From Acetobacter farinalis (GTDB lineage: Bacteria > Pseudomonadota > Alphaproteobacteria > Acetobacterales > Acetobacteraceae), in assembly GCF_011516935.1 (NCBI RefSeq), contig NZ_WOTF01000002.1:186001-250000 (forward strand): 64,000 nt of DNA, in the 5' to 3' direction. The notes beneath the pieces were generated by a model. That model did no database searches. It saw only the letters and a list, made by a program, of their open reading frames with translations, and was not told the DNA's origin. The position numbers and the translations under genes are program-made. Numbering within the stretch: the first letter of the stretch is position 1; every line of letters begins with the position of its first letter. This document shows, in pieces, positions 1 through 64,000 of this stretch.

Positions 1-1
1 G

Positions 2-1087
2 GGGGAAGATGGGTTTGAACTCCATCTGCATGCTGGCCCCGCCGTGATCAAGGCTGTTGCGGAGGCTCTGGTGGAAGGCGGCGCGCGCCCGGCGGAAGCC
101 GGGGAGTTTACGCGCCGCGCCTTCATGAACGGCCGGATGGATCTGGTTGAGGCAGAAGGGATTGCCGATCTGGTGGAGGCGGAAACCGAAAGCCAGCGCA
201 AACTCGCTCTTGCGCAGACAGACGGTGCCTTGAGCCGCCTGTATCAGGACTGGGCAGAGCGGCTGAAGCGGGTTCTGGCGCATCAGGAAGCGCTGATTGA
301 CTTCCCGGATGAAGACCTCCCCCCGGAGGTTGAGCAGCAGCTTCTGGAAGATATTCACAGCCTGATAGCGGCCATGCAGGCCCATATTCAGGAGGGAGAT
401 CGGGGGGAGCGTATTCGCCGGGGGGTGGTGTTTGCCATTACGGGGCCACCCAATGCGGGGAAGTCCAGCCTTTTAAACTGGCTGGCAGACCGTGATGCCG
501 CTATTGTTTCCCCCATAGCGGGCACAACGCGGGACGCCATAGAAGTTACAGGCAGTCTGGCTGGTGTGCGTGTGACGTTTGTTGATACGGCAGGCCTGCG
601 CGAGACGGAGGATGCCATTGAGGCTGAAGGCGTAAAGCGGGCATTGTTTCACGTGAAACAGGCCGATTGTGTTTTGCAGATGTTTGCGGCTGGGGATCTG
701 CCTCAGACGGTTTTTCCCGCCAGCGTGCTGATAGGGAACAAGCTGGATATCGGGCCTGTGCCGGAGGGCGTTCTGGGGCACCCGGTTATGGCCATCAGCC
801 TCGAAACAGGACAGGGGCTGGAGCAGTTGAAAGCCGTGCTGGAGCAGAAGGTGGAAGCGCTGACAGCATCGGCCTCATCCGGCGCTCCGTTATTGACACG
901 TGCGCGGCACAAGGCTGGCGTGAAGGAGGCCTGTGCATGTCTGGAGGCGGCCTTGCAGCAGGACTGGCCGGAAATGCGTGGGGAAGAATTGCGGCTTGCT
1001 ATGCGGGCTTTGGGGCGGCTGACAGGGCATGTCGGGGTTGAAGACCTGCTGGATGCCGTGTTTGGCCAGTTTTGTATTGGAAAGTAA
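2..1087 (+). CDS. mnmE: tRNA modification GTPase MnmE, 5'-truncated by window edge
   Basis: C-terminal ~80% of MnmE, the GTPase that with MnmG adds the (carboxymethyl)aminomethyl group to wobble U34 of certain tRNAs. The frame is open from base 2, so the real start lies upstream. The visible N-terminal part reads [11 protein letters not shown], typical of the folate-binding domain. A helical region follows, then the G domain with P-loop GPPNAGKSS near 450-475, a TTRD switch near 520, DTAG near 588, and NKLD near 738. The protein ends in the CIGK tetrad whose Cys is essential in the family. mnmG follows after 22 bases. A parS site is embedded at 645-660. Confidence 0.96.
645..660. promoter_or_regulatory. 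parS: parS centromere site inside mnmE
   Basis: TGTTTCACGTGAAACA is a perfect 16-bp palindrome matching the conserved bacterial parS consensus bound by ParB. It lies within the mnmE G-domain coding region (codons for L-F-H-V-K-Q), about 3.7 kb upstream of parB. The same 16-mer occurs again at 3004-3019. ParB is expected to load here as a CTP-dependent clamp and spread. Function is inferred from sequence identity and proximity to parAB. Confidence 0.9.
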
Positions 1088-1109
1088 GGTAAGGGTAAGG
1101 CGGCAGGCT

Positions 1110-2981
1110 ATGGACCGTTCGTATGATGTGATTGTGGTGGGGGGTGGCCATGCCGGGTGTGAGGCCGCTGCCGCTGCCGCCCGGTGTGGTGCCCGCACAG
1201 TGCTGTTGACGCACCGGAAAGACACGATCGGGGCAATGTCCTGCAATCCTGCGATTGGCGGGATTGGGAAAGGGCATCTGGTGCGCGAAATTGATGCGCT
1301 GGATGGGCTGATGGGCCGCGCGGCGGATCGGGCCGGGATTCACTTCAAGCTGCTGAACCGCTCCAAGGGCCCCGCGGTACAGGGGCCTCGGGCACAGGCG
1401 GACCGGTTTTTATACAAACAGGCGATCCAGGCGCTGCTGGCGGAAACACCGAACCTGATCTGTGCGGAAGGGGCCGTGGTAGATCTGGTGTGTTCGGATT
1501 CAGGCGAGGTACTGGGCCTGCGCTGTGAGGACGGCACGGAATGGTTTGCAAAAGCCGTTGTCCTGACAACAGGAACCTTTCTGGATGGTGTCATACATAT
1601 TGGCCATGAAAGTCAACCTGCCGGGCGCGTGGGGGAGCAGCCTGCGGTCGCACTCGCCAAACGGTTGAAAAATCTGAATCTGGATATGGGGAGATTGAAA
1701 ACAGGCACTCCCCCACGCCTGCTGAGAGAAAGCATCAACTGGGCCATTCTGGAGGAAGACAAGGGGGACGCAACGCCGGAACCCTTCAGCCGTCTGACCA
1801 CGGGGATAACAAACCCGCAAATGGTCTGTGGCATTACCGCGACAAATGAAAAAACACATGCTCTGATAAGAGAGTCTCTGCATCTGTCTGCTGTTTATGG
1901 CGGGGCTATTTCAGGGCGCGGGCCGCGATACTGCCCGTCTATTGAAGACAAGGTCGTGCGGTTTGCTGAAAAAACCAGCCATCAGATTTTTCTGGAGCCG
2001 GAAGCACTGCCAGAGCATGAGGGCGGTCATCTGGTTTACCCCAACGGAATTTCCACCAGCCTTCCTGCCGATGTGCAGGACGCCATGATCCGCACCATGC
2101 CCGGTCTGGAAAATGCTGTTATCGTGCAGCCGGGCTATGCCGTGGAATATGATTATGTGGACCCGCGTGAACTGACAGCCTCTCTGGAACTGAAAAAATG
2201 CCCGGGCCTGTTTCTTGCCGGTCAGATCAACGGCACCACGGGGTATGAGGAGGCCGGGGCGCAGGGGCTTCTGGCTGGCGTGAACGCGGCCCGTAAAGCG
2301 GCAGGGAAGGCCCCTGTCAGCCTTGATCGCGGGAAAGCCTATATTGGTGTGATGGTGGATGATCTCACGACTCAAGGCGTCAGTGAGCCCTACAGAATGT
2401 TTACCTCCCGCGCGGAATATCGCCTGACATTGCGGGCCGACAATGCCGACATGCGCCTGACTGAACTGGGCATTGAATGGGGATGCGTGGGGGCTGAGCG
2501 GCAGGACGTTTTTCGAAAAGACTGTGAAGACATCAAGGCTATTACCGAACGCGCCGAGCAGGAAAGCTGGCCCCCACAAGCTCTGGCCGAAGCCGGGCTG
2601 AAAGTCGCGCAGGATGGGCGGCGCAGAACGCTGCTGGAAATTCTGGGCTATGGCGTGGAGGAAAGCGTGCTCGGGGCGCTGGCCCCGTGGTATCTGAACA
2701 CGCCCGAACGCGCCCGCCATTACGTGACAACGCAAGCCCGCTATAAGGGGTATCTTGTCAGGCAGCAGCGCGAAATTCGTCAGCTTGAAGCTGAAGCGGA
2801 AATACGGTTTCCCAAAAATCTGGATTTTAATGGCATTGGAGGCCTCAGCTCTGAAATGAAGGAGCGGTTTGAGCGCGCAAAACCAGAAAATTTTGGGGCA
2901 GCGCAAAGAATTCCCGGTGTGACCCCTTCGGCTTTGATGGCCGTTCTGGCGCATGTCAAACAGCGGGCTTCTGTCCGATGA
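1110..2981 (+). CDS. mnmG: tRNA uridine-5-carboxymethylaminomethyl modification enzyme MnmG
   Basis: FAD-dependent partner of MnmE (GidA). 623 aa, close to the usual ~625-630. The N-terminal dinucleotide-binding motif [12 protein letters not shown] follows the start directly. Family signatures are present: [22 protein letters not shown] near residues 46-67 and [16 protein letters not shown]-like text (here [16 protein letters not shown]) near residue 370. ATG at 1110 is chosen because the FAD motif starts ~8 residues later and the upstream in-frame ATG would lie deep in mnmE. The stop overlaps the rsmG start as ATGA. It belongs to the mnmE-mnmG-rsmG-parA-parB cluster, often found near alphaproteobacterial replication origins. 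Confidence 0.97.
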
Positions 2982-3574
2982 GAAGCCTGCCGGAAAGCCT
3001 GCATGTTTCACGTGAAACACAGGAGCGGCTGGAGGCATTTGTCGCCCTGCTGGAAAAATGGAACCCGCGCATCAATCTGGTTTCTTCACGGGATATGGCC
3101 AGCGTGTGGGAACGCCATGTTCTGGATAGCCTCCAGCTTGCCCCGCTGGTGGCAGGGCATGAGCGCTTTATTGATATGGGGTCGGGCGGGGGCTTTCCCG
3201 GCGTGATTGTTGCGGTGGCATCGGGTGTGCCGGGCGTGCTGATTGAGTCAGACCAGCGGAAGGCGGCCTTCCTGCGGGAAGCCGCACGCGCCACACAGGC
3301 ACCGCTGACGGTGCTGGCAGAGCGGATTGAACAGGTGGAAACAAAACCCGCACCCGTTGTAACGGCGCGTGCTCTGGCCTCTTTGAACAAACTGCTGGAA
3401 TGGACTGCCCCGCTGCTGGCGGAAGGCGGGAAAGCCTTTTTCCTCAAAGGGCAGCAGGCGGATGAAGAGTTGACCGAGGCCCGACGCTACTGGCACATGG
3501 ATGTGCGTATCCACCGCAGTATAACCAGCCATGATGGTGTGATTCTTGAAGTGAGCAATCTTGACCGTGTCTAA
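2978..3574 (+). CDS. rsmG: 16S rRNA (guanine-N7) methyltransferase RsmG
   Basis: GidB/RsmG methylates N7 of a guanine in the 530 loop of 16S rRNA (G527 in E. coli) using SAM. 198 aa. Motifs include WNPRINLVS near residue 28, RHVLDSL near 46, and the SAM-binding loop [12 protein letters not shown] near 64. The ATG overlaps the mnmG stop by 4 bases, implying translational coupling. Codons 9-14 (H-V-S-R-E-T) are encoded by a parS site, so the gene doubles as a partition site. Its stop lies inside the start region of parA. Confidence 0.96.
3004..3019. promoter_or_regulatory. parS: parS centromere site inside rsmG
   Basis: Second exact copy of TGTTTCACGTGAAACA, located in the first codons of rsmG, 0.55 kb upstream of parA and 1.35 kb upstream of parB. 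Identity with the copy at 645-660 over a full palindrome, in two unrelated reading frames, argues that the DNA sequence itself is under selection. Confidence 0.93.
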
Positions 3575-4358
3575 GCCCAAAAAAAAATCAGGACCGTGCC
3601 GTATTCTGGCTGTTGCAAACCAGAAGGGCGGGGTTGGTAAAACAACCACGGCCATCAACGTTGCCGCCGCTCTGGCTGAAGAGGGTGCGCGTGTGGTGCT
3701 GCTTGATATGGACCCGCAGGGGAATGCCTCAACCGGCCTTGGCGTAGGGTATGATGCCAGACAGGGCGGGGCCTATGCCCTGCTGATGCACGAAAAACCC
3801 GCAACAGAGCTGCTCCAGCCCACCGAAATTGAAGGCCTGTCTGTTATCGCTGCCAATACCGAGCTGGTAGGGGCCGAAATTGAACTGGTGGATGCCGAAG
3901 AGCGCGAAACACGCCTGCGGGATGCTCTGGCGGTTCTGGCAGAGAGTTCGGATTATATCATTATCGATTGCCCGCCGAGCCTTGGGCTTCTAACCCTGAA
4001 TGCTCTGGTTGCGGCTGATGGTGTGCTTGCTCCGTTGCAGTGTGAATTTTTTGCGCTGGAAGGGTTGGGGCATCTGGTGCGGACGATTGAACGGGTCAGG
4101 GCAAAACTGAATCCATCCCTTAAAATCACAGGGATTGTGCTGACCATGTATGACAGGCGGAATAACCTGTCTGAGCTTGTTGCTGCGGATGCCCGAAGCT
4201 TTTTTGGGGATGATGTGCTTGAAACCATCATTTCCAGAAATATCCGCATTTCTGAAGCACAGAGCCACGGTCAGCCCGTAATGGTGTATGACCCACGGGC
4301 CAGTGGCGCCGCGTCTTACCGGGCTTTGGCGGCGGAAATCAAGAGGAGAACATCCTAG
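3561..4358 (+). CDS. parA: Chromosome partitioning ATPase ParA (Soj family)
   Basis: Walker-type ATPase that moves or tethers ParB-parS complexes during chromosome segregation. ~265 aa. Deviant Walker [13 protein letters not shown] near residues 20-31, [11 protein letters not shown] near 50, and switch IIDCPPSLG near 132 are visible. The start is uncertain: TTG at 3561 or GTG at 3567. Both overlap the end of rsmG (stop 3572-3574) and no strong Shine-Dalgarno settles it. parB follows after 2 bases, so the two are co-transcribed. Confidence 0.95.
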
Positions 4359-4360
4359 GC

Positions 4361-5296
4361 ATGTCCCAGCGTAAATCTGCCGCCCGCCCGAAACTGGGGC
4401 GGGGTCTCGCCGCCCTGTTAGGGGATGTCGCTCCCGCCGCTTCGGCTGTTCCCGTAGTGTCGCCATCCGGCTCAGGGCAGCCTGCGGGCGCAGGGAGTGT
4501 GCCAACTCCTGCCGCAAGCACGTTACCGGTGGATGTTCTGGTTCCCGGTCCGTTTCAGCCCCGGCAGGAGATGGAACCCGGCGCGCTGGAAGAACTGGCG
4601 GAGTCCATCCGTGCACGCGGGATACTGCAGCCTATTCTGGTAAGGCCCGATCCGGGGAAAAAAGGGCAATATCAGATTATTGCCGGGGAGCGGCGCTGGC
4701 GGGCTGCCCAGCTTGCCCAGTGCCATACGGTGCCGGTGCATGTGCGGGATCTGGATGAGGTTGATGCCATGGCCGCCGCCCTGGTGGAAAACCTTCAGCG
4801 TGCGGACCTGAATCCTATAGAAGAGGCTGACGGGTTCAGCCGTTTGATGGAAAATTACAGCCTGACGCAGGATGAACTGGCCAAAGCCATTGGCAAGTCT
4901 CGCCCGCATGTGGCGAACACCATGCGCCTGCTACGGCTGCCAGAAAGCGTCAGGAAGGCGGTGCGGGCAGGGGTGCTGTCTGCCGGGCATGCCCGGGCCC
5001 TTCTGACGCATCCAGACCCCGTTTCTGCGGCAAAAGAGGTGATTGAGAAGGGGCTTTCCGTAAGGCAGACGGAAAGCCTTGTGCAGAAAGCGCTGGACGC
5101 CAAGGGCAAGGCACCGCCGGCAGCACAGGTTAAAAAGACTCAGGACCCGGAAATCGAGGCTCTGGAGCGCGATCTGGGCTCCAGACTGGGCCTGAAAGTT
5201 CAGGTGCATTTTGATGGGCGGAAAGGTGGATCCTTGCAGATTCACTATAAAAGCCTCGATCAACTGGATGATGTGCTGGCCCGCCTGAAAAGCTGA
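4361..5296 (+). CDS. parB: Chromosome partitioning protein ParB (CTPase, parS-binding)
   Basis: ParB binds parS and spreads along neighbouring DNA as a CTP-dependent sliding clamp, stimulating ParA. 311 aa. The N-terminal KLGRGLAALLGD resembles the ParA-interacting peptide, then a low-complexity A/P/S linker. The CTP/NTP-binding region has GERRWRAAQLA near residue 109 and LVENLQRADLNPIEEA near 142. The helix-turn-helix lies around KSRPHVANTMRLLRLP near 183. A C-terminal dimerisation domain follows. ATG 4361 sits downstream of AGAGGAG. A hairpin at 5320-5345 follows the stop. Confidence 0.95.
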   Translation: MSQRKSAARPKLGRGLAALLGDVAPAASAVPVVSPSGSGQPAGAGSVPTPAASTLPVDVLVPGPFQPRQEMEPGALEELAESIRARGILQPILVRPDPGKKGQYQIIAGERRWRAAQLAQCHTVPVHVRDLDEVDAMAAALVENLQRADLNPIEEADGFSRLMENYSLTQDELAKAIGKSRPHVANTMRLLRLPESVRKAVRAGVLSAGHARALLTHPDPVSAAKEVIEKGLSVRQTESLVQKALDAKGKAPPAAQVKKTQDPEIEALERDLGSRLGLKVQVHFDGRKGGSLQIHYKSLDQLDDVLARLKS

Positions 5297-5319
5297 ATTT
5301 TCTGGCTTGTGTTAAGAGA

Positions 5320-5345
5320 AAGTGGGTGATAGAAAGCACCCACTT
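5320..5345 (+). terminator. Hairpin after parB
   Basis: A 9-bp perfect stem (AAGTGGGTG / CACCCACTT) with an 8-nt loop, 23 bases after the parB stop and 17 bases before tRNA-Lys. No clear T-run follows, so it may be a weak terminator or mRNA-end stabiliser for the par operon. Confidence 0.45.
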
Positions 5346-5362
5346 CAGTTTCAGAACTGTAA

Positions 5363-5438
<76 letters not shown>

Positions 5439-5858
5439 ATCTTTCCAAAGATTCAGGTGGTTTTCAGGCTTCTCGGGGTTCAGTGCCTCGCGGGCTTCCA
5501 ACTTTCATGAAACACGCCGTAAATCCTTGATTGGTCGGTGTTCTGTTCTCCGAAGAGATCTCAAAATTTCCGTGAAAGAGTCGGTGGCGATTAAACAGGC
5601 CGCTATAGTCTGATGCAGGGATACAGGCTTCGGAAGATATCTCCGTACTCTCTGGGCATGTTCTGTCACGTTGTCATCTTCCAAATCTGATGCTCAAAAG
5701 GACTTCCCTCAGGGGGGACAGAAACGACCACGCCGAAAGGGGCTGGACTGACAGGCCCGGATAAATTCATCATCAGACCCTCTCGTTCTGGCGGCAGATA
5801 TTTTGCATGTTCAGATCAATAAAAATGTCTGAGGATTGAAGACATACGTGAGGAGAGC
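5439..5858. other. 420-bp intergenic region, no gene recognised
   Basis: Between tRNA-Lys and the DUF4186 gene. The only open frame here, beginning inside the tRNA, has Ser/Arg/Phe-rich composition and no ribosome-binding site and is not believed. No second RNA fold was recognised by eye. The last ~40 bases supply the GTGAGGAG ribosome-binding site of the next gene. Confidence 0.5.
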
Positions 5859-6344
5859 ATGGTTTCTCAGGGTGATCTTTTCAAACAGGATGACAAGAAG
5901 GATCTGAGTTTTGTCCCATCAGACGTGTGGGAGAGGCTTTCGCATTCAAAATTTCGTAGAAAATTTCACCTGAATTCCTCGGATCGTCAGTATCTTCAGG
6001 AAAAAGGGCTTCCCGTCATTCTTGAGCACGGCGCAGACTTTATTGCAAAACGTCTTGCCCCGGCTCAGCCTGTTCGGGATGGCAGGCAAACACCGTGGAA
6101 AGGGCATCCGGTGTTTGTCGCGCAACATGCAACGGCAACATGCTGCCGTTCCTGCCTTGAAAAATGGCATCATTTTCCAAAAGGCCAGAGTCTGACGTCC
6201 GCACAGCAGACTTATGTTCTCTCTGTTCTTGCCGGATGGCTGGAGAAAGAGATGTCTTTTTCGGAAACAGGTGAGTGTAACGCTGGTTTTGAACCTAGTA
6301 GCGAAAAGGAAGATATCAAAAAGAAAGATGTCAAAAAGGCATAG
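5859..6344 (+). CDS. DUF4186 family protein
   Basis: 161-aa protein of unknown function. The conserved core resembles the DUF4186 family as I know it: KFRRKFHLNSSD near residue 32, RLAPAQP..DGRQTPWKGHPVFVAQHATATCCRSCLEKWH across residues ~65-105, then FPKGQ. The paired Cys in ATCCRSC together with nearby His residues could bind metal, which is inference. The last ~30 residues are Lys/Glu-rich and poorly conserved. The start is supported by AGGAG 5 bases upstream. It is isolated, with convergent neighbour ubiH. Confidence 0.8.
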   Translation: MVSQGDLFKQDDKKDLSFVPSDVWERLSHSKFRRKFHLNSSDRQYLQEKGLPVILEHGADFIAKRLAPAQPVRDGRQTPWKGHPVFVAQHATATCCRSCLEKWHHFPKGQSLTSAQQTYVLSVLAGWLEKEMSFSETGECNAGFEPSSEKEDIKKKDVKKA

Positions 6345-6395
6345 TATTCAGGCATCGGAATTGAAAAACGAGCTTGATTCCGAGGGATCTTTTAA

Positions 6396-6468
6396 AAATT
6401 CTGGCCTGATGTGCATGCGGCGTGCCGTGCCAGAAGAGGGATCAGGCCAGAATTTCAGGGCCTGATCC
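6396..6468. repeat. Nested inverted repeats downstream of the DUF4186 gene
   Basis: A 15-bp perfect inverted repeat, AAATTCTGGCCTGAT at 6396-6410 and its complement at 6441-6455. A third arm GCCTGATCC at 6460-6468 can pair instead with the middle arm. Two mutually exclusive hairpins are therefore possible. It lies between the end of the rightward DUF4186 gene and the end of the leftward ubiH-type gene. Possibly a complex terminator, but no T-run follows in either direction. Confidence 0.5.
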
Positions 6469-6562
6469 TCAAAAAAACGCTGTCAATCTGAAGAGTATCA
6501 AAAACTACTGGTTCGCAGACATCAGGACGTCCTGACGTAATCGGTACGGCTGTTCCCGGATA

Positions 6563-7765
6563 TCAAGAGGTTCTCGGGGGTGTAATAGGCCGATCCATAA
6601 GGAGGGCCGTCACGGCAGTTTTGAAGGGCGTGAAGGCATCGGCAACGCGCAGCCCGGCCTCGCGCAGATAGCGGAATGGAGCGCCGTCATGTGTGTAAAG
6701 CGTTGCAATCCCGTTGGTGCCCGCAAACAGGGGAGCAGTGATCATCCGGTGCTGCCGTTCAAACCGGCGCAGAGCGGAAGTCTCCCCCGCATCGCCTTTT
6801 TCTGAAAAGGCCTTGGCAACTTCTGTTGCCAGCGTTTCCTGCCCACGCAGACCGAGGTTGAAGCCGTGGGCGGTAATGGGGTGCATCCCTACGGCGGCAT
6901 CTCCCACCAGCGCCAGACGCCGCGCGGTAAAGCGGTGGGCATACACACCCTTCAGCGGATAGGCATGACGGGTGCTGACAAGGCGCATCTGCCCCAGCCG
7001 GTTGCCAATGCGCTGCATGATCTCCTGATTGAAGGCATCCTGCGGCAGGTCCAGCAGGCGCTGGATGTCTTCGGGGGGGAGGGTCAGCACCAGAGAAGAG
7101 GCCATCCCGTTTACAGGCAGGAGAGCGACTGTCTGGCCTTCATCAAACCACTGGGTTGCAACGTTATGGTGCGGGGAGTCATGCGCCATGCGGCAGACCA
7201 GCATGGTGCGTTTGAAATCGTGAATAATCGCGCCAATCCCGGCCCGGCGCCGTGTGGGGGAAAAGCGTCCATCTGCCCCCACCACAAGCTGGGCCTCAAG
7301 CTGGCCATGTGTGTGGTGCACAACCGCCCGATCCGGATTCTGCCGGACGGTTTCGACGGCGGCCGAGTCCAGAAGCGTGATGCGTGGTCGCTCTGCGGCC
7401 TTGGCAAACAGGGCGCGCCGGATATGATTGTTGGAAACCAGCCAGCCCAGAGCATCCACACCGCGCCCGTTTGTATCAAACCGGAGCGGATGCGGAAATT
7501 TCCCGGTTTCAACACGAGCTTCCCGAAGCGGGCAGATCGCGGTTTCCGGAATATAGTCCCACGCACCATTCTGTTGCAGTGTGTGCACCGCATGGTGGGT
7601 CAGGGCAATTTCCCGCCCGTCAAAACCGGGTTCTGCCCAGACCGCACGCGGAGCGCGCTCCAGCACCGTAACAGACAGCCCCGCTTTTTCCAGAGAAAGC
7701 GCTGTGGCCAGACCAACAGGCCCGCCCCCGATAAGAGCAACATCTGTCTGTATGGGTGCGGTCAT
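6563..7765 (-). CDS. FAD-dependent monooxygenase of the UbiH/UbiF/COQ6 family
   Basis: 400 aa. Members hydroxylate the aromatic ring during ubiquinone synthesis at the inner membrane; which ring position is used cannot be read from sequence. Motifs: N-terminal Rossmann GGGPVGLATALSLEKAG (residues ~13-29), the DG motif VVGADGRFSPTRR near 160, and the second FAD motif LALVGDAAVGMHPITAHGFNLG near 285. The ATG at 7765 is followed within 10 residues by the FAD motif. It is spaced only 4 bases from the upstream nitroreductase gene (7770), so the two are probably co-transcribed leftward. Confidence 0.88.
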   Translation of the reverse strand: MTAPIQTDVALIGGGPVGLATALSLEKAGLSVTVLERAPRAVWAEPGFDGREIALTHHAVHTLQQNGAWDYIPETAICPLREARVETGKFPHPLRFDTNGRGVDALGWLVSNNHIRRALFAKAAERPRITLLDSAAVETVRQNPDRAVVHHTHGQLEAQLVVGADGRFSPTRRRAGIGAIIHDFKRTMLVCRMAHDSPHHNVATQWFDEGQTVALLPVNGMASSLVLTLPPEDIQRLLDLPQDAFNQEIMQRIGNRLGQMRLVSTRHAYPLKGVYAHRFTARRLALVGDAAVGMHPITAHGFNLGLRGQETLATEVAKAFSEKGDAGETSALRRFERQHRMITAPLFAGTNGIATLYTHDGAPFRYLREAGLRVADAFTPFKTAVTALLMDRPITPPRTS

Positions 7766-7769
7766 GTGC

Positions 7770-8360
7770 TTAGCTCCTGTCTGCGGCGAAGGTCACGGGC
7801 TTGCCGGTCCATGAGGCGGTAAAATCGGCCGGGTCGGGGCGCTTGGGGGCGGGAAGGTCACCTTCCGGTGTGCCAATAAACAGGAAGCCCGCCAGCCTGT
7901 GTGGCGCGGGGAAGCCAATTTCCTCAGCCAGAACCGGGTCTTCCGTGATATCCCCGGAGACCCATATTCCCCCAAAGCCTGTTGCATGCAGGGCATTCAA
8001 CACGTTCATGGCCGCTGCGCCCACAGCTATTTCCTGTTCCCAAAGAGGGATTTTGTGGTTCGGGAGCAGGTGCATGCCCAACCCCAGAACAAGAGGCATG
8101 GTGGAAAAGCGTTTCCGGCGTTTTTCAATCTTGAATTCCGGTGCGTTCGCATCCAGCCGCAGCATGCTGGCAATAACCCGCTCGGCAAGGGCGGGGCGGG
8201 CTTCACCCCGGAAAACCACATAGCGCCAGGGGCGAAGTTTCCCATGGTCTGGTGCGCGCATGGCCGCGGCCAGAATTTCAGAAAGCTGCGCCTCAGACGG
8301 CGCAGGCTCCGCCAGAAGGTCTGTAGAGGCGCGAGTCAGAAGCATGTCCATGGGCGTCAT
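7770..8360 (-). CDS. Nitroreductase family protein (YdjA-like)
   Basis: ~196 aa FMN-dependent oxidoreductase. It shows the family N-terminus LLTRASTDLLAEPAPSE..L and the FMN-binding stretch AAMRAPDHGKLRPWRYVV (near residues 28-45), and near 145 the segment ATGFGGIWVSG. YdjA-type proteins are compact nitroreductases; the physiological substrate is unknown. ATG 8360 is preferred over TTG 8366 because AGGAC lies ~8 bases upstream of it. It overlaps nothing and feeds directly into the UbiH-type gene. Confidence 0.85.
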   Translation of the reverse strand: MTPMDMLLTRASTDLLAEPAPSEAQLSEILAAAMRAPDHGKLRPWRYVVFRGEARPALAERVIASMLRLDANAPEFKIEKRRKRFSTMPLVLGLGMHLLPNHKIPLWEQEIAVGAAAMNVLNALHATGFGGIWVSGDITEDPVLAEEIGFPAPHRLAGFLFIGTPEGDLPAPKRPDPADFTASWTGKPVTFAADRS

Positions 8361-8401
8361 GATCAAAGTCCTGTTTCAGGAAGCGAAAACATTCATGCTG
8401 T

Positions 8402-8776
8402 TCAGACAGGGAAGGGCGGCAAGGGCTGGCCACCAAGAAGATGCAGATGGAAATGCGGCACTTCCTGCCCGCTGTTTTCACCAGCATTGGTGATCACGCG
8501 GTAACCGCTTTCCTCCAGCCCCAGGTCCGAGGCAATCAGGCTCGCGGCCTTCATGACACCGGCAATCTCTGCCTCTGAAGCTGTTTTTGTGAAATCAATA
8601 AAGGAGACATAAGGATTTTTAGGGATCACAAGGACATGCACGGCCGCTTTGGGGGCGATGTCCTGAAAGGCGAGAACCCATTCATTTTCGAAAACCTTTT
8701 TGCAGGGAATATCTCCACGCAGGATTTTTGCGAAAATGTTTTCCGGGTTGTAAGCCCCTGTTCCTTTGACAGCCAT
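8402..8776 (-). CDS. HIT family nucleotide hydrolase/transferase (HINT-like)
   Basis: 124 aa. Contains the histidine-triad motif HFHLHLLGG near residue 110 and the upstream DIAPKAAVHVLVIPK stretch, typical of HINT-type purine nucleoside phosphoramidases. Start at ATG 8776, giving the usual opening YNPENIFAKILRGDIPCKKVFE. A longer frame upstream overlaps hisE and is not conserved-looking. Ten bases separate it from the hisE stop, a neighbour arrangement known in alphaproteobacteria, so it is probably the last gene of the leftward his operon. Confidence 0.93.
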   Translation of the reverse strand: MAVKGTGAYNPENIFAKILRGDIPCKKVFENEWVLAFQDIAPKAAVHVLVIPKNPYVSFIDFTKTASEAEIAGVMKAASLIASDLGLEESGYRVITNAGENSGQEVPHFHLHLLGGQPLPPFPV

Positions 8777-8786
8777 GATGTAGTCC

Positions 8787-9287
8787 TTATTTCGGAAGCG
8801 TTTCCTTGGGGCGGGATGCTTTTTCGGCAATGCCACTGGTGCCTTCACGGCGGCGCAGTTCGGCCCATATTTCATCCGGCGTTACACCAGCATCCACCCA
8901 CAGGACGATAAGGTGATATAGCACATCAGCGCTTTCCCCCACCAGAAGGTCTTTGCGGCCGGCAACGGCTTCAATCACGCACTCTACTGCTTCTTCCCCG
9001 AATTTCTGGGCAATTTTATACGTGCCACGAGAGAGAAGGCGGGAGGAATGGCTCAGGCTGGGGTCTGTGCCTTTGCGGCTCAGAACAACGTCATACAGCC
9101 GGTCCAGAACCGTCTCATCCGCAGAGTGGGAGAGGGCATCAATCGGAAGCTCTCTGGATTTCACGGCTTTTTTTGTGATGGCCTTTTTCGCAACAGCCTC
9201 TTTTTTTGCACGGCTTTTAGGTGCGGCCTTCGCGGCTGCCTTGGCGGGGGTCTTGGGTGTGGGTTTTGCGCTGGCTTTCTTGGTCAT
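8787..9287 (-). CDS. hisE: Phosphoribosyl-ATP pyrophosphohydrolase with Lys/Ala-rich N-terminal tail
   Basis: Second step of histidine synthesis, PR-ATP to PR-AMP. 166 aa against the usual ~100-110. Residues ~1-47 are a low-complexity Lys/Ala/Pro tail resembling histone H1-type tails. The catalytic domain then starts at [14 protein letters not shown] and contains the family helix motif [17 protein letters not shown] and [14 protein letters not shown] with the acidic metal-binding residues. The ATG overlaps the hisF stop as ATGA. No closer alternative start with a good ribosome site is evident. Confidence 0.92.
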
Positions 9288-10072
9288 GTGCGTGACTTTG
9301 CCTGAAAAGGTGAAGGGGTGGGGCGTACGGGCAAACCGGCTTCGGCCAGCGCGGATTTGACCTGAGAGACAGTAAACTGGCCGAAATGGAAAACGCTGGC
9401 CGCCAGAAGTCCTGTGGCTCCAGCTTCAGCACCTTCCACAAAGTGTTTCAGTTCTCCCACGCCGCCAGAGGCGACAATCGGGAGCCTGACCGCCTGTGTC
9501 GCGGCTTTCAGCAAAGACAGATCAAAGCCCGAGCGTGTGCCGTCACGGTCCATGGAGGTCAGCAGGATTTCTCCTGCCCCACGCTCCGCGACTTCCTGGC
9601 ACCAGTCAATCACGTCCCGCCCGGTCGGGGTGCGGCCGCCGTGGGTATAGACTTCCCATTTGCCCGTGGAGCTCTGGCGGGCATCCACCCCTACAACCAC
9701 GCACTGGCTCCCGAATTTCCGGGCCGCTTCGTTAATCAGCTCCGGGCGGGAAACGGCAGCGGAATTCATGGCGCATTTATCCGCACCCGCCAGCAGCAGG
9801 CGGCGCATGTCATCCGTTGTGCGGACCCCGCCCCCCACCGTCAGCGGCAGGAAAATCCGCTCCGCCGTGCGGCTGACAACATCCAGAATGGTGTCACGGT
9901 TTTCATGGCTTGCGGTGATGTCCAGAAATGTCAGCTCATCCGCCCCGGCGGCATCATACAGGGCCGCCTGTTCCACCGGATCTCCGGCATCGCGCAGTTC
10001 AACAAAGTTCACGCCCTTTACAACGCGACCATTCTTGACATCCAGACAGGGGATGACGCGAAGCTTAAGCAT
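9284..10072 (-). CDS. hisF: Imidazole glycerol phosphate synthase, cyclase subunit
   Basis: With HisH forms the glutamine-dependent synthase that makes IGP and AICAR. 262 aa (beta/alpha)8 barrel. Catalytic Asp in [13 protein letters not shown] (near residue 11) and the second Asp in [11 protein letters not shown] (near 130) are present, as are phosphate-binding loops [11 protein letters not shown] and [12 protein letters not shown]. The start overlaps the hisA stop by one base (TGATG) and the stop overlaps hisE by four, showing tight coupling. Confidence 0.97.
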
Positions 10073-11418
10073 CAGGCAAGCACCTTCAGCGCCTCGGCAG
10101 GGGAGACGCGGCCATCATACAGGGCGCGGCCGACAATAACGCCTTCAATCCCCGGTGTGTCGTCCGCTGCTTTCCGCAGGGCGGCAAGATGCTCCAGATT
10201 GCCAACCCCGCCACTGGCAATCACGGGGATGGAAACCGTGTTGGCAAGGGTGACGGTCTGCTCGATATCCAGCCCGTCCAGCATGCCATCACGGCTGATT
10301 TCCGTGAAGATAATGGCGGCCACTCCGGCTTCCTGCATCCGCAGGGCCAGTTCCGTGGCCTGCATGTCAGACACTTCGGCCCAGCCTTCTGTGGCCACAT
10401 GGCCGGAGCGGGCGTCAATCCCGGCCACAATCCGGCCCGGGAAGGCCCGGCAGGCTTCCTTGACCAGAGCAGGGTTCTTGACCGCGACAGAGCCGAGGAT
10501 AACCCGCGTGACGCCTGCTTCCAGCCAGAAGGAAATGGCTTTCATATCCCGCAGGCCGCCCCCAAGCTGCATGGGGACGGTGGTGGCTTTCAGAATGGCC
10601 TGCACAGCGGGCACATTGGCGGACTGGCCTGCAAATGCACCGTTCAGATCCACCGCGTGCAGCCATTTGAACCCGGCCTCACACCAGGCGCGGGCCTGTG
10701 CCGCGGGATCATCTGAATAAATGGTTGCGTCATCCATTTCCCCCCGGCGCAGGCGGACACAGGCTCCGTCCTTCAGGTCAATGGCCGGATAGAGTGTGAG
10801 CGGGCGGGAGGAGGAGGGGGAAGATGCTGGCATGTCCGGTGTTTCAACCTGAGGGGAGGAGGAAGGCTCCAGAGGAGGGGCGGAGCGCACGGTATCAAGA
10901 AGTTTGGTGAAGAACAGCCCGCCTACGGTCTGGTCACCCATTCGCGCAAAGTGCGGGTGTGTGCCCCAGTGCTGGAACCCGGCTTTCTGAAACAGGGAAA
11001 TTGCGGGTGTCTGCGTTTCTGCCACATCCATGTTCATCACACGGAAACCCATACTGCGGGCCGCGTTTTCCACTTCATGCAGCAGGGCTGTGCCCAAGCC
11101 CTGATTGCGGGCATAGGGTGCCACGAACAGGTGCATCAGGGTCACGCACATGGCCTGACATTCATTATTGCGCGGGGCGCGCACAAGCTGCGCACAGCCC
11201 ACGATTTCGCCCTTCAGGCGCACCGCGAACAGCATGCGTTCGGGCACCAGAAGCAGGCCCTTGAAGTAGCGCTCAAGAACCTGCCGCCCCTGCGGCTGAA
11301 TCCAGCCAAACCCGCCGCCACCCAGAATGGCGGCATCCGCAGCCTCACACAGGGCCTGAAGATCATCCTCCGTCAGGGAGAGAATGCGCTGGACGGCTTT
11401 GCTTTTAGGCGTGGACAT
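10072..11418 (-). CDS. hisA: GNAT acetyltransferase domain fused to HisA isomerase
   Basis: 448-aa fusion. Residues ~10-165 are a GNAT N-acetyltransferase domain with the acetyl-CoA loop [14 protein letters not shown] and the typical terminal strand [11 protein letters not shown] Ser/Pro-rich linker (~175-203) follows, then a complete HisA barrel (from [15 protein letters not shown] near 207). The barrel keeps both catalytic Asp regions (AIDLKDG and [10 protein letters not shown]) and the phosphate loops MQLGGGLRD and IASGGVGN. HisA converts ProFAR to PRFAR. The start is ATG 11418, overlapping hisH by 14 bases. There is no stop between the domains; an in-frame ATG at 10833 could make free HisA but has a weak ribosome site. 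The acetyl acceptor is unknown. Confidence 0.93.
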
Positions 11419-12073
11419 GGCAGGGCGTTTCCGGTGTCCAGGCAAGAAAGTTTGCGAGAATGCGCAGGCCAACGGTCTGGCTTTTCTCAACGTGAAACTG
11501 CGTGCCGGCCACATTGCCGTTGCAGACCATGGCAGGAACAGGCCCGCCGTAGTCTGTTGTGGCCAGCAGTGTTTCCGGCCTGGTGTTCCGCAGCGCGTAG
11601 GAATGCACGAAATACCCGTGCGGGGCGGTGCCCAGCCCTTCCGTGAGCGGGTGGGGGCGGGTGAAATTCAGCTCGTTCCAGCCCATTTGCGGCATGCGCA
11701 GGCCCGGGGCCTCCATGGGGGCAATCTCGCCGGAAATCCAGCCGAGCCCTTCCGTGGTGCCATGCTCAAGCCCGCGTTCGGCCATGAGCTGCATACCCAC
11801 ACAGATGCCCAGAAACGGTGTGCCTGCGCGGGTTGCGTCCAGAAGGGCGTCTTTCAGGCCGGGGGTGGCGCTCAGGCCGCGAGCGCAGTCTGCAAAGGCG
11901 CCTTGCCCGGGCAGGATAATCCGGTCTGCCGCCCTGACAGCGTCCGGGCGGTTTGTAATCGTGACATGCGCCGGAATGCCGGAAAGTTCCGCGGCGCGTG
12001 CCGCGGCGCGTGCGGCTGAGGCCAGATTGCCGCCTTCGTAATCAATAACGGCGATGGAGAGAGACTTGGTCAT
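11405..12073 (-). CDS. hisH: Imidazole glycerol phosphate synthase, glutaminase subunit
   Basis: Class I glutamine amidotransferase that supplies ammonia to HisF. ~222 aa. The nucleophile is in [15 protein letters not shown] (near residue 85), the oxyanion strand in ILPGQGAF near 52, and the catalytic His/Glu pair in TQFHVEKS near 197. ATG 12073 is preferred over GTG 12085 because GAGG lies 7 bases upstream and translation then begins [16 protein letters not shown], the usual opening. It sits between hisB and hisA, reading left. Confidence 0.96.
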
Positions 12074-12162
12074 GGGACCTCGCACTTCTGGTTCGTATCA
12101 GGAACCGGTTTTCGCGGCTCCTGAGCAGAATGAGGTTCAGGGAAGAATGCTGAGCCGAAGAC

Positions 12163-12759
12163 TTATAGCACACCCTTGGTGGAGGGAATGCTGCCCTGCG
12201 CCCGTGGGTCTGGCTCAACGGCCATACGGAGGGCGCGGGCCAGAGCCTTGAACGCCGCTTCGGCAATATGATGGCAGTTTTTACCTGCTTTTTGTGTCAG
12301 ATGCAGGGTGAGCATGCCTGACATGGCGAAGGCGCGGAAAAACTCTTCCACCAGTTCCGTATCCAGCTCGCCAATGCGGTCCCGGTCGAAGCGGGCATCC
12401 CATGCCAGAAAGGGGCGGCCTGAAAGGTCCACCACGGCTTCACACAGGGCTTCATCCAGCGGAACCAGCGCATGGCCGAAACGGCGGACGCCGCGCTTGT
12501 CTCCCAGCGCCTGCCGCAGGGCCTGCCCCAGTGCGATGCCGGTATCTTCCACCGAATGGTGGCCATCAATATGCAGGTCACCTTTGACGATAATGGTCAG
12601 GTCCAGCAGGCCGTGTTTGGCCAGTGCTGTCAGCATATGGTCAAAAAAACCGATGCCCGTATCAATGTTGGCCTGTCCTGATCCATCCAGATCAAGAGTG
12701 ACGGCAATATCGGTTTCGCTGGTAACGCGATGAAGGGTGGCTTGGCGTGCTGTGCTCAT
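12163..12759 (-). CDS. hisB: Imidazoleglycerol-phosphate dehydratase
   Basis: Dehydrates IGP to imidazole acetol phosphate using a Mn cluster. 198 aa, the monofunctional size. Duplicated metal-binding motifs are visible: FFDHMLTALAKHG near 43, HHSVEDTGIALGQAL near 71, and HHIAEAAFKALARAL near 168. The start ATG 12759 is chosen because the longer frame adds a non-conserved Pro-rich segment. It is probably the first gene of the leftward cluster hisB-hisH-hisA-hisF-hisE-HIT. Confidence 0.96.
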   Translation of the reverse strand: MSTARQATLHRVTSETDIAVTLDLDGSGQANIDTGIGFFDHMLTALAKHGLLDLTIIVKGDLHIDGHHSVEDTGIALGQALRQALGDKRGVRRFGHALVPLDEALCEAVVDLSGRPFLAWDARFDRDRIGELDTELVEEFFRAFAMSGMLTLHLTQKAGKNCHHIAEAAFKALARALRMAVEPDPRAQGSIPSTKGVL

Positions 12760-12797
12760 GATGAGACGCTTTATAAAGGAAGACGCGCCCGGATACC

Positions 12798-12840
12798 ATC
12801 GGGCAGGTATCGGGCAGGTATCGGGCGGGCAGGCATCGGG
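12798..12840. repeat. Short imperfect tandem repeat between nadE and hisB
   Basis: Two exact copies of ATCGGGCAGGT (12798-12819), then a variant ATCGGGCGGGC and a further ATCGGG ending at 12840. It ends 12 bases before the nadE stop and fills most of the space between the two leftward genes. Probably slippage-prone intergenic DNA; no function is apparent. Confidence 0.6.
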
Positions 12841-12851
12841 GGCTGTGCGGA

Positions 12852-14906
12852 TTATTTGCCGGGAGGAACATTGGCTTCCAGCTCTTTCAGCCACAGGGTG
12901 GCGCTTCCGTCAGAGGGGGCGCGCCAGTCCCCGCGCGGAGAAAGGCTGCCGCCAGCCATCACTTTCGGGCCATTGGGCATGGCGGACCGCTTGAACTGGC
13001 TTGTGCCGAAAAAGCGCCGCACGAATATCTGCAGCCAGTGGCGGATGGTGGCCAGATCGTACGCCTTGCGGTCCTGCTCCAGAAAGCCGGGGGGCCAGCT
13101 TCCGGCCTTGGCATCGCGCCAGGCATGTTCCGCCATGAACGCGATGCGTGAGGGCGTGAAGCCGTAGCGCAGCACATAAAAGAGTGTGAAATCATGCAAG
13201 GCATACGGGCCGATGATTTCTTCCGTGCTCTGCGGCCCGTGTTCCCCCGGCGGCACCAGTTCCGGCGAAATTTCCGTTGCCAGAATGGTTGAGAGCAGGG
13301 GGGTGACATCCGGCGAGAAATGGCCGGAGGCAATGGCCCAGCGGATCATGTGCTGGATCAGTGTTTTGGGCAGACCGGCATTCACATTGTAATGTGCCAT
13401 CTGGTCTCCCACACCGTAGGTGCACCAGCCCAGAGCTAGTTCAGACAGATCTCCCGTGCCGATCACCAGCCCCTGATGCTGGTTGGCCAGACGGAACAGG
13501 AAGTCTGTCCGCAGGCCGGCCTGAACGTTTTCGTATGTGATGTCATGCACCGGCTCACCCTGTGCGGACGGGTGTTTGATCTCGCGCAGCATGAGGGTGG
13601 CGGCAGGGCGAATATCCAGAACCTCATTCCCCGTGCCAAGGGCGGCCATCAGGGCCTGTGCGCTGGCCAGGGTTTTTTCCGTCGTGCCAAAGCCGGGCAT
13701 GGTGTAGCCCAGCACGGCGCTGCGGGGCCAGCCCAGTTCATCCGCGGCGCGCACAGCCACCAGCAGGGCCTGTGTGGAATCCAGTCCCCCGGAAATGCCC
13801 AGCACCATGCGCAGGGCGCCACTGGCGCGGAGCCGCTGCTTGAGCGCGGAAACCTGAATGGTAAAGGCTTCAAAGCAGTCCTGCGCCAGCCGCTCCGGGG
13901 CACTCGGCACAAAGGGAAAGCGGGAGAGCGGGCGGCGCAGGCCCAGATTTTCCATGGGCGGGCTGAGTGTGCAGCGGATGCGGCGCCATGCCGGGGCCTG
14001 TGCCTGCATGGCTTTGGCCGTGGCGGCGAATGTGCCCATGCGCAGGCGCTCCTGCCGGAGCAGGGTCAGGTCAATATCCGCCAGAACATGCTGCGCGCCG
14101 GAGGGAAAGCGCTCGCTCTGGGCCAGAAGTTCTCCATTTTCAAAAATGGAGATCTGCCCGTCCCATGCCACATCATTGGTCGATTCGCCTTCTCCGGCGG
14201 CGGCATAAAGGTACGCAGCCACACAGCGGGCAGACTGCGCCCGGCAGAGCAGGGAACGGGTTTCCGCTTTTCCGACCGTGATGTCACTTGCGGAGAGATT
14301 GGCCAGAACGGTCGCACCTGCCAGAGCGGCCAGTGTGCTCGGGGGCACCGGCACCCACAGATCTTCACAGATTTCAAGGCCGAGGCAGAACCCCGGGAGA
14401 TCAACAGCCTCAAACAGCAGATCTGTTCCGAACGGGATATCCGCCCCGTTCAGCCGCAGGGTCTGGCCCTGTATGCCAACACCGGGGGTGAAGTGCCGGG
14501 CTTCATAGAATTCACGGTAATTGGGCAGGAAGCTTTTGGGGACAATGCCCAGGATCGCGCCGCGATGGATCACCAGAGCGCAGTTATAAAGAGCGTTGTC
14601 ATGCCGCAGGGGGGCGCCCACCACCAGAACAGGCAGCAATTCGGTGGAGGCCGCTACCAGTTCTGCAATGCTGTGCTCAACGCCCTCCAGCAGGGCTTCC
14701 TGCTGGCGGAGGTCATCAATCGCGTAACCGGAAAGCCCCAGTTCGGGAAACACGCAGAGCACAGCTCCGTCCTGCCCGCAGGTCCGGGCGGCTTCCAGCG
14801 TGCGCTGTGCATTGGTGGCCGGGTCTGCCAGAGCCACGGGCACGGTGCAGGCGGCAACACGGGCAAACCCCTGATGATACAGCGCGTGAAATGCGGAAGC
14901 CGACAA
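12852..14906 (-). CDS. nadE: Glutamine-dependent NAD+ synthetase
   Basis: Makes NAD+ from deamido-NAD+, ATP and glutamine. ~684 aa, two domains. The N-terminal nitrilase-like glutaminase has the Glu-Lys-Cys triad in FPELGLSGY, PKSFLPNYREF and LEICEDLW. The C-terminal synthetase has PP-loop LGISGGLDSTQALL near residue 355 and GTGDLSELALGWCTYG near 490. The start is inferred to be TTG at 14906, where AAGGA lies ~9 bases upstream. A longer frame to 15104 would begin inside the tRNA-Gly promoter region and has no family resemblance. The upstream 200 bases divide this gene from the opposite-strand tRNA-Gly. Confidence 0.94.
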   Translation of the reverse strand: MSASAFHALYHQGFARVAACTVPVALADPATNAQRTLEAARTCGQDGAVLCVFPELGLSGYAIDDLRQQEALLEGVEHSIAELVAASTELLPVLVVGAPLRHDNALYNCALVIHRGAILGIVPKSFLPNYREFYEARHFTPGVGIQGQTLRLNGADIPFGTDLLFEAVDLPGFCLGLEICEDLWVPVPPSTLAALAGATVLANLSASDITVGKAETRSLLCRAQSARCVAAYLYAAAGEGESTNDVAWDGQISIFENGELLAQSERFPSGAQHVLADIDLTLLRQERLRMGTFAATAKAMQAQAPAWRRIRCTLSPPMENLGLRRPLSRFPFVPSAPERLAQDCFEAFTIQVSALKQRLRASGALRMVLGISGGLDSTQALLVAVRAADELGWPRSAVLGYTMPGFGTTEKTLASAQALMAALGTGNEVLDIRPAATLMLREIKHPSAQGEPVHDITYENVQAGLRTDFLFRLANQHQGLVIGTGDLSELALGWCTYGVGDQMAHYNVNAGLPKTLIQHMIRWAIASGHFSPDVTPLLSTILATEISPELVPPGEHGPQSTEEIIGPYALHDFTLFYVLRYGFTPSRIAFMAEHAWRDAKAGSWPPGFLEQDRKAYDLATIRHWLQIFVRRFFGTSQFKRSAMPNGPKVMAGGSLSPRGDWRAPSDGSATLWLKELEANVPPGK

Positions 14907-15105
14907 CGCGTTCCATCCTTGTTCCGATGGGAAAGACTGAAGGCGGCATGATTGCAGAGAAGTTGACCTGCGCCAACTCAGGGCTTTGTGTGGCCCTCTG
15001 CCCGGCTGCGGAGCGGGGGTGGGAGGCCATTCAAAATAAACGAAAAAAATACAAAAAACCCTCTTGCGCGTTTTTGCGAACCCCCTTAGAAGGAGGCCAT
15101 CCAAT

Positions 15106-15180
15106 GCGGGCGTAGCTCAGGGGTAGAGCACAACCTTGCCAAGGTTGGGGTCGTGGGTTCGAATCCCATCGCCCGCTCCA
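15106..15180 (+). tRNA. tRNA-Gly (anticodon GCC), integration site of the island
   Basis: 75 nt with encoded CCA. Acceptor GCGGGCG/CGCCCGC, D-arm AGCTCAGGGGTAGAGC, anticodon stem AACC/GGTT with loop TTGCCAA, T-arm GTGGG-TTCGAAT-CCCAT. The 3' 47 bases (15134-15180) are repeated exactly at 25779-25825. The integrated element therefore rebuilt the tRNA 3' half and left the original 3' half at the far end. Confidence 0.97.
15134..15180 (+). repeat. attL: left copy of 47-bp attachment repeat
   Basis: Begins in the anticodon stem and runs to the CCA end of tRNA-Gly. Identity with 25779-25825 is perfect over 47 bases and breaks on both sides. The integrase gene ends 5 bases beyond it, the usual position for a tRNA-targeting tyrosine recombinase. 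Confidence 0.95.
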
Positions 15181-15185
15181 AGGTT

Positions 15186-16316
15186 TTAGCGGTTTTTCAC
15201 CAACCGCTCATCTTGGACTGGAACGCAAATAGCACGCACAATTAAGTTTTCGCGGATCGAACGGGTTGCCGCCCGGTCGATTTCGCATGCGATATCGTCA
15301 ATGGCCTGACGGGCCTGACTTAGATAATCCGGTGCATATTTCGCATATCTCCCTGTTGTTCTGATGTTGGGCATCACATGGCCCAAAAGGCCTGCGATTT
15401 CCAGTTCTGCTACACCACGGCTACGCAGTTCGGTAGCGATGGTATGCCGAATGGTTGTTGGCACAATGTCGTCACTCAGCCGTGCAGCTTTCCGGGCGTT
15501 ACGCCAGCATGCGTTGATCTTCTGTAGCGGTTCGCCTCTGTAGGTGACGATATGGCCGGCTGGAATGGACTGTATCAACGGCCTGAGAAATTCAGGCATG
15601 GCTACAACAGGCCGCCGCTTTTTGGTCTGCTGGCGACCAGGTGGATTGAGGTCAATCAGCTTGCGGTTGAGGTCGCACTGCGGCCGGGTCAGTTCCAGCA
15701 GGGCTTCAGGCCGTGATGCGGTTCCGATCAGTAAAGCAAGGAAGGCTCGGAGATGATCGCTTTCGGCTGCATCCCATAGGCTGGCCATTTCCCTGATTGT
15801 CATGACTCTTTCGCGTGGCTGTCCGTCCTGGACGCTCAGGAAAGGGATGGGGGATTTTATAAGCCCGTTCTTCCAAGCCCAGTTCACAGCAGCCTTGGCT
15901 GCGCCCAGAACGCGCTTTGTCGTTCCGCTCTGGTAGCCATCAGCCTTCATCACGCGCACAAACTGTTGCTGCTTTTCCAACGTGAATTCCGCCACGCTGA
16001 ACTCAGGAATGCGTTCGAGTAGAAGTTCCAGATTTCTGCGCTGCGTTCCTGAACCAACAATATCGCGTCCATGCTTCTCAAAATAGCGCATGCACACTGT
16101 TGCGAGAGGAACATCACGGGGTTCTTCCTGGCGTAATGTGACGTTCAGTGTGACCCATTCCGCAAGCCTGATCTTGGCCTCTTCAAGGCTTTCAGTGCCA
16201 AGTGATGCGCGGCGCGTCTGTCTAGCGTCCTTATCGAACCAGGTGCGGCACCATACTGGGCTGTTGTCACGTTTGCTAAGCCAGTATCCTCCGATTTCGT
16301 ATCGTTCTGCCTGCAT
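15186..16316 (-). CDS. int: Tyrosine site-specific integrase of the island
   Basis: 376 aa. Expected to integrate and excise the element at tRNA-Gly. Core-binding region ~60-160. In the catalytic domain the first Arg is in TASRPEALLELTRP (near 197), the Arg/His box is TTIRHTIATELRSRG (near 290), GHVMPN near 312, and the nucleophile Tyr in GRYAKYAP near 322-325. Starts at ATG 16316, just after the overlapping AlpA-like gene. It is the last gene of the leftward island array and ends 5 bp from attL. Confidence 0.94.
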   Translation of the reverse strand: MQAERYEIGGYWLSKRDNSPVWCRTWFDKDARQTRRASLGTESLEEAKIRLAEWVTLNVTLRQEEPRDVPLATVCMRYFEKHGRDIVGSGTQRRNLELLLERIPEFSVAEFTLEKQQQFVRVMKADGYQSGTTKRVLGAAKAAVNWAWKNGLIKSPIPFLSVQDGQPRERVMTIREMASLWDAAESDHLRAFLALLIGTASRPEALLELTRPQCDLNRKLIDLNPPGRQQTKKRRPVVAMPEFLRPLIQSIPAGHIVTYRGEPLQKINACWRNARKAARLSDDIVPTTIRHTIATELRSRGVAELEIAGLLGHVMPNIRTTGRYAKYAPDYLSQARQAIDDIACEIDRAATRSIRENLIVRAICVPVQDERLVKNR

Positions 16317-16498
16317 GGTTTGCGTTCCTGTGCGCTCAAATATTCTGCTATATGTTCGGCGGTAAAGCGGGGTCTGCCTCCGACTATGACAAAGCCTATC
16401 AGGCGTCTTCGTCGTAGGCGTCTGATGGTATCAACAGACACTCTCAACTCGCGGGCCAGTTCTCGGTCCGTGAGTAATTGCGGCACCATACTGGTCAC
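16145..16498 (-). CDS. AlpA/excisionase-like helix-turn-helix protein
   Basis: Up to 117 aa. The N-terminal ~55 residues form a winged-helix/MerR-like DNA-binding domain: LLTDRELARELRVSVDTIRRLRRRRLIGFVIVGGRPRFTAEHIAEYL. This is the layout of AlpA or Xis proteins, which in satellites direct excision and induction. GTG 16498 overlaps the portal stop as GTGA; ATG 16489 is the alternative. The C-terminal ~58 codons overlap the integrase start by 172 bases in another frame and have unremarkable composition. The functional protein may be essentially the HTH domain. Confidence 0.75.
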   Translation of the reverse strand: MTSMVPQLLTDRELARELRVSVDTIRRLRRRRLIGFVIVGGRPRFTAEHIAEYLSAQERKPCRQNDTKSEDTGLANVTTAQYGAAPGSIRTLDRRAAHHLALKALKRPRSGLRNGSH

Positions 16499-17619
16499 GC
16501 TGCATCCTCCTGCATGGGATTATATCCTTCCTGTTCGCGAATTTCGTTCACGGTCAGGATTTTGTTCTGTATGGCGACACCGTAGGACTGCCACCGGGTA
16601 GCGTAGTCGCCACGCATGAGGCTGCTCATATCAATGACCAGCTCATACGGATTGGACGCACCGAACACGGACCGCTTGAATTCGGCCTCGATCTTGCGCA
16701 CCCACGGCACCAACGTGTTCTGGGCAAACCAGAGGCTGGCCTGCGCCGCGTTGGTGAAGGTGTTGTTGCTGTAATCCTGCACAATCGGCGGTGGCACGCC
16801 GTAGATGCGGCACAGCTCCTGCACGCTGAACTTGCGGCTTTCCAGTGCTTCCGCATCTTCCGGGCTGATGCCTACCGCCTGCCATTTCAGGCCGTTGGGC
16901 AGGACAATTACGCGGCGAGCATTATTGGTGCCACCTGCCCGTTCCTGTAACTGCTGCTTCAGGTCCTTGGCCTGATCGTTGCTGAGTGCGCCGGTCTCAC
17001 TTGAGACGATACCAGACGGCACCACCTGATTCTGCCACATGTTCAGGGAGTAATCCTGAAGGGCTGCGGCACCCGTGAAGACATCCCGCGCACGACTGAG
17101 CCGACTGCGGCCGACAAGGCCATCATCGGAACGGTCGCACAGATGGAATACTTCATCATCCAGCAATGTGCGGGTGACGCCCTGCCACGCCATGACGGTG
17201 TAACGCAGGCGACCAGACTTCAGCCGGTCCACCTGGACACACTGCCACGGAATGGGTGTCAGGGCGGTTGGACGGCCTGCGCCGTCATACTCCACCACCA
17301 TCACGGCGTTGCCGGTCAGCAGGACGCTTGCCAGCGCCCATTCCATCAGATCAGGCCATGTCTGGGTGCGGTTGGGCTGTCTGATCAGCCGCGAAACAGG
17401 ATGGTTCGGCGCTTCCGTTCTGGTATTACCCGCTGTGTTGTAAACGTAGGCATCCAGTGACGCTATGCCGCTGGAAATGGCGTTCACACACGCCAGCACG
17501 GTCGCCAGATTTTCAGGATTACCCGGACCACGCGGAAACCATAGATCTGGCAGAACGGGTTCTGCGGAGACAGCCGCCCGTTTTTCAGGGCGGCCAAAGA
17601 GACGGTCAAGGAAACTCAT
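16495..17619 (-). CDS. Phage portal protein, HK97 family
   Basis: 374 aa. The portal is the dodecameric ring at the capsid vertex through which DNA is packaged and to which tails attach. Family features: NPENLATVLACVNAISSGIASLDAYVY near residue 33, HPVSRLIRQPNRTQTWPDLMEWALASVLLTGNAVM near 75-110, and the C-terminal RKFSVQELCRIYGVPPPIVQD...TFTNAAQASLWFAQNTLVPWVRKIE. The ATG overlaps the protease stop as ATGA and the stop overlaps the AlpA-like start. Length is slightly short for the family (~380-450) but the frame is intact. Confidence 0.93.
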   Translation of the reverse strand: MSFLDRLFGRPEKRAAVSAEPVLPDLWFPRGPGNPENLATVLACVNAISSGIASLDAYVYNTAGNTRTEAPNHPVSRLIRQPNRTQTWPDLMEWALASVLLTGNAVMVVEYDGAGRPTALTPIPWQCVQVDRLKSGRLRYTVMAWQGVTRTLLDDEVFHLCDRSDDGLVGRSRLSRARDVFTGAAALQDYSLNMWQNQVVPSGIVSSETGALSNDQAKDLKQQLQERAGGTNNARRVIVLPNGLKWQAVGISPEDAEALESRKFSVQELCRIYGVPPPIVQDYSNNTFTNAAQASLWFAQNTLVPWVRKIEAEFKRSVFGASNPYELVIDMSSLMRGDYATRWQSYGVAIQNKILTVNEIREQEGYNPMQEDAA

Positions 17620-18152
17620 CTGATCGTCTCCAAGAAGCGGCGGCGCTGCGCCGGTGTCATGATGGTGCTGCGGCTCCGGGCGGAAATTGTTGTATCCGCA
17701 TAGGCTGGAAACGCCTGCACCACGCTGATTTCCACCAGATCGACCGCACGCAGTTCACGCTGGTCTGATGCGGGCCATGCCTCATCCTTGACGCGGAACC
17801 CGAAAGACATACCGCCAAGGTCACGGCGTTCCGCAAGGGCAAGAACATCGCGGCCAAGCTGTGTGTCTGGTATCGCCAGTTCAAAATGAAGGCCGCGTGT
17901 ATCTTCCGCCAGCTTGAGTGTGCCCGATGCCGTGCGGGCCAACAGTCTGGTTGGGTCATGATCGACCAGGGCGAGAATGTCCGGGTTTGCCGTGAGCGTG
18001 CTGGCAAACGCGCCGGAGCGGATGGTTTCGGAAAAGCTGCCGATGCGGGCAGATGCCCCAAACACAGCGGCATAGCCTTCAAGTTTGCGACCGGCGGCGC
18101 GGAATTCCACGCCACACGAACGCCTTTCCACGCTGCCAGTCGCGCCGGTCAT
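17616..18152 (-). CDS. HK97-family prohead protease
   Basis: 178 aa serine protease that removes the capsid scaffold (delta) domain during head maturation. Typical opening GVEFRAAGRKLEGYAAVFG, catalytic His in LALVDHDPTRLLAR near residue 68, and Ser in DLGGMSFGFRV near 117. Coupled on both sides by 4-base overlaps with the capsid and portal genes. Confidence 0.92.
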   Translation of the reverse strand: MTGATGSVERRSCGVEFRAAGRKLEGYAAVFGASARIGSFSETIRSGAFASTLTANPDILALVDHDPTRLLARTASGTLKLAEDTRGLHFELAIPDTQLGRDVLALAERRDLGGMSFGFRVKDEAWPASDQRELRAVDLVEISVVQAFPAYADTTISARSRSTIMTPAQRRRFLETIR

Positions 18153-19444
18153 GCCGTGATACCTGTCAGGGTCAGCAGGGTCTGAGGCCGCACGACAAGC
18201 ACGTCAGCCCGCATCCACGCCACGAAGCCGATCTGTCCGTTTTCGGCGTACAGTTCGTTCAAGACGCTGATCTGAAGGCTGGTCCGCATACCAACATAGA
18301 CCTGGCTGAAATCGCCCATGACGATGGTGCTGGCGTTCTTGTCCGTGCCCTGGTCAACAGGAACTGACGTGGTGGTCAGGCGCGGAATGGAGGAGACGTC
18401 AGCCGGGGCGGAAAGCGGGTTGCCGTTGGAATCCTTGAAACCGCGAATTGCCCGGTTGGTGCGCGGCGCCATGATCATGGCCGTCACCTTGCCCGCGTTC
18501 GCGTTTTCCAGATCAAGCACGCCATCAAGAACCGGGTCCCAGTTGGTCAGCTTGCCGGCCAGTGCGGTTTTCTGGATGCCGGGTGTGTTGACGATGCCAA
18601 GCGGACTGTTCGCAGAGCCATCACCGAACAAAACGGCCTGATCCAGCGCCAATGCACCCGAAGCGGCAAAAGCGGCGCGGATGATGCTATCCACGTTCTG
18701 CCCGTCTTCCAGCAGTTCCCGGCTGATCTTGCAACGAAGCGCCCATGACTTGGCGGTCATCTTCACCTGGTCAAACGTGCTTTCGTCTTCGACAATGGCG
18801 GCATTTTCGGCACGCCATGCACCAACTGGCGTTTTGGTCAGACGGCCAAAAGTCAGGGACTGGCTGGACATGGGCACCGTGCGGCACCCTGCACGGAAAG
18901 AGACGGTGGCGGCGCGCAGTTCATCAAGGATGCCTGCGGCAACAGGAACCGGCACCAACGCACCACCCGAACCGATGCTGCTTTCGGACATGACGCGGCG
19001 TTCAAGTTCCGTCTGCGGACCGCGATACAGCGCACGCAGGAAGCCGCCAAGTCCCAGTTCCTGAGCACGGTTTTCACTGGCAGGCAGGAAAGAAGCCAGA
19101 GAGTGACGGGCTTCCAGAACCGGAACCATCTGCCCTTCCTGAGTGCGCAGCATCAGGCCGTCAAAACTCTCCGGTATCTGTGCCGGTGCAGGAAAACCTG
19201 CAACGCGGATTTCCGGTTGTGCGGGTGCGCCACCGCCCACGCGATTGGCTGGGGCTGTGCGGTCCAGATCGTCAATCTGTGCCTGACGTGCCATGCGGTT
19301 TTCCAGCGTGTTCAGTTCGGTGGACAGTTCAGTCCACCGTGTTTCTGCCTCAGCCGGAAGCGCACCATCCGGGTGTGCTGTGTTCAAGGCGCGCATTTCG
19401 GTTGCGATTTCCGTTTTGCGGGCCTGCATTTCTCGTAGTGTCAT
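18149..19444 (-). CDS. HK97-family major capsid protein
   Basis: 431 aa. The N-terminal ~70 residues are charged and helical (MTLREMQARKTEIATEMRA...), like the HK97 delta/scaffold domain cleaved by the prohead protease. The core contains SESSIGSGGALVPVPVAAGILDEL near residue 155, GWR-like WRAENAAIVEDESTFDQVKM near 210-230, KISRELLEDG near 245, and the A-domain end DFSQVYVGMRTSLQISVLNE near 375. Because an intact capsid gene accompanies portal, protease and terminase, the island can plausibly build its own heads. Confidence 0.94.
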   Translation of the reverse strand: MTLREMQARKTEIATEMRALNTAHPDGALPAEAETRWTELSTELNTLENRMARQAQIDDLDRTAPANRVGGGAPAQPEIRVAGFPAPAQIPESFDGLMLRTQEGQMVPVLEARHSLASFLPASENRAQELGLGGFLRALYRGPQTELERRVMSESSIGSGGALVPVPVAAGILDELRAATVSFRAGCRTVPMSSQSLTFGRLTKTPVGAWRAENAAIVEDESTFDQVKMTAKSWALRCKISRELLEDGQNVDSIIRAAFAASGALALDQAVLFGDGSANSPLGIVNTPGIQKTALAGKLTNWDPVLDGVLDLENANAGKVTAMIMAPRTNRAIRGFKDSNGNPLSAPADVSSIPRLTTTSVPVDQGTDKNASTIVMGDFSQVYVGMRTSLQISVLNELYAENGQIGFVAWMRADVLVVRPQTLLTLTGITA

Positions 19445-19446
19445 GA

Positions 19447-20007
19447 TTATTCAGCATCCTTTACTACGTCATATGCGTAGCTAGTTTCATCAGTAGTGCT
19501 TTTGCGCGAAACGGGAGCAATAACCCCTTCTTCGATAAGCTGCTGAAATACCATCCGAATATCCTCAAGGTGCCCTGAGACAGCTATAGAAATGGATGAA
19601 CGAGCTAATTCATGATCGGGTATTGGCTTTTGTCCTTTGTAATCTACAAGATTACCGTTTTTATCTTCAAAAATACCAATCCCTGAAGGATATGAAAAAT
19701 TGTGAGGAAACCGGACTTCTACAAGTTTGAATCCAGCAGGCACATCAGAACTGGCCCACATTCTCACGTTACAGGCCATTCTACCGGCCCAGTTATGGTT
19801 AAAGCCCACGTCACAGAGATGAAAGAATACTCGAAGACCAAGGATATCGAGTTCCTGGAAAATCCGACGGCTACCCGGCACAGTGGTGGGTGCGCAGTTA
19901 TAGAGTTTTTTGGAAATCGCCTCGTTAATCGCAAGTTGCGTTGTTCTATTGATGGCTGCGGCCACTTTTGCTGGGACAGGCGGGATTGGTGGAAGTTTTT
20001 TAGACAT
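19447..20007 (-). CDS. Island protein of unknown function (186 aa)
   Basis: Not recognised. A Pro/Lys N-terminus (MSKKLPPIPPVPAKVAAAI) is followed by a mixed alpha/beta-looking sequence with several aromatic residues and no membrane segment or known catalytic motif. It ends 2 bases before the capsid start, in the same direction. The DNA is visibly more AT-rich than the capsid and terminase genes around it, which suggests separate acquisition. Its position in the packaging-gene array makes it either a head accessory protein or cargo such as a phage-interference factor. Both are speculation. Confidence 0.65.
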   Translation of the reverse strand: MSKKLPPIPPVPAKVAAAINRTTQLAINEAISKKLYNCAPTTVPGSRRIFQELDILGLRVFFHLCDVGFNHNWAGRMACNVRMWASSDVPAGFKLVEVRFPHNFSYPSGIGIFEDKNGNLVDYKGQKPIPDHELARSSISIAVSGHLEDIRMVFQQLIEEGVIAPVSRKSTTDETSYAYDVVKDAE

Positions 20008-20082
20008 TATGGAACACCTAGAAAGCTATAGTGATAAACCATAGCTTTCTCTCACAAACCAATGGAGTTTGTCCATAGCTTT

Positions 20083-20544
20083 TTAAGCCAATGCCGCGGA
20101 TAGGCGGTGCAGGTCCGAAATAATTGATATTGCCAACTGCACCTCATCCGAAGTTTCTTCCATTACAAAAGCATCGCAATATTCAGGAAATTCTATGTTG
20201 GCTACTTCCGTTTTTGCTTTTAGGTCATGTAGGTTTTTTGCGGGAGTATGCGCCAGAAAGGCGATTGCAGCCCACATTGCTTCACATGCAGCAAGGCTCC
20301 GCTCGTTGTTGTCCTGATGGTGAGGGTGGCCTGGTGTTGCAGCGGGTTCGTCGCCAATGCGTTCTACATCGGCACGAGCAGAGAAATACTCGTCCCGGGC
20401 TTTGATAATCGGGCTTTTCCCTTCCGGCTTCGCGGTAGGCGCGGCGGTCAGGGTTTCGGGTTTGGCAAAACCGGCGGCGGCGATGCCTGCCAGCGCGGTG
20501 GCTCCTATGGCAGGGAAAATGTCACGGCGGGACAATGAGCGCAT
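20083..20544 (-). CDS. Island protein with twin-arginine-like signal (153 aa)
   Basis: Not recognised as a family. From ATG 20544 the N-terminus is MRSLSRRDIFPAIGATALAG: a twin-arginine SRRDIF motif followed by a hydrophobic Ala/Gly stretch and an AFAKP-like end, as in Tat or simple export signals. The mature part is helical and acidic, with HPHHQDNN near residue 85. A longer start at 20583 would add 13 residues. Exported proteins are unusual in a packaging module and suggest a moron-type role at the cell envelope (inference). Confidence 0.6.
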   Translation of the reverse strand: MRSLSRRDIFPAIGATALAGIAAAGFAKPETLTAAPTAKPEGKSPIIKARDEYFSARADVERIGDEPAATPGHPHHQDNNERSLAACEAMWAAIAFLAHTPAKNLHDLKAKTEVANIEFPEYCDAFVMEETSDEVQLAISIISDLHRLSAALA

Positions 20545-20598
20545 GTGTGCGGCTCCTCTAGCAAGATTGCCGGAAGCATACACTGTTCAAGGCGCATA

Positions 20599-20683
20599 CT
20601 CCGGGGGTTGAACACCTGGCTAGAGACAGGCCGATAAGGCTTTGGAGGTTGCCCTCTTGGACATACCCTCATCGCCCCCGGAG
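20599..20683. promoter_or_regulatory. Inverted repeat in divergent island intergenic region
   Basis: CTCCGGGGG at 20599-20607 and its exact complement CCCCCGGAG at 20675-20683 lie in the 259-bp gap between the leftward Tat-type gene and the only rightward island gene (20804). A TATATATGG stretch near 20730 could be part of a promoter for the latter. Possible operator or cruciform; function unverified. Confidence 0.35.
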
Positions 20684-20803
20684 CGAATTCTATTATGCGG
20701 ATTTCTGCTCTCGTGCAGGGCCGCCCTAGCCTATATATGGAGTGTTCAAGCTCCGTTGCTATGACTGCCAATTTTAAATGTTAGTGTCAAGAAGGAATAT
20801 TAA

Positions 20804-21037
20804 ATGGTTAAAAAAGAAGAAGCGGAAAGAGCTTTCCAGAAAATGTTTGGGGATTGGGCTGCTGAATCTGGCATTCAGCAGCCCTACGGTAGCAATCTTA
20901 TCAGCTACTATGACTTTAAGGCATGGGTCGATAGAAAGGGATACAGCCACTATTTCGAATTCAGAAGCACTGGTGGAGCTGATGCCTGTGTAGAGCGATG
21001 GTTTGACGCTTACTTTAAGCAGATATGGATGAACTAA
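20804..21037 (+). CDS. Small island protein of unknown function (77 aa), opposite orientation
   Basis: The only rightward gene of the island. 77 aa, rich in aromatic and charged residues (FGDWAAESG, YYDFKAWVDRKGYSHYFEF, ERWFDAYFKQIWMN). ATG 20804 is preceded by AAGGA at a spacing of about 8 bases, which supports translation. The DNA is AT-rich compared with neighbours. It ends convergently, overlapping the terminase stop by 4 bases. No family recognised; composition resembles small cytosolic phage regulatory or defence-related proteins, but that is only an impression. Confidence 0.6.
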   Translation: MVKKEEAERAFQKMFGDWAAESGIQQPYGSNLISYYDFKAWVDRKGYSHYFEFRSTGGADACVERWFDAYFKQIWMN

Positions 21038-22668
21038 AAATCCAGAACCGTGACCATCATGGCCTTGAGTGCTGGTGCCTGGGCAGCAGTGCCGACTGCA
21101 ATCACGGCGGCGACCAGTGGGTCTATGCGGCCACGGGCGCGTTGTTTGGACAGTTTTCTGTTGCCCGCCGGGTCCACGTCCAAGGCAGCATTGGAGACAG
21201 CCCAGCGCAACAGTGGGTTGCCGCCGTGCCTGATGGTCGCCTGTAGGACGGAACCCTCAAAGGCCGTAATGGCAGGACTCTGGTCCTTGAAGCCCATGCC
21301 AATCGGCTTCATGGGCAGGGCGATGCCCTCGCGGTCACATACAGCCAGAAAATCCGTCAGGCACCAGCGGTCAGACGCGATGGACACAACGTCCAGTCCT
21401 TCGATCGCCTGGGCAATCCAAACGGCCAGCCATGCCCGGTCAATCGCTCGCCCTGGTATCAATTCGATTAACCCAGCCGAAACCCACTCGGCATACGGTG
21501 CGCGATCCTCCGCTTGCTTCGCCTGGATAAGTTCACTGGGCAGGAACGCCGTGACCTTCAGCTTTCCCGTCTCGGGCCAGTAGAAAGAGAAGGCCGTCAG
21601 ATCACCCGCGCCGGATGCCAGATCAAGGCCACAGTAACACGGGCCTGATGCCTCAGCATTGCCTGCACAGGCGTCCCAGTCATCAGGGCGCAGGAAGCGC
21701 ACGTCAGCCGCCACGGGCTGGTTGAGCGTGTAGGAGCGGAAGGCGGCTTCCTGACTGGGCACGCGCATGGCCTGCATTGCCTGAGAGCGGATATCTTCAA
21801 GGCTGCGGAATGTTCCCAGGGCCGGGTTTGCCATACGCCACGTTTCCTCCGACCATGGGTCTGCATCCATCGGTGCGGACCAGACGAAGGACTTGAAGGT
21901 GCGGTCAGGGAACGTGCCGTCCGCCACGCTGGCACCGTAGCGCAGCAGCTCTTCGAGCGGGTTGTCAGCATCGGGTGAGCGGGTGGAAATGCCCAGCAGC
22001 AGGCTTTCCCGGTGTGCGCCGCCACCCGTTTTCAGGGCGTCGAACAGATCCCGGTCACGCCACTGGGCAACCTCGTCTGCAATGGCGAATGTGGGTGACA
22101 GGCCGTGCGCCTTTCGGGCATCGGCGGACAGCGCCTTGTAGATTGAGCCTGTCACGGCATCTTCCACAGTTTTGTTGAAGGCACGAACCACCAGCCGCGC
22201 AGCAAGGTGAGGCTGTTCCAGGGCGAAGGCGACCATCTCATCAAACACGATAGACGCCTGCCCCCGGTCTGCTGCGGCGCTCAGCACCTGTCCACGCCTT
22301 ACGGCTTCCGGCCCGCACAGATGGGCAAGCGCCAAGGCTGAGGCTAAACCTGTTTTGCCATTCTTGCGGCCCATACTGATCACGCCTGTGCGGACGAAGC
22401 GCAGGCCGTCCTCGTCGGTCTCATACAAGGCGCGGATGATATCTTTCTGCCAGCCATCCAGCCGCATGGGCTGGCCTGCCAGCGCCCCGCTGGTCACGGT
22501 GAGGCGTTCTATCCAGCAGATCAGGCGTTCCGCCCGTGTCTCGCCAGTTAAGGGCTGCTCTGCGGCAAACCCTGCTGGCGTGGTGCCGGGTGCATCGCCA
22601 AAGAGCGGCAATGGTGCCGGGGTCTTTGGCGATGACACTGGCTTTGCACCGGGTCCACGAAGGCCCAT
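21034..22668 (-). CDS. terL: Phage terminase large subunit (HK97/YmfN-like)
   Basis: 544-aa packaging motor. ATPase domain: Walker A GRKNGKTGLASALAL near residue 99, Walker B-like FAIADEVAQWRDRD near 199, and coupling motif GISTRSPDADNPLEELL near 225. The C-terminal nuclease region contains CYCGLDLASGAGDLTAFSF near 340 with acidic residues. The first ~25 residues (MGLRGPGAKPVSSPKTPAPL) resemble N-termini of P27-type small terminase subunits. No separate small subunit gene was found in the island. The start ATG 22668 is followed by this segment. Confidence 0.92.
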   Translation of the reverse strand: MGLRGPGAKPVSSPKTPAPLPLFGDAPGTTPAGFAAEQPLTGETRAERLICWIERLTVTSGALAGQPMRLDGWQKDIIRALYETDEDGLRFVRTGVISMGRKNGKTGLASALALAHLCGPEAVRRGQVLSAAADRGQASIVFDEMVAFALEQPHLAARLVVRAFNKTVEDAVTGSIYKALSADARKAHGLSPTFAIADEVAQWRDRDLFDALKTGGGAHRESLLLGISTRSPDADNPLEELLRYGASVADGTFPDRTFKSFVWSAPMDADPWSEETWRMANPALGTFRSLEDIRSQAMQAMRVPSQEAAFRSYTLNQPVAADVRFLRPDDWDACAGNAEASGPCYCGLDLASGAGDLTAFSFYWPETGKLKVTAFLPSELIQAKQAEDRAPYAEWVSAGLIELIPGRAIDRAWLAVWIAQAIEGLDVVSIASDRWCLTDFLAVCDREGIALPMKPIGMGFKDQSPAITAFEGSVLQATIRHGGNPLLRWAVSNAALDVDPAGNRKLSKQRARGRIDPLVAAVIAVGTAAQAPALKAMMVTVLDF

Positions 22669-22744
22669 TTTTCAAAACCTCAATCTGAAACTAACTATTT
22701 TTGTGACCCCCGAACGGTCGCACCCCCGTAGCTCTGAGAGATTT

Positions 22745-23074
22745 TCAGGCCACATAATAGACGCGCCAAGGATCAAGGCCGGTCAGTTGATCGGTCCATC
22801 TGGTCAGGCCAAAGCTGGTTGATCCTACGCCTTCGCACGTGTCTTCCGTGATGGAGCGGTCACGGCCAGCCTGATGGTAGATGGCGGCGGCAATGTCCAG
22901 CACGGTGCGGGTGACTGTCTGCGGAACGGGTGACAGGGTGGTCAGGTCCTGCTGGCAATAGTCGGAGGCAATGCCCCATGCCTGGGTGAGAATGTCATTC
23001 AGTCGGTCATCCCTGCTATCGTCTGGCAGGTCCAGTTCGGTGCGCAGGGTGCTGATCAGGTTTGTGTTGGTCAT
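22745..23074 (-). CDS. Head-tail connector protein (HK97 gp6-like)
   Basis: 109 aa. Short helical protein with the gp6-like pattern: LISTLRTELDLPDDSRDDRLNDILTQAWGIASDYCQQDL near residues 5-45 and ALDIAAAIYHQAG-type helix (here VLDIAAAIYHQAGRDR). Connectors bind beneath the portal and provide the tail docking surface. In satellites this would let helper tails attach. ATG 23074 overlaps the HNH stop as ATGA, preferred over GTG 23086. Confidence 0.82.
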   Translation of the reverse strand: MTNTNLISTLRTELDLPDDSRDDRLNDILTQAWGIASDYCQQDLTTLSPVPQTVTRTVLDIAAAIYHQAGRDRSITEDTCEGVGSTSFGLTRWTDQLTGLDPWRVYYVA

Positions 23075-23349
23075 TTTGAATTCCACCAGTGTGTTGGGTC
23101 ATTGGGTTTGCCAGAAGCATCACAGCCCTTGAGCCATGGTTCATTGCCTTGGCGGCGCATGTTGTGGTGCTGGATGCACAGGCCGCGCAGGTTGGACAGG
23201 CTGTCCGCACCGCCTTTGCTTCTGGGTGTGATGTGATCGGCCACAACGGACCGCCGGGTGCATCCGGCAACCGTGCAGACTGGATCACGCTTGAGGCAGG
23301 CAGCGCGTAGTCTGCGCCATGCCTGGGTGCGGTAAAACGGTTCGCTCAT
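23071..23349 (-). CDS. HNH endonuclease (packaging-associated)
   Basis: 92 aa. Typical small phage HNH: FYRTQAWRRLRAACLKRDPVC, then CTRRSVVADHITPRSKGGADSLSNLRGLCIQHHNMR, with the paired Cys residues and the DHI...N...HH catalytic/metal set. In HK97-like systems an HNH protein works with the terminase at the cos/pac cleavage step. Coupled by ATGA overlaps to genes on both sides. Confidence 0.93.
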   Translation of the reverse strand: MSEPFYRTQAWRRLRAACLKRDPVCTVAGCTRRSVVADHITPRSKGGADSLSNLRGLCIQHHNMRRQGNEPWLKGCDASGKPNDPTHWWNSK

Positions 23350-23618
23350 GACCGCGCCTTCCGTGCCATGCGCCGTAAAGCCGCGACGATCTCAGACTTG
23401 TCCTGGTGAAACTTCTCTGGATCACGCCGGTCTATGGTCAGCCGCTGTACGGCATTGGCGAGGTCATCAAGCGGGGTTTGGTGACACGGTGACGCATGGT
23501 GACGCACTTTCTTATATAATGGTTTTCCGTGTGTGTGCGGGTGCGTGCGCGTATGGGGGTTATATAGGAGAAATGCGTCACCATGCGTCACCGCGTCACC
23601 ACTTGGTTTCGTGCTCAT
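23346..23618 (-). CDS. Small island ORF spanning the putative origin (90 aa)
   Basis: The C-terminal half (LDDLANAVQRLTIDRRDPEKFHQDKSEIVAALRRMARKARS) looks like a genuine helical protein and is coupled to HNH through ATGA. The N-terminal half is His/Thr/Pro-rich low complexity and is encoded by the iteron inverted repeat at 23480-23600. Either the protein tolerates origin DNA within its coding sequence, or translation starts further in. ATG 23618 overlaps the primase stop by 4 bases. Confidence 0.55.
   Translation of the reverse strand: MSTKPSGDAVTHGDAFLLYNPHTRTHPHTHGKPLYKKVRHHASPCHQTPLDDLANAVQRLTIDRRDPEKFHQDKSEIVAALRRMARKARS
23480..23600. repeat. Inverted iteron array, candidate replication origin of the island
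   Basis: Left arm 23480-23519 and right arm 23560-23600 are near-perfect inverted complements (about 40 bp each). They are separated by a 40-bp spacer rich in GTGT/GCGT. Each arm carries three copies of GGTGAC (starts 23480, 23488, 23498; mirrored as GTCACC at 23577, 23587, 23595) with spacings 8 and 10 reversed in the mirror arm. Each arm ends in an AT-rich TATATAA toward the spacer. It lies immediately downstream of the primase/VapE gene, as replication origins do in other PICI-type satellites. Confidence 0.8.
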
Positions 23619-25639
23619 GACTGTTTCTCCCAATATCTGACTCCACCGTGACCTCTGTTCCCTCGTCTCCAACCAAGCCGCTCCATGATCTTGGCAATCC
23701 GTCTTTGCTCAGCTACTCCGATCTTCTTGTTTTCAAAGGCCAAAGCGTCATAAGCCACGGCTTGGATTGTGACTTTCGGGCGAAGGTCTAGATACTTGGC
23801 AATCAGTCCTTCCCATTCATCGACTTCGAACCGCTCTTCCTGTTCGGGTCTGATGATGTGGCGTTCAAAGTCACCGTCCGGCCACCATTGTTCACCTTTG
23901 CGGAACGCATCCACGGCCTCAGCCAGAAGCTGGTCACGATCCTGCGCCAATAATTTCGTGTCTATCTTGCCGACCTTCACCGGCCAGTACCGGCGTCCGC
24001 CAGTCTCGTCGCTGAGATACACGGATTTATTGGTTGTTCCGATCAGGATGCACTGGCGTGGTTCGACCACTTCCATTCGGCCATAGGGCGGCCTGTAGCG
24101 TTCTGTTGTGCGGGTAAGAAAGGACTTGAGCAGTTCGTTCTCGGCCTTGCCCAATGCGGATAGTTCCGCAATTTCGATCACCCATTTGCCGCGTAGATGC
24201 ACTGGCACATCCTTGCCGGTTTTCAGGTCTGGCAGACTGTCCGAATACCAGTCACCGCCAAGGATAGCGCAGGCAGTGGATTTTCTGGCTCCCTGCTGGC
24301 CTTCCAGCACAAGCATGTAATCCATCTTGCAGCCGGGCTTCATGATGCGGGCAATCAGGCCGATCAGGAACATGCGCCCGATGCCCTGGGTGTAATCCGT
24401 GAGATCGGCACCGATATAGTCAGTCAGCCACGTATCAAGGCGGGGTATGCCATCCCATTTCAGGCCGTTAAGGTGGGCACGAACTGGATGAAAGCGGCGC
24501 TCATAAGCAACCCGGCTGATGGCCTGAAAGGTCACATCCTTGGAAATCCGGCGCAGACCAGCAAGTTGCAACGCCTCTTGCACCACCGTCACATCTTCAT
24601 CCGTTAGCGGTCGCGCCTTGAACGGCTCCGCCTGCGGACCGAGTTGCTTCATGAGGAACGGCATGCACTGCATTTCATCCAGTGCGAAGCTGCTGGAAAA
24701 TTGTTCATCCGCCCGCAAGGCCAGCAGCACGTTCGCCACGTTGGGGATGGGCTGTCCACGGTCATCGACCTGACAGTCATCAAGCCATGCCGGTCTGAGG
24801 ATGTGTTTCGGTTCCAAGGCTCCGGCATCATAGTCCGGCGCTGCCTGAACCACAGCTTCCAGATCGGCCACGGTCCTGCCTGCGGCCAGCCAGTCGAACA
24901 CATCGCCCTTCTCCGGCAGATCAGGAAGGTTCACGACTCGGATGCGTGCTGCAACGCCCTGAATGGCCTTGGCGACCATCTTGGCATGTTTCTGCCCAGG
25001 CGAATCGTTGTCGGGCAGAATGACCGTATCCGCACCGCGCATGTATCTGGTGCAGTCTGGTTTCCACTTGCCTGCCCCGCCTGGGCTGCATGTCGCTGTC
25101 AGGCCAAGGCTGTGCAGCTTGTCCGCTGATTTCTCGCCTTCCACCACATAGATGGTCTGCTTCTGCTGTATGGCTTCAATCAGCCCCGGCAAACGATACG
25201 GGATGCGGGGCAAGCCTTTGGTTGACCAGGACCAGCCACCATCAGGCAGCGGCCTGCGCTGGCGAAAGTCTTTCGGGTCCATCCGACATATCTGGAACAG
25301 GAATTCACCATCTTCCGTATGGTAGTCGTAGCCTTGGACGATTCGCGGTTTGACGGCGGGTTTCTGTTCCGGGCGGTCTATATGGCCGTGTTCTTGCAGC
25401 CATTTGACCGCATCCGGCTTGGTCAGGCTGAGGTGACGCATGACCAGATCAATGGTCCCGCCGCCTTCACCAGCCTCGTTGTCATACCAGGTGCCCTTGG
25501 TCAGATCGACTGACAGGCTGCCCCGTGTCCCGAAGCGTAGTTCCGTCTTGCTTGACGCTGATGAATTCGGCTCGCCCAGAAGAGCAAGCGCCACGTCCTT
25601 CATGCACGCCTTGAACGCGCTGTTTATGGAGCCGCTCAT
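23615..25639 (-). CDS. Primase-helicase-like replication protein (Toprim + VapE domain)
   Basis: 674 aa. The N-terminal region has a primase-like fold ending in a Toprim domain: IYVVEGEKSADKL near residue 160 (catalytic Glu) and DTVILPDNDSPGQKHA near 205 (DxD-type). The C-terminal virulence-associated E ATPase has Walker A LEGQQGARKSTACAILGG near 446, then WVIEIAELSALGKAENELLKSFLT and the sensor-like ILIGTTNKSVYLSDETGGRRYWPV. It is expected to initiate autonomous replication of the excised island at a nearby origin. It is the first gene of the leftward array, 140 bp from attR. Confidence 0.92.
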   Translation of the reverse strand: MSGSINSAFKACMKDVALALLGEPNSSASSKTELRFGTRGSLSVDLTKGTWYDNEAGEGGGTIDLVMRHLSLTKPDAVKWLQEHGHIDRPEQKPAVKPRIVQGYDYHTEDGEFLFQICRMDPKDFRQRRPLPDGGWSWSTKGLPRIPYRLPGLIEAIQQKQTIYVVEGEKSADKLHSLGLTATCSPGGAGKWKPDCTRYMRGADTVILPDNDSPGQKHAKMVAKAIQGVAARIRVVNLPDLPEKGDVFDWLAAGRTVADLEAVVQAAPDYDAGALEPKHILRPAWLDDCQVDDRGQPIPNVANVLLALRADEQFSSSFALDEMQCMPFLMKQLGPQAEPFKARPLTDEDVTVVQEALQLAGLRRISKDVTFQAISRVAYERRFHPVRAHLNGLKWDGIPRLDTWLTDYIGADLTDYTQGIGRMFLIGLIARIMKPGCKMDYMLVLEGQQGARKSTACAILGGDWYSDSLPDLKTGKDVPVHLRGKWVIEIAELSALGKAENELLKSFLTRTTERYRPPYGRMEVVEPRQCILIGTTNKSVYLSDETGGRRYWPVKVGKIDTKLLAQDRDQLLAEAVDAFRKGEQWWPDGDFERHIIRPEQEERFEVDEWEGLIAKYLDLRPKVTIQAVAYDALAFENKKIGVAEQRRIAKIMERLGWRRGNRGHGGVRYWEKQS

Positions 25640-25778
25640 GACGATACCTCGTTGTCATGGCGACTCGACTTTGGTAGAACGCTGATAGCACGCAACACCG
25701 TAGCGACTCCTTGGTGTTTCGTGCGTCTTTTGCATACCTTTGCTTTATTAAGTGATTGATTTCACTGTATAAAGCATC

Positions 25779-25825
25779 CCTTGCCAAGGTTGGGGTCGTG
25801 GGTTCGAATCCCATCGCCCGCTCCA
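25779..25825 (+). repeat. attR: right copy of 47-bp attachment repeat
   Basis: Exact repeat of 15134-15180, representing the original 3' end of tRNA-Gly without its 5' half. It marks the right boundary of the island. Confidence 0.95.
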
Positions 25826-25848
25826 GATTTTCCTTGAAAAATCTGGAG
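25821..25848. terminator. Hairpin originally downstream of tRNA-Gly
   Basis: CTCCAGATTTT and AAAATCTGGAG form an 11-bp perfect stem around a 6-nt loop. The left arm uses the last bases of the tRNA copy in attR. Before integration this hairpin would have directly followed tRNA-Gly. No long T-run follows, so termination efficiency is unclear. Confidence 0.45.
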
Positions 25849-26185
25849 CTTAGAAGAATGAAAGTCTCATTCCTCTAGCCGCATTGCATATTTCCAAAGC
25901 AAATTGATAAAAAGTGCTGATAGGCCTTGTCGTTCTGACAAACCGAAAGTGCTTACAAAAATCTTCTGCGGCGAGACAGGCTTTTTTTAAGGTCTGCCCA
26001 CTGGAGACAGGCGGTAGAAGCTCAGGCCCACGGCGCCTTTATTGACAGGCCTATTTCGCCGGTCGGTTTCCACTCGATCAACGCCAGAAGTGCTGCCAGA
26101 ACATACCAACTATTTAATTCTGGGTGTCTCATTTCCATGGCATGGTCCTGCGCGTACAAGACATGAACGCGAAGAGGATATCTCT
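25849..26185. other. 337-bp region with no recognised gene
   Basis: Chromosomal DNA between the island's right end and an exported-protein gene. Nothing recognisable except a GAAGAGGA ribosome-binding site just before 26186. An in-frame upstream extension of the next gene to 26042 exists but lacks a ribosome site. Confidence 0.45.
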
Positions 26186-27001
26186 ATGGTTGGCAGTGCA
26201 TTCCCCGTCGGCAGAAAAGGCGGATGGGGTCCCCGTGTGGTGGCAGCCTTGCTTGCCTTGGCAACGGTCGCCGTACATGACGTGGCGCATGCCGCCGAAA
26301 GTGATGTAAAGCCCCAGTCTACTCAATCCCTGATCATTTCCTATCGCAGCACTCCTGCCGGACGACCGGCCCTGCTGCACACGCTGCGCACCCAGTTGGC
26401 ACCACGCTTGCATGCGTTACAGGCCCAAGGGAGTCTGGCGCATTACCGCATCCTGTTCAGCCGCCTTGTTGATGCCAACACCTGGGATGCGTTGCTGATT
26501 CTTGATTTACGCAATGATGCACAACTCACCTCCTGGCGGGCGATCGATGCCAAAACCCCTGCCGGGTTGAGTGCAACGGACTTGGCGAATGTCACAGCCG
26601 TGGAAAGCACGCTCTCGGATCCGGTCGGCCATGGTGGCCCTGCCGATGACGGTCCGGACCCGGTCTACATGGTGGTTCCCTACGATTATTTCGTGCCGAC
26701 GAAGGAATACACCGCCTATGTCCGGTCCTACGTCTTTCCGCAGACCGACGGGTGGATCGCGGCTGGCGCTCTCAATGCCTACCAGCTTTATACCGCCCGC
26801 TACAGTGCCGGCCGGAACTGGATGTCGATGCTGGTGCTGGCCTATCACGGTGATAATGGGCTGGACCAGCGTAACGATGTCGTCGCGGCTACCCGCAAGA
26901 CCTTGAGTGTGAACCCCGTCTGGGCGGCAACGGCGAGTGGAAAAGGCCATATCCGCACAGAGAAAGCCGCCATGATCGCGGACCTGATCGCCGCTGGCTG
27001 A
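26186..27001 (+). CDS. Exported protein of unknown function (271 aa)
   Basis: From ATG 26186 (GAGGA ~8 bases upstream) the protein has an n-region MVGSAFPVGRKGGWGPR, a hydrophobic core VVAALLALATVAV and a likely cleavage after DVAHAAES, so it is probably periplasmic. The mature chain seems to contain two similar halves (LIISYRSTPAGRPALLHTLRTQL... and MVVPYDYFVPTKEYTAYVRSYVFPQ...). Each has a strand, a helix and a WDALLILDLR / WMSMLVLAY strand, suggestive of a duplicated ferredoxin-like (dimeric alpha-beta barrel) fold. No named family was recognised. It converges with the beta-propeller gene 22 bases downstream. Confidence 0.75.
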   Translation: MVGSAFPVGRKGGWGPRVVAALLALATVAVHDVAHAAESDVKPQSTQSLIISYRSTPAGRPALLHTLRTQLAPRLHALQAQGSLAHYRILFSRLVDANTWDALLILDLRNDAQLTSWRAIDAKTPAGLSATDLANVTAVESTLSDPVGHGGPADDGPDPVYMVVPYDYFVPTKEYTAYVRSYVFPQTDGWIAAGALNAYQLYTARYSAGRNWMSMLVLAYHGDNGLDQRNDVVAATRKTLSVNPVWAATASGKGHIRTEKAAMIADLIAAG

Positions 27002-27023
27002 ACACGATCATGGCGTGCGGCGT

Positions 27024-28034
27024 TTAGCTGGCGTTTACGACCAGAACGTGAAACGTGCCTGCAATCATGGTGCCGTGCGCTTGCCCGGGTGTGGGGGGCG
27101 TGAAGCGTGCGGCGGGCAGATACAGCGTGCCAGTCCGGGCGTCCAAGGCGCCGGTGCGTGCGCCCGTTTCGGTCGGAATGCGTTTCACGACCCCGGGTAA
27201 GCCGGGACCTGCCAGAGAAATCTGGTCCAGTTCCCCACTGGCGCCGCACGGGATATAGGCGCGCCGCCGCACGGCATCGAGGATGACGGCATCCGGTTTG
27301 CTACCGATGGTGACCAGACCTTCCAGCGTCTTCCGTCCAGCCGAGGCGATTGCGGCCGTGCCATTGGCGCAGGCCGCAATCAGCCGGTCTGAAGCCTCGT
27401 CATACGCCAGACCACTCGGCTTGGCGCACCCGCCCAGCGCGATGGCTGGCCCCGCCGCCATGGCGGTGGTGTTGACCGTTTCGATCTCGTTGGTGTCCTC
27501 GTTATTGACGTACAGCGTCCCATCATGGCCCAGCGCGGGGAATTCCAGCCCCGGCTTCAGCGTCACGGTGGTGGTCACTTTTCTGGATGCGAGGTCAATA
27601 ACCGATACCGTACCGCCTTTGGCATTTATCACGAATGCCCGTCCGTGCCGTTCGTCGATGACGGCGCCATCCGGCTTGCGGCCGACGGCGATGCGGCCTG
27701 TTTCATGTCCGTCTGTCCTGTCGATGAAACGAACGGTATCGTCGTCACCGCTTGTCACCAGTAGATCTGTGCTCCCCTTCAAGGGCAGCACGGCATGGCC
27801 ATGCTGGATATGCCCGATGCTGACAGCGGCTTTCCCGCTCTTCAGGTCGTAGTCCGTCACGGAGGTTGCCCGCGCGATGTACAGATGGCCTGTCCCTTGA
27901 TCGAACGCCGCGTAGTCGTAATTGCCGTCCGGCCCCGGCAGGTCAGCCGCCCGGGCTGCCGGCATCGTGCAGGCGCATGCGGCGACCATGCCGACCACGA
28001 AGCCCCATCCGATCGATTTCAATCCATGCTTCAT
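27024..28034 (-). CDS. Exported YncE-like beta-propeller (YVTN/40-residue repeats)
   Basis: 336 aa from ATG 28034. The signal peptide MKHGLKSIGWGFVVGMVAAC ends with PAARAADLPG. Repeats of ~40 residues follow, with motifs like LYIARATSVTDYDLKSGK, DDTVRFIDRTDGHETGRIAVGRKPDGAV, RAFVINAKGGTVSVIDLASRKV and LYVNNEDTNEIETVNTTA. This repeat pattern is typical of YncE/cytochrome-cd1-type propellers. Likely a periplasmic ligand- or metal-related propeller; the ligand is unknown. A longer frame to 28340 lacks a signal and is ignored. Confidence 0.85.
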   Translation of the reverse strand: MKHGLKSIGWGFVVGMVAACACTMPAARAADLPGPDGNYDYAAFDQGTGHLYIARATSVTDYDLKSGKAAVSIGHIQHGHAVLPLKGSTDLLVTSGDDDTVRFIDRTDGHETGRIAVGRKPDGAVIDERHGRAFVINAKGGTVSVIDLASRKVTTTVTLKPGLEFPALGHDGTLYVNNEDTNEIETVNTTAMAAGPAIALGGCAKPSGLAYDEASDRLIAACANGTAAIASAGRKTLEGLVTIGSKPDAVILDAVRRRAYIPCGASGELDQISLAGPGLPGVVKRIPTETGARTGALDARTGTLYLPAARFTPPTPGQAHGTMIAGTFHVLVVNAS

Positions 28035-28095
28035 GTTATAGTCTCCAGATTTCCGAAGTCCTGTCTTACCGTCACGCGCCGCCCGGCGTGCCGGA

Positions 28096-28373
28096 TCAGA
28101 AATGCCCGCGCACGCCGCCCCGCACAGTCTTGTAAGAGACCTCACGCTGGATGGATTGACTGTCGCTGGTTCTTTCGATGAACTTCCATGGCGTATTTCT
28201 TGACCGAGGCATAGAGCGCCACGCTTTGCGTGACGGAATAGAACGCCGCATGTCAATGCGCAGGCGGTCCGCTGTTCGGGGATCTGTGGCCTGTGAACCG
28301 CTGAGTGCGAACAGGTTGTGCAAGACAGAATTGACGCCAAAGCGGAGGCTGGGTCGTGTAAGCGGCCGTTTTT
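28096..28373 (-). pseudogene. Remnant of an outer-membrane beta-barrel C-terminus
   Basis: On the minus strand, one frame reads TRPSLRFGVNSVLHNLFALSG, like the last strands of TonB-type receptors, and ends GVRGHF with a terminal Phe, as outer-membrane barrels do. A middle stretch in another frame reads FYSVTQSVALYASVKKYAMEV, also strand-like. Two compensating frameshifts would be needed, and the fragment has no start or plug domain. It occupies most of the gap 28035-28429, upstream of the propeller gene. Weak evidence. Confidence 0.3.
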
Positions 28374-28391
28374 GTGTTTCAGGTCGCGTGA

Positions 28392-28416
28392 TGCCCGGGC
28401 TGAGGGAGTCCGGGCA
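28392..28416 (-). terminator. GC hairpin downstream of the large glycosyltransferase
   Basis: TGCCCGG and CCGGGCA form a 7-bp stem 14 bases beyond the stop of the leftward 28430-31690 gene. There is no T-run on that strand, so it may be a stabiliser or weak terminator. Confidence 0.4.
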
Positions 28417-28429
28417 CCGGGTTTACCGT

Positions 28430-31400
28430 TCAGGTGCGGTCTTTGGCTTCTTTCTGAACCAGTTTGATCCAGTCATGACGGTGTTCCACAAGCGCCACCA
28501 CATGGCGCTTATGCGCGTCCTGTTCCGTGACGCTGCTTGTCATGGAGGTGCGGTGAACGCGGTATTCTGCAAGAATTTCAGGAACATGGGTGCCCTGTAA
28601 GCCAAGTTCAGCAAAAGAGCACCACAGGTCATAGTCTTCCCAGCCCATGGCGGAGCGGCTGACATAATAGCCTCCAGCCGCCGCCCAGGCCCATTTCGCA
28701 ACGAGCGCCATGGCATCAATATAATTGCCCGCGACCAGACGCATGGGGTGGAAGGGTTTGTCGCCAAGCAGCTTGTGCTGTGTCGGGTCTCCAAACTGCT
28801 CCAGAATGGGGTAGGCGTAGGCCGTCATCTCGTTGGTGGCGGCCAGAAGGGAGGCGCAGGCTTCGGGTAACAGGCGGTTATCCGCGTCCAGCGGCAGGAA
28901 GAATGGTGTTTCCACATGGGCAACGCCACAGTTGCGCGCACCACCAAGCCCGGCATTCACGCTCGTTTTCAGTAGAACAAGGCGGTTGAAGCGTGCCGTA
29001 TGGTGCGCCATCCAGCTTTTGATCAGGGCAACGGACTCGTCAGAAGAGCCATCATCCACCACAACCAGATCCAGTGTTTCCAGTGTCTGCGCCCTTACGG
29101 ATTCCAGAGCTTCCAGAATAAAGGCGGCATAATTGTAAGAGGTGACAAGCACCGAGACAGCGGCCTCACCCAGGGCGTCATGATGGAACAGGACATCATG
29201 CGAAGGGATCTGCGGCAGCCCCTTGCCGCGATAGTCGCCCCGGGCAATCTGGATTTCAGCCGCCTGGGCAGCGGCCTGTTCTCCGCCCAGCCCCTCAAGA
29301 ATGCTGTCAAACACCAGTGCCTGACGCTGCGGGCCGAAGAACCACAGGGAACTGTGATAGGCCGCGTCTGCCATGGTGTGGCGCAAAGCGGGATTATCAA
29401 TCAGGGTGCGGAGGGCGCGGTCCCACTCTTCCGGGGTGTCGGCCAGAAACCCGCTGACACCGTCCACCACACACTGGCGGAATGGCGTGGTGGGGGAAAC
29501 AATTGCGGGCACACCGGCCAGAGCGGCTTCAAAAAATTTCAGCTCGCTTTTTGCGTCACAGAACAGTGTTCCGGCTTCCAGCGGGGCAATGGCAATATCA
29601 AAGCGCGCCGTTTCTTCCGGAAGATCGGGCAGGGGCACCATATCCCGCCATTCGATCTGGCCTTCAACGCTCGCAAGTTCCGGAAATTCGTTCATCAGCA
29701 AGACCGGGCGATGATTGCCCGGTTCACGGAAAAGCACAAGCCGGACCTCGGGCCGCCCCCGCATCAGGGAGGCAAGAACTCCCGCAACACGGGCAAAATC
29801 ACGCTGATGCGTGCGGGAACCCGTGGCATATCCTATGCGCACAAGGCCATCCGGCCCGATCTGCTGCTTTTTGCGCATTGCCATCCGGCTGCGGCGCAGG
29901 GTTTCGGGGTCAAAGGTATTGGGAACCGTATAGGTGAGCGGTTTATTGATCCGCATCAGCCCTGCAAGCGTGTCAGTCGGGGCAAAGCACAGATCAGAGC
30001 GCATCAAGGTGCGGCGCATTTCTGTAAAGACAGCTTCAATACGCTGCTCTGTTGCGCCAATACTCCGAATTCCGTCAATAATATCAAATCGCGCCATGTG
30101 CGGCAGGAACGTGATGTCATCCGTATCGAAAATGATATCAGCACCGTTTTCACGCGCCAGTTGCAGCAGGATATCCACATGGCCGCTGAATTCCACGCGC
30201 CACAGGATAACAGTATCCGCCCAGCCCAGATCCTCCGGGTTTACCTCGGCGCAGGGTTTCCAGCGTGCCTCATGGCCTGCCCGCACGCAGGCGGCCGCGT
30301 TACGGATGCAGCGATACTGAACGCCGGGAGATTCCGGCTCTCCCGCGACAAACAACACTTTTCTGCGTGGGGAGCGGGGTGTGACGGGTGCGGAAGGAGA
30401 GACCGCGCCCCGTGATGCATCGCCCCCCGGAGGCCGTTCCGGGAAAATAACATTCTGGTCGGCCGGCGGGGGGGCGGGGAGTGCCACCGGCTCTGGCGGG
30501 ACAGGCGGGAGAAAGGTGGAGTCGGGCGCCGGCAGTTCAGCCTGCACAGGCGGTGTTGGCAGTTCCGGCACAAAAGGCGCCATGGACCCCCGAACCATCA
30601 TGCGGGCGAGTGAGCGCAACAATCCGGCGGGGGTTGAGAGAAAATCACGCAGTGCGTTCAGCCCCTCTGCCCGTGTCAAAACATCCTGAGAGAAAGCTGC
30701 CCAGAGGCTGGCATTTTTATGAAAACGGGAGAGGGACTCGGAGAGGGTTGTATTGGTGGCCTGCACTGTGGTGGCAAAATTCTGCCACGAGAGAGCTTGG
30801 CTCAGCAGGGCGGCGTTGTCCTTCTCAAGCCGGGCGATGTTGCGCCGGGCGGATGCTGAACTGGCGTGAGCGGTTTCCTGGGTTTTCCGCAGTGTGCTTT
30901 TCAGCTCTGCGAGTTCGGTTTTTAGTAAAGCCTGACTGTGTTTGTATTCAATTAACGAAATACGGTCCAGGCGGAGCTTTTCCTGAAGCGCCTGGGTCTG
31001 TTTGTGGAGTGTGGCAAGTGCGGCCTTGTTTTCCCAGAATTCTCCAGACTGGCTGAAGCGGTTTCGGAACAGGGTCTTTTCCAGACGGGCCTCTTCTGAG
31101 AGGGCGGCATCTTTTGTTAGAATAAGATTGACGTCATCGATGTGCAGAGGGACTCGCGCCAGAACGCCCAGACCGTCCGCGTGAAAAAATCTGAATGAAG
31201 GCCAGTCCTTTTCAAATTCTCCCCAGATCGGGGCAGCTGCCGGGAGAGAGGTTCCTTCAAGCAGCACCAGACTGCCTTCAGGCAGAGAGGCCATCTCGGC
31301 TTTCAGGCGGTCTGGCATCTGCCATAAAGGATTGCCGTAATAATAAAGAGTGCAGCCTGCCTCTGAATGGCGCTGAAAAGAGGGTACCTCAAGAATCCGG

Positions 31401-31690
31401 GTTGGCAGAATCCGGGAGTGAACCGCGGTATTCACCGTGTCCCGCACAGAACGACTCGCCTGGATAAGCACGAGTGTTTCAGGCGCCATCCGGGAGAGCA
31501 ACCAGACGATAAAAGGCAGATGGCCGCAGCCTGCGGTATCGTCATCAGCCAGCATAACCGGGGTAAAAAACGGGTCAGACTCAGTCCCGCAGAGTGCCGC
31601 GAGGGGAATGATGGGCTTGCGAGACGCTGAGACTGGTGAAGATGCTGGCATGAGGAGAAAAATAGTCCTGATTTCAAAGAGAAACCCCAT
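28430..31690 (-). CDS. Multi-domain glycosyltransferase (degenerate methyltransferase-like, coiled coil, GT4-like, GT2)
   Basis: 1086 aa in four parts. Residues ~30-200 resemble a Methyltransferase_24 fold (end motif WPSFRFFHADGLGVLA), but the SAM-binding Gly-rich loop is absent. ~200-325 is coiled coil and ~375-440 is Pro-rich linker. ~443-790 is a GT4-type domain (KVLFVAGEPESPGVQYR, DIAIAPLEAGTLFCDAKSELKFFEAALAGVPAIVS). ~843-1070 is a GT2 domain with VSVLVTSYNYAAFI, the VVVDDGSSDES nucleotide-binding motif near 880, LDADN near 925 and GWEDYDLW near 1017. Probably a cytoplasmic enzyme that adds several sugars to a surface glycan or protein. Starts ATG 31690 or 31651; neither has a good ribosome site. 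Confidence 0.85.
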   Translation of the reverse strand: MGFLFEIRTIFLLMPASSPVSASRKPIIPLAALCGTESDPFFTPVMLADDDTAGCGHLPFIVWLLSRMAPETLVLIQASRSVRDTVNTAVHSRILPTRILEVPSFQRHSEAGCTLYYYGNPLWQMPDRLKAEMASLPEGSLVLLEGTSLPAAAPIWGEFEKDWPSFRFFHADGLGVLARVPLHIDDVNLILTKDAALSEEARLEKTLFRNRFSQSGEFWENKAALATLHKQTQALQEKLRLDRISLIEYKHSQALLKTELAELKSTLRKTQETAHASSASARRNIARLEKDNAALLSQALSWQNFATTVQATNTTLSESLSRFHKNASLWAAFSQDVLTRAEGLNALRDFLSTPAGLLRSLARMMVRGSMAPFVPELPTPPVQAELPAPDSTFLPPVPPEPVALPAPPPADQNVIFPERPPGGDASRGAVSPSAPVTPRSPRRKVLFVAGEPESPGVQYRCIRNAAACVRAGHEARWKPCAEVNPEDLGWADTVILWRVEFSGHVDILLQLARENGADIIFDTDDITFLPHMARFDIIDGIRSIGATEQRIEAVFTEMRRTLMRSDLCFAPTDTLAGLMRINKPLTYTVPNTFDPETLRRSRMAMRKKQQIGPDGLVRIGYATGSRTHQRDFARVAGVLASLMRGRPEVRLVLFREPGNHRPVLLMNEFPELASVEGQIEWRDMVPLPDLPEETARFDIAIAPLEAGTLFCDAKSELKFFEAALAGVPAIVSPTTPFRQCVVDGVSGFLADTPEEWDRALRTLIDNPALRHTMADAAYHSSLWFFGPQRQALVFDSILEGLGGEQAAAQAAEIQIARGDYRGKGLPQIPSHDVLFHHDALGEAAVSVLVTSYNYAAFILEALESVRAQTLETLDLVVVDDGSSDESVALIKSWMAHHTARFNRLVLLKTSVNAGLGGARNCGVAHVETPFFLPLDADNRLLPEACASLLAATNEMTAYAYPILEQFGDPTQHKLLGDKPFHPMRLVAGNYIDAMALVAKWAWAAAGGYYVSRSAMGWEDYDLWCSFAELGLQGTHVPEILAEYRVHRTSMTSSVTEQDAHKRHVVALVEHRHDWIKLVQKEAKDRT

Positions 31691-31978
31691 TGTGCCGGGA
31701 ACTGGGTATTTGGCAACGTGAAAGCGGAATTTCTCTATATTTATTACTAATTCATGGGCGTAGAGGCTAAAGAACGCTAAACAACAGGGAATGGTGTTGT
31801 GCTTGAGCGTCTCTTTTTGGAAGCTTTTGTAAAAAAAAACGTTAAACTCTGGAAATACTCAGAAGATGCTTGCATGATCGCATTGGCTTCCCCTAAAACG
31901 AAGCCTGACATTGTTGTGCCGCTCTGTGGGTGTGACCCGTCGTGCCTTATAAAGCGGGCGTAGAAAGGACGTGTAAAT
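31691..31978. promoter_or_regulatory. Divergent intergenic region between glycosyltransferase and RTX-like gene
   Basis: 288 bp, AT-rich near 31730-31760, separating divergent genes. It must hold promoters for both. AAAGGACG at ~31965 is a clear ribosome-binding site for the rightward RTX-like gene. No confident -35/-10 pair was assigned. Confidence 0.4.
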
Positions 31979-33394
31979 ATGGCGATTATCACCGTTGTCG
32001 GTGCGTCAGGAGGGACCGTACAGGTCACTGTTGATGGTGCGCAGAACTCAGCGTTCGTTGGTCGTACGCAGGATCTTGCGGACCAGCTTGCCGACCAGCT
32101 TAATAAGCAGGGCATTCTGGATGCCCGGAACCTGACCACAGGTTCCAACAGCCGTGCACCGGGCGGCAACCAGTCCGGTTACGGTGTGATTACAGCTGCT
32201 GGCGCCTACCAGGTCTCCGGTGATTTCCGGTGGCTGACGGTTGGTTCCGATACCGCAGCACAGCCGGGCGCTCCCCTGAACGGCTGGGTCAACATTGACG
32301 CAAGCAAAGTCACCACCGACTATCTGAGCGTTATTGCGGGCACGACGCAGGGTGTGGCTTTCCACGCAGGCGCACAGAGCGGCCTGTTCGTTGGCGGCGC
32401 TGGCGATAACCTGTTCCAGGGCGACTATGTCGACAACCAGCCCGGTGGCTGGGACATCCGCACTGGCGATGGGAATGACACCATCAACGGTGGTAACGGG
32501 AACGACACCATCTATGCTGGTGCCGGGAACAACACCATCACGCTGGGCACGGGCGTGAACTATGTTCACTCTGAAGGTCAGGATACCATCACCGGTACGG
32601 CTGGCACCCAGAGCATCACCCTGAACGGTGGCGACTCCTTCGTTAACGTTGGTGAAAACTCTCTGGTGGTTGACGCTGCTGGTAACGAGCGGATCACTGT
32701 TGGCGGTGCCAGCACCGTGACCGGCGGTTCTGCCGACCTCATCAACATGGCTGGCGCAACCGGCACTGTTGAAGGTGGCCATAACAGCACCATTTCCGCA
32801 GCTCAGGGTGACCTGTACACTGCGCACACGGATACGGCGCTCATCAATGTCAGCGGCGCGCTCACCTTTGTTGGTGGCACGGGCGATACGACCATTACGG
32901 CAGGTCAGGCAACCATCTTCGGTTCCAACAACCTGTATGCCCGTCTTGACAGCACCAGCGCAGACTCCCTGTTCGTTGCGAACGACGGGAACGAAACGCT
33001 GGACGGTGCGTCTTCCGCATTCGGTATCCATGCCTTCGGTAACGTTGCTGGTACAACCGGAACCCAGACCTTCATCGGTGGTTCCGCTTCCGATACGCTG
33101 GTTGCCGGTGTTGGCGATGCAACGCTGACGGGTGGTTCCGGTGCAGCAAACGTGTTCGGCTTCCGCGATGGTGTTGCCGGCGCTGACTACACCGTGACGG
33201 ACTTCGGAAGCGCTGCCGGGAACTCCGTGCTGCTGGTCGATTACGACTACACAGCATCTCAGTTCCAGCAGGACGTTCTGGACAAGGCGACACATGACGG
33301 AAACAACACCACGATCACGCTGTCTGATAACAGCAAGATCACGTTTGTTGACGTCTCCAGCCTGACGGCTGATCAGTTCTCTGGCCTGAAGTAA
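31979..33394 (+). CDS. RTX-like beta-repeat surface/secreted protein
   Basis: 471 aa with no Cys and rich in Gly, Thr, Asn, Asp and Ala. Residues ~155-185 contain clear RTX-type nonapeptides (GDGNDTINGGNGNDTIYAGAGNNTI) that would bind Ca2+ in a beta-roll. Degenerate parallel beta repeats continue to ~410. There is no N-terminal signal peptide (MAIITVVGASGGTVQVTVDG). The C-terminus DNSKITFVDVSSLTADQFSGLK fits a type I secretion signal. No ABC exporter is nearby. Flanking large glycosyltransferases suggest the protein is glycosylated. Codon use looks strongly biased, hinting at high expression. A strong terminator follows. Confidence 0.8.
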   Translation: MAIITVVGASGGTVQVTVDGAQNSAFVGRTQDLADQLADQLNKQGILDARNLTTGSNSRAPGGNQSGYGVITAAGAYQVSGDFRWLTVGSDTAAQPGAPLNGWVNIDASKVTTDYLSVIAGTTQGVAFHAGAQSGLFVGGAGDNLFQGDYVDNQPGGWDIRTGDGNDTINGGNGNDTIYAGAGNNTITLGTGVNYVHSEGQDTITGTAGTQSITLNGGDSFVNVGENSLVVDAAGNERITVGGASTVTGGSADLINMAGATGTVEGGHNSTISAAQGDLYTAHTDTALINVSGALTFVGGTGDTTITAGQATIFGSNNLYARLDSTSADSLFVANDGNETLDGASSAFGIHAFGNVAGTTGTQTFIGGSASDTLVAGVGDATLTGGSGAANVFGFRDGVAGADYTVTDFGSAAGNSVLLVDYDYTASQFQQDVLDKATHDGNNTTITLSDNSKITFVDVSSLTADQFSGLK

Positions 33395-33426
33395 AATTCA
33401 GCCAGCAGATATGCTGAGAGTTAAGG

Positions 33427-33456
33427 AAACCGGGCCGAAAGGCCCGGTTTTCTTTT
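33427..33456 (+). terminator. Intrinsic terminator of the RTX-like gene
   Basis: 10-bp perfect stem AAACCGGGCC-GAAA-GGCCCGGTTT followed by TCTTTT, 32 bases after the stop. Textbook rho-independent form; it isolates the RTX-like gene transcriptionally from the following glycosyltransferase. Confidence 0.93.
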
Positions 33457-33504
33457 GTCTGGAAGTCTTGTAATTTTTGTGGTCCCCCAACTGTATCTGA
33501 GAGA

Positions 33505-36408
33505 ATGCGGCCTGTGAGCAATTTGACTGAAGATTCAGAGAAAATCAGGCAGGCTCTTGAACAGGCGGAGGCTCTGGCAGCCAGCTATCGCGCCAGCGCC
33601 CGTATTCAGGGGATGCGGGTTGATGGTCTGGCCCATGAAGCCGCACATCTGAGGCACCATCTGGGGGCCTGGCAGCAGACCGTATCCTGGCGGGTGACAG
33701 CACCCTTGCGGGCGGTAAGACATCTGATGAACGGGCGGCTGCCAACAGGGCAGAAAATCCCGGCGGTTTATGCACGCCTCAGGGAGGTTTATCAGGATGA
33801 AGGGCTGCGGGGCGTTACGCAGCGTGTTCAGGCCCGGTTACCCGGAGCGGATTTTTCCCGGGTTGTTTCGCGGTATGCCTCAAAGGGGCGGGCGTCTTCC
33901 TCCCCGGCGGCGGCCACGAGCGTTACGCCCGATGTTCAGGATCGGGGCGTACAAGCGGAATTGCTTACTCCGGAGCAACGTCAGAAAAACCTTGAAACCT
34001 TCTATACGCAACCTTTGAGCGCAGAACGGCTGCGTGACCTGACACCGCGTATTCTGATTATCGCGGAGCTTTCTCTGCGGCAGTGCGCCAAATATCGTGT
34101 CTGGCAGAAAGAGGAACAGCTTCAGGCGCTGGGCTGGAGTGTGGAGGTGGTGGACTGGCGTGAGGCAGAGCAGGCCATGGCCGCTTTGCAGGTGTGCACG
34201 GAGGTGATTTTCTACCGTGTCCCGGCGTTTGAGTCTGTTGAAAATCTGCTGAAAGAGGCCAGACGGCTCGGGCTCTCTCCCTGGTGGGAAGTGGATGACC
34301 TGATTTTCTCAGCTGAACAGTATCAGGAAAATGGCAACCTCCAGACACTGGATAGCGCCGAGCGGAAGCAGGTGCTGTTTGGTGTCAGGCTGTTCAGAAA
34401 ATGCCTGCTCTCCTGTGATCGCGCCATAGCATCCACCCGTGTGCTGGCACAGGCAATGCTGGATGCCGGGATCCCTGAAGCTGTTGTGATTGAAAATGCG
34501 CTGGACCAGCAGACCATTGATATTGCACAGGCGCTGGCTGAGCGCGGTGTGCCTGCGCATGATACAACGCGGGAAATCCGCATTGTTTATGGCTCAGGCA
34601 CCAAAACACATGATGCTGATTTTCGTATCGCGGCGAACGGCATTCTTGCCGCCATGCAGGCAGACCCGCGCCTTACGCTGCATATTATTGGAGATCTGAC
34701 AGTCCCTGAAAGCTTTCAGGAGGTAGAGGACCGGGTGCATGTTTTTGCTGGCCGGGATTACGCCGCTTATATGGGGCTTCTGGTGCAGGCGGATATCACC
34801 ATTGCGCCACTTGAGGCGACTATTTTCAATGATGCCAAAAGTAATATCAAGTTTCTTGAAGCCGCTGTTCTGAAGATTCCCTCTGTCTGTTCTCCGCGTG
34901 ATGCGTTTCTGCAAGTCATGCGGGATGGCGAGAACGGTCTTCTGGCGGAGCAGGATGCGCAGTGGCGCGACGCCATCCTGCGTCTGGCGTCAGACCCGGC
35001 CTTGAGAGTGCGGATCGGGCAGCGGGCGTATGACGATGTTCTGGCGCGGTATAGTCCGGCGCAGGTGGCGGAGCAGCAGGTGCTGCCGGTTTTCGGGCGG
35101 CCGGTTGAAAAAAGCCGGTCCGGGGCCGGGCTGCGGGTGTTGTGTGTGAATGTCTATTTCAGCCCTCGCTCCTTTGGCGGCGCGACATTTGTGGCTGAAG
35201 AGATGGTGCGCAGGTTACAGCAGATACCGGATGTAAGCGTAACAGTGTTTACGTCCCGCCCGGAACTGAACCACCGCGGGAGCGCCTCTATCCGTTATGC
35301 CGTGGGCGGCACGGACGTGCTGGGCGTGCGAGTACCCCCCGATCATGATCGGGTCGGCGGGCTGGATAATGAACGGGCGACAAGCCAGTTCAGAACCTGG
35401 CTTGCGGCGGTCAGGCCGGATGTTGTGCATTTTCATGCGACCCAGGGGCTGGGGCTGGGGCTGCTGCGGGCCTGTGTTGAAGCGGGGGTGCCGTATGTGG
35501 TGACAGTGCATGACGCCTGGTGGCTGTGTGAGCGCCAGTTTATGGTGAAAGCAGACGGGCACTACTGTTTTCAGGAAAAGATCAACCAGAAGGTCTGCCA
35601 GATGTGTGTGCCGGAGGCCCGGCATCTGGCAGAACGGGCGGTGATGATGCGGGCCGCCATGGAAAGTGCGGCCATGCTGCTCTCCCCCAGTGAGACGCAT
35701 CGGCAACTCTTTCTGGCAAATGGTATTTCTCCTGAGAGGATCAGGGTGAACCGTAACGGCTTTATCCGCCCGGCACGGCCGCGCACACCACGCAGGCCGG
35801 GGAGTCCGGTCCGGTTTGGCTATGTGGGGGGCACGGAAGATATCAAAGGCTATTCCCTTGTGCGCCGGGCATTTCAGGCATTGCCTGAAAAGAACTGGGA
35901 ACTCCTGGTGGTTGATAACAAGCTGAATCTGGGAATTCGTTCAGTTTATACGGAGTCATGGAAAGTAAAGGGTACCGTGAAAACTATTCCTGCCTATACG
36001 CAGGAAAGTATGGATCCGTTTTTTGACGGGATTGATGTGCTGCTTTTCCCATCCCAGTGGAAAGAAAGCTATGGTCTGACCGTGCGTGAGGCTCTGGCGC
36101 GGGATGTCTGGGTTATTGCCACGGCGCCCGGTGGGCAGTCTGAAGAGATTGTGGATGGCGTGAATGGTACGCTGATTCCGATTGATGGTCGCGCGGAGAC
36201 CTTGCAAAAAGCGGTGCAGGCCGTTTTGAAGACTGCTGAACGGCTGACAGGATACGTCAATCCGTTCAAGAGCACTCTGGCAACATTTGAAGGCCAGACG
36301 GCTGAACTGGAGCAGGTTCTGCGTGACGTGGTTGAGACCAGAACGGCTAGCGCTCGCTGCCTTGCCGAGGGCCTTTCTGCCATTTCAGGCGATCCAGCCG
36401 GTTCATGA
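33505..36408 (+). CDS. Large double-GT4 glycosyltransferase
   Basis: 967 aa. The N-terminal ~150 residues are helical (coiled-coil-like, EDSEKIRQALEQAEALAASYR). Residues ~183-528 form one GT1/GT4-like unit: ILIIAELSLRQCAKYRVWQKEEQL, IRIVYGSGTKTHDADF near 358, and DITIAPLEATIFNDAKSNIKFLEAAVLKIPSV. Residues ~541-915 form a second complete GT4: VLCVNVYFSPRSFGGATFVAEEMVRRL, VHFHATQGLGLGL, VRFGYVGGTEDIKGY near 768, and the E-x7-E region ESYGLTVREALARDVWVIATAPGG. Likely adds sugars sequentially with the 28430-31690 enzyme. Its 3' end overlaps the convergent RgpF-like gene by 62 bases. Confidence 0.87.
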   Translation: MRPVSNLTEDSEKIRQALEQAEALAASYRASARIQGMRVDGLAHEAAHLRHHLGAWQQTVSWRVTAPLRAVRHLMNGRLPTGQKIPAVYARLREVYQDEGLRGVTQRVQARLPGADFSRVVSRYASKGRASSSPAAATSVTPDVQDRGVQAELLTPEQRQKNLETFYTQPLSAERLRDLTPRILIIAELSLRQCAKYRVWQKEEQLQALGWSVEVVDWREAEQAMAALQVCTEVIFYRVPAFESVENLLKEARRLGLSPWWEVDDLIFSAEQYQENGNLQTLDSAERKQVLFGVRLFRKCLLSCDRAIASTRVLAQAMLDAGIPEAVVIENALDQQTIDIAQALAERGVPAHDTTREIRIVYGSGTKTHDADFRIAANGILAAMQADPRLTLHIIGDLTVPESFQEVEDRVHVFAGRDYAAYMGLLVQADITIAPLEATIFNDAKSNIKFLEAAVLKIPSVCSPRDAFLQVMRDGENGLLAEQDAQWRDAILRLASDPALRVRIGQRAYDDVLARYSPAQVAEQQVLPVFGRPVEKSRSGAGLRVLCVNVYFSPRSFGGATFVAEEMVRRLQQIPDVSVTVFTSRPELNHRGSASIRYAVGGTDVLGVRVPPDHDRVGGLDNERATSQFRTWLAAVRPDVVHFHATQGLGLGLLRACVEAGVPYVVTVHDAWWLCERQFMVKADGHYCFQEKINQKVCQMCVPEARHLAERAVMMRAAMESAAMLLSPSETHRQLFLANGISPERIRVNRNGFIRPARPRTPRRPGSPVRFGYVGGTEDIKGYSLVRRAFQALPEKNWELLVVDNKLNLGIRSVYTESWKVKGTVKTIPAYTQESMDPFFDGIDVLLFPSQWKESYGLTVREALARDVWVIATAPGGQSEEIVDGVNGTLIPIDGRAETLQKAVQAVLKTAERLTGYVNPFKSTLATFEGQTAELEQVLRDVVETRTASARCLAEGLSAISGDPAGS

Positions 36409-37306
36409 ATCCGTAAAGGGCACGCCCTTTCCTCGTGGGGTGAATGGAACGGGGCCGGGCCGGGTGCTGGCTGAGATAGGTTCTGATCCAGTCCGGGTTG
36501 AAACCGCTTTCTGCGGGAACAAGAGTTTGCCAGTCATTCAGGTGAGGAACCTGAAAAGGATTATCCCGGAGCAGTTCCTGTTTGAGGAAAGGTACTGTGC
36601 CTGTCTGCACCATCTCCCGCCAGCAGATATGCATGGGGTTGGCCGGGAAGAGGCGTGAGACTGGTTTATCAAGGTCACTCCACGCTGCGTGGAGCGGAAT
36701 GCCTCCGGCTTTCAGGGCGACGGACAGGCCAAGCTCTCCGTGCCAGATAATTTCGTCCCGTGACATTTCCTGAAATGGCAGACTGAATACACGCTGTACG
36801 GGCGCGGTTCTGAAAGCACTCTGGGAGAGACCAATAAACCAGGATTGCAGATGGGGCGTTATGGCGCGTGAGGCAACCAACCCCCATGCCGGGCGTTGAC
36901 TGGCCGAGAGCGCGTCAAGCACGGGGGGAAGCGGAGTAAAGGGGCCAAAGACACTGTCATTGGCAAAAAGAAGGTATGGGGCCTCTTCGGCGAGTCCTTT
37001 TTCGAGAAGAAATTGCCATGCTCCGAAATCCAGCCCACCATTTTCTCGATTCCAGACATGAATGCCAAGGTTATTACAAAAATTCAGAGTTCTGGGATGA
37101 ATAGTGTCTGCACCGGATAGAACTACATGCAGAATAGTACCGCAGGTTAACAGGTTTTTCAGGTAAAAGCGCGTATGAACAGGGAGATCTCCGCTCGGGG
37201 CGTAGCTCGCAAAAAGACAGACCGACCCGGTCGGCAAGGGGGGGGGAGAAGCCCTTTCAACCTGTTTTTTTGTGATGCGTGCGGGGGAAATCGAAACTGA
37301 TTGCAT
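36347..37306 (-). CDS. Rhamnan synthesis protein F (RgpF)-like glycan protein
   Basis: 319 aa. Resembles the RgpF/rhamnan synthesis family: CLFASYAPSGDLPVHTRFYLKNLLTCG near residue 30, RENGGLDFGAWQFLLEKGL near 86 (the conserved N-x-G-x-D-FGAW element), YLLFANDSVFGPF near 112, and W-rich SWFIGLSQSAF near 157. RgpF proteins take part in rhamnose-containing polysaccharide assembly; the exact reaction here is not known. It is transcribed toward the double-GT4 gene and overlaps its 3' end by 62 bp. Confidence 0.78.
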   Translation of the reverse strand: MQSVSISPARITKKQVERASPPPLPTGSVCLFASYAPSGDLPVHTRFYLKNLLTCGTILHVVLSGADTIHPRTLNFCNNLGIHVWNRENGGLDFGAWQFLLEKGLAEEAPYLLFANDSVFGPFTPLPPVLDALSASQRPAWGLVASRAITPHLQSWFIGLSQSAFRTAPVQRVFSLPFQEMSRDEIIWHGELGLSVALKAGGIPLHAAWSDLDKPVSRLFPANPMHICWREMVQTGTVPFLKQELLRDNPFQVPHLNDWQTLVPAESGFNPDWIRTYLSQHPARPRSIHPTRKGRALYGFMNRLDRLKWQKGPRQGSER

Positions 37307-37420
37307 TTTTAATTTGGTTTTTCCGGTGAAATATGACTATCAAGCCGCAAGAGTTACTGGTTATGATAGCCAACTAATTGTTACTCACATAGTTCTGTCT
37401 GAAGGGGAGTTAAAGTCTCA

Positions 37421-37690
37421 ATGAGCAAGGCCTTTATTGCTGCGGTGATCCAGGATTCGATCAATTGCACCGGCGTTGCCGCCAATCAGGCAGCAAATGA
37501 TCTGCTGGATGCGATTGTAGAAGAATTGAAGCGTGAAGGGGGTTTTACTCTTCCGTCTTTCGGAACATTTACGGTTCGCAAGACAAAGGCGCGCAAGGCT
37601 TTGAACCCGCGTACGGGTGAGCCGGTCAAAGTGAAAGCCGGTAAAACGGTTCGCTTTAAAGCCAGCCCGAATCTCAAAAAAGCAGTCTAA
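37421..37690 (+). CDS. HU-family DNA-binding protein
   Basis: 89-aa nucleoid protein. Opening MSKAFIAAVIQDSINCTG replaces the common MNKxELI. The helical dimer core is followed by GGFTLPSFGTFTVRKTKARKALNPRTGEPVKVKAGKTVRFKASPNLKKAV, matching the HU/IHF arms and signature, though the arm-tip Arg-Asn-Pro region reads LNPRTG. GAAGGGGAG lies upstream. Single-gene transcript with its own strong terminator. Confidence 0.94.
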   Translation: MSKAFIAAVIQDSINCTGVAANQAANDLLDAIVEELKREGGFTLPSFGTFTVRKTKARKALNPRTGEPVKVKAGKTVRFKASPNLKKAV

Positions 37691-37720
37691 TATCTTTTTT
37701 GATATATGCGCTGATGGAAT

Positions 37721-37754
37721 ACAGCTCCAGAGGGTTCTCTGGAGCTGTTTTTTT
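37721..37754 (+). terminator. Intrinsic terminator of HU gene
   Basis: 12-bp perfect stem ACAGCTCCAGAG-GGTT-CTCTGGAGCTGT followed by seven T residues, 31 bases after the HU stop. Confidence 0.95.
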
Positions 37755-37800
37755 ATGGCTTCCTGAAAATTTCGAAGCGGGCTGTGTGCCCGTGATGCTG

Positions 37801-39036
37801 TCAGTCTGATTTGACGTCGTCCAGACGGTCCAGTTTGCGCAGGCCCGGGAAAAGAGCCATCCAGAGAGCGGTGATGATCAGTGTGCCAATGCCGCCCAAA
37901 ACAACCGCCGGGACAGCACCCACCGCGCTGGCCAGCATGCCGCTTTCAAATTCCCCCAACTGATTGGAAGAACCGATGAACAGCATGTTCACGGCGGAAA
38001 CGCGCCCGCGCATTTCATCCGGCGTGCCAAGCTGAACAAGCGCACTGCGCACCATAACGCTGATAACATCCGCGCCGCCCAGCACAGCCAGAGCGGCGAT
38101 TGAAACTGGAATGGACCGGGAGACGCCGAAAACAATGGTGGCGACCCCGAAGATCATGACCGACACGAACATCCAGTATCCGGCATGACGGCCCAGAGGA
38201 TAGCGGGCCAGAACAGCGGCAACCAGTAACGCCCCCACAGCAGGGGCCGCCCGCAGCAGTCCGAGGCCCAGAGGGCCGGCATGCAGGATATCCGTGGCAA
38301 ACAGCGGCAGCATGGCCGTGGCCCCACCCAGCAGAACGGCAAACAGATCAAGGGAGATGGCTCCCAGCATGGCGGGTTTGCGGCGGAGGAAGGAAATGCC
38401 TCCAAAAACAGCGGCCAGAGTGGTGGGCTGGCGTGGGCGTGCCGGAAAGCGGAGAGTCATGCTGAACGTAGCCAGCGCGGCAATGCCAAAGCCTGTGGCA
38501 CACAGTGCGTAACAGACACCGGCCCCCAGCCCGTAAAGCAGCCCGCCCAGAGAGGGCCCCGCAATGGAGGCAACCTGAAAGAGGGAGGAGGAAAGGGCGG
38601 AGGCACGTGGGAAAATGGCTGTTGGCACCAGAGAGGGCAGAAAGGTCTGCTGTGCGGGCATTTCAAAAGCCCGGCAGGCGCCAAACAGGGCAACCAGACC
38701 ATAAATCATGACCGGCGCAAGAAAATGCGTGAAAGAGGCCAGAGCCATAAAGGCCGCTGCCAGCGCTTCTATGGCCTGACAGGTGATGACAATGCGACGG
38801 CGGTCATGCTGGTCCGCCGCGTGGCCTGCCGGAAAAATAAAAGCCACCATCGGCAGAAACTGGGCCAGCCCGACAAACCCGAGGGCAGCGGCGCTATGGG
38901 TCAGGGCATAAACCTGCCACCCGACGGCCACGGCCTGAATCTGTGAAGAAAAGGCCCCGAGCGTGCGGGACGTCAGCGCAGCGCGGAGGCCGGGGTGTGA
39001 CAAAAGAGGTGTGGGCGCCACCGGAGTATCATTCAT
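37801..39036 (-). CDS. MFS transporter (enterobactin-exporter/DHA3-like)
   Basis: 411-aa integral membrane protein with ~12 hydrophobic segments. Opening HPGLRAALTSRTLGAFSSQIQAVAVGWQVYALTHSAAALGFVGLAQFLPM and the loop GHAADQHDRRRIVITCQ (motif A: G-x-x-x-D-x-x-x-R-R) mark it as an MFS drug/siderophore-type exporter. RALFG-like PAQQTFLPSLVPTAIFPRASALSSSLFQVASIAGPSLGGLLY is typical of the EntS-like group. The substrate cannot be inferred. Single gene, preceded by a 350-bp gap. Confidence 0.87.
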   Translation of the reverse strand: MNDTPVAPTPLLSHPGLRAALTSRTLGAFSSQIQAVAVGWQVYALTHSAAALGFVGLAQFLPMVAFIFPAGHAADQHDRRRIVITCQAIEALAAAFMALASFTHFLAPVMIYGLVALFGACRAFEMPAQQTFLPSLVPTAIFPRASALSSSLFQVASIAGPSLGGLLYGLGAGVCYALCATGFGIAALATFSMTLRFPARPRQPTTLAAVFGGISFLRRKPAMLGAISLDLFAVLLGGATAMLPLFATDILHAGPLGLGLLRAAPAVGALLVAAVLARYPLGRHAGYWMFVSVMIFGVATIVFGVSRSIPVSIAALAVLGGADVISVMVRSALVQLGTPDEMRGRVSAVNMLFIGSSNQLGEFESGMLASAVGAVPAVVLGGIGTLIITALWMALFPGLRKLDRLDDVKSD

Positions 39037-39101
39037 GAGGTCAATTCATAACAGGGCCAGTATGAAAAAACATATCTCTTTAACGGGAGGTGAGAACCAA
39101 A

Positions 39102-39149
39102 ATGACTGGAAGCACACGAATCCCCCCGTTTCAGGCGGGTTTTTTCTGA
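39102..39149 (+). CDS. Possible 15-aa micro-ORF with strong ribosome site
   Basis: ATG AAs MTGSTRIPPFQAGFF then TGA. GGGAGGTGAG sits 7-8 bases upstream. The last codons coincide with the terminator hairpin and its T-run, so this may be a leader peptide, a tiny protein, or a chance ORF inside a small RNA. No conservation information is available. Confidence 0.25.
   Translation: MTGSTRIPPFQAGFF
39123..39146 (+). terminator. Orphan intrinsic terminator
   Basis: C-rich arm pairing with GGCGGG (CCC..GTTTCA..GGCGGG, ~5 bp with one bulge) followed by six T residues. No annotated plus-strand gene lies upstream within the preceding 1.3 kb, so it implies an unannotated short transcript. Confidence 0.5.
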
Positions 39150-39388
39150 GGGCGGGGGATGCGCCAAAAGCTGGAAATGCTGAAGAAAGCAAGCTGGGAA
39201 AGTGCCCAGGGGCGTGTCAGCAGGGGGCAGAGACATGTTTTGAAAGAGACATGCTTTGAACAGGTGCGGGGCGGAAAAACCGTCCAGACTGTGAGGGAGT
39301 TACCCTGAGGCACGGGCCATATACGACCGGCATGCTGCCCAGGGCGTGACCCGGAGCGGAGAGACTGAACAGAGAGGTCAAGGAAAAA

Positions 39389-39463
39389 TGGCTGGGGCGG
39401 GAGGATTCGAACCTCCGCATGGCGGAATCAAAATCCGCTGCCTTACCGCTTGGCTACGCCCCA
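39389..39463 (-). tRNA. tRNA-Gln (anticodon TTG)
   Basis: 75 nt with encoded CCA on the minus strand. Acceptor TGGGGCG pairs with CGCCCCA, anticodon stem GCGGA/TCCGC around TTTTGAT (anticodon TTG), T-arm GGAGG-TTCGAAT-CCTCC. A T-rich ATTTTTCCTTG follows and may terminate the transcript. Confidence 0.97.
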
Positions 39464-39536
39464 ATACACATACGGGTAGCCCTTATTAAGGCCAACCGGT
39501 AGGGTTCGTAAAGAGAGAGAATACGCTGTTTTTCTC

Positions 39537-40184
39537 TCACAGAGGGTTTTCAGCCCCGTCGGGCGCAAAAGGCGCGTTCGGGTCTTCAAAATCCAGATCA
39601 GGCAGGCCGCCGCTGGTTGTGTCACTTTCGGCAGGGAAGAGACGGAAGCGGGCGGCCTGATTCAGAGCCTGATCAAGGGCTGCCATGGTGCTGCCCATGT
39701 CTTCGCTCTCATCTTTTTCCCAAGCGCGCAGGGTGTGCGTCCAGATAGCAACCACCATGTTGGTGCGAACCAGCCCGCCCAGCCCGGAGGAGCTGATTCC
39801 AGCGGCGTCTGCCATCCAGCGCATACTCTCCACGGTGGCTCCGCCCAGCAGCAGCGCCAGTGGCGGGTCAAACGGCAGGGCGCGCAGCACGGCGCGCAGG
39901 CCGGGGCGATACTGCTGGAAGACATCCAGGCGGCGCATCAGCAGGTCAAACAGCCGCTCACGCGGGGAGCCGAAGGCTGTGGTGTCGGCCAGAGCGGAGT
40001 CGTCCGCAATGCGGCCCAGCCGGAGCAGCAGAGAGGCCTTGCATGGAAAACGCTCCCGTGTGCGGGGGAAGGGCAGGCCCGCGTTCCGGGCGGCATCCAG
40101 CAGGGAGACGGACCCCCAGCCCCCTTGCTCCGCCTGTGTCATGGCGGCGGTCAGAAGGGCGGAGTCAAAGTCGTCATGGTCCAT
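39537..40184 (-). CDS. COQ9-like ubiquinone biosynthesis protein
   Basis: ~215 aa. The N-terminal half is TetR-like (LLTAAMTQAEQGGWGSVSLLDAARNAGLPFPRTRERFP). The C-terminal half has the COQ9 lipid-binding pattern: MRWMADAAGISSSGLGGLVRTNMVVAIWTHTLRAWEKDESEDMGSTMAALDQALNQA. COQ9 proteins bind ubiquinone-type lipids and assist the COQ7/UbiF hydroxylation step. ATG 40184 starts the conserved region; the longer frame adds a hydrophobic, non-conserved extension. A TetR-family regulator is the less likely alternative. Confidence 0.8.
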   Translation of the reverse strand: MDHDDFDSALLTAAMTQAEQGGWGSVSLLDAARNAGLPFPRTRERFPCKASLLLRLGRIADDSALADTTAFGSPRERLFDLLMRRLDVFQQYRPGLRAVLRALPFDPPLALLLGGATVESMRWMADAAGISSSGLGGLVRTNMVVAIWTHTLRAWEKDESEDMGSTMAALDQALNQAARFRLFPAESDTTSGGLPDLDFEDPNAPFAPDGAENPL

Positions 40185-40274
40185 AAGAAAGAAGCCTGTC
40201 AGGAGTAGAATCGAGAGAGGAGCGGGGCCGGTGTGTCGGTTGAGCAAGAGACCCCGTTATGAAAGAGCGCCTGC

Positions 40275-41099
40275 TTATGAAGAGAGCTCTCTGGCGCGCC
40301 GGGCGGCGGCGGCCACCGCCCGTGGCACGATGGCGGGCCATGCATCCGGTGCCATGAAAACCTTCAGCGCCTCTGCTGTTGTGCCGCCGGGGCTGGTCAC
40401 ACGGCGGCGCAATTCTTCCGCATCAGCGGGGGACTGGTTGAGCAGGGCCCCTGCTCCGTAGAGCGTCTTGCGCGCCAGTGTGCGGGCGTTTTCAGCAGGC
40501 AGGCCCTGCTCCACGCCCGCTTTTTCAAGCAATTCGGCCAGCAGGAAGACATAGGCCGGGCCACTGCCGGAAATGGCAGTCACGGAATCAATCAGCTCTT
40601 CCCGCTCAACCCAGACAGTCTCCCCCACCGCAGCGAGCAGGGCCGCGCAGTGCGCCTTCTGTGTGTCTGTGGCCTGAGGGGGGGCATAAAGGCCGCTCAT
40701 GCCAGCGCCAATGGCGCAGGGCGTGTTGGGCATGGCGCGGATCAGGACGGGGTTTGCCTTGGGGTTGGCCTGTGTGTAGCGCCGCGTCAGGCTTTCCACC
40801 GTGCGGCCGGCCATCACGGAAAGCAGAGTGGCCTGTGGGTAAAGCACGGCCAGCGTATCCAGCACCGGGTCTGCCTTCTGGGGTTTGACCGCCAGAACAA
40901 TGACATCCGGCTGGAAGGGTGCGGGAATTTCGTCCAGCGTCGAGACCACGGTGTGTGGGGCCGGCACGGTGCGGCTGTGCCGGTCCAGCACCACGGAGGG
41001 TTTCAGCCCATGGGCCAGCCAGCCTTCCAGCATGGCTCCCCCCATCTGGCCGCAGCCTGCCAACAGGACGGAAGGAAGGGGGGATGGGTGTGCGGGCAT
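40275..41099 (-). CDS. proC: Pyrroline-5-carboxylate reductase
   Basis: Final step of proline synthesis, NAD(P)H-dependent. 274 aa. N-terminal Rossmann VLLAGCGQMGGAMLEGWL, then VLAVKPQKADPVLD near 72, IRAMPNTPCAIGAGMSGLY near 122, and the C-terminal signature AISGSGPAYVFLLAELLEKAGVEQGL...VTSPGGTTAEAL. ATG 41099 overlaps the upstream YbjN stop by one base (TGATG). Confidence 0.96.
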   Translation of the reverse strand: MPAHPSPLPSVLLAGCGQMGGAMLEGWLAHGLKPSVVLDRHSRTVPAPHTVVSTLDEIPAPFQPDVIVLAVKPQKADPVLDTLAVLYPQATLLSVMAGRTVESLTRRYTQANPKANPVLIRAMPNTPCAIGAGMSGLYAPPQATDTQKAHCAALLAAVGETVWVEREELIDSVTAISGSGPAYVFLLAELLEKAGVEQGLPAENARTLARKTLYGAGALLNQSPADAEELRRRVTSPGGTTAEALKVFMAPDAWPAIVPRAVAAAARRARELSS

Positions 41100-41599
41100 C
41101 AGGCTTCCCCCTGACAGTCCAGCATGGCGACAGCCAGAGCATCTGCCGGGCTTTGGCCGCCCCACAGGAAAAACTGGAAAGCCGGATAGAAGCGTTCGCA
41201 CTCTGTGAGGGCGATGTCGATCATGTCTTCAAACACTTCGACAGAGATATTGGTGCCGCGCAGCAGGAGCGCATGGCGGAACAGCAGGACACCATCTTCC
41301 TGATCCAGACTGAAATGGCCAATCCACATCCGCTCATTGGCCATGCCGATGAGTTCGTACACTGTCCGCTGTTGGGGCAGGGGGGCCTTGAGGTCAAACG
41401 CACAGGTGAAGTGCATGGCCCCCAGTTCTGCCGACCATGAGAAAAACATCCCGTAATCGCACCACTTGCCGGGGGCTTCCACGGCCATTTCGGTCGTGTT
41501 GCAGCGCTCGAAATTCCAGTCGTGGCTACAGATGACCTGTTCCATCAGGTCCAGCGGGTTCACGGGAGGAGAGAGGGTGTTTGTGCTTAGCGCGGGCAT
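41099..41599 (-). CDS. YbjN domain-containing protein
   Basis: 166 aa. Resembles the YbjN family of type III secretion chaperone-like proteins: NPLDLMEQVICSHDWNFERCNTTEMAVEAPGKWCDYGMFFSWSAELGAMHFTCAFDL near residues 15-70 and LLRGTNISVEVFEDMIDIALTECERFYPAFQFFLWGG near 115-150. Alphaproteobacterial members are commonly next to proC, as here. Function remains poorly known; no catalytic motif is visible. Confidence 0.85.
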   Translation of the reverse strand: MPALSTNTLSPPVNPLDLMEQVICSHDWNFERCNTTEMAVEAPGKWCDYGMFFSWSAELGAMHFTCAFDLKAPLPQQRTVYELIGMANERMWIGHFSLDQEDGVLLFRHALLLRGTNISVEVFEDMIDIALTECERFYPAFQFFLWGGQSPADALAVAMLDCQGEA

Positions 41600-41693
41600 G
41601 GCTCACTCTCGGCTGCAAGGTGAAGCGGACAGAATACAGTCTGGCCAGACGGCGGGGCAGGACGCCCCGGCCGCTCCCGGAAAGGCGATGGGC

Positions 41694-41987
41694 TCAGGAT
41701 GTATGCGTGTGGTGGTGGGTGTGGGTGCTGTTCTGTTCCAGCGCATCGACCCGGGCTTCCAGGGCGGCCAGACGGCGTTCAGCCTCTTCCTGCCCGATGC
41801 GGGCGCGGGCGGCGAGCTCACGCACCACTTCAAATTCTTCGCGACGGACAACCTGAAGGCTGGTCAGCACTTCATCCACGCGGCTGCGCACAATGGCGTT
41901 AAGTTCTTCTTTTGCGCCGGTCAGGGCAGACAAGGCCCCCCCGGCCACACCGGCAAGATCATCAAAAAAGCGCGGTTTGTCAGACAT
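41694..41987 (-). CDS. Accessory factor UbiK-like (BMFP domain) protein
   Basis: 97 aa from ATG 41987. An N-terminal amphipathic region (FFDDLAGVAGGALSALTGAKEELNAIVRSRVDEVLTSLQVVRREEFEVVRELAARARIGQEE) leads into a C-terminal coiled coil (LAALEARVDALEQ). This is the BMFP/YqiC-UbiK layout of a trimeric, membrane-associated ubiquinone synthesis helper. The last residues are His/Thr-rich (THTHHHTHTS). It reads left, upstream of YbjN-proC, separated by ~95 bases. Confidence 0.85.
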   Translation of the reverse strand: MSDKPRFFDDLAGVAGGALSALTGAKEELNAIVRSRVDEVLTSLQVVRREEFEVVRELAARARIGQEEAERRLAALEARVDALEQNSTHTHHHTHTS

Positions 41988-42263
41988 TGCCGGTTCTCCA
42001 CTTCTCAATTTCCCGGCACGATGCAGGCAGACCGTGCGGGACAAATTCCTCTTCTCTTAGGCTTTATAGTCAGTCTGCGGGCAGGAGGCTATTGCTTCTT
42101 TGGAAATGTCTGGGCAGCGTTTGTTTGGAAGAGGTTTGGTTTCTCGCGTTCCTGTTGTCCATTGACCCCGCCACAGCGGGTTCCCATTATCAGGATCAAT
42201 GATGTTGAAACCGTTATCAGGCTGCTTTGTGAACAGGGCTCCCTGCGAAACTGGAAAGGAGAC

Positions 42264-42449
42264 ATGGATTCTATGGACAACATGACGGCGGAGGCTTTTC
42301 TCAAACCCCGCCTTGCGGCGCTTGTCAGTGAGGCAGAGGCAGCCGGGTACAGCCAGGATGTGACCATTGCCCTGCTGATCAGCCTGCTGGATACAATGAC
42401 GTTTCCCCTCACCCCGGATCAGCGTTCTGTTCAGGGAGGTGCGGCATGA
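42264..42449 (+). CDS. Small conserved-looking protein (61 aa) coupled to DnaJ-like gene
   Basis: MDSMDNMTAEAFLKPRLAALVSEAEAAGYSQDVTIALLISLLDTMTFPLTPDQRSVQGGAA. Two helices, no Cys, no membrane segment. GGAAAGGAG lies 4 bases upstream of the ATG, a very strong ribosome site. The stop overlaps the chaperone start as ATGA, so translation is coupled. Function unknown; a regulatory or adaptor role for the J-domain protein is inference. Confidence 0.75.
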   Translation: MDSMDNMTAEAFLKPRLAALVSEAEAAGYSQDVTIALLISLLDTMTFPLTPDQRSVQGGAA

Positions 42450-43348
42450 GCATGCGTGATCCGTATGAGGTTCTGGGGGTTTCAAAAACCGCCTCGCAGG
42501 ATGAGATCCGCAAGGCGTATCGCGCCCTTGCCAAGAAATATCACCCGGACATGAACCCCGGTGACAAGGTTGCCGAAGAGCAGTTCAAGGCGATTGGTCA
42601 GGCCAATGACCTTCTGTCCGACGCGGAAAAACGGGCCAGATTTGACCGGGGCGAGATTGATGCCGCCGGACAGGAGCGGCACCCCGGTTTTGACGGTGGC
42701 GGCTATCGTGATTACGGCCACGGCGCAGGCGGTTTCCGGTATGGCGGAGGGCAGGGCGGATCCTTTACCGAGGAAGATCTGGGCGACCTGTTCAGTGGCA
42801 TGTTCACCGGCCGTGGGCGGCGTTCCGCCGGGCCGCGCAAGGGGGCGGACCGTTCCTATTCCCTGAAGATCAGCTTTCTGGATTCCGTAAACGGGGGAAC
42901 CTCCCGCATCACGCTGCCCGAAGGGGCGACGCTGGATGTGCATATCCCGCCGGGGATTGAGGATGGCCAGACACTGCGCCTGCGCGGCAAAGGCGCGCCG
43001 GGTGTGCAGGGCGGTGCGGATGGTGATGCCCTGATTACCGTGAGCATCCTGCCGGACCCGACCTACACGCGGGAGGGGGATGATCTGTATGAAACCTTGC
43101 CAGTGGACCTGAAAACGGTCGTGCTGGGTGGCCCCATTACCGTTCCAACCCCGACAGGGGCTGTGAAGATGACGGTCCCGCCACACTCAGACAGCGGCAC
43201 AAAGCTGCGGCTGCGGGGTAAGGGGGTGCAGGCGCACGGCAGGCGCGAGGCCGGAAACCTGTATGTGACGCTACAGATTAAAATCGGCAAACCCGATCAG
43301 GCTCTGGAAGACTTCCTGAAAACATGGACGCCGGGCAGCGCGGCCTGA
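42446..43348 (+). CDS. DnaJ-family chaperone (CbpA/DjlA-like, no zinc finger)
   Basis: 300 aa. N-terminal J-domain YEVLGVSKTASQDEIRKAYRALAKKYHPDMNPGD with the invariant HPD near residue 33. A Gly-rich segment follows (~75-125, GGGYRDYGHGAGGFRYGGG), then C-terminal peptide-binding domains (SLKISFLDSVNGGTSRITLPEGATLDVHIPPGIEDGQTLRLRGKG). The CxxCxGxG zinc-binding repeats of DnaJ are absent, placing it in the type II (CbpA-like) group. It recruits Hsp70/DnaK to substrates. Confidence 0.92.
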   Translation: MSMRDPYEVLGVSKTASQDEIRKAYRALAKKYHPDMNPGDKVAEEQFKAIGQANDLLSDAEKRARFDRGEIDAAGQERHPGFDGGGYRDYGHGAGGFRYGGGQGGSFTEEDLGDLFSGMFTGRGRRSAGPRKGADRSYSLKISFLDSVNGGTSRITLPEGATLDVHIPPGIEDGQTLRLRGKGAPGVQGGADGDALITVSILPDPTYTREGDDLYETLPVDLKTVVLGGPITVPTPTGAVKMTVPPHSDSGTKLRLRGKGVQAHGRREAGNLYVTLQIKIGKPDQALEDFLKTWTPGSAA

Positions 43349-43473
43349 CCAGACTGGTCGCTTGGACCGCCGCCCACCGGACCGCCTGCGTGCTGCGGAA
43401 CGGTGCGGGGAGGAGGCGGGTTCAGGCCCGGCGGAAGCGTTCCCGAGCCTGATGTCCCAGGGTTAGTTCAGGG

Positions 43474-43881
43474 TCAGTCGTTTCGATACAGGGGGAGGTC
43501 CAGCTTGTGTGCGCCTTCTCCCTTGATCTGAAGTCTGGCGCTGTTTTCTGAAACCAGAGAGAAGATTACAGCCAGATCAGCCTGCTTGCCGGTCCATTCC
43601 GTGCCGGAGCTGCGGGCAAGGCTGAAATGGTCCTGCCCGACAATTTTCTTCAGGGATTCCGGCAGCGTGACAAGCAGTCGCTCGGCCGGGCCGGTCGCCT
43701 TGTTCGCCACAACCGTGATCGGGTCCATGGCCATAATGGCCCACTGCCCGGCAAAAACCGGAGTGGCGTAATGGGCCGGGGCGGGGGCTGCGTGCGGGGC
43801 GGGTTTTGCCGCCTGTGCGGGCAGCGTTCCGGCAAAGGCCAGACCGAGCGGAAGAAGGGTAGCGGCAAAAAGCGGTTTCAT
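43474..43881 (-). CDS. Small exported protein of unknown function (135 aa)
   Basis: From ATG 43881: signal peptide MKPLFAATLLPLGLAFAGTL with cleavage likely after PAQA. An Ala/Pro/His-rich linker follows, then a compact domain (FAGQWAIMAMDPITVVANKATGPAERLLVTLPESLKKIVGQDHFSLARSS). No family recognised. A longer frame to 44133 overlaps the divergent 44057 gene and lacks a signal. Probably periplasmic. Confidence 0.7.
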   Translation of the reverse strand: MKPLFAATLLPLGLAFAGTLPAQAAKPAPHAAPAPAHYATPVFAGQWAIMAMDPITVVANKATGPAERLLVTLPESLKKIVGQDHFSLARSSGTEWTGKQADLAVIFSLVSENSARLQIKGEGAHKLDLPLYRND

Positions 43882-44056
43882 GGCGAGCACTCCTGAAAGC
43901 AGACATCTTCCATGTGCCTGCCTGCTGGCGTGGCGTCCAGCCTGACAGGAGAATGTGATCAGGATTATTCGGGAACCTGCCTTGACGAATAGTGGGTTGA
44001 GACCCAGATGAGTAGGGGCTACAAACCTGCATTGCAAAAATGGAAGGGGTAAAGCC

Positions 44057-44326
44057 ATGCTTGAGACAGATTCATCGCAAGATGCATCCGTAACTGCGCA
44101 GACTGGCCCCTCTGAGCCTGTTCTGTCCGCCACAGAGCAGGCCGTGGTCCGTCAGGAAACGGATGCGACCATGGCGGCCCCGGTGGTATCGGCTCCCGTG
44201 CCCGTAGACTCTTCTGCCGCAGACGCGGTCACGATCAAGGAAGTCTTCCAGATGGTCGGGGCCATGGTGTTCGTGTTCGGGTTTGCAGCCCTTGGCTTTA
44301 ACGCCATGTATTACGCGGGCTACTGA
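44057..44326 (+). CDS. Small single-pass membrane protein of unknown function (89 aa)
   Basis: GGAAGGGG upstream of ATG 44057. The first ~58 residues are acidic/Ser/Ala-rich and likely disordered. Residues ~62-86 (VFQMVGAMVFVFGFAALGFNAMYY) are a C-terminal transmembrane segment, so it is probably tail-anchored with an N-terminal cytosolic part. Convergent with the dioxygenase gene 21 bases downstream. No homologous family recognised. Confidence 0.65.
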   Translation: MLETDSSQDASVTAQTGPSEPVLSATEQAVVRQETDATMAAPVVSAPVPVDSSAADAVTIKEVFQMVGAMVFVFGFAALGFNAMYYAGY

Positions 44327-44347
44327 AGGCCGTTTGCGCCCGCCCGC

Positions 44348-45097
44348 CTATTCGTGCCGCAGGGTGACAACCAGAACATCACGATAGGCTGGCCGGAGCG
44401 GGTCTACCGGCTCAACCGGTGTTACGCCATGGTACACGCGGCTGTCATTCACCAGCGCGGTATCCATGGGGTCTGTCAGGGTGAAGCCCCCCACAGGCGT
44501 GCGGTTGAGATCATGAATGGTGGTTTCACCACGGGCAATGTTTTCCCGGCGCACCATCATCACACACACCCAGTCCACGCCATCCCGATGCAGGCCTTCA
44601 GGGGTGGGGCGTCCGGCTGAGTCCGGGCTGGCTTCAATCCGGAACTGATGCACTTCCGCATGCCACGCCACAGGGCGCTGGGCCTGCGGGGTCAGATCAT
44701 CCGCAACGTGCTGCGTCATGCGGAGCACGGCGCGCAGGGCGGGATGATCCCCCATGGCGGGGGTAATGGGCTTGAACCAGCGTTCAATGCCACCATTGAG
44801 GGTATTGTAATCCCGGCTCTGGTAATGGGGCTGATGCGGCTTGCGGAGACTCTGCTCGCCCGCCAGCGTGAAGGTGGCGTGGCGGCGGCGGCGATACCGC
44901 CCGCCATCTGCCATGTAGCGGTCTACCCCCAGATGGTTCCAGCTTTCCGCAAATTCCTCCCATCGCTCCATCCCGAAAAGCTCCAGAAGCTGGCGCACGG
45001 TGGCGGCCTGCTCATAGGCAAACCCGTTTTGGGCAAGCGGGGCTTCAAGCGCGTTCAGCAGCGTTGAAGGGAGCGTGTGCGGAAGTGTGTCAGGCAT
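44348..45097 (-). CDS. Fe(II)/2-oxoglutarate dioxygenase family protein
   Basis: 249 aa. Matches the 2OG-Fe dioxygenase type with His-x-Asp in TPEGLHRDGVDWVCVMMV near residue 168, a distal His in DSRVYHGVTPVEP near 222, and a 2OG-binding Arg near AYRDVLVVTLRHE. An earlier segment GGRYRRRRHATFTL is basic. Free amino-acid hydroxylases belong to this family, but the substrate here is unknown. The ATG overlaps the stop region of the MscS gene by 8 bases, so they are likely co-transcribed. Confidence 0.8.
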   Translation of the reverse strand: MPDTLPHTLPSTLLNALEAPLAQNGFAYEQAATVRQLLELFGMERWEEFAESWNHLGVDRYMADGGRYRRRRHATFTLAGEQSLRKPHQPHYQSRDYNTLNGGIERWFKPITPAMGDHPALRAVLRMTQHVADDLTPQAQRPVAWHAEVHQFRIEASPDSAGRPTPEGLHRDGVDWVCVMMVRRENIARGETTIHDLNRTPVGGFTLTDPMDTALVNDSRVYHGVTPVEPVDPLRPAYRDVLVVTLRHE

Positions 45098-47675
45098 GGG
45101 GTGGACCTTCTCCAAAGGCGGCGTCCGGGGAGTCTTCATCTTCAGGCTTTTGCAGGCCCGTCTCGGATTTTTCCGCAAGGGCGGCATTCTTTTGCCTTCC
45201 GTGGGAAGGCTGGGAGACAGGATGCTGCATGGCAGGCGGTGTCGGGGTGTCCGTGTGCTCGTTCACAGAGAGATGCATGACGGAACCGGGGGGCGTGGTG
45301 GAATAAGATGTCGCAGTGTAGAATTTCACCTCGGCATCGGTCAGCACGGTGGTCAGGCGGCGGTAGAATTCACGCTGCACTTTCCACTTCATCATCGGCG
45401 CGGTTTTGATAGCCCCGACCAGAACGGCGCCGTTGCCGTCTGTCTTGTCCACGCCCAGATCCGCATAATCGGAGAAGATGATGTGGCGGAAGGCTTCCTC
45501 GGTGCGCATCTGTGCGACCACGCCGGCCATCAGTTTGGCGACTTTCACCGTGTCTTCAGTCAGGTCCAGCACCTGTTTGACAATAATCTGGTTAAAGCCT
45601 CTGCCCGTGTTGGCAATGGTGGAGACTGAAGAGAAGGGGATGATATTCAGGTCACCATCAATGGAGCGCACGCGCAGGGTGCGGATGGACAGATGCTCCA
45701 CCGTGCCGGACACGCCGCCGGTGGTCACCCAGTCCCCAACCTGAATGGCATCTTCCGCCAGCATGAAGAAGCCGGTGATCACGTCCTTCACCAGACTTTG
45801 CGAACCGAAGGAAAGTCCCACGCCCATGATCCCGGCACCCGTCAGCAACGGTGTGACGTTGATCCCGATCTGGGAGAGTGTGGTGACGGAGACGATAATG
45901 ATGATGATTGTCAGCAGTACGGTGCGGATAATGGGCAGCACCGTGCGGAGCCGCGTTGCGCGGGAGGCCTGGGAGGAAGACGTATACCGGTCGATCTGCT
46001 TGTTCAGCAGGCCATTGATGAGTTCCCACGCAAGGGCGGCAATGGTGGCCCCGATGGCCAGACTGAGGGCCGCGCCAACCAGCCGCTGCCCCAGCGCGGA
46101 GTGGAAGAAGAACTGGAAGCTGGGCAGGCCCCATATCTGGGCAATGACCACGCAGGTCGTGAACACGATGAGAAACGTCAGGGCGCGGCGTACGAACGGG
46201 TAATAATAATCGGCCCGCTGCTGCAGGCCGGGATATTCCGCTTCCATCGCGTCACTGACTCTGAACAGTCGGTCCTGCAGCCCATAGGCCAGCACGGCCA
46301 GCAGGCGGGAGAGAACCAGAATGGCAAATGTCATGCCGGTTCCGTGCAGGATCCACTGGTAGCCCCCTTTGAGGTGGGCCGCCCAGACAAACCACAGCGC
46401 GATATCCAGAAACATGACCGGAATCCACCACACACGCGCCAAGGCGCCAACAAAGGCCCAGAAGGCTTTCTTGCGCATGTTGGCGGAGGGTTGCAGCGCA
46501 TTGGCCACAATATGGCGCACCCGCCAGATAAAGGCGGCAATAATCAGGTGCTGGACCAGCACCACAGCGCGCATTATGGCTTCCGTGCCGCGTGGTGCCA
46601 GATCGAATTCACTCCCCAGAGAGGACAGGCAGATAATCAGGGAGGGGGCCGCCACCAGCACGTTCCACCAGCGTGTCAGCATCCGGGCGGTGCTGTTCCG
46701 TGCAGGAGCAAGCCGGATGGCGGGGGAACGCGGGGCCAGAGCCGTTTCAACCAGCAGATACAGGCCGCGGGCAATCGCATAGGCGTTGGTCAGCGTGATG
46801 GTGACCATGCTGGCCTGCTGGGTGGTGGTCAGGAATTTCGCGCCCAGATACCCAAGCGCCAGAAAAATGGCGACAGGAATCAGCTTGAGCAGGAAATGCA
46901 TCGCACTGTACGGGACCCGGATGAGATAGCGCATGATCTCATTCCGGCGGCGCTGGTCATCTGCCCGGGTTTGGGTGCTGGTTTCGCTCGGGATGGAGGA
47001 TGTGGCGTCCTGCACGCTTTCAACCGCCATGGCGGCATCCTGCTTCCGCTCACGGGCTTCGGCGTGCGCCGTCACGGCGGCCAGCGGCTTTTTGAGCAGA
47101 AGGCTGGCGGCCCGTTCCAGCGCCAGCGCAACCAGCAGGATAATCAGCGCACGGCTGAACGCATCAATCAGTGTCTGGCGTGACTGCTGCGTGCTGATCT
47201 GCTGATGAAACCATGAGCCAACCGAGCGCAGATCCTTGAACAGGCCGGTAAAGTTGCGGGTATAGTCACGCAGGGAGGTGGTCAGGCTGTCCAGTTCGGA
47301 ATGGACATCACTGTCAATCACGGCTGTGGGGGTGGCAGGCGCGTTCGCGGCCGGAGCCGCGGGCTGGGCAACGGGAAGCCCCTTGGCCATGAGAGAAAGG
47401 GTGTTGGTGAAGTCCTGCCGCTTCTTGGGGTCATTCAGAATGCTGAGAAGCTGTTCCGCGTCCTGACGGCTCAGGGGGGCGGCGGTGGTGGCTGCGGCGG
47501 CCGCAGGGGCCGTGGCCTGTGCGGTATCGGCCCGGGCCTGAGGGCTGAAACGGGAGGTTCCTCCCAGCACCAGAAGGCAGAAGGCGCAAAGCCCGAAGAG
47601 AAATCTGGCCAGAAAATGGGGTAGGGAAGCCGTTATGGCTCTGGTCGTGCTTCGGTGCAGGCTTTCTGCCGCCAT
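45090..47675 (-). CDS. Large mechanosensitive channel (MscS family)
   Basis: 861 aa. An N-terminal signal-like segment (FLARFLFGLCAFCLLVLGG) precedes a periplasmic Ala-rich part (~45-130). Then come many transmembrane helices (~170-560) and the C-terminal MscS core: GINVTPLLTGAGIMGVGLSFGSQSLVKDVITGFFMLAEDAIQVGDWVTTGGVSGTVEHLSIRTLRVRSIDGDLNIIPFSSV near 600-680. The C-tail (~785-861) is charged and Pro-rich. Such long MscS homologues release solutes on hypo-osmotic shock. It ends 8 bases into the dioxygenase gene. Confidence 0.9.
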   Translation of the reverse strand: MAAESLHRSTTRAITASLPHFLARFLFGLCAFCLLVLGGTSRFSPQARADTAQATAPAAAAATTAAPLSRQDAEQLLSILNDPKKRQDFTNTLSLMAKGLPVAQPAAPAANAPATPTAVIDSDVHSELDSLTTSLRDYTRNFTGLFKDLRSVGSWFHQQISTQQSRQTLIDAFSRALIILLVALALERAASLLLKKPLAAVTAHAEARERKQDAAMAVESVQDATSSIPSETSTQTRADDQRRRNEIMRYLIRVPYSAMHFLLKLIPVAIFLALGYLGAKFLTTTQQASMVTITLTNAYAIARGLYLLVETALAPRSPAIRLAPARNSTARMLTRWWNVLVAAPSLIICLSSLGSEFDLAPRGTEAIMRAVVLVQHLIIAAFIWRVRHIVANALQPSANMRKKAFWAFVGALARVWWIPVMFLDIALWFVWAAHLKGGYQWILHGTGMTFAILVLSRLLAVLAYGLQDRLFRVSDAMEAEYPGLQQRADYYYPFVRRALTFLIVFTTCVVIAQIWGLPSFQFFFHSALGQRLVGAALSLAIGATIAALAWELINGLLNKQIDRYTSSSQASRATRLRTVLPIIRTVLLTIIIIIVSVTTLSQIGINVTPLLTGAGIMGVGLSFGSQSLVKDVITGFFMLAEDAIQVGDWVTTGGVSGTVEHLSIRTLRVRSIDGDLNIIPFSSVSTIANTGRGFNQIIVKQVLDLTEDTVKVAKLMAGVVAQMRTEEAFRHIIFSDYADLGVDKTDGNGAVLVGAIKTAPMMKWKVQREFYRRLTTVLTDAEVKFYTATSYSTTPPGSVMHLSVNEHTDTPTPPAMQHPVSQPSHGRQKNAALAEKSETGLQKPEDEDSPDAAFGEGPPHA

Positions 47676-47800
47676 AGCGTGCCGTATCCTTCTGAAAGTG
47701 CAAATCAGGAGCAGGGCCTGTGCGGCCCCGTTATATCGCAGAGGGTAGGGGGCAAATCTGGCGGTATCAAGGTGCCGCCCTGCGGGGCGGGGCGGAGGAA

Positions 47801-48430
47801 TTATCTCCGCGGCGCGAAGGTTACGAGCTGGCTGCTTTCCGCACGAATGACCAGCGTTCCGGCAATCAGGTCATGCAGCCCCTGCTTTCGCTGTGTGAAG
47901 GCCACCATCAGCACCCCGATATAAAAGAAGGGGAAGGAGATAAGAGCCTTGATCACAAACCGCACGAACGCCTGCCCAATGGAAATACGGCCGCCTTGCA
48001 GGGTGGTGACTTCCAGCCTGCACAGGCGCTTGCCGGGTGTGGCGCGAAAGCGGGAGGACTCAAAGAGGATGAAATACAGCGCGGGGAGCGCGGCCAGAAT
48101 CAATCCCGGCAGGTACCAGTTTCCTGCATGAATGTGCGGAATAAGAACGGAAATGGTTTGCGGGGACACACTCTGCGCGTGGTTCACCACATCCACCACA
48201 TCCATGATCTGGCCGGAGGCATCAGGCACAGGGAGTTCATCCCACTGGATTTTGAAATCCGGGAGGAGGAACACGCCGAGAAGGGTATTGAGCGTGGTGA
48301 GAATAAAGCCATCCAGCACAAACGCCCACACGCGCCACCAGAACCCGGCGTAAATCCAGACAGGGCGGTCTGGCGTGCCCTGTGGCTCGGAGGGCTCCCC
48401 CCAGCCGGGGGGAAGATCGGAATAGGACAT
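47801..48430 (-). CDS. RDD family membrane protein
   Basis: 209 aa. A cytosolic Pro-rich start is followed by VWIYAGFWWRVWAFVLDGFILTTLNTLLGVFLL (first membrane span with the R..D-type signature). A loop follows, then PGLILAALPALYFILFESSRFRATPGKRLCRLEV (the typical SxxxATxGK motif) and a last span near FVIKALISFPFFYIGVLMVAF. RDD proteins are small membrane proteins of uncertain function, possibly transport-related. It lies between argJ and the MscS gene, same direction, without tight coupling. Confidence 0.86.
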   Translation of the reverse strand: MSYSDLPPGWGEPSEPQGTPDRPVWIYAGFWWRVWAFVLDGFILTTLNTLLGVFLLPDFKIQWDELPVPDASGQIMDVVDVVNHAQSVSPQTISVLIPHIHAGNWYLPGLILAALPALYFILFESSRFRATPGKRLCRLEVTTLQGGRISIGQAFVRFVIKALISFPFFYIGVLMVAFTQRKQGLHDLIAGTLVIRAESSQLVTFAPRR

Positions 48431-48481
48431 CAGGCGGTTCTTTCAAGCACAGGCTTCCGGCGTTCCGGCCGGAGAGCATGG

Positions 48482-49726
48482 TCAGCTCCGGTAGGATCCG
48501 TTGATATCAATATAGCCGTGGGTCAGGTCACAGCTCCAGGCGCGGGCGGTGCCGCGCCCAAGGCCGAGATCCACCGCGATGTCGATCTCATGCCCCTTCA
48601 TGTGTGCCACAACCGGCGTTTCATCATACCCCGGGACCACCGTGCCTTCATGGGCAATAAGGACACCGCCGATGGAAACGGAGAGCGTATCGCGGTTTGC
48701 AGGTTCGCCACATTTCCCAACGGCCATCACAATGCGGCCCCAGTTGGCATCTTCCCCCGCCACAGCGGTTTTCACGAGGGGAGAGTTGCCGATAGCCATG
48801 GCGACACGCCAGGCGGAATCGTCAGAAACCGCGCCCGTTACCGTAATGCTCATGAGCTTGGTGGCGCCCTCCCCATCACGGATAACAAGCTGGGCCAGAT
48901 CATGCAGCACACCCTGAAGGGCTTCACGGAACTCAGCCAGAGCCGGGCTGTCACTCCGCGTATCGGCGGGAAGTTCGGCATTGCCAGCGGCACCGGTGGC
49001 AAAGAGCAGGACCATGTCCGAGGTTGAGGTATCGGAATCAACTGTAATGCAGTTGAAGGTGGTTTTGACCCCGGCAGAAAGCATTGTCTGCAGGACAGAG
49101 GCGGGCAGGGCGGCGTCTGTCGCGACAAAGGCCAGCATGGTGGCCATGTCCGGTGCAACCATGCCGCTGCCTTTGGCAATTCCCTGAATGACCACATCCG
49201 TGCCGTTCAGGCGGGCGGTGCGGATAGCGGCCTTGGGGAAGGTATCCGTGGTCATGATTCCGCGGGCGGCGGCTTCCCACCCGGTGGTGGAAAGAGCCGC
49301 ATGCAGGGCCGGAAGGGCCGCGGTAATCCGCTCATGCGGCAGAATTTCACCAATCACGCCGGTGGAGGCGAGATAAACGGCCTGCGCAGGGCAGCCTGCA
49401 AGCTGTGCGGCGGCTTCCGCCGTGACCTGGCAGGTTTCGCGGCCAGCGCGCCCGGTAAAGACGTTTGCGTTCCCGGCATTCACCACAAGGGCGCGTGCCG
49501 TGCCCTGCGGCAGGATATCGCGGCACCAGTCAACCGGTGCGCCGGGGCATTTGGAGCGCGTGAACACACCGGCCACCGTGGTGCCGGGTGCAAATTCGGC
49601 CAGAACCAGATCTGTCCGGCCTTTGTATCGGATGCCAGCTTCAGCCGCGCCAAGACGAACCCCGCGCACTTCTTTCAGGTCAGGCAAGGGGAGAGCAAGC
49701 GGGGAGACGGGAAGAGCGTGTGCCAT
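48482..49726 (-). CDS. argJ: Bifunctional ornithine acetyltransferase/N-acetylglutamate synthase
   Basis: 414 aa. ArgJ recycles the acetyl group from N-acetylornithine to glutamate in arginine synthesis. The self-cleavage site is in GIAKGSGMVAPDMATMLAFV near residue 175-195 (nucleophile Thr in MATML), with EFAPGTTVAGVFTRSKCPGAPV near 45 and GDGEGATKLMSI-like IRDGEGATKLMSITV near 285. ATG 49726 starts MAHALPVSPLALPLPDLKEV. It follows the parvulin gene after a hairpin, same direction. Confidence 0.96.
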   Translation of the reverse strand: MAHALPVSPLALPLPDLKEVRGVRLGAAEAGIRYKGRTDLVLAEFAPGTTVAGVFTRSKCPGAPVDWCRDILPQGTARALVVNAGNANVFTGRAGRETCQVTAEAAAQLAGCPAQAVYLASTGVIGEILPHERITAALPALHAALSTTGWEAAARGIMTTDTFPKAAIRTARLNGTDVVIQGIAKGSGMVAPDMATMLAFVATDAALPASVLQTMLSAGVKTTFNCITVDSDTSTSDMVLLFATGAAGNAELPADTRSDSPALAEFREALQGVLHDLAQLVIRDGEGATKLMSITVTGAVSDDSAWRVAMAIGNSPLVKTAVAGEDANWGRIVMAVGKCGEPANRDTLSVSIGGVLIAHEGTVVPGYDETPVVAHMKGHEIDIAVDLGLGRGTARAWSCDLTHGYIDINGSYRS

Positions 49727-49751
49727 AACGCGGAGTCCTTGAAGCGGCAAA

Positions 49752-49773
49752 CCCCGCCAGAAGGCTGGCGGGG
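49752..49773. terminator. GC hairpin between ppiC-type gene and argJ
   Basis: CCCCGCCAG-AAGG-CTGGCGGGG, a perfect 9-bp stem 22 bases after the parvulin stop on the minus strand and 26 bases before the argJ start. The minus-strand continuation TTTGCCG is only weakly T-rich, so it may act as an attenuator or processing site. Confidence 0.5.
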
Positions 49774-49794
49774 CAGGTCAGGAGGAGGAAGAAA

Positions 49795-50730
49795 TTATTT
49801 TTTCGCAGGTGCGGCGGCAGCGGGTGCGGGTGCATCCGGCAGCGGCTTGCCTGTGGTGGGGTCAAAACGCACGATCTTCACGCCCGCCGTTGCCTTGTTA
49901 ACGGCTTCACGCACGTATTTCTGGATCAGGGCCTGACGGATCTTGCCTTTGACGGAGTCCAGAGACGGGATCGGGTCGGTCCGGGTGTCGAGCACCTGAA
50001 TGACATGGAAACCATACTGGCTCTTGACCGGTGTGCTGCTGATTTCGCCCTTTTTCATGGCGAAGGCGGCATCGGAGAAAGCCGGGATCATGTCGCCTTT
50101 CTTGAACCAGCCGAGATCACCGCCATTCTGCTTGGCGCTGCCCGTATCGGTGGAAACCTGAGCGGCCAGCTTGGCAAAGTCTTCGCCAGCTTTCAGCTTC
50201 TTGATAACGTCCTGCGCTTCTGCTTCCGTTTTCACCAGAATATGGCGGGCATGCACTTCCTGCTCCGCCGGCTTGCCTGCGTAGTTCTGCTGATAATAGG
50301 CCTGAATTTCGGCGTCTGTCAGGTGCGGCGTGACTTCACGGGAAAGCCAGGCGTTCTGCAGGGCATTGGCCGCAGCCGCGTCCATCATTTTCTTGACGTC
50401 GGGAGACTTCTCCAGGCCGTCCTTGTGAGCGGCGATCTGGATAGCCTTCTGGTCCGCCAGCTGGTTGATCAGCATCGGGTAGATCATGTTGGGCGGAAGC
50501 TGGCGCATCTGCTCGGGCATGTTGCCCACGGCGTCCTGCACGTCACCCACCGTGATTTTTTCACCGTTGACTGTTGCCACAACCGCATTCGGATCTGCCG
50601 GCGGGGCTGCGGGAGCCGCGGCCTTCGGGGCCGGAGCTGCAGCCGGAGCCGCAGAAGAGGGCGCGGAAACAAGGGTAGAGGCAATCAGGGCTGTGGCTGC
50701 AAGAGCTGAAGCCTTGGTGGAAAAGCGCAT
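49795..50730 (-). CDS. Periplasmic parvulin-type peptidyl-prolyl isomerase
   Basis: 311 aa. A signal peptide (MRFSTKASALAATALIASTL...) precedes an Ala/Pro segment. A SurA-like N-terminal helical part follows (VATVNGEKITVGDVQDAVGNMPEQMRQLPPNMIYPMLINQL). Then the parvulin domain: VHARHILVKTEAEAQDVIKKLKAGEDFAKLA, DTGSAKQNGGDLGWFKKGDMIPAFSDAAFAMKKGEIS, PVKSQYGFHVIQVLD. It assists folding of outer-membrane or periplasmic proteins. It is transcribed divergently from secA, sharing a 256-bp promoter region. Confidence 0.93.
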   Translation of the reverse strand: MRFSTKASALAATALIASTLVSAPSSAAPAAAPAPKAAAPAAPPADPNAVVATVNGEKITVGDVQDAVGNMPEQMRQLPPNMIYPMLINQLADQKAIQIAAHKDGLEKSPDVKKMMDAAAANALQNAWLSREVTPHLTDAEIQAYYQQNYAGKPAEQEVHARHILVKTEAEAQDVIKKLKAGEDFAKLAAQVSTDTGSAKQNGGDLGWFKKGDMIPAFSDAAFAMKKGEISSTPVKSQYGFHVIQVLDTRTDPIPSLDSVKGKIRQALIQKYVREAVNKATAGVKIVRFDPTTGKPLPDAPAPAAAAPAKK

Positions 50731-50986
50731 GGGGACAAACCTTTAACAAAGGAGAAATGCACGTTCATCTATGAAGGAGCCTATTCTGCGCCGCAAGCCC
50801 TGAGGCATTCAGGAGAGAAGAAACAAGGGCAGGACAAGAAGAAACAAGGGTGCTTGGTTGACCAGAGCGGGTCCGGGTCCTATTTTGCTGCCGAGCCACT
50901 CCATGCTGATGTTCTGCTCATGTTTTCGCCGGTCTGGTTCCGGATGCAAAGCAGGAGGGGTCACGCATTGTTCCGGAAAGGTTTTC

Positions 50987-53710
50987 ATGCTCGCAAGCTT
51001 CGTCCGCGCCCTGTTCGGCACAGCCAATGACCGGACGCTCAAGATGTTCCAGCGCCGCGTGCCGGAAATCAACGCCCTGGAACCCCGGATGCAGGCGCTG
51101 GACGACGCTGCTCTGGCCGCCAAAACCGTAGAATTCCGGGAAAGGCTGGCCAAGGGCGCCACTCTGGATGACCTTCTGCCGGAAGCCTTTGCCGTCACGC
51201 GGGAGGCCTCCCGCCGTGTGCTGGGCATGCGCCACTTTGATGTGCAGCTTATTGGCGGCATGGTCATGCATTCCGGCCGGATTGCAGAAATGCGCACCGG
51301 TGAGGGCAAGACGCTGGTGGCCACACTGGCTGTCTATCTCAGCGCACTGGCCGGCAAGGGTGTGCATGTGGTGACGGTGAATGACTATCTTGCCGCGCGT
51401 GATGCGGCGGAGATGGGGCGGCTTTACAGTTTCCTGGGGATGACCACGGGCACAATCGTGCCCAACATGCCCGATGAGGCCCGGCGTGAAGCCTACGCTG
51501 CGGATATCACGTACGGCACCAACAACGAATTCGGCTTCGATTACCTGCGCGATAACATGAAATATCGCCTGGAAGAGATGGTCCAGCGCCCCTTCTGGCA
51601 TGCCATTGTCGATGAGGTGGACTCCATCCTGATCGATGAAGCCCGCACACCGCTGATCATCTCCGGCCCGGCTGAAGACAGTTCAGACCTGTACCGCGCG
51701 GTGGATGAAGTGGTGGTGCAACTGGTGCGCGACCCGGAAGCCTTTGAAAAGGATGAGAAATTCCGCAGTGTCGTGCTGACGGATGCCGGGTCCGACAAGG
51801 TTGAGGATCTGCTGCGCAGCGCTGGCGTGCTGGATGAAGGCGGGCTGTATGACCTGCATCATGTGGCGGTGGTGCACCATGTGCAGCAGTCCCTGCGGGC
51901 GCATACGCTGTTCGCGCGGGATGTGGATTACATCGTGCGCGATGGCAAGGTGATCATCATTGATGAATTCACTGGCCGTATGATGGATGGCCGCCGGTAT
52001 TCCGATGGCCTGCATCAGGCGCTGGAAGCCAAGGAGCATGTGGAGGTTCAGCAGGAGAACCAGACCCTCGCCTCCATCACCTTCCAGAACTTCTTCCGCC
52101 TTTACCCCAAGTTGTCCGGCATGACCGGCACGGCCATGACCGAGGCCGATGAGTTTGCCGAGATCTACAAGCTGGATGTGGTGGAAATTCCCACCAACCG
52201 TCCGGTGGCGCGCAAGGATGAGGATGACGAGATCTATCTGACGGAAGCCGAAAAATTCGCGGCTGTCGTCAAGCTGATCCACACGGTGCATGAACGCGGC
52301 CAGCCTATTCTGGTCGGCACGACATCCATTGAAAAAAGTGAGGCGCTCTCTGAACTGCTCAAGCAGGAAGGGATCCCCCATAATGTGCTGAACGCCCGTT
52401 TCCATGAACTGGAAGCGAAGATTGTCGCACAGGCCGGTTCCCCCGGGGCCATCACCATTGCCACCAACATGGCGGGCCGTGGGACGGACATCAAACTCGG
52501 CGGGAATGTGGATATGCTGATCAGCCAGGAGCTGGGCGGCATGGAAGAAGGGCCGGAACGCGAGGCGGCAGAGCAGGCTATTCGTGAGCGCGTTGCGCAG
52601 CATCACGAGATTGTCAAAGCGGCCGGTGGCCTGTTTGTGATCGGCACGGAGCGGCATGAAAGCCGCCGTATTGATAACCAGCTGCGTGGCCGTGCAGGCC
52701 GCCAGGGTGATCCGGGCAACTCGCACTTCTTTATCTCCCTGCAAGATGACCTGATGCGGATTTTCGGGTCTGACCGCATGGGCGGCATGTTCCAGAAAAT
52801 GGGCATGAAAGAAGGGGAAGCCATTGTTCACCCCTGGCTGAGCAAGGCCCTGGAGCGTGCGCAGAAAAAGGTTGAAGCCCGCAACTTCGACATGCGCAAG
52901 AACACGCTCAAATATGATGACGTGATGAATGACCAGCGCAAGGAAGTGTACGCACAGCGCCGGGAATACATGGCGACGGAAGACGTATCCGGCATCATCA
53001 ATGAAGCGCGGGAAGATGTGGTGGATGCCATGGTGGCCCGCCATATTCCCGAGAAGGCTTTTGCCGAGCAGTGGAATGTCGAAGGGCTGACCAAGGCCGT
53101 GCAGGACGTTCTGGCGCTGGATCTGCCGATTGCGGACTGGGCGAAAGAAGACGGGATGGACGCTGAGGAAGTGGCCAACCGGATCAGCCAGGCGGCCTTG
53201 CAGGCTCAGGCCGCACGCGCGGCGAACCTTGGCCCGGACCTGATGCGCTTTATTGAGAAACAGGTGCTGATGACCACGTATGACGGGGTCTGGAAAGAGC
53301 ATCTGCATGCGCTTGACCAGCTCCGTCAGGGCATTGGCCTGCGGGCGTATGGGCAGAAAGACCCTCTGAACGAGTACAAGCACGAAGCCTTCCAGCTTTT
53401 CACCATCATGCTGGAGGAAATGCGCGAACGTGTTGTGTCTCTGATGGCGCGGGTGGAAGTGGCGCCGCATGAAACGGTAGACCCGTTTGCCAACACGGCT
53501 GAAATTCATGCCAACCCCGAAATTCCGGGATTTGCCTCAGAACCCGGCCCCGGCCTTTCCCCCGGAGCCGCTCCGGAAATGGCAACGCCTATCGGTGGCA
53601 GTGCCATCATGCCGGATGATCCCTCAAGCTGGGGGGAAACGCCGCGCAACGCACTGTGCCCGTGCGGCTCAGGGAAAAAATTCAAGCATTGCCACGGCCG
53701 TCTGGTTTAA
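50987..53710 (+). CDS. secA: Protein translocase ATPase SecA
   Basis: 907 aa, the motor of the Sec pathway. Motifs: [17 protein letters not shown] (Walker A) near residue 100, [20 protein letters not shown] (DEAD-type) near 208, [12 protein letters not shown] near 497, and helicase motif [12 protein letters not shown] near 565. The C-terminal SEC-C zinc motif is [17 protein letters not shown] 50987 is chosen (GGAAAGG 7 bases upstream); the frame extends 129 bases further up without a ribosome site. yebC follows after 35 bases. Confidence 0.98.
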
Positions 53711-53745
53711 AGACGCGCCGGGGCCGACGGACAGGGTAAGGAAAT

Positions 53746-54495
53746 ATGGCTGGTCATTCCCAGTTTAAGAACATCATGCACCGCAAGGGTGCGCAGGATG
53801 CCAAGCGTGCCAAGCAGTTCGCCAAGATTATCCGCGAACTGACTGTTGCGACGCGCTCCGGTCTGCCTGAGCCGGGGTCCAACCCGCGCCTGCGTTCCGC
53901 CATTACCGCGGCGCGTGAAGTGAACATGCCCAAGGACACCATTGACCGCGCCATTAAAAAAGCCTCCGGCGCGGCGGGTGGTGAAGACTATATTGAAGTC
54001 CGTTACGAGGGGTATGGCCCGGCGGGCGTTGCGGTGATTGTTGAAGGCCTGACAGATAACCGGAACCGCACGGCGTCTGACGTGCGGGCGGCGTTCTCCA
54101 AATATGGCGGGTCCATGGGGGAAGCCAATTCCGTTTCCTTCATGTTCCGGCGTCTGGGGGTTATCACCTATCCGATTTCCGTGGCGTCTGAAGACGACAT
54201 GCTGGAAGCCGCGATTGAAGCCGGGGCGGACAATGTCGTGTCTTCCGGCACCACGCACGAAATCACCTGTGAGATTGAAGCCTTCTTCACGGTGCGCGAT
54301 TCTCTGGAAACGCGCTTTGGTGAACCGGAAAACGCCAAGCTGGACTGGCGCCCGGAAAACACCATCAGCCTTGATGAAGACAATGCCCGCACCCTGTTCA
54401 AGCTGCTGGACGTGCTGGAAGATCATGATGACGTGCAGAACGTCTATGCCAACTTTGATCTTTCGGACGAACTTGCCGAAAAACTGTCAGCCTGA
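53746..54495 (+). CDS. yebC: YebC/PmpR family protein (TACO1-like)
   Basis: 249 aa. Family opening [35 protein letters not shown], then [16 protein letters not shown] near 62 and [36 protein letters not shown] near 85-120. Members are described both as transcription regulators and as ribosome-associated factors easing translation of difficult sequences. It sits immediately before ruvC (2 bases), the usual yebC-ruvCAB arrangement. GGAAAT at a short spacing precedes the ATG. Confidence 0.97.
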
Positions 54496-54497
54496 CG

Positions 54498-55004
54498 GTG
54501 GTACGCCTGCTCGGCATTGACCCCGGCCTGCGCTTTACAGGCTGGGGCGTGATTGATGTCGAAGGGAACCGGTTGCGGCACGTTGAAAACGGCGTGATCG
54601 CAACCAACAGTGCGGACAGCGTGCCAGACCGGCTGAAAGTCCTGCATGAAAATCTGACCCTCCTGATTGACCGTCTCAACCCGGCGGAAGCCGCGGTGGA
54701 AGAGACCTATGTCAACCGGAACGGCACCGCCACGCTCAAGCTGGGCTATGCGCGTGGTGTGGCCTTGCTGGCACCGGCGATGGCCGGCCTGTATGTTGCG
54801 GAATATGGCGCGCTGGCGGTCAAGAAGGCTGTGGTCGGGACAGGCTCCGCAGATAAGGATCAGGTTGAAATGATGGTGCGCCGCCTTCTGCCGGGGGTTA
54901 AGGTGGCACGAGCCGATGCGTCTGATGCGCTGGCAATCGCTATTTGCCACGCACACCATCGGGCCAGCGCGCGCCATATTGCGGCCGGAGTACGAATGGC
55001 ATGA
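54498..55004 (+). CDS. ruvC: Holliday junction resolvase RuvC
   Basis: 168-aa endonuclease that cuts Holliday junctions. The acidic catalytic residues are in LLGIDPGLRFTGWGVI (Asp), AAVEETYVNRNGTATLKLG (Glu) and DASDALAIAICHAH (two Asp). GTG 54498 is the start, 2 bases after the yebC stop. The stop overlaps the ruvA ATG by 4 bases. Confidence 0.97.
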   Translation: MVRLLGIDPGLRFTGWGVIDVEGNRLRHVENGVIATNSADSVPDRLKVLHENLTLLIDRLNPAEAAVEETYVNRNGTATLKLGYARGVALLAPAMAGLYVAEYGALAVKKAVVGTGSADKDQVEMMVRRLLPGVKVARADASDALAIAICHAHHRASARHIAAGVRMA

Positions 55005-55609
55005 TTGCGTTTCTGAGTGGGCTGGTCATTCAGGTCGAGTTGGGGAGCTGCGTGATCGACGTGAATGGCGTTGGTTATCTGGTAGCGGCCTCAACCCGCA
55101 CTCTGGCGGCCTTGCCGCATCCGCCGGAAAAAGCCCGCGTACTGGTTGAAACCGTGGTGCGGGAAGATGCGATTCTGCTGTACGGCTTTGTGGAAAGTGC
55201 GGAGCGCGAATGGTTTCGCCTGCTGACCAGCGTGCAGGGCGTGGGCGCGAAAGTCGCGCTGGGCATGCTCTCCACCCTGTCTCCGGGGGAACTGGTGGCG
55301 GCGCTGACCACATCGGACAAGGCAACCCTGACCCGCGCCCCCGGCGTTGGCGGGCGGCTGGCCGAGCGGATTCTGACAGAGCTGCGTGACCGTGCCGGGA
55401 AAATGCCCGGCGGGGGCGGAGGCATGATGGTGCCGGCCGGTGCCACGCCCGGAGGCGGTATTGAAGCGGATGCCCTGCTGGCTCTGGCGGGCCTTGGCTT
55501 CCGTCGGGCCGAGGCGGCTCCAGTGGTCATGCGCCTGCTGGAGGAGGAGGGAGCAGCGGCTTCTCTGGATACGGTGCTCCGTGAAAGCCTGAAGGCGCTG
55601 GCGCGGTGA
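55001..55609 (+). CDS. ruvA: Holliday junction branch-migration protein RuvA
   Basis: 202 aa. Junction-binding tetramer that loads RuvB. Opening [28 protein letters not shown], the helix-hairpin-helix part [25 protein letters not shown] and [19 protein letters not shown] near 130. A Gly/Met-rich linker ([17 protein letters not shown]) leads to the C-terminal RuvB-interacting domain ([22 protein letters not shown]). Coupled both sides by 4-base overlaps. Confidence 0.97.
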
Positions 55610-56709
55610 GCGGCATGGGGAGTGGCCCGGGCTTTTCTCCTGACCGGGAGATTGACCCCTCCCGCCGGGATGAGGATGGGGGGGAGGCGTCTCTTCGCCC
55701 CCAGACACTGGCTGATTTTACCGGCCAGAAAGCCAGCCGTGAAAATCTTTCGATTTTTATCGCCGCCGCCCGGCAGCGTGGTGAGGCGCTGGACCATGTC
55801 CTGCTGCACGGCCCGCCGGGGCTGGGCAAGACCACGCTGGCCCAGATTGTCTCACGGGAACTCGGGGTGGGCTTTCGTGCAACGTCCGGGCCGGTCATCC
55901 AGCGAGCGGGCGATCTTGCCGCCATTCTCACCAATCTTCAGCCGCGGGATGTGCTGTTTATTGATGAGATCCATCGCCTTCAGCCGGCCATTGAGGAAAT
56001 TCTCTATCCCGCGATGGAGGACTTCCAGCTCGATCTGATTATCGGTGAAGGTCCGGCGGCGCGCTCCGTGCGGATTGATCTCCCACCCTTTACCCTTGTG
56101 GCCGCCACCACGCGCGCCGGGCTGCTGGCAACGCCGCTGCGGGACCGGTTTGGCATTCCTCTGCGGCTGGTGTTTTACACGCCGGACGAATTGCGGGCCA
56201 TTGTGGCGCGGGGTGCGGAAAAGCTTGGCTTCATCCTGACAGAGGCGGGAGCGGAAGAAATTGCCCGGCGCTCACGCGGAACACCGCGTATCGCCGGGCG
56301 GCTGCTGCGCCGCGTGCGGGACTTTGCGGTGGTGATTGCCCCCGGCGGAGCACCTGTCAGCCGGGAGGTGGCGGATGCTGCCCTCAGCCGCCTTGAAGTG
56401 GATGCGCTGGGGCTGGACGCTATGGACAGGCGCTATCTACGCCGCATTGCGGAGTATCACCACGGGGGGCCGGTCGGGGTGGAAACGCTCGCGGCGGCTC
56501 TGGCGGAAGCGCGGGATACGCTGGAAGATGTGATTGAACCCTACCTGATTCAGGAAGGGCTGGTTCTGCGTACCAGCCGGGGGCGTGTGCTGGGGGAGCG
56601 AGGCTGGCGGCACCTTGGTCTGTCCCCCCCGGCCCGACCGGATGAACCGCAGGGCGGGGCGTATTGTGCCCAGATGGATCTTTTGCCTGACGACGAGGAT
56701 GGCGCATGA
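55606..56709 (+). CDS. ruvB: Holliday junction DNA helicase RuvB
   Basis: 367-aa AAA+ motor. [44 protein letters not shown] (Walker A near residue 70), [26 protein letters not shown] (Walker B near 118), arginine-rich sensor [20 protein letters not shown] near 225, and the winged-helix end. GTG 55606 overlaps the ruvA stop; ATG 55615 is an alternative that removes three residues. A Pro/Glu-rich tail ([11 protein letters not shown]) follows. Overlaps ybgC by 4 bases. Confidence 0.97.
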
Positions 56710-57119
56710 CCACGCATTCCATTGATTTCCGCATTTATTATGAAGACACGGATGCCGGGGGTATTGTCTATCATGCCCGCTATCTGGCGTTTGCCGAGCG
56801 GGCGCGCACAGAGGCCATCCGCAGCCTTGGCATGCCGGCGGCGTCCCTCCTGAGTGACTTCGGGCTGGTGTTTGTCGTGCATGATGCCACCCTCAATTAC
56901 CGCGTGCCGCTGAAGCTGGATGATGTGACAACCATCACCACGCGTTTGCTGGAACAGGGGGCGGCCAGTTGCAGGCTGGAGCAGGTTTTTACCCGTGATG
57001 GTGTTTTTTGCGCACGCGTGGATGTAAAGCTGGCCTGCGTGCGTGCTGAAGATGGCCGTCCTGCCCGATTTCCGCCGTTATGGCGTGATCTTTTGCGCGG
57101 ACTTGCAGAAGAGGCCTAG
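56706..57119 (+). CDS. ybgC: Acyl-CoA thioesterase YbgC (tol-pal associated)
   Basis: 137-aa hotdog-fold thioesterase. Catalytic motif [32 protein letters not shown] near residue 12-43 with the family Asp. It normally precedes tolQ. Here it is coupled to ruvB (ATGA), and a strong terminator overlaps its stop. It is therefore probably transcribed with yebC-ruvCAB rather than with tol. Confidence 0.94.
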
Positions 57120-57137
57120 CAGGCCTCTTCTGCTTTT
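57105..57137 (+). terminator. Intrinsic terminator overlapping the ybgC stop
   Basis: 13-bp perfect stem GCAGAAGAGGCCT-AGC-AGGCCTCTTCTGC followed by TTTT. The stop codon TAG (57117-57119) lies at the stem-loop junction. It separates the ruv-ybgC transcript from tolQ. Confidence 0.93.
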
Positions 57138-57235
57138 GCACGGAAGACAGTAAATACGGCACGACCGGGACGCATTGAGCAAAGCCCGAGTCGCAGACAG
57201 GTTGCCCGTGACGGGCGCAGAGGCAGGAGGCGTTT

Positions 57236-57955
57236 TTGGATCGTGCGGTTGACGCGGCAAATCTCGGCGTAGCAGCGGCGGGAGACCTGTCGGTGTGGGG
57301 GCTGTTTATGAATGCCTCCCTGATGGTCAAACTGGTCATGCTCGGACTGGTGCTCTGTAGCGTGATGGTCTGGGCCATTATTTTCGATAAAATTGTCACG
57401 CTCCGGCGGATCAACAAACAGGCCTCAGCCTTTGAAGACCGTTTCTGGTCCGGCGGCAGCCTGGATGATCTGTATGAGAGCGATGGCGCGAAGCCGGTGC
57501 ACCCGCTGGCGGCCGTTTTTGGCGCGGCCATGGGTGAATGGCGTCGCTCTGCCCGGATTCCGGGCGTGGATCTGGTGCGCGGAGGCGTGAAGGAACGTGT
57601 GGACCGTGCCATTGGCATTACGGTCACGCGGGAGATGGACCGCCTGCGTCGCTGGGTTGTGTTTCTGGCCACCGTTGGCCCGGTTGCGCCGTTTGTCGGG
57701 CTGTTTGGCACCGTGTGGGGTATCATGCACTCCTTCAGCGCCATTGCCGCCATGCACAACACCAACCTGAGTGTTGTGGCTCCGGGTATTTCAGAAGCCC
57801 TGTTCGCCACAGCCATCGGCCTGCTGACAGCGGTGCCGTCCTATGTGGCCTATAACGTTATCAGCAACAGTCTGGACCTGTTCCAGGACCGGCTGGAGGG
57901 CTTTGGCACCGAGTTTGCTGCCATTCTGTCCCGCCAGTCCGAAGAAAGGGCCTGA
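57236..57955 (+). CDS. tolQ: Tol-Pal system protein TolQ
   Basis: 239-aa inner-membrane proton-channel subunit (ExbB/MotA family). Three membrane spans: near 24-45 (SLMVKLVMLGLVLCSVMVWAIIF), near 138-160 (WVVFLATVGPVAPFVGLFGTVWGIMHSF) and near 175-200 (APGISEALFATAIGLLTAVPSYVAY). The start is TTG 57236, with AGGAGG ~6 bases upstream. tolR follows after 3 bases. Confidence 0.95.
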   Translation: MDRAVDAANLGVAAAGDLSVWGLFMNASLMVKLVMLGLVLCSVMVWAIIFDKIVTLRRINKQASAFEDRFWSGGSLDDLYESDGAKPVHPLAAVFGAAMGEWRRSARIPGVDLVRGGVKERVDRAIGITVTREMDRLRRWVVFLATVGPVAPFVGLFGTVWGIMHSFSAIAAMHNTNLSVVAPGISEALFATAIGLLTAVPSYVAYNVISNSLDLFQDRLEGFGTEFAAILSRQSEERA

Positions 57956-57958
57956 ACC

Positions 57959-58390
57959 ATGGGCATGCCGTCGGGAGGGAGCGGGCGCCGTCGCAGGCGT
58001 CCGATGGCTGAAATCAACGTGACGCCGATGGTCGACGTCATGCTGGTGCTGCTGATTATCTTCATGGTCACATCCCCCATGCTGACCAGCGGCGTTAATG
58101 TTGATCTGCCCAAGACAGACGCAAAGCCTATCAATTCCGATACCAAGCCCATCACTGTCTCCATCCGGGCGGATGGCAGCCTGTATCTTGGGGATTCCGA
58201 AGTGTCGCCCGAGCAGCTGGTTGCCCAGCTGAAGGCTGCCTCGAACAATGACCCGTCACACCGCATTTTCGTGCGGGGTGATGCCCATATTGATTATGGG
58301 CGCGTGATGCAGGTTATGGGGCAGATAACGGAAGGCGGCTTTACTCATGTGGCTCTGCTGGCGCAACAACCCGCCAGCAGCGGCCATTAA
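57959..58390 (+). CDS. tolR: Tol-Pal system protein TolR
   Basis: 143-aa inner-membrane protein of the ExbD family that works with TolQ to energise TolA. A cytosolic basic start (GSGRRRRRPMAEINVTPMVDV) is followed by one span MLVLLIIFMVTSPML with the conserved Asp in MVDVML. The periplasmic domain (DGSLYLGDSEVSPEQLVAQL...IDYGRVMQVMGQITEGGFTHVALL) follows. 36 bases separate it from tolA. Confidence 0.96.
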   Translation: MGMPSGGSGRRRRRPMAEINVTPMVDVMLVLLIIFMVTSPMLTSGVNVDLPKTDAKPINSDTKPITVSIRADGSLYLGDSEVSPEQLVAQLKAASNNDPSHRIFVRGDAHIDYGRVMQVMGQITEGGFTHVALLAQQPASSGH

Positions 58391-58425
58391 TTCATTCTCT
58401 CCTGCGCAGAGAGGCGGAGAAGATC

Positions 58426-59418
58426 ATGGTGCGGCAACGCCGTTCCGAACCGAATGTGTTGAGGCGGTGCCTGTACCTGTCCGGCGGGGCGCATATTGCG
58501 CTTCTGCTGGCCCTTCTGGTTTCCCTGCCTGCCCCTAAACCGGAGGAAGAACCTCCTCCGGTGGTGGAAATGCAGTTTGAGGCTCCTGATTCTGGCGGCT
58601 CTCCGGCCAAAGCCAGCCAGCCCTCACCCACGCCTGCTCCACCCCCGGCCCCTGTGCCCAATGATGCGCCGCCTTCGCCGGAACCCCCCAAGGATGTTCC
58701 GAACGAGGAAGCGCCTCCACCGCCTCCGCCGCCCCAGCCGGTGCCGCCTCCGCCTGCCCCGCAGGAGGACAAGCTGCCGGACACGCCGGTGCCGCCCAAA
58801 GCGGAAGAGCCTTCTCCGGATGTGGTGAAAACGCCGCCCTCTCCGCCCACACCGCCGAAGACGACGCCCAGCGTGGCGCCGCCTTCTCCGGTTACGGAGC
58901 CGACGGATACCCTGCCGGATACACCCACGCCGTCTCACATCACGCAGCCCAACAAGGCGAAGAAAACGCAGGAGGATTCGCATTCCCTGCTGGAGACGCT
59001 GGATGCCTTCCGGTCTGACACCAAGCAGACGCATGCTCCCAAGGCAAAGGCGAATCCTGTGCAGGGTGGTGCGCCCAACGGCGGCGGTTCACCCACAGGG
59101 GATATTACCCGCAGCCTTTCCGCCGGAGATCAGAAGGCCATCGGCGGGTCTGTGCGCCGCTGCTATACGGAAGATACGGCCGCCAAAAATTATGCCACGT
59201 TTGTCGCGCACCTTATTGTGACGGTGGATGCCACGGGTGAGGCTCGTATTGTGCAGTTTGCTCCGCAGACTCAGGCTCAGATGAATGCAGATCCCTCATA
59301 CCGGGCACTGGCGGAGCGGGCCCGGGCGGCTGTTCTCAGCCCCACCTGTTCAAAACTGCCCATTCCCAAAAATCTTCTGGGGCAGACCCGGCAGTTGAAA
59401 TTTGTGTTCAGGCCTTGA
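58426..59418 (+). CDS. tolA: Tol-Pal system protein TolA (Pro-rich variant)
   Basis: 330 aa. One N-terminal span (LYLSGGAHIALLLALLVSLPAP) with the SxxxH-type helix, then a long Pro/Glu/Lys-rich periplasmic linker (~35-190) instead of the long Ala/Lys helix of E. coli TolA. The C-terminal TolA/TonB-like domain (~215-330, VRRCYTEDTAAKNYATFVAHLIVTVDATGEARIVQF) includes paired Cys. It links inner-membrane TolQR to TolB/Pal across the periplasm. Confidence 0.92.
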   Translation: MVRQRRSEPNVLRRCLYLSGGAHIALLLALLVSLPAPKPEEEPPPVVEMQFEAPDSGGSPAKASQPSPTPAPPPAPVPNDAPPSPEPPKDVPNEEAPPPPPPPQPVPPPPAPQEDKLPDTPVPPKAEEPSPDVVKTPPSPPTPPKTTPSVAPPSPVTEPTDTLPDTPTPSHITQPNKAKKTQEDSHSLLETLDAFRSDTKQTHAPKAKANPVQGGAPNGGGSPTGDITRSLSAGDQKAIGGSVRRCYTEDTAAKNYATFVAHLIVTVDATGEARIVQFAPQTQAQMNADPSYRALAERARAAVLSPTCSKLPIPKNLLGQTRQLKFVFRP

Positions 59419-59442
59419 TCAGGCCACCTGGAGGAAGAATTG

Positions 59443-60807
59443 ATGCTTACGAGTACAAGACCGCTTATTTCTGATCAGGAAGCCGAGACACTGGTTGCAG
59501 CACTCGGTCGTCGCACGCTGATGGGGGCCAGTGTTGCCGCCGGTGGCCTGTTGATGACCCCTCTTCCCGGCATGGCGGCCCCTGCTGCGGCTCCGGAGGC
59601 GGAAATTACGGTTGATCAGGCCCGCACGGCCCCGATCCCGATTATCCTGCCGACATTTGGCGGCGGCCTTGGCGCACAGATTACCGAAGTGCTGACCAAC
59701 GATCTGACGAACACCGGCCTGTTCAAGGTTATTCCCGGAGGGGCCAGCTCCGGCGCTCCGGATTTTGCAACGGCCAAATCCATGGGCGCGCATGCGCTGG
59801 TGACGGGAAGCGTGTCCGGCAGCGGGTCCGTCCGTGTTGAAATGCGCCTGTGGGATGTGCTGACCCAGCAGCAGATTCAGGGCACAGCCTACACCACCAT
59901 CGCGGCCAACTGGCGCCGCATTGCCCATATTGTGGGCGATGTGATTTATGAGCGGATGCTGGGCGAGAAGGGGTATTTTGATACCCGTATCGCGTTTATC
60001 GCCCGTTCTGGCGTGCGTGCGCATCAGACCACGCGCCTGGCCATTATGGATCAGGACGGCGCCAACAGCCGGATGCTGACAGCAGGCAAATGGCTGACCC
60101 TGACACCGCGTTTCAGCCCGGTGAAGGATCAGGTGGCGTTCATGTCCTACGCCAACAACCGCCCGCGTGTGTATCTGTTTGATCTGGGCAGCGGGCGGCA
60201 GCAGATTCTGGGTGAATTCGCGGGCATTTCGTTTGCTCCGCGCTTCGCGCCGGATGGCCGTTCCGTGGTGCTGTCCGTTACGCGTAATGGTGGGTCGGAC
60301 CTGTTTGTGGTGGATCTGGGTTCAGGGTCACGGCGGCAGATCACGTCTTCCGGCGCGATTGACACCAGCCCGTGCTTCAGCCCGGATGGGTCCCAGATTG
60401 TGTTCAACTCTGACCGTGGCGGCAGCCCGCAGCTTTACATCATGAGCGCATCTGGTGGCGGGGCGAGGCGGATCTCCTATGGTCATGGCACCTATGGATC
60501 TCCGGTCTGGTCTCCGCGCGGGGATCTGATTGCCTTTACCCGTATTGCCAATGGCAGCTTCTCCCTTGGGGTGATGGCGCCTGATGGCACGGGTGAGCGT
60601 ATCATGACGGAAGGCTTCACGGTGGAAAGCCCGAGCTTCTGCCCGAACGGACGCGTGCTGGCCTATTGCCGCCAGAGCCGTGCCGGAGCAGGGGGCGCTG
60701 GCTTCAGCTCCTCTATCGGGATGGTGGATATCACCGGGTTTAATGACCGTGTTCTGCCGACACCGGGGCAGGCGTCTGACCCGGCATGGTCTCCGCTCAA
60801 CGCGTAA
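59443..60807 (+). CDS. tolB: Tol-Pal system beta-propeller protein TolB
   Basis: 454 aa. ATG 59443 follows GAGGAAG. The N-terminus [20 protein letters not shown] has an RR pair and hydrophobic core like a Tat signal. The D1 domain then begins [21 protein letters not shown], and WD-like propeller repeats run from ~200: [86 protein letters not shown]. TolB bridges Pal and TolA in the periplasm. A strong terminator follows. Confidence 0.95.
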
Positions 60808-60832
60808 TGCGACCTTCATAAAGAAGGAGCAG

Positions 60833-60862
60833 GCCCCGGGAGCAATCCCGGGGCTTTTTTTT
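60833..60862 (+). terminator. Intrinsic terminator of the tolQRAB operon
   Basis: 9-bp stem GCCCCGGGA-GCAA-TCCCGGGGC followed by eight T residues, 25 bases after the tolB stop. It separates tolB from pal. Confidence 0.96.
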
Positions 60863-61393
60863 ACACTTTTGAGAATACTTTGGTTTGATTTTTCACAGAA
60901 TCCTCAAGGGCTTCTGTGGCGGCCAGTTGTTGTTCCGCATTCAGAGCAAATTTATTTTTGTTCTTTCAGGCTCAACGAGACGGTGCGCTTTGGAAAGATA
61001 CAACCATTGGTATGCACCCGCATGCCCGGACATTCAAAAGGAGAATTTTCCCGATTCGCAAAGGGAACGGGCACCGTAAAACTGCAACAAAACGCGCCAT
61101 TTGTGGCTTTTTGAGGAAACGATGTGTGAGCGGGCTTCAAAAAACAAAAACGGCCTTGCTTCGAAAAGTGCTGCGAAAGGCGTGTTTTCCGGTAAAGAAA
61201 AAGTATCGAAATAGAACAGGAACCATCTGCAAAAGGTCTTGTTAGTATTAAAAATGCACCTTGGCGGATTTTCTGCTAATATTTGGTTGAATGCCAGAGT
61301 GGGTCTGTGAACAAGGCGCTGTGTCTATTCAGCATCGGTTTTGCAAGGGCTGCTATGCGGCAATCAGATCATGCTTGACCGGAAGGAAGAGCT
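60863..61393. other. 531-bp AT-rich region without recognised gene
   Basis: Between the tolB terminator and the small ORF before pal. More AT-rich than its surroundings, with many A/T runs. No frame here has a good ribosome site, and the longest frames have poor composition. It probably contains the pal promoter and may once have held a gene; nothing specific could be identified. Confidence 0.5.
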
Positions 61394-61504
61394 ATGGCTT
61401 ACGGCAAGGTAGTCTCCACAGTTCGTCGGCTCTTCGATGGTTTCGGAGGGGAGCGGAGGAATGCGCGGGGATATAGGCATAAATTGTTTTTTCTCTCCGA
61501 ATAG
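61394..61504 (+). CDS. Possible small basic protein (36 aa) upstream of pal
   Basis: MAYGKVVSTVRRLFDGFGGE then RRNARGYRHKLFFLSE. GGAAGGAAG lies 4-8 bases upstream of ATG 61394, a strong ribosome site. It is basic and 33 bases ahead of the pal start, so it could be a leader or a small conserved protein. It could also be a chance ORF. No family recognised. Confidence 0.35.
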   Translation: MAYGKVVSTVRRLFDGFGGERRNARGYRHKLFFLSE

Positions 61505-61537
61505 TTCCGGTTGGAACTAGTTCTCAGGATCCGACAC

Positions 61538-62017
61538 ATGAGACTGAAATATATTGCTGCGCTTAGCATGGTTGCTCTTCTTTCTGCCTGTGCGCACGAG
61601 AAGGCCAACACGGGTGACTCCAGCGGTGCAGCGACGGCTATGCAGCCGAGCGGCCCCGTTCCTGGCAGCGAAGCCGATCTGGTTGCCACAGCTGGTGACC
61701 GCGTGCTCTTCGCCCTGAACAAAAGCGGCCTGACCTCTGAAGCACAGGCAACGCTGGACAAGCAGGCTGCATGGCTGGCGCAGTATCCGCAGGTCAACGT
61801 TGAAATCGCCGGTAACTGCGATGACCGTGGCACGGAAGAATACAACATTGCTCTGGGCCAGCGCCGCGCTAACGCAGCACGTGACTATCTGGTTGCCAAG
61901 GGTGTTGCCTCTTCCCGCATCTCCACCATCTCCTACGGTAAGGACCGTCCGACCCAGGAAGGTGATGATGAAAGCGCATGGGCCCAGAACCGTAACGCGA
62001 TCACTGCCGTTCACTAA
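61538..62017 (+). CDS. pal: Peptidoglycan-associated lipoprotein Pal
   Basis: 159 aa. The lipoprotein signal MRLKYIAALSMVALLSAC ends at the lipobox Cys (LSAC). The mature protein carries an OmpA-like peptidoglycan-binding domain (VLFALNKSGLTSEAQATLDKQAAWLAQYPQVNVEIAGNCDDRGTEEYNIALGQRRANAARDYLVAKGV). It is anchored in the outer membrane and binds peptidoglycan and TolB. An inverted repeat TAGTTCC-GGTT-GGAACTA lies at 61502-61519, just upstream of the start region. It has its own terminator. Confidence 0.96.
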   Translation: MRLKYIAALSMVALLSACAHEKANTGDSSGAATAMQPSGPVPGSEADLVATAGDRVLFALNKSGLTSEAQATLDKQAAWLAQYPQVNVEIAGNCDDRGTEEYNIALGQRRANAARDYLVAKGVASSRISTISYGKDRPTQEGDDESAWAQNRNAITAVH

Positions 62018-62050
62018 GGTCTGGCGCGTTTCGCGAGCGAGTCTACAGGG

Positions 62051-62082
62051 CAGGCCGGGTGAATCTCACCCGGCCTGTTTTT
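62051..62082 (+). terminator. Intrinsic terminator of pal
   Basis: 12-bp perfect stem CAGGCCGGGTGA-ATC-TCACCCGGCCTG followed by TTTTT, 33 bases after the pal stop. Confidence 0.96.
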
Positions 62083-62155
62083 GTATTTCCTGTCTTGTTT
62101 TTCGGGAAGGAATGATGAAATCCTTGCCCGCTTTTAATGGAAGGGTGAGGTCTTG

Positions 62156-63028
62156 ATGAAACGCGGGTTGATGACGTCTGTTTCCGCATCGTGGCGTGCT
62201 CTGGCCGTGTGTCTGCCTGTTGCAACCGTTCTGGTCGCCGCGGCACCAGTGGCGCATGCACAGGATGTGACCAGCCGGGAAGGGTTGGCTCTTCAAAACC
62301 AGATTATGGCGCTCCGGGATGCCGTGAGCCAGCTTCAGGCTTCGGGTGGTGGCGCCATGCCTCCGCCTTCCGCAACCGCAGCACCTGCAACGGCTTCCGC
62401 AAATGGAGATCTGACGGCCCAGCTGCTCGACCGCGTGAATACGCTGGAACAGCAGCAGCGCGACATGCGCGGGGAAATTGATCAGCTGACCAATGACCTG
62501 CAGCAGAAGACAGCCGCGCTCTCCAAACAGATTGCGGATAATCAGTTTGCAGCCCAGAACGGTGGCGGTGGTGCCGCCGCTGCGGCTCCTGCTGCCGCAG
62601 ACGCTGCTGGTGCAGCGGCAGAGGCCGCGCCGCGTGCTGCCCCCACCACACCGGATGCCCTTCTGGCCAGCGGAAAAGCCGCCCTGCAGAAGAAGGATTA
62701 CGCCACTGCGCATCAGAACGCAGAGGCTGCTCTTCAGAATGCAAAAGGCAGCTTCAAGGTTGATGCACAGTTTCTGCTGGCTCAGTCTCTGGCGGGGGAA
62801 AAGCAGTACCGCCAGTCTGCCGTGGCGTATTACGATGCCTATCGTCAGTCGCCCAAAAGCGCGCGCGCGCCGGATGCCCTGCTCGGTGTGAGTGCCTCCC
62901 TGCTGGCGCTGGGGGACAAGAAGGCCGCCTGTCAGGCTCTTGGCAAACTGAAAGCTGAATTCCCGTCTCCGACCCAGCGCGTGTCTCATGCGGCAGAAAT
63001 TTATGCCGGACGAGGCGGCTGCCAGTAA
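62156..63028 (+). CDS. cpoB: Tol-Pal associated periplasmic protein CpoB/YbgF
   Basis: 290 aa. A signal peptide (MKRGLMTSVSASWRALAVCL...PVAHAQD) precedes a trimeric coiled coil (~45-125, QLLDRVNTLEQQQRDMRGEIDQLTNDLQQKTAALSKQI). An Ala-rich linker follows, then TPR-like repeats (ALLASGKAALQKKDYATAHQNAEAALQNAKGSFKVDAQFLLAQSLAGEKQYRQSAVAYYDAYRQSPKSARAPDALLGV). It coordinates cell-wall synthesis with Tol-driven outer-membrane constriction. ATG 62156 is the start (TTG 62153 immediately before). Confidence 0.93.
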   Translation: MKRGLMTSVSASWRALAVCLPVATVLVAAAPVAHAQDVTSREGLALQNQIMALRDAVSQLQASGGGAMPPPSATAAPATASANGDLTAQLLDRVNTLEQQQRDMRGEIDQLTNDLQQKTAALSKQIADNQFAAQNGGGGAAAAAPAAADAAGAAAEAAPRAAPTTPDALLASGKAALQKKDYATAHQNAEAALQNAKGSFKVDAQFLLAQSLAGEKQYRQSAVAYYDAYRQSPKSARAPDALLGVSASLLALGDKKAACQALGKLKAEFPSPTQRVSHAAEIYAGRGGCQ

Positions 63029-64000
63029 CGGCTGCCAGGAGCGGTTGCCCTTAAACCCGGTGCAGGGTTCCGGCAGGGGGAGCAGGAGTGGCGGTCTACT
63101 TCTGGCCGCCCTGTCGGACGCACCTTTTTCTGAAGCTCCGGTGTCACCGGAGTTTTTCGTGGCCCGGATGCAGGCACTGGGGCCATGGCTGCCGGATGAC
63201 CCGGCCTTGCCGCCCGTGGCTCTGGCCGTCTCCGGCGGGGGTGATAGCCTGTGCCTCGCCTGGCTGGCACGGCATTGGCGTAAAAATCTTCTGGCTTTTG
63301 TGGTGGACCACGGGTTGCGGGCTGAGTCCGCACAGGAAGCACGGCTGACTGTGCAGCGGCTGGCCGATATGGGTGTGCCCGCCCGCCTTCTTACGCTCAC
63401 AACCCTGACCAAAGGCCCGGGCGTGGCCGAGCGGGCGCGGCAGGCGCGCTATGCTGTTCTGGCACAGGCATGCCGGGAGGCCGGGTGCCTTGATCTCCTG
63501 CTTGGCCATCAGGCGGATGATCAGGCAGAAACACTCCAGATGCGCCATCAGGCGGGCAGCGGGCCGGAGGGTCTGGCCGGGATGGCGTGGATGAGCGCCC
63601 TGCCGGATGTGCGGGTCGTAAGGCCTCTGCTGGATGTCTCGCGTCAGGCTTTGCGGAACACGCTGCGGGGTGCCGGGCTGGCTTGGGTGGATGACCCTTC
63701 CAATCAGGATATGCAGGCCGGGCGTGTCCGCGTGCGGCACAGCCTGCGGGAGCAGGATGAGCGTGAGGCGCTGTGGCGTGCAGGTCTTCAGGCCGGTGCG
63801 GCACGGATGCGGCGGGATGACTCTCGGACCATGTCCTTTGCCAGACAGGGCACATTCAGGCCGGAAGGCTGGGTGTGCCTCGGGCCGGTTCTTCCGGAGC
63901 CAGAGGATCTTTCCGTGCTGATCCGGTGTGTGGGGGGCCAGATTTATCCTCCCGCTCCGGCAGCGGTGCGGCGGCTACAGGCCGCAGGGCAGGAGGCCAC
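63003..64000 (+). CDS. tilS: tRNA(Ile)-lysidine synthetase TilS, 3'-truncated by window edge
   Basis: Open to the end of the window (about 332 codons seen). TilS adds lysine to C34 of tRNA-Ile(CAU) using ATP. The PP-loop LAVSGGGDSLCLAWLARHW is near 63223, and LLGHQADDQAETLQMRHQAGSGPEGLAGM near 63500-63590 is the characteristic TilS segment. Later, WVDDPSNQDMQAGRVRVRHSL is also typical. ATG 63003 overlaps cpoB by 26 bases. The first ~55 residues are Gly/Ser/Pro-rich and not family-like, so the true start may be further in. Confidence 0.93.
   Translation, partial: MPDEAAASNGCQERLPLNPVQGSGRGSRSGGLLLAALSDAPFSEAPVSPEFFVARMQALGPWLPDDPALPPVALAVSGGGDSLCLAWLARHWRKNLLAFVVDHGLRAESAQEARLTVQRLADMGVPARLLTLTTLTKGPGVAERARQARYAVLAQACREAGCLDLLLGHQADDQAETLQMRHQAGSGPEGLAGMAWMSALPDVRVVRPLLDVSRQALRNTLRGAGLAWVDDPSNQDMQAGRVRVRHSLREQDEREALWRAGLQAGAARMRRDDSRTMSFARQGTFRPEGWVCLGPVLPEPEDLSVLIRCVGGQIYPPAPAAVRRLQAAGQEA

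What the first reader, a model, noticed from the sequence alone, without database searches (positions are those of the whole stretch)
15134..25825. Capsid-forming satellite island (cf-PICI type) in tRNA-Gly of an acetic acid bacterium
A 10.7-kb element bounded by perfect 47-bp repeats encodes a full HK97-type head set (portal, protease, capsid, TerL, connector, HNH) plus primase/VapE, AlpA-like protein and integrase. It encodes no tail, lysis or lysogeny control. Known cf-PICIs use this strategy: build their own heads and use helper tails. I know them mainly from enteric and Gram-positive hosts, so an Acetobacteraceae example would extend the range. All genes are intact and chained by ATGA overlaps, which argues for function.
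Basis: partly seen in the sequence, partly recalled or inferred. Interest (0 to 1): 0.85.

Follow-up and report, generated by a model that had tools for sequence, protein, structure and literature searches.

The report
Head-building phage satellite with RNA switch
A 10.7-kb mobile element in an acetic acid bacterium carries its own virus-head genes but no recognised tail genes, has many similar small relatives in Alphaproteobacteria, and contains a conserved antisense-RNA-like switch in front of its head genes.

Summary
In detail: 15134-25825, perfect 47-bp repeats (the first is the 3' end of tRNA-Gly), with integrase, AlpA-like HTH, VapE, HNH, TerL, connector, capsid, protease and portal; no tail or lysis family. 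Relatives are small elements with the same gene set, not full prophages. The nearest sit in tRNA-Phe with another integrase; 13 delimited elements measure 9.1-10.9 kb; two relatives have the terminal repeats of circles. It works like a capsid-forming PICI, but no separate TerS was recognised and module order differs from EcCIEDL933, so I file it as a related, permuted alphaproteobacterial lineage.

The claim of no lysogeny control fails. Between TerL and the head genes lies a ~190-nt structured RNA (20564-20756, minus) with the logic of phage P1 C4 antisense RNA: segments a' and b' are each complementary to a site upstream (a1, b1) and one downstream (a2, b2), a2 lying on the Shine-Dalgarno of the next gene. 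Pairing is kept through sequence change (0 of 1000 permutations). Models hit 16 of 299 family and 29 of 385 class genomes, own included. Rfam 15 does not call it here; the core of related copies resembles sRNA-Xcc1. The regulatory effect is inferred.

The parts
15134..15180 (+). att repeat inside the 3' end of tRNA-Gly(gcc) 15106-15180
25779..25825 (+). att repeat, distal copy
15186..16316 (-). tyrosine integrase
   Evidence: PF00589 1.1e-11, phrog_1 2.1e-37
16145..16498 (-). AlpA/excisionase-like HTH_17 protein
   Evidence: PF12728 8.3e-9, phrog_66 6e-11
16495..17619 (-). portal
   Evidence: PF04860 1.2e-92
17616..18152 (-). prohead protease S78
   Evidence: PF04586 4.9e-43
18149..19444 (-). 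HK97-fold major capsid
   Evidence: PF05065 3.3e-43
19447..20007 (-). orfX, unknown. The same slot holds a MerR_1 protein in L064; the slot proteins of seven other relatives gave no family match
20083..20544 (-). orfY, 153 aa, first gene after the RNA, with a Tat-like N-terminus (by eye); no family match
20564..20756 (-). C4-like antisense RNA unit. b1 20743-20749, a1 20725-20731, outer stem 20675-20683/20599-20607, a' 20619-20626, b' 20608-20614, b2 20584-20590
   Evidence: positions read off
20555..20562 (-). a2 target site overlapping the Shine-Dalgarno of orfY
20785..20790 (-). TTGACA box 5' of the RNA; TTGAC is present in 15 of 15 satellite copies inspected
   Evidence: no consensus promoter was called there
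20804..21037 (+). 77-aa ORF in a ~230-bp stretch absent from the 7 relatives compared; doubtful gene
21034..22668 (-). terminase large subunit, HK97 type
22745..23086 (-). gp6-like head-tail connector
   Evidence: PF05135 3.5e-6
23071..23349 (-). HNH endonuclease
23346..23672 (-). small ORF (start uncertain) with a ~38-aa C-terminal motif conserved before HNH
23615..25639 (-). VapE-type primase/helicase
   Evidence: PF05272 2e-77

Best explanation
An integrated phage satellite that makes and fills its own small HK97-type heads and needs a helper phage for tails and lysis. Shown: attachment at tRNA-Gly; head, packaging, primase, excision and integration genes; no tail or lysis family; a family of similar tail-less elements of about 10.5 kb in Alphaproteobacteria. 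Inferred: excision by Int with the AlpA-like protein, VapE-primed replication, packaging of unit genomes by its own TerL/HNH, and joining to helper tails. The second half of the operon (orfY, orfX, capsid, protease, portal, alpA, int) is preceded by a C4-like antisense RNA unit. In the quiet state the RNA's a' segment would cover the Shine-Dalgarno of orfY and b' the neighbouring b2 hairpin, and through polarity or termination keep head and excision genes off; a helper signal would lift this. The base pairing is supported by covariation; the regulatory outcome is inferred from phage P1.
For: Profile hits. Capsid relatives in viral contigs: 6 of 6 on contigs of 7.6-12.6 kb; TerL relatives: 33 of 34 on contigs up to 16.7 kb. 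Order TerL..protease-portal in 54 of 115 loci classified, 12 with the EcCIEDL933 order, 7 with phage order, 1 other, 41 incomplete. tRNA-Phe relatives with a 15-16-bp att and an integrase without BLAST match to the own one. 13 elements: mean 10,455, sd 489, range 9,094-10,877 bp. Terminal repeats of circles: L045 24 bp, L065 121 bp. No tail or lysis family among 31 ORFs I chose from the own and 8 related elements. Portal tree: 67 satellite rows (54 A + 13 B with EcCIEDL933) split from 9 phage-order rows, SH-aLRT 96. RNA: 55 pairs, 86.4% of cells paired (shuffles 72.9), covariation 0.391 (shuffles 0.162; slid at most 0.116); b1 x b' at least 6 Watson-Crick pairs in 29 of 30, b2 region x b' in 26 of 30, a1 x a' at least 5 in 27 of 30, 0 of 1000 permutations each; a' x downstream at least 6 in 27 of 30, 25 of them at the SD-like stretch. 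P1 record: a1, b1, c4, a2, b2, icd, ant; same topology in Rfam C4.
Against: No excision, particle or RNA was observed. Short viral contigs can be fragments, so contig length alone is weak evidence. No separate TerS recognised (Terminase_4 in 0 of 21 records), one connector only, no head-closure protein. No helper candidate in the own draft genome for the four families sought. The TerL tree mixes groups: some type-B TerLs lie with phages, EcCIEDL933 lies with phage-order rows on a long branch; both trees are quick searches with long-branch warnings. In class-level copies a' x downstream reaches 6 pairs in only 7 of 21, 4 of them at the usual place. The RNA models match no other type-A satellite tested, such as L063, L064, L065. 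The own copy alone folds only moderately better than shuffles (z -2.1; 5 of 200 as good). No consensus sigma-70 promoter at the TTGACA box. orfY has no match to any antirepressor or other family.
Confidence: 0.78

Rival explanations
1. A decaying HK97-type prophage that lost tail, lysis and repressor genes.
For: TerL is 40% identical to HK97 phage TerL over 87% of its length.
Against: Precise att borders; intact ORFs; near relatives share the same reduced gene set and size at two different tRNA sites; cap-prot-portal order differs from the phage order TerL-portal-prot-cap of HK97; all 214 phage records that match the capsid are under 60% identity, the 20 rows shown 27-28%.
Confidence: 0.06
2. 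A self-sufficient tail-less virus or plasmid-like element that spreads as heads alone or by other means; integration is optional.
For: Circle-like relative L065 in Paracraurococcus without an integrase match; circle-like L045.
Against: Phage-type portal and gp6-like connector imply a tail; no lysis or receptor-binding gene recognised; published cf-PICIs use helper tails (PMC10690885 passages).
Confidence: 0.1
3. The conserved stretch before orfY is a ligand-binding or protein-binding mRNA leader, or a DNA site (cos, origin), not a C4-like antisense RNA.
For: In 25 of 30 copies an ATG ORF with an SD-like stretch begins 18-24 nt downstream; structured; several copies are followed by unrelated ORFs.
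Against: Duplicated targets (a1/a2, b1/b2) each covarying with one antisense segment are hard to explain otherwise; G-U pairs in helices favour RNA; the core of related copies resembles an sRNA seen on Northern blots.
Confidence: 0.18

Closest known systems
Capsid-forming PICIs, prototype EcCIEDL933 (E. coli); that the roxA-phoQ element of EDL933 is EcCIEDL933 is my identification from its content and recall
   Same: Int, HTH protein, primase, capsid-protease-portal in that order, connector, HNH, TerL; no tail genes annotated; portals fall on one side of the tree.
   Different: That element has an annotated TerS (P27) and head-closure protein, order pri-cap-prot-portal-closure-conn-HNH-TerS-TerL, genes spanning 14.4 kb; here pri-HNH-conn-TerL-RNA-cap-prot-portal-alpA-int, 10.6 kb, no separate TerS recognised, RNA unit.
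Phage P1/P7 C4 antisense RNA immunity region (Rfam RF01695, RF03163)
   Same: Two antisense segments in an RNA whose outer stem encloses two hairpins; duplicated complementary sites upstream and downstream, the downstream ones before the next gene.
   Different: Order is b1-a1-core-b2-a2 instead of a1-b1-c4-a2-b2; my model does not match P1 and RF01695 does not match here; the next gene is not a recognised antirepressor.
sRNA-Xcc1 (Rfam RF02221)
   Same: In 11 related loci scanned the core matches in 6: L291 55.0 bits (threshold 53), five others 24-37 bits with E-values 0.006 to 7.7; similar stem topology.
   Different: The window copy is not matched; target sites and the long-range pairings are not part of that family.
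cf-PISP satellite plasmids of Vibrio crassostreae
   Same: Head genes, HNH, terminases, no tail, small circles (PMC13230959 passages); compare L065.
   Different: Those are episomal, from Vibrio, with an Stl-like regulator.

Membership tests
cf-PICI | Encodes capsid, protease and portal | tested here: met
cf-PICI | Head-tail connectors | tested here: inconclusive
   one gp6-like connector; no closure protein recognised
cf-PICI | TerL and HNH | tested here: met
cf-PICI | TerS (definition from PMC10690885 passages) | tested here: not met
   no separate TerS gene: no Pfam TerS in element ORFs; Terminase_4 0 of 21 records. Against this: the HNH protein matches phrog_4581, labelled terminase small subunit, at 1.1e-8 over its HNH part, below six HNH families, and the HTH protein matches phrog_57 (TerS) at 0.077. 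A divergent TerS cannot be excluded
cf-PICI | Integrase, AlpA-like HTH, primase | tested here: met
cf-PICI | No tail or lysis genes | tested here: met
   16 element ORFs; 31 ORFs of own and relatives
cf-PICI | Gene order as in EcCIEDL933 (a usual, not a published defining, feature) | tested here: not met
cf-PICI | Mobilised in own capsids with helper tails | not testable with these tools
   needs bench work
C4 antisense RNA (RF01695) | Score above the Rfam threshold | tested here: not met
   control P1 68.8 bits
C4 antisense RNA (RF01695) | a' and b' complementary to duplicated flanking sites, downstream ones at the RBS | tested here: met
C4 antisense RNA (RF01695) | Represses translation of the downstream gene | not testable with these tools
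sRNA-Xcc1 (RF02221) | Score above the Rfam threshold | tested here: not met
   not in the window copy; 1 of 11 related loci scanned passes (L291)

The most novel reading that the evidence does not exclude
A widespread alphaproteobacterial RNA class, covering the orphan Rfam family sRNA-Xcc1, is a C4-type antisense switch with duplicated a/b target sites; head-forming satellites of acetic acid bacteria use it in place of a protein repressor to hold their capsid and excision genes silent, and its a/b sequences, which differ between elements, set immunity groups among co-resident satellites and phages.
Probability: 0.5. Interest if true: 0.8.

Novelty: new variant of a known kind. Interest (0 to 1): 0.64.

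Why it matters
It extends head-building satellites to a large alphaproteobacterial group with a permuted gene order and no recognised separate TerS, in a host genus used in vinegar fermentation. The RNA unit gives these elements a testable control circuit, suggests a mechanism for Rfam's sRNA-Xcc1 family, and predicts sequence-coded immunity groups from the a/b segments alone.

Tried and rejected
The CFT073 PICI and the EDL933 thrW region were fetched as references and were the wrong elements; the head-gene element of EDL933 was then located at roxA-phoQ. Plasmid search of the whole element, megablast only: no match. Packaging RNA, riboswitch, cos and origin readings of the RNA came first; dropped as lead explanation when the duplicated a/b sites were recognised. 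orf88 and orf110 dropped as genes. A consensus promoter scan gave nothing at the expected place. I first took the slot before the capsid (orfX) for a general HTH gene; only L064's passes a family model, so that is withdrawn. Alqurainy 2023, de Sousa 2023 and the 2011 sRNA-Xcc1 paper are not held; what I say of cf-PICIs comes from passages of PMC10690885, PMC10803314, PMC13230959, PMC11389934. PADLOC on 31 ORFs gave two weak mads_1 matches and one SspD.
Full report
OBSERVATION. The element runs from 15134 to 25825, with 47-bp identical repeats, the first lying in tRNA-Gly(gcc) 15106-15180. Read on the minus strand the genes are VapE primase, a small ORF, HNH, connector, TerL, (RNA), orfY, orfX, capsid, protease, portal, HTH_17/AlpA-like, integrase. 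No tail, lysis or phage-repressor family was found in the 16 element ORFs scanned. The 47-mer occurs once in 40 of 49 genus genomes, twice or more in 8 including the own one, never in 1. Joining the flanks gives a site that aligns past the join by 76-100 bp in 2 of 9 empty sites; in the other 7 the alignment ends within 17 bp of it, so there the outer flank is simply not shared. The host is very probably Acetobacter: G179 is of the same genus by kinship, and its contig has the length of the Acetobacter pomorum contig of L062 (66,515).

RELATIVES. IMG/VR: 6 capsid relatives, all on 7.6-12.6-kb contigs; 34 TerL relatives, 33 on contigs up to 16.7 kb, one (33% identity) on a 41.9-kb contig. Such contigs can be fragments; the gene maps and delimited elements below are the better evidence. 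Of the 115 loci from these scans, some of which are one element seen in two collections, 54 have TerL..protease-portal order (A; a capsid match in 47, HNH in 51), 12 the order of EcCIEDL933 (B), 7 phage order (C), 1 (L045) is a circularly permuted A, 41 lack one of the genes or run off the contig. Named A-type hosts are mostly Alphaproteobacteria (acetic acid bacteria, Roseomonads, Rhizobiales, Caulobacterales, sphingomonads), with others such as Salinisphaera and a planctomycete MAG; the viral contigs name no host. In the genus 10 of 49 genomes match the capsid, 5 of them (own included) at 90-100% identity; among 150 family genomes 20 match and the best other match is 33% identical.

INTEGRATION AND SIZE. 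The close relatives lie in tRNA-Phe(gaa) with a 15-16-bp repeat, and their integrases gave no BLAST match to the own one. In the Acetobacter ones TerL is 85-88%, capsid 89-92%, protease 80-94% and portal 79-80% identical to the window; in L089, L063 and L064 26-79%. So integration modules have been exchanged around a stable cassette. Thirteen delimited elements (11 by att repeats, 2 by terminal repeats) average 10,455 bp (sd 489, 9,094-10,877). Constant size is expected if a small head limits the genome, but is not proof.

CIRCLES. L045 (viral contig) has a 24-bp terminal repeat within the portal gene and reads through it: a 10,167-bp circle with an integrase-like ORF. L065 (Paracraurococcus ruber) has a 121-bp terminal repeat: a 10,080-bp circle with a DUF3987 primase and no integrase match with eight integrases on either strand (best 28 residues, E 0.32); a search of its genome with a stretch near the contig end returned only that contig.

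TREES. Portal, 76 rows: 54 type-A and 13 type-B rows, EcCIEDL933 among the latter, lie on one side of a branch (SH-aLRT 96) from 9 phage-order or phage rows. One B row, L043, lies inside A. Few phages were sampled and several branches are long. TerL, 75 rows: own TerL sits in a 13-row clade of acetic acid bacteria, Roseomonads and viral contigs; other A groups, B groups and phages intermix, and EcCIEDL933 lies elsewhere on a long branch. So head module and terminase have different histories.

TerS. PMC10690885 (passages) defines cf-PICIs by capsid, protease, portal, connectors, both terminase subunits and HNH. No Pfam TerS was found in the element's ORFs, and Terminase_4, the P27 family to which the record assigns the EcCIEDL933 TerS, matched 0 of 21 genomes and records including 16 viral satellite records, while ringing in 3 of 14 controls (the EDL933 handle was not searched). 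Against this, the HNH protein matches phrog_4581, labelled terminase small subunit, at 1.1e-8 over its HNH part, below six HNH families, and the HTH protein matches phrog_57 weakly (0.077). A small ORF upstream of HNH has a ~38-aa motif found in 26 of 54 A, 0 of 12 B, 0 of 7 C, 3 of 41 incomplete loci and in L045; whether it replaces TerS is unknown.

THE RNA. Comparing relatives showed a noncoding stretch between TerL and orfY, conserved with non-triplet indels. RNAalifold on nine sequences: 48 pairs, 9 with compensatory changes. Two long-range pairings that a nested model cannot contain have 6-7 Watson-Crick pairs in 9 of 9 elements, with 6 and 4 sequence variants; 0 of 2000 permutations reach the totals. 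A covariance model (R1) found copies in 16 of 299 family genomes, own included; 30 matches from 37 chosen loci were aligned. In these, loop H1 x b' has at least 6 Watson-Crick pairs in 29 of 30, the last hairpin x b' in 26 of 30, linker x loop a' at least 5 in 27 of 30; permuting partners never reached the totals in 1000 trials. The model contains no pseudoknots, so these pairings are independent of how the copies were found. On a 23-sequence alignment with 55 pairs, 86.4% of cells pair (shuffles 72.9), 41 pairs change on both sides (26.2), covariation 0.391 (0.162 shuffled, at most 0.116 slid); the version with the downstream hairpin as partner gives 0.388. Six of the matched loci besides the close relatives are satellites with the RNA between the packaging side and the capsid (L215, L217, L219, L240, L246, L247); most of the rest carry no satellite head genes nearby.

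MECHANISM OF THE RNA. The loop of the first hairpin and that of the last are the same sequence, both complementary to one internal segment; the loop of the a' hairpin is complementary to a site upstream and to one downstream (27 of 30 with 6 or more pairs, 25 of these at the SD-like stretch of the next ORF; over all 51 copies 313 pairs against 217 permuted, maximum 240). In 25 of 30 an ATG ORF of 60 or more codons with SD-like sequence begins 18-24 nt after the RNA. This is the layout annotated in phage P1: a1, b1, c4, a2, b2, icd, ant, with repression of icd/ant translation noted in the record (review passages PMC12197685). Rfam's C4 consensus shows the same topology: outer stem, two hairpins, single-stranded segment. 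My model does not match P1, nor C4 the window. Rfam sRNA-Xcc1 matches the core in 6 of 11 related loci scanned, L291 above threshold, five below it and weak. sRNA-Xcc1 is a Northern-confirmed 88-nt RNA (PMC2996969 passages), located upstream of symE in Xanthomonas integron cassettes, 'suggesting a divergent regulatory mechanism' (PMC12444791 passages). One paper in the library holds both names; in the passages I saw they are separate table rows (PMC12189769). I saw no statement that they are one kind. Some downstream ORFs in other loci look like phage antirepressors by eye (no family search). A similar RNA-based immunity in satellite P4 (CI RNA) is recalled, from no call. The second model (R2) matched 29 of 385 class genomes at E up to 1e-3, own included; of 21 copies examined there, a' x downstream reaches 6 pairs in 7, 4 at the usual place, so distant copies may work differently or be misaligned.

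HOW IT WORKS, COMMITTED READING. Satellite that builds heads and steals tails: about 0.8. RNA structure real: about 0.95. RNA acts as C4-like repressor of orfY and, through it, of head and excision genes: about 0.55. No helper is visible in the own draft genome (four families only).

NOVELTY. [quoted passage not shown] The listings of two searches, satellites with Alphaproteobacteria and PICIs with Acetobacter, 3 papers each, show no title on this family; I did not read all of them, and the founding papers are not held, so earlier listing cannot be excluded.

Noticed in passing
L065 1-10201 (Paracraurococcus ruber): Head-gene satellite contig with a 121-bp terminal repeat (10,080-bp circle) and no integrase match, like a satellite plasmid.
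   Followed up: partly
L240 2864-11888, L215, L217: Related elements with the RNA and head genes in which no TerL, HNH or connector match was found by tblastn: a possible subtype that borrows packaging too.
   Followed up: no
L026 2577-3497: ORF between the small ORF and HNH of a near-identical satellite; among the 31 ORFs scanned one matches PAPS reductase (phrog_424) and one SspD, and by its sequence it is very probably this one.
   Followed up: no
window 20772-21003: About 230 bp after TerL missing from the 7 relatives compared, holding a plus-strand 77-aa ORF.
   Followed up: no
G150 C1:1976168 and 2062156; G166 C1:98397 and 184384: The same tRNA-Gly 47-mer twice about 86 kb apart: other, larger islands may use this site.
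   Followed up: no
L089/L030: Capsid 76% but TerL 51% identical to the window: head and terminase modules are mosaic.
   Followed up: no
L275 249-307: Hammerhead type II ribozyme above the Rfam threshold about 1.7 kb from a copy of the RNA, with a weaker match at 580-636.
   Followed up: no
window 20083-20544 and relatives: orfY and its homologues in the 6 relatives compared keep a Tat-like N-terminus while the rest diverges.
   Followed up: partly
L242 8357-8544 and 8661-8844: Two copies of the RNA in tandem; the second has lost b1/b' pairing.
   Followed up: no
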